A stretch of DNA of 7,612 bases, taken from positions 3,481,063 through 3,488,674 of the forward strand of contig CP070672.1 in the NCBI GenBank assembly GCA_020351895.1, in the 5' to 3' direction. Positions 1 through 7,612 of the stretch are shown here, piece by piece. Source of the stretch: Thermoplasmata archaeon. GTDB lineage: Archaea > Thermoplasmatota > Thermoplasmata > GCA-020350865. The notes beneath the pieces were generated by a model. That model searched no databases. It saw only the letters and a list, made by a program, of their open reading frames with translations, and was not told the DNA's origin. Numbering within the stretch: position 1 is the stretch's first letter; each line of letters begins with the position of its first letter. The position numbers were made by a program, and so were the translations under genes.

Positions 1-623
1 ATCTTTGGCGAGAGTATGCACATTGCACAGTCGTTTGTTGGGAAAGTCACCACCCATCTGGCCATGTTTCCCCCGATTGATGGTTCCTTCTCCAAAAGAA
101 ATACCTTAATTCCCAACTCTGCAACATCCAAGGAAGCCTGGATTCCAGATATTCCTCCTCCGATCACCAATACAGACTGCTCGACTGGGACCGTGGTGGA
201 TCCTATGGCCTCCAGCCTTCTGGCCCTTCCCACGGCTCCCTTCACTATGTGCTTGGCCTTCTCAGTGGCTTTTTCTGGCACATCATGATGCACCCAGGAC
301 ACATTCTCCCTTATATTGGCCATCTCAATGAAAAATGGATTCAATCCAGCTTCGGATGCCGCCTGCCTGAAAGTATGTTCATGGAGTCTCGGGGAGCATG
401 AGGCCACAACCACCCTGGAGAGCTTCTTTTTTCGAATGGCTTCCTTCATCACCTTCTGACCCTGCTCTGAGCACATGAATTGATTATCCGAAGATATTAC
501 AACATCAGGCAATGTTTTTGCGAACTTAGCCACATAAGTAACATCCACAACATTGGCGATGTTGGCTCCACAGTGGCATATGAAGATGCCAATGCGATTT
601 TTTTCCTTCTTTTCTCTTTTCAT
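1..623 (-). CDS. hdrA: HdrA-like heterodisulfide reductase subunit A (5' part, runs off the window)
   Basis: Reading the minus strand from ATG at 623-621 gives 207 codons open to the window edge. The N-terminal domain (residues 10-140) has the HdrA pattern: GIFICHCG with C16 and C18, MCSEQGQ with C51, and ASCSPRLHEHTF with C76. These cysteines fit the N-terminal iron-sulfur domain of the family. It is followed by an FAD-binding Rossmann start, VIGGGISGIQASLD (153-166), then EKEPSIGGNMA (178-188) and the cysteine segment FPTNDCAMCILSPK (194-207). HdrA proteins are cytoplasmic FAD/[4Fe-4S] proteins that pass or bifurcate electrons between a donor, ferredoxin and an HdrBC disulfide reductase. 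The C-terminal ferredoxin domains lie outside the window, so methanogen-type HdrA cannot be told from HdrA2 or other variants. A basic leader (MKREKKEKN) precedes the conserved part. Family assignment is secure; partner and physiological role are not visible. Confidence 0.93.
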   Translation of the reverse strand, partial: MKREKKEKNRIGIFICHCGANIANVVDVTYVAKFAKTLPDVVISSDNQFMCSEQGQKVMKEAIRKKKLSRVVVASCSPRLHEHTFRQAASEAGLNPFFIEMANIRENVSWVHHDVPEKATEKAKHIVKGAVGRARRLEAIGSTTVPVEQSVLVIGGGISGIQASLDVAELGIKVFLLEKEPSIGGNMARWVVTFPTNDCAMCILSPK

Positions 624-656
624 ACCATCGCTTAGAATGATAAATGATATGGAATG

Positions 657-664
657 TTATAAAT
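657..664 (-). promoter_or_regulatory. TATA-like box of hdrA
   Basis: The minus strand reads ATTTATAA here, an archaeal TATA-type octamer whose centre lies about 38 bases upstream of the hdrA ATG. Transcription starting some 25 bases downstream would give a leader of roughly 10 bases. Only a weak SD (GATGGT directly before ATG) is seen. Placement is by motif and spacing only. Confidence 0.45.
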
Positions 665-704
665 TCTTCTCTAAATTCTACCTAAGAACAAATTACAGCA
701 TAAA

Positions 705-715
705 ATATTTAAAAG
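705..715 (+). promoter_or_regulatory. TATA-like box of the 151-aa membrane protein gene
   Basis: ATATTTAAAAG sits about 25-30 bases upstream of the ATG at 738. Normal archaeal spacing puts the transcription start at or just before the start codon, so the mRNA is probably leaderless, which fits the absence of any SD. With the hdrA box it forms a divergent promoter pair within 114 bases. Confidence 0.5.
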
Positions 716-737
716 AGCTTCTGTTATATCTATAATC

Positions 738-1193
738 ATGGTGAATTATAACAAGCCTTTAGGCATCTCCTTAATGGCCTATTTCCTCTTTTTACTGGCT
801 TTTATAATGATCCCTTTGGCCCTGTATGTTTATTTCTATGAAGATGAATTCTGGCATCATGGACTGCTTCAATACATTAATTCTGATTTACAAGTATTAT
901 TTATGGTCCTATTCATAGCCATTCTTCTTTTAATTTCGGGTGTAGGCCTTCTAAAATCCGCACAATGGGGCAGGGGCCTTCTTATTGCACTTTGTGCAAT
1001 GGGTGGTATTCACGGGCTGATTTTGAACTTTTCAGAATTTTTCAGGGGCATTTTGATAGTAATTATATGTGGGATAGTGGCAGCCTACATGCTCACCTCA
1101 GGGGTATCAGATGAATTTTCCTCCATAGATACGAGAAAGGCTGTGGACGCAATCGATACCCTGGAATCCTACAGGAAAAGCAGGTTTTTTTAG
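738..1193 (+). CDS. Small four-helix membrane protein, function unknown
   Basis: The 151-aa product is mostly hydrophobic. Likely membrane helices are about residues 9-33, 51-73, 80-97 and 103-121, followed by a polar tail of about 30 residues (DEFSSIDTRKAVDAIDTLES) ending in KSRFF. The opening (NKPLGISLMAYFLFLL) and the later QWGRGLLIAL segment recall the short uncharacterised archaeal four-helix proteins that begin RPxGxxLLA, but no catalytic or transport motif is visible. The ATG start is favoured by the TATA-like box about 27 bases upstream, giving a leaderless transcript. It is divergent from hdrA and lies before two larger membrane-protein genes on the same strand, from which it is separated by 118 bases containing a promoter. 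It is real as a gene by codon structure and promoter; no function is offered. Confidence 0.75.
   Translation: MVNYNKPLGISLMAYFLFLLAFIMIPLALYVYFYEDEFWHHGLLQYINSDLQVLFMVLFIAILLLISGVGLLKSAQWGRGLLIALCAMGGIHGLILNFSEFFRGILIVIICGIVAAYMLTSGVSDEFSSIDTRKAVDAIDTLESYRKSRFF
1185..1191 (+). terminator. Possible T-tract terminator at the end of the 151-aa gene
   Basis: Seven consecutive T overlap the last Phe codons and the TAG stop. Archaeal RNA polymerase can terminate at T-rich tracts without a hairpin. The tract is short and also explained by the codons for FF-stop, so this is weak. Confidence 0.2.
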
Positions 1194-1270
1194 CCAAATA
1201 CTTACTTGGGCCCCTTATAAGCCATTCTTCTTAGGGAATCTCGAATCCAGGGAATCGTCCATTGCGAAGC

Positions 1271-1277
1271 TTTATTA
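1271..1277 (+). promoter_or_regulatory. TATA-like box of the zinc-ribbon membrane protein gene
   Basis: TTTATTA, preceded by the purine-rich GCGAAGC, lies about 37 bases upstream of the GTG at 1312. A transcript starting near 1300 would have a leader of about 12 bases. Just upstream, AGGGAATC occurs twice (1233-1240 and 1249-1256) with a 16-base period, and could be a regulator site. Confidence 0.4.
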
Positions 1278-1311
1278 ACAAAAAACCCTTTTTCATGTCG
1301 AGGGACGGAAA

Positions 1312-2619
1312 GTGGATATAAACGAGTTATTTAATGGTTTGAAGAAAAGTAGATGGGTTTGGCTAATATACATCCCCTTGACCATCCCTGTAGATCTCTT
1401 TCTTGCCTTTTACGGCGGCTGTTTTGCCCCGATAATCGTGGCCCTGGCAACCTTTGGAATACCCTATTTTTTCGGGGTAAAGAGCATGAGGACCTTTTTC
1501 ATAGCAGGAACAGTAATAATCCTAATTACTGGCATTTTATTTGGTGCACTTTACACCTATTTCATGTTCAACCAGTCATATATATTCGAAGAAAAGATGT
1601 TGAGTGGACCAGAGTTGCAGGACGGAACTGTCTCGCCATATATAGGTGAAGAGAACACCTCTTTCAATTTCACTGTGAGATACACTGGGACAGAGTCACC
1701 CTCCAACATAACAGTCTTTGTGAATATTACAGGTGTAATCGAGAAATATGAAGAAGGCTTTCCTCTTGATAACTATAATGGATTGTTCTATAAAGAGATA
1801 ATACTGGACAAGGACATATACTTTTACAATTTTACAGTTCATACAAATACCACAAACACATGGAGTGCAACCAAGGATGTGGCTTTTGGACCTGTTACTG
1901 TTCCCTATTCAGAGATGTTGAGCACGCAGATCGTGCAATCCCTTCTATTATGGTTCATAAATTCCGGTCTGATATTCTACATGACCTTGGTCTTGTATTG
2001 GTGGGCCAAAAAATCAAAGGAAGAGAGAATGAAATTTGGTGAGGGATCCGAAGATGAAAAAGAGGAAAAAGCCAAAGAACAAAAAGATGAAACCTTAGAG
2101 GACGAGGATGAATTCGAAGAAGACTTTAAGGAAGAAGCTGAAGAGGAGGATGTGAAGGAGGCGGCTGGAAAAGGTGAATATTCATGCACTTCCTGCGGTG
2201 CAGATGTTTCTGAAGATGATACAGAATGTCCACATTGTGGCGAGGAATTCGAGGGTTTTGAAGAGGATGAACGTAAGGCAGAAGAAGAACCAAAAGAAGA
2301 GAAGGAAAAAGTCGAGGCAGTTGTATCTGAAAGCGAAGGGGAGTACTCGTGTACAGAGTGCGGAGCAGATGTGTCTGAAGATGACATTAAATGCCCGAAC
2401 TGCGGTGAGGATTTCGAGGGTTTTGAAGAGGATGAAAGCAAAGCAGAAGAAGAAAAACCCAAAGAAAAGAAGGTCGAAGTCGAGGCAGTAATACCTGAAG
2501 GCAAGGGTGAATACACTTGCACAGAGTGCGGTGCTGATGTTTCAGAAGATGACATTAAATGCCCGAACTGCGGTGAAGATTTCGAAGGTTATGAGGGGGA
2601 GGAGGAGGAAGGAGATTAA
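1312..2619 (+). CDS. Membrane protein with external glycosylatable domain and three cytoplasmic zinc ribbons
   Basis: The start is GTG at 1312; the ATG at 1295 is out of frame and stops at once. The 435-aa product has likely membrane helices at about 15-33, 36-55, 62-86 and 209-231. Basic residues (KKSR 11-14, KSMR 57-60, KKSKEER 233-239) put both ends in the cytoplasm and residues 87-205 outside. The external part has seven N-x-S/T sequons (N87, 115, 119, 132, 138, 173, 179) and an FTVRYTG...YFYNFTV pattern like a small beta-sandwich domain. Residues 240-287 are extremely acidic and probably disordered. Three zinc ribbons follow, each CxxC-x10-CxxC: C292/295/306/309, C347/350/361/364 and C403/406/417/420, joined by Glu/Lys linkers. 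A sensor or adaptor that binds partners through the ribbons is plausible; no enzymatic motif is seen. Family not recognised. Confidence 0.85.
   Translation: MDINELFNGLKKSRWVWLIYIPLTIPVDLFLAFYGGCFAPIIVALATFGIPYFFGVKSMRTFFIAGTVIILITGILFGALYTYFMFNQSYIFEEKMLSGPELQDGTVSPYIGEENTSFNFTVRYTGTESPSNITVFVNITGVIEKYEEGFPLDNYNGLFYKEIILDKDIYFYNFTVHTNTTNTWSATKDVAFGPVTVPYSEMLSTQIVQSLLLWFINSGLIFYMTLVLYWWAKKSKEERMKFGEGSEDEKEEKAKEQKDETLEDEDEFEEDFKEEAEEEDVKEAAGKGEYSCTSCGADVSEDDTECPHCGEEFEGFEEDERKAEEEPKEEKEKVEAVVSESEGEYSCTECGADVSEDDIKCPNCGEDFEGFEEDESKAEEEKPKEKKVEVEAVIPEGKGEYTCTECGADVSEDDIKCPNCGEDFEGYEGEEEEGD
2173..2619 (+). repeat. Three tandem in-frame zinc-ribbon repeats (165-168 bp period)
   Basis: Copies begin at 2173, 2338 and 2506, each opening with GEY(S/T)CT. 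The first period is 165 bases and the second 168; the third copy ends at the stop codon. Copies 2 and 3 share an identical 32-base block (2377-2408 and 2545-2576), whereas copies 1 and 2 share an identical 24-base block further on (2248-2271 and 2413-2436). Copy 2 therefore resembles different neighbours in different parts, pointing to stepwise duplication or gene conversion. Confidence 0.9.
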
Positions 2620-2653
2620 ACAAGTTTCCGCCCGAATGTTTTTATATCCACAA

Positions 2654-2661
2654 TATTTATA
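2654..2661 (+). promoter_or_regulatory. TATA-like box of the 437-aa surface protein gene
   Basis: TATTTATA lies about 45 bases upstream of the ATG at 2702, which predicts a start near 2683 and a leader of about 20 bases containing the SD AGGAG at 2689-2693. Another AT-rich stretch, TTTTTATAT (2638-2646), lies just upstream and could be used instead. The gene can therefore be transcribed separately from its upstream neighbour. Confidence 0.4.
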
Positions 2662-2701
2662 CTGGTTGGATAATATAGGATTTGAAATAGGAGTTGGGGC
2701 T

Positions 2702-4015
2702 ATGACGTATAAATCCATTTTTACATTCTGGATTGTGGGAATGTTGGTGATATCTCTATTTGTGATTTTTATTTCGACCGACAATATGACCAGTGAGGTT
2801 CAAGCTGCTGCACCTATTTTAAGAGATGAATCTGCATGGCCAAGTGATCCAGACATTGTCTTTACTGTCTATTATGAAGATATTGAAAATGACCCCGGAT
2901 CAGTTGTTCTATTTTTGGATGGAAATGAGTATCCAATGGAAGGAAATCCTGACGAAGATCCTGTAGATGGACAATATTTTAGCAGGAATGTCCCAGCATC
3001 AATAATCACAGACGATTCCGAATTCTATTTCTATGCCGAAGATTCAAATGGTGAATCGGTAAACCTTCGCAGCCAGGACCTACCCTTTTTAGTGGGTGAT
3101 TTCGTCGGTTGGGGAGAAGCACCAGTTCTATCCAATCCTAGTGTTTATAAGGATGGCGAATGGGTATTCAATGTGACCTATCAGGATCCTGTAGATGGCG
3201 ATGAAGCCCATATAGTCAATCTTGTAATAGTTGGCGAGCTGGATGACAATTATATAAGAATGGAGACCGAGGATCTGGATCCACTTATTGGCCAGAATTA
3301 TATTGCTCGAATTCCAGAAAATGATGCTAATGAATTTACAGAATTCTATTTTGAAGCGGATGATGTGGAGGGGAGCTATACAGAACTATATGATGGAGAA
3401 TGGGATTATTTCGTGGTTGGGAAACTACAGCAGTCCAATGGCGATACTAATGGTAATGGCGATGGCGATGGTGATGGAGATGGTGGGGGATTAAATCTCC
3501 AATGGTTAATAAATGCTTTTGGCAATCCCGAAGTAGTAGTTGGTGTCATCGGTTTGGTAGCAATCGGAGCTGGCTCTGCATATGGAGTCTATCGAAGAAA
3601 GAAGAAACATGGACGCTTTTCAGAGCTTTTAACTGAGATGGATAAGATATATGGGTCTTATAAAACGAACCCGAAAAGATGTGAGTTGGAGCTTGAAAAG
3701 ATGAGATCCACCATAAATGAGGACTTAAAGAAAAATACCATTGACGAGAACAACTACGCAATCCTCAAAGGACGCATCGATGAGATAATCAAGGAAATCA
3801 GAAGCGAGACAATACATTCAGAAGTGAAGGACCTGCCAAAGGACATTGAGATTAAAATCAAGGATATGCTCATAGATGGGGAGATCACCCGGGAAGAATA
3901 CGATAAATTATTGCCTATAATTAAGGGTTCTGATATGGCCACCGATGACAAGGAGAGAATGAAGAAGATGGTGGAATCCTGGGTCAAGGAAGACAAGGAA
4001 AAAGGAAGTGAATAG
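2702..4015 (+). CDS. Single-anchor surface protein with two external beta domains and a helical cytoplasmic tail
   Basis: The ATG at 2702 is chosen because AGGAG stands 8 bases before it and a hydrophobic signal/anchor (residues 7-25) follows at once; extending upstream in frame would only read the zinc-ribbon repeats of the previous gene out of frame. The 437-aa product has two related external domains: 51-118 (FTVYYED...LFLDG...DGQYF...EFYFYAED) and 153-230 (WVFNVTYQD...GQNYIARIP...EFYFEADD). Next come a Gly/Asp linker (247-263), a membrane helix at about 276-296 with stop-transfer RRKKKHGR, and a cytoplasmic helical region (305-437). The tail ends in a segment (IKIKDMLIDGEITREEYDKL) resembling SHOCT-type short helical oligomerisation motifs. 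Such beta domains resemble those of archaeal and bacterial secreted proteins of unknown role. The gene converges on the mutase gene with only 14 bases between stops. Precise function unknown. Confidence 0.85.
   Translation: MTYKSIFTFWIVGMLVISLFVIFISTDNMTSEVQAAAPILRDESAWPSDPDIVFTVYYEDIENDPGSVVLFLDGNEYPMEGNPDEDPVDGQYFSRNVPASIITDDSEFYFYAEDSNGESVNLRSQDLPFLVGDFVGWGEAPVLSNPSVYKDGEWVFNVTYQDPVDGDEAHIVNLVIVGELDDNYIRMETEDLDPLIGQNYIARIPENDANEFTEFYFEADDVEGSYTELYDGEWDYFVVGKLQQSNGDTNGNGDGDGDGDGGGLNLQWLINAFGNPEVVVGVIGLVAIGAGSAYGVYRRKKKHGRFSELLTEMDKIYGSYKTNPKRCELELEKMRSTINEDLKKNTIDENNYAILKGRIDEIIKEIRSETIHSEVKDLPKDIEIKIKDMLIDGEITREEYDKLLPIIKGSDMATDDKERMKKMVESWVKEDKEKGSE
3440..3490 (+). repeat. Gly-Asp coding hexamer repeat (linker)
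   Basis: A run of GGN-GAT/AAT codons encodes G-D-T-N-G-N followed by alternating G and D, residues 247-263 of the surface protein. It separates the external domains from the membrane helix. Alternating D/G can bind calcium, as in D-x-N-x-D-G loops, but it may simply be a flexible acidic spacer. Such simple repeats change length readily by slippage. Confidence 0.8.
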
Positions 4016-4029
4016 ATTAAGAAATTCCT

Positions 4030-5640
4030 CTAAAACCTCACAGGCTCCTTAAACTCCCCGAAGACCTCCCGAAATACATTCGATATCTCCCCAACTGTAG
4101 CATAACTTTTTACAGCCTCTATTATGAAAGGCATGAGGTTTTCATCTGTATTTGCAGCTTCCTTCAATTTTTCGAGTTTCTTTTGAACCTCTTCATCTTT
4201 CCGTTCCTCTTTGACCCTGTTTAACCTTTTTATCTGTTCTTCCGCTTGTTTTGGATCATAATCGTGGAATTCTATGTTCCGCTCTTCCTCCTCAATCCGG
4301 TATTTGTTGACTCCCACCTTGATCTCCTCACCTGATTGTATTCTATTTTCATGAATATAGGCCTGCTTGGAGACTTCGCTTTGAATGTATCCCTCGGATA
4401 TTGCCTTTACGATACCTCCCGAATCTTCCACTTTTTCCATGCAATTGATAATCCTATCCTCCATCTCATTTGTCAGAGACTCAACATAATAGGAACCAGC
4501 CAAGGGATCCACAGTGTCGGTGAGACCCATTTCTTCAATCAGAATCTGCATGGTCCTAAGAGATATCAAAGCAGCTTTCTTGGAGGGACTCGTATATGCC
4601 TCATCATAAGAACAAAGAGCCATGGTTTGTGTGCCCGAAAGTGCAGATATCAGAGCATAATACGCACCACGAACGATATTATTTTCGGGCTGCTCGATTG
4701 TAAGGCCTCCTCCCCCTCCACCTGCGATCATCTTCATCATCATGGACTTTGGATTCTTGGCTCTGAAATCCTCCTTGATAATCCTTGCCCACAACCTCCT
4801 TGCGGCCCTGAACTTCGCTACCTGCTCGAACAGATTGCCGTGAATATCGAAGTTGAATGAGAATCTTGGAACGAACTCATCAACATCAAGCCCCCTGTCC
4901 TGAACATGCTTGATATAGGCTTTGGCTATCTCGAAAGCATAGGCGATTTCCTGTACAGGATCTGCTCCTGATTCCCGGATATGGTAGCCACATACAGAAA
5001 CTGGATAGTACTTTGGAATATACTTCGTGCAGTATTCGATTGTATCCCCAATGAGGCGAATCGAGGGCTCTACAGGGAATATCCATGTTCCTCTTCCAAT
5101 GTATTCCTTTAAAATGTCGTTCTGGGCGGTTCCCCGAATCTCCTTTGGATCAACCCCCTGTTTTTCGGCAACAGCGATGTACATTGCCATTAAAATGGAT
5201 GCTGTGGAATTTATTGTCAGGGAGGTGCTTATCTTGTCAATAGGTATACCCTCAAAAGCATCCTCCATGTCCTTTAGGGTGTCAACCGACATTCCAACTC
5301 TACCAACTTCACCTTCAGCCAATGGATCATCGGAATCAAGACCCATCTGTGTTGGTAGGTCAAAGGCCACATTCAATCCTGTTTGGCCCTGTTCGATTAA
5401 GTATTTGAACCTTTTATTGGTCTCCAATGCCGTGGCAAAACCCGAGTACTGTCTCATGGTCCAGGGCCTTGCTCTATACATGAACTTATGAATACCTCTT
5501 GTAAATGGATAATCTCCTGGTGCTCCTATTTTCTCCTCGTATCCTATATCTTTCACATCAGAGGGTGTGTAGATCGGTTTAACCTTTATTCCGGACTCCA
5601 AAACCACATCCATTGGTTCCGCTTTTTTGGATCTGTTCAT
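4030..5640 (-). CDS. Methylmalonyl-CoA-mutase-type enzyme, large (catalytic) subunit, divergent active site
   Basis: The 536-aa protein matches the separate large subunit of two-part, B12-dependent acyl-CoA mutases and lacks a B12 domain of its own. Family landmarks: PFTRG (45-49), RPWTMRQYSGF (58-68), AFDLPTQMGLDSDDP (92-106), GTAQNDILKEY (170-180), CGYHIRESGA (217-226), PRFSF (258-262), TVDPLAGSYYVE (376-387), GVNKYR (443-448). By the numbering I recall for the Propionibacterium enzyme, Y65, Q173, R183, Y219, H220, R259, S261 and E347 match Y89, Q197, R207, Y243, H244, R283, S285 and E370. Keeping Y65 and R183 favours a carboxylated acyl-CoA over isobutyryl-CoA. However, T77, H328, Q330 and N366 become F53, I305, G307 and C343, and residues 307-312 are six glycines. 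Its ATG overlaps the stop of the B12 subunit by 4 bases and follows a strong SD. Fold certain; substrate uncertain. Confidence 0.92.
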   Translation of the reverse strand: MNRSKKAEPMDVVLESGIKVKPIYTPSDVKDIGYEEKIGAPGDYPFTRGIHKFMYRARPWTMRQYSGFATALETNKRFKYLIEQGQTGLNVAFDLPTQMGLDSDDPLAEGEVGRVGMSVDTLKDMEDAFEGIPIDKISTSLTINSTASILMAMYIAVAEKQGVDPKEIRGTAQNDILKEYIGRGTWIFPVEPSIRLIGDTIEYCTKYIPKYYPVSVCGYHIRESGADPVQEIAYAFEIAKAYIKHVQDRGLDVDEFVPRFSFNFDIHGNLFEQVAKFRAARRLWARIIKEDFRAKNPKSMMMKMIAGGGGGGLTIEQPENNIVRGAYYALISALSGTQTMALCSYDEAYTSPSKKAALISLRTMQILIEEMGLTDTVDPLAGSYYVESLTNEMEDRIINCMEKVEDSGGIVKAISEGYIQSEVSKQAYIHENRIQSGEEIKVGVNKYRIEEEERNIEFHDYDPKQAEEQIKRLNRVKEERKDEEVQKKLEKLKEAANTDENLMPFIIEAVKSYATVGEISNVFREVFGEFKEPVRF

Positions 5641-6089
5641 GATACTCCCTCCGCTTTCTTTTTGATGAAATTCACGATATCTTCGAAATTTGAGCCTGTG
5701 GGATAGACCGCTTCCACCCCCAGTTTGTTTAGGCTATCAAAGTCCTTTTTTGGAATGTTTCCACCCACTATCACAGTTATATCCCTGGCACCTTCCTCCT
5801 CTAATTTCTTCATCAATTTCTCTGCAATTGGAATATGGGCACCCGAAAGAATGCTCAATCCAATGAAATCCACATCTTCCTGGATAGCAGCCTCAACGAT
5901 CTGCTCTATAGTTTGATGTAAACCAGTATAGATCACCTCGAAACCCGCATTTCTCAGGGCATGTGCCACGACTTTTGCACCCCTGTCATGGCCGTCCAGA
6001 CCAGGCTTTGCCACAAGGATTCTAATTGGTCTTTTTTCCAAGTTCTCAAACCCCCCTAAATTTCTTATGAATTTTATAGGTGTACTCAA
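5637..6089 (-). CDS. B12-binding small subunit of acyl-CoA mutase
   Basis: This 150-aa protein is a stand-alone cobalamin-binding domain. It has the base-off B12 signature LDGHDRG (31-37) with H34 as cobalt ligand, then GLSILSGAH (77-85) with the S-x-L element, and the VGG turn (108-110) near the cofactor tail. It pairs with the large subunit encoded directly downstream; in this family the two bind adenosylcobalamin at their interface. The start is taken as TTG at 6089, whose TTGA overlaps the TGA of the thiolase gene and suggests translational coupling. No good SD precedes it. A second TTG at codon 17, after a GGGGGG run, is a weaker alternative. The N-terminal segment (residues 1-20) is typical of small subunits that contact the catalytic partner. 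Confidence 0.93.
   Translation of the reverse strand: MSTPIKFIRNLGGFENLEKRPIRILVAKPGLDGHDRGAKVVAHALRNAGFEVIYTGLHQTIEQIVEAAIQEDVDFIGLSILSGAHIPIAEKLMKKLEEEGARDITVIVGGNIPKKDFDSLNKLGVEAVYPTGSNFEDIVNFIKKKAEGVS
5645..5652 (-). promoter_or_regulatory. Strong ribosome binding site of the mutase large subunit
   Basis: The minus strand reads GGAGGGAG four bases before the ATG at 5640, inside the last codons of the small-subunit gene. It supports this start and independent re-initiation at the ATGA overlap. Confidence 0.7.
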
Positions 6090-7294
6090 TCAACAGTAAC
6101 TTTCAATACCAAAGCAGCAGCTGTGTCACCTGCAGCACAACCATCAAACAATCCATATCCTCCACCCAAAAGTACAAGCTCTTCGATTAACTCGATTATC
6201 AACCTTGCCCCTGTGGGGCCCTGTGGATGACCGTATATCAGGGAGCAACCGTAGTTGTTCATATCTCTTGTTTCTATTCCCATTTCGCGGGAGAAATATA
6301 TATCGTTCACTGCAAATGGATTATGGGTTTTGATGGTCTTACAATCCTCAATTGCGATACCTGCCCTGTCCAAAGCCTTCTTTCCCGCAGGAATAATTGC
6401 CTGGGCCATGTAGCCTTTTTTCGCCCTTCCATCCCCATAGGACACGATTTTGATCTCTATATTATCTTTCGTTGCGAGTTTCTTTGCATTCTTCTGCGTG
6501 GTCACGATTATACCCGCATTTCCATCGGCTGGATAGGTCTGAGTACCAAAGGTCACTGTTCCATCTGGAAGAACAGGCCTTAATTTAGCAAGGCCCTCAG
6601 CTGTTGTTGGAAAAATTCCTTCATCACCTTTTACTGTGGCCAATACTTTCTTTCCTCTGCTGTCCTTTATTTCAATTGGAACCACCATGAATATCTTCTG
6701 GAATTTTGCATCATCTTTTAGGGATTCCTGATACTGGTTGTACCTCAAGAACGTTAATTCGTCCTGCTCCTCCTTTGTAATTCCACTTTCTTTTGCTACG
6801 TTCTCGGCAGTCTCAATCATGGCGTTCTTGGCAAATGGATCGTAGCCAAAGTTGTCCCATACCCAGTCCTCAGAGTCGGGTTTAGCCCCAGGGGCAAGCG
6901 AATTTGGATAGACGAGATGCGGTCCGTTTGAGGTTCTATCACAGCAAACAACCAGAACCGATTTATTGACACCACTTTCTATTCCCAGTGTAGCCAATCC
7001 CACTGAGTTTGCAGATGTGGCGCAGGCCTGGCCAACAAGGGGTCCTGTAATATCAGTAGCACCTATCATTCCCGCCACCCATGGTGCCCCGTAGAAGCAG
7101 TGCGTCTGGGGTATCGTCATGCCAAGGATGATCCCATCGAACTCAGTGGGGGGAATTTTCCTTTCATCCAAAGCACGCTTGGCAATCTCGGCTGCGAACC
7201 TCATGGAATGCTGGTTTGCAAAGCTTCCCTGCCACCTGCAAAATGGTGTGCTCCAATACCCCCCATATGGAATGTAAGCCTCCCTAAAAGCCAT
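6086..7294 (-). CDS. Thiolase (acetyl-CoA C-acyltransferase family)
   Basis: Taken from ATG at 7294, because the minus-strand GGTGA at 7304-7300 is a good SD for it; a TTG four codons upstream would start within that site. The 402-aa product has the thiolase layout: nucleophile C91 in GQACATSAN, N325 in HNPFAVND (where classical enzymes have NEAF), H356 in YGHPQGPTGAR and the second cysteine C386 in FDGCAAGD. The family joins or cleaves CoA thioesters by Claisen chemistry. The C386 loop (CAAGD) replaces the usual C-x-GGG, and HNPF replaces NEAF, so it belongs to the thiolase/SCP-x-like branch rather than close FadA or AtoB types. It is first in the operon with the two mutase subunits and overlaps the small subunit by 4 bases. 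Length is normal. Whether it cleaves or condenses cannot be read from sequence. Confidence 0.88.
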   Translation of the reverse strand: MAFREAYIPYGGYWSTPFCRWQGSFANQHSMRFAAEIAKRALDERKIPPTEFDGIILGMTIPQTHCFYGAPWVAGMIGATDITGPLVGQACATSANSVGLATLGIESGVNKSVLVVCCDRTSNGPHLVYPNSLAPGAKPDSEDWVWDNFGYDPFAKNAMIETAENVAKESGITKEEQDELTFLRYNQYQESLKDDAKFQKIFMVVPIEIKDSRGKKVLATVKGDEGIFPTTAEGLAKLRPVLPDGTVTFGTQTYPADGNAGIIVTTQKNAKKLATKDNIEIKIVSYGDGRAKKGYMAQAIIPAGKKALDRAGIAIEDCKTIKTHNPFAVNDIYFSREMGIETRDMNNYGCSLIYGHPQGPTGARLIIELIEELVLLGGGYGLFDGCAAGDTAAALVLKVTVD

Positions 7295-7299
7295 TATCG

Positions 7300-7304
7300 T
7301 CACC
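7300..7304 (-). promoter_or_regulatory. Ribosome binding site deciding the thiolase start
   Basis: GGTGA on the minus strand, five bases before ATG 7294. It matches the 3' end of archaeal 16S rRNA and favours this ATG over the TTG at 7306. Confidence 0.6.
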
Positions 7305-7327
7305 AATCCCGATATTTACAAACTCCT

Positions 7328-7338
7328 ATTTATATTAG
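7328..7338 (-). promoter_or_regulatory. TATA-like box of the thiolase-mutase operon
   Basis: The minus strand reads CTAATATAAAT. About 25 bases downstream is position 7306, giving a leader of roughly 12 bases that holds the GGTGA site. No other promoter is evident inside the operon, whose genes overlap. Confidence 0.5.
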
Positions 7339-7348
7339 AGGATGTTGG

Positions 7349-7498
7349 ATTTCCCCCATCACCAATTCCCCTTATTTTCCACTCCCTCCATCATAATCTC
7401 TCTAACCACTCTCCTTCCCACTCCCTCCATCTCATCCCCCTCCGCACACCCACCATCCTAACCCTCCATCTCACCCCATCCGCCCACCCTTTTTCTTA
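7349..7498 (+). repeat. Nearly G-free pyrimidine-rich tract with CCCTCCATC repeats
   Basis: Across these 150 bases the plus strand has only two G (7444 and 7482). CACTCCCTCCATC occurs exactly at 7380-7392 and 7419-7431, and CCCTCCATCTCA exactly at 7423-7434 and 7462-7473. The minus strand is correspondingly rich in G runs. No protein is encoded: stops occur in the frames inspected. It lies between the operon promoter and the probable gene at 7603. Function unknown. Confidence 0.8.
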
Positions 7499-7499
7499 G

Positions 7500-7524
7500 A
7501 ATTCATTAGAATATAAAATGAATT
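7500..7524. repeat. Inverted repeat, 8-bp arms with 9-base spacer
   Basis: AATTCATT (7500-7507) and AATGAATT (7517-7524) are exact reverse complements. It is AT-rich and stands at the edge of the G-free tract. It could be an operator or a weak hairpin; no T-run in the right position makes it a convincing terminator. Confidence 0.5.
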
Positions 7525-7543
7525 GAAAATCTCATTCCTGCAA

Positions 7544-7559
7544 TAAATAATATTATTTA
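7544..7559 (+). promoter_or_regulatory. Perfect 16-bp palindrome at a likely promoter
   Basis: TAAATAATATTATTTA is self-complementary. Its right half, TTATTTA (7553-7559), can act as a TATA box with a start near 7582, giving a leader of about 20 bases to the ATG at 7603. A repressor bound here would cover the TATA element. AT-rich palindromes also occur by chance, so the operator role is inferred. Confidence 0.4.
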
Positions 7560-7602
7560 CCATTAATACAATTCGTTGTCAAGTGATTTTAGAGGACTTG
7601 GG

Positions 7603-7612
7603 ATGAGCAAGA
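7603..7612 (+). CDS. Possible start of a gene running off the right end
   Basis: ATG AGC AAG follows AGAGGA (7591-7596) at normal SD distance and lies about 45 bases after a TATA-like element. Only three codons are visible (M-S-K), so nothing can be said about the product. Called from the start signals alone. Confidence 0.3.

Follow-up and report, generated by a model that had tools for sequence, protein, structure and literature searches.

A glycine-loop B12-dependent mutase from a Thermoplasmata archaeon, probably of the indoleacetate-pathway (IaaGH) kind

Introduction

Which substrate does a B12-dependent mutase act on when a loop of six glycines stands where methylmalonyl-CoA mutase (MCM) has its R-x-H-x-Q-T segment? 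The question is raised by a gene in a 7,612-nt stretch of DNA from a Thermoplasmata archaeon, analysed at its full length and called the window here. The first-pass annotation, made from the letters of the window, had read the gene as that of a working mutase with an altered pocket, which may mark a clade of its own whose acyl-CoA substrate is larger or different. We will consider the operon in which the gene lies, the active site that it encodes, the clade to which it belongs and the genes found beside its relatives.

The operon in the window

The minus strand carries a tightly packed operon in the order thiolase, B12-binding subunit and mutase large subunit (Table 1), in which the stop of the thiolase overlaps the start of the small subunit (TGA/TTG), and the stop of the small subunit overlaps the start of the mutase (TGA/ATG). 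The thiolase is listed from a TTG at 7306, though it more likely starts at the ATG at 7294. The TATA-like and GGTGA segments upstream of it are putative motifs. In the profile search, the mutase reached 668 bits with TIGR00641, the superfamily domain, whose cut-off is 303.8, and 549 bits with the MCM equivalog NF006944, a model with a cut-off of 876 that includes a fused B12 domain absent here. The small subunit scored 158.5 bits against TIGR00640 (cut-off 57.45) and has the DxHxxG motif of a separate B12-binding subunit as DGHDRG; the thiolase, with 187 bits, lies below the cut-off of TIGR01930 (240.55).

Two other genes were noted in the window. Positions 3-623 of the minus strand encode the N-terminal portion of a heterodisulfide reductase subunit of HdrA2 type, truncated where the window ends (NF040770, E 7e-87). 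On the plus strand, positions 1312-2619 encode a membrane protein in which acidic linkers separate three zinc ribbons of the CxxC-x9-CxxC type that are nearly identical repeats. No riboswitch or other RNA family reached the gathering threshold in the window.

Table 1. Features of the mutase operon and of the mutase active site, in window coordinates
Feature	Position	Strand	Basis
Mutase large (substrate-binding) subunit, 536 aa	4030..5640	-	TIGR00641; 4r3u is the best PDB relative; glycine-loop clade
B12-binding small subunit, 150 aa, DGHDRG at residues 32-37	5637..6089	-	TIGR00640, motif
Thiolase	6086..7306	-	TIGR01930, Thiolase_N/C; 55% to its counterpart in the Aromatoleum iaa operon
TATA-like TAATATAAATA (7337-7327) and GGTGA (7304-7300), upstream of the thiolase ATG 7294	7300..7337	-	sequence only
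K303-T314, KMIAGGGGGGLT, in place of R-x-H-x-Q-T; glycines 4705-4722	4699..4734	-	alignment
Residues 339-344, TMALCS in place of SLHTNS	4609..4626	-	alignment
Y65, equivalent of MCM Y89	5446..5448	-	alignment
R183, equivalent of MCM R207	5092..5094	-	alignment
H220, equivalent of MCM H244	4981..4983	-	alignment

The glycine loop and its partner segment

In phmmer searches of PDB sequences, the segment KMIAGGGGGGLT aligns without a gap to RTHSQTSGWSLT of the Propionibacterium freudenreichii MCM (1req, 386 bits, E 2.1e-114), and equally without a gap to RFHCQTAAATLT of 2-hydroxyisobutyryl-CoA mutase (HCM; 4r3u, the best match, with 506 bits and E 1.3e-150). The residue numbers of 1req are taken here as chain position plus one, an offset that we assume to give the literature numbering. 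Both alignments place I305 and G307 at the H328 and Q330 sites, as the first-pass annotation had proposed, and G308 at that of T331; Q330 is presumably a contact to the adenosyl/substrate region. A shifted register restoring the His and Gln, the objection raised along with that proposal, was not found in the PDB alignments and is rejected. The change of the active site is larger than the annotation had it: the loop stands, but a paired replacement had been missed, in which SLHTNS becomes TMALCS (H364 to A341, T365 to L342 and N366 to C343).

The window mutase thus lacks equivalents of three residues that define an MCM, since H328, Q330 and N366 have become I305, G307 and C343, and the Ile and Asp that define HCM at the Y89 and A116 sites are not found in it either (Y65 and A92, the latter being MCM-like vs the Asp of HCM). 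It keeps the equivalents of Y89, R207, Q197, H244, Q361 and E370; that Y65, R183 and H220 are intact had already been noted, correctly, and they correspond to Y89, R207 and H244. Such kept catalytic residues, in an intact operon, fit what would be a working enzyme rather than a decayed gene, again in line with the annotation. The six loop glycines, read from 4722 to 4705, are encoded by GGT GGA GGG GGA GGA GGC, codons too varied for a one-codon repeat.

Conservation of the loop and the mutase clade

When 8000 candidates were scored, MIAGGGGGGL was found in 120 of the 120 homologues among the matches listed (71-94% identity). Few of these carry source names, which are Thermoplasmata, Aminicenantes or "bacterium", and the databases call them methylmalonyl-CoA mutase. 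This conservation, together with the varied glycine codons, excludes a decayed gene, a frame or read error, or chance as the origin of the loop.

The best 80 loci from GTDB species genomes comprise 38 with a glycine-rich loop and 42 with H-x-Q. Loop variants among the 38 include MIAAGGGGGL, MIAGGGGSGL and MIAGGGGAGL, as well as GLFGGGGSGL (Desulfobacterota), GLFAGGGSGL (L031) and LIGGGGSAF (Rokubacteria). The partner segment reads ALC in 36 of them and ALP in two Rokubacteria (L027, L032); SLHTN is found in 41 of the 42 H-x-Q loci, the remaining one (L045) having SLAACS. In an alignment of 54 glycine-loop and 31 other rows, the discriminating columns include, in the loop, I305 (80% of glycine-loop rows), G307 (85%) and G308 (100%), and, in the partner segment, A341 and L342 (both 100%) and C343 (96%); N90 (S114), C217 (S241), N263 (F287) and T339 (S362) are among the clean discriminating columns. 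A glycine-rich loop joined to an xALC partner segment, both present in the window mutase, is a mark defined here and not a published definition.

The tree of 85 rows (LG+C20+F+G4, quick search; L036 left out for its in-frame stop) puts the 54 glycine-loop rows on one side of a branch with an SH-aLRT of 100, and 28 of its 82 inner branches are open. This clade contains the window mutase, which groups with P0001, P0013, P0022 and P0045, and both Aromatoleum iaa mutases described below, which sit among Pseudomonadota. The loop change is not a peculiarity of the window gene but the mark of an existing family, one with an operon already described in Aromatoleum aromaticum (PMC8360864).

Some mutases met in this survey deserve mention in their own right. 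The glycine-loop frame of L036 has an in-frame stop near its N-terminus, either a read error or a broken gene. L045 and L087, from one genome (G005) with 10 mutase matches, combine a canonical H-x-Q with SLAACS for SLHTNS. An odd mutase, L090 (genome G004), has RFGVVCGGSSLV plus SIFTCAYDEA; its branch is long and falls, with weak support, next to the glycine-loop clade. A group of archaeal mutases (L112-L116, L120, L122) have TMRMFSGFGT, with a Phe at the Y89 site, together with AHIRIIRD or a close variant, and are possibly of the isobutyryl- or hydroxyacyl-CoA type. The viral collection gave one mutase match, of canonical type, and in the plasmid collection 428 records matched, none of them reaching 60% identity, with five among the matches listed.

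The link to the indoleacetate operon

Clustering of the genes that neighbour glycine-loop loci yielded one recurring set. By HMM, it consists of HyuA/HyuB-like proteins (caprolactamase, acetophenone carboxylase), a three-subunit Mo-hydroxylase (4-hydroxybenzoyl-CoA reductase, xanthine dehydrogenase-like), a family III CoA-transferase, an acyl-CoA dehydrogenase, a phenylacetate-CoA-ligase-like protein, MeaB, thiolases and a pyruvate/indolepyruvate-oxidoreductase-like pair; the Mo-hydroxylase we take to be a step of the indoleacetate pathway. The set matches the iaa operon as given in PMC8360864. There, the anaerobic indoleacetate operon of Aromatoleum aromaticum encodes IaaL, the B12 mutase IaaGH, which is a phenylsuccinyl-CoA/benzylmalonyl-CoA mutase, and IaaF, a benzylmalonyl-CoA dehydrogenase that also decarboxylates and that reads GGG at the site of the YEG found in most acyl-CoA dehydrogenases. 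The paper also mentions Ferroglobus placidus as having iaa clusters, and a Thermoplasmatales sequence with IaaF. No report of an assay of IaaGH itself was found in the parts of the literature searched.

The Aromatoleum operon was located via the iaaF primers published in PMC8360864. The forward primer is present in 2 of the 297 genomes of the family searched, and in each of the two both primers mark one ORF. The first of these genomes (G405) has the order GntR, thiolase, ligase, HyuA, HyuB, IaaF, B12 subunit, mutase, Mo-FAD, Mo-FeS, Mo-L and CoA-transferase, and its iaa mutase carries the loop LRMIAAGGGGGLT with TMALCS, as does that of the other (G581).

We then counted six core genes (HyuA, HyuB, the three Mo-hydroxylase subunits and the CoA-transferase) around the best 80 loci, by tblastn with one reference set at a 40% identity cut, the references coming mostly from glycine-loop loci themselves. 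At least one core gene adjoins 37 of the 38 glycine-loop loci vs none of the 42 canonical ones, and at least three adjoin 29 of 38 vs none of 42, over stretches of similar mean length (16.0 and 15.9 kb); Fisher's test gives p 4e-22, a value that ignores relatedness and depends on references taken mostly from glycine-loop loci. The exception is L036, whose HyuA lies at about the 40% cut. An IaaF-type dehydrogenase with GGG adjoins 26 of the 38 glycine-loop loci, two others (L033, L040) have only a distant YEG-type dehydrogenase, and tblastn found none in the remaining ten; the three IaaF-type matches in the 42 canonical loci read FEG and YEG, one not covering the site. Further loci gave GGG in 8 of 8 IaaF matches (L125-L128, L130, L131, L142, L146).

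These neighbours also bear on two readings in which the substrate would not be aromatic. The mutase might act on (1-methylalkyl)succinyl-CoA, in an anaerobic breakdown of alkanes that proceeds by fumarate addition, its loop accommodating an alkyl chain: that route has an analogous rearrangement of a substituted succinyl-CoA, and both pathways are named in PMC8360864. It needs a glycyl-radical synthase, however, and with Aromatoleum as positive control a PFL-like enzyme was found in just one (G778) of the 11 archaeal genomes discussed below, while the neighbours of glycine-loop mutases are of iaa type, and we regard this reading as very unlikely. An ordinary MCM with a tolerated loop change is likewise very unlikely, for although the Y89, R207, H244 and A116 equivalents are MCM-like and the homologues bear that name in databases, the equivalents of H328, Q330, T331, H364 and N366 have all given way to other residues, fixed in a separate clade, five glycine-loop genomes of the 300-genome archaeal sample have one or two additional mutase matches apiece (one of which, L088, is canonical), and methylmalonyl-CoA epimerase-like genes lie near 5 of 38 glycine-loop vs 25 of 42 canonical loci among the best 80, the former being adjoined by iaa genes instead.

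Archaeal genomes with the glycine-loop mutase

Apart from the mutase itself, the thiolase and the B12 subunit are the only iaa-type genes inside the window; IaaF, IaaL, HyuAB and the Mo-hydroxylase were not found within its 7,612 nt. Two overlapping archaeal samples gave 5 of 300 genomes (E 0) and 8 of 389 (E<=1e-230) with the mutase, 11 in all, and MIAGGGGGGLT and TMALCS occur together in all 11 mutases.

Their gene content allows one to weigh a third alternative, in which the enzyme would still be an aryl-succinyl-CoA mutase of the same mechanism, its substrate coming from an aromatic compound other than indoleacetate. In its favour, no match to the large subunit of the iaa Mo-hydroxylase was found at E<=1e-40 in eight of the 11 genomes (G001, G031, G082, G059, G165, G778, G605, G616), while HyuA-like genes occur in all 11 (two as partial matches) and an IaaF-type gene at E<=1e-80 in nine, GGG being read in six, with no match at that threshold in the other two. 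Against this, the Mo-hydroxylase is present in the three others (G604, G638, G666), the window has the gene order of G604, some of the archaeal genomes may be incomplete, and HyuAB would be expected only if a lactam must be opened, as in the oxindole route. We hold such a different input to be rather unlikely, and indoleacetate remains the preferred one.

In the Thermoplasmatota genome G604, the thiolase, B12 subunit and mutase follow the order of the window (L146, L181; thiolase 62%), with a GGG-type IaaF upstream; after the mutase come a CoA-transferase, a fusion protein resembling indolepyruvate oxidoreductase (at 363 bits, short of the cut-off), the Mo-hydroxylase, a hydratase/dehydrogenase and HyuAB. 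An archaeal operon variant (L127, L128, L130, L131, L144, L145) has four gene types before B12 subunit, mutase and CoA-transferase, namely a DUF35-like protein, an SDR, an HMG-CoA-synthase-like protein (OB domain) and an SCP2-type thiolase. We take this variant to resemble the bbs toluene operon.

The thiolase and its relatives

At E<=1e-40, the window thiolase matches a single place in G405, the Aromatoleum genome (55%, E 9e-146); this place lies inside the iaa operon, 5.7 kb before iaaF. Among the 11 archaeal genomes with the glycine-loop mutase, seven have no window-type thiolase at E<=1e-40, and in all seven an SCP2-type thiolase adjoins the mutase; no SCP2-type thiolase was found in the mutase stretch of the four genomes with the window type. 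A strict alternation of the two types is undercut by G778, G638 and G666, in which the window-type thiolase is not beside the mutase.

This thiolase is separated from the mutase in G778 and G638, where its neighbour is a hydratase/dehydrogenase. Relatives of about 70% adjoin a hydratase/dehydrogenase and ETF in G032 and G778 (L176, L179), the one in G032 belonging to a beta-oxidation/ETF cluster. Since the family is so placed in G778 and G638 and has such a relative in G032, it is wider than iaa. At another place in G032 (L175), a window-type thiolase (84%) adjoins a B12 subunit (74%), followed by unrelated-looking genes, and the mutase has no match in that stretch.

Proposed reaction and pocket

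A separate clade with a glycine loop, found in auxin-breakdown gene clusters, most likely rearranges a much bulkier aromatic molecule; the tree and the gene neighbourhoods thus speak for the separate clade and the larger acyl-CoA substrate that the annotation had suggested, and the likely substrate can be named as the aryl-succinyl-CoA of the iaa pathway. We consider it quite probable that the window holds an archaeal three-gene operon for an IaaGH-type AdoCbl-dependent aryl-succinyl-CoA mutase, which would most likely convert (2-aminophenyl)succinyl-CoA to (2-aminobenzyl)malonyl-CoA in anaerobic indoleacetate breakdown. The basis for this is the clade shared with the Aromatoleum iaa mutase, the conservation of the loop, the association with iaa-type genes and the kept catalytic residues; the chemistry and the pocket are what we infer from them. 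Against this reading stand the small gene set of the window, the archaeal relatives that gave no match to the Mo-hydroxylase (8 of 11), IaaF (2 of 11) or the window-type thiolase (7 of 11) at the thresholds given above, the wider spread of the thiolase family, and the glycine-loop loci with a YEG-type dehydrogenase or none.

In this rearrangement of an arylsuccinyl-CoA to a benzylmalonyl-CoA, the CO-SCoA group would leave the carbon that bears the aryl group and move to the CH2 next to the free carboxylate. Compared with methylmalonyl-CoA, the aryl ring would take the place of one hydrogen of the methyl carbon, which would be the very carbon that exchanges hydrogen with 5'-deoxyadenosine. The lost side chains (H328, Q330, T331, H364, N366) lie, we assume, on the adenosyl side of the pocket, and their loss would therefore enlarge the space there: glycine with Ile, Ala, Leu and Cys would plausibly form a larger, less polar recess for the ring. 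The Y89, R207 and H244 equivalents would continue to handle the carboxylate and the thioester, and the kept Arg and Tyr would suit a substrate with a free carboxylate. In IcmF, the adenosyl group juts into the substrate domain (PMC10481361). The product would then undergo oxidative decarboxylation by IaaF, beta-oxidation and cleavage by a thiolase.

More tentatively, and with some doubt, the glycine loop could be a general way for a radical B12 mutase to take a bulky ring on the carbon that exchanges hydrogen, a solution distributed across archaea and many phyla of bacteria, and Thermoplasmatota without a recognisable Mo-hydroxylase could use an undescribed source of aryl-succinate, in an unknown archaeal aromatic pathway.

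Comparison with known systems

No statement of the glycine-loop signature was found in the literature searched, nor one assigning MCM-named proteins of archaea and Aminicenantes to the IaaGH kind; since that literature covers a minority of the relevant journals, this is weak evidence of novelty. The glycine loop with xALC, set against H-x-Q with HTN, offers a simple sequence test to tell probable aryl-succinyl-CoA mutases from the MCMs after which they are named, by which anaerobic breakdown of auxin and tryptophan would become readable from the genomes of uncultured archaea and bacteria. The loop also hints at how, in nature, the pocket of a B12 mutase may be opened on its adenosyl side for bulky groups.

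MCM (1req; human 2xij) and the window mutase have the Y89, R207, Q197, H244, Q361 and E370 equivalents in common and differ at those of H328, Q330, T331, H364, N366, S114 and F287; moreover, the B12 domain is fused in these two MCMs, whereas the window has a separate subunit gene. HCM (4r3u) shares the two-subunit architecture, with 97% of the barrel aligned, but it has Ile and Asp at the sites of Y65 and A92 and Gln for R183, and it keeps H-x-Q and HTN. The closest system is IaaGH of Aromatoleum aromaticum (PMC8360864), which shares with the window the clade, TMALCS, a separate B12 subunit gene adjoining the mutase and an iaa-type thiolase. Its loop, MIAAGGGGGLT, has five glycines vs six in the window, the two mutases are 63.5% identical, one being pseudomonadotal and the other archaeal, and Aromatoleum has the whole iaa gene set where the window operon has three genes. 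The kind of enzyme is thus already known, though thinly studied, and the window protein is misnamed as an MCM.
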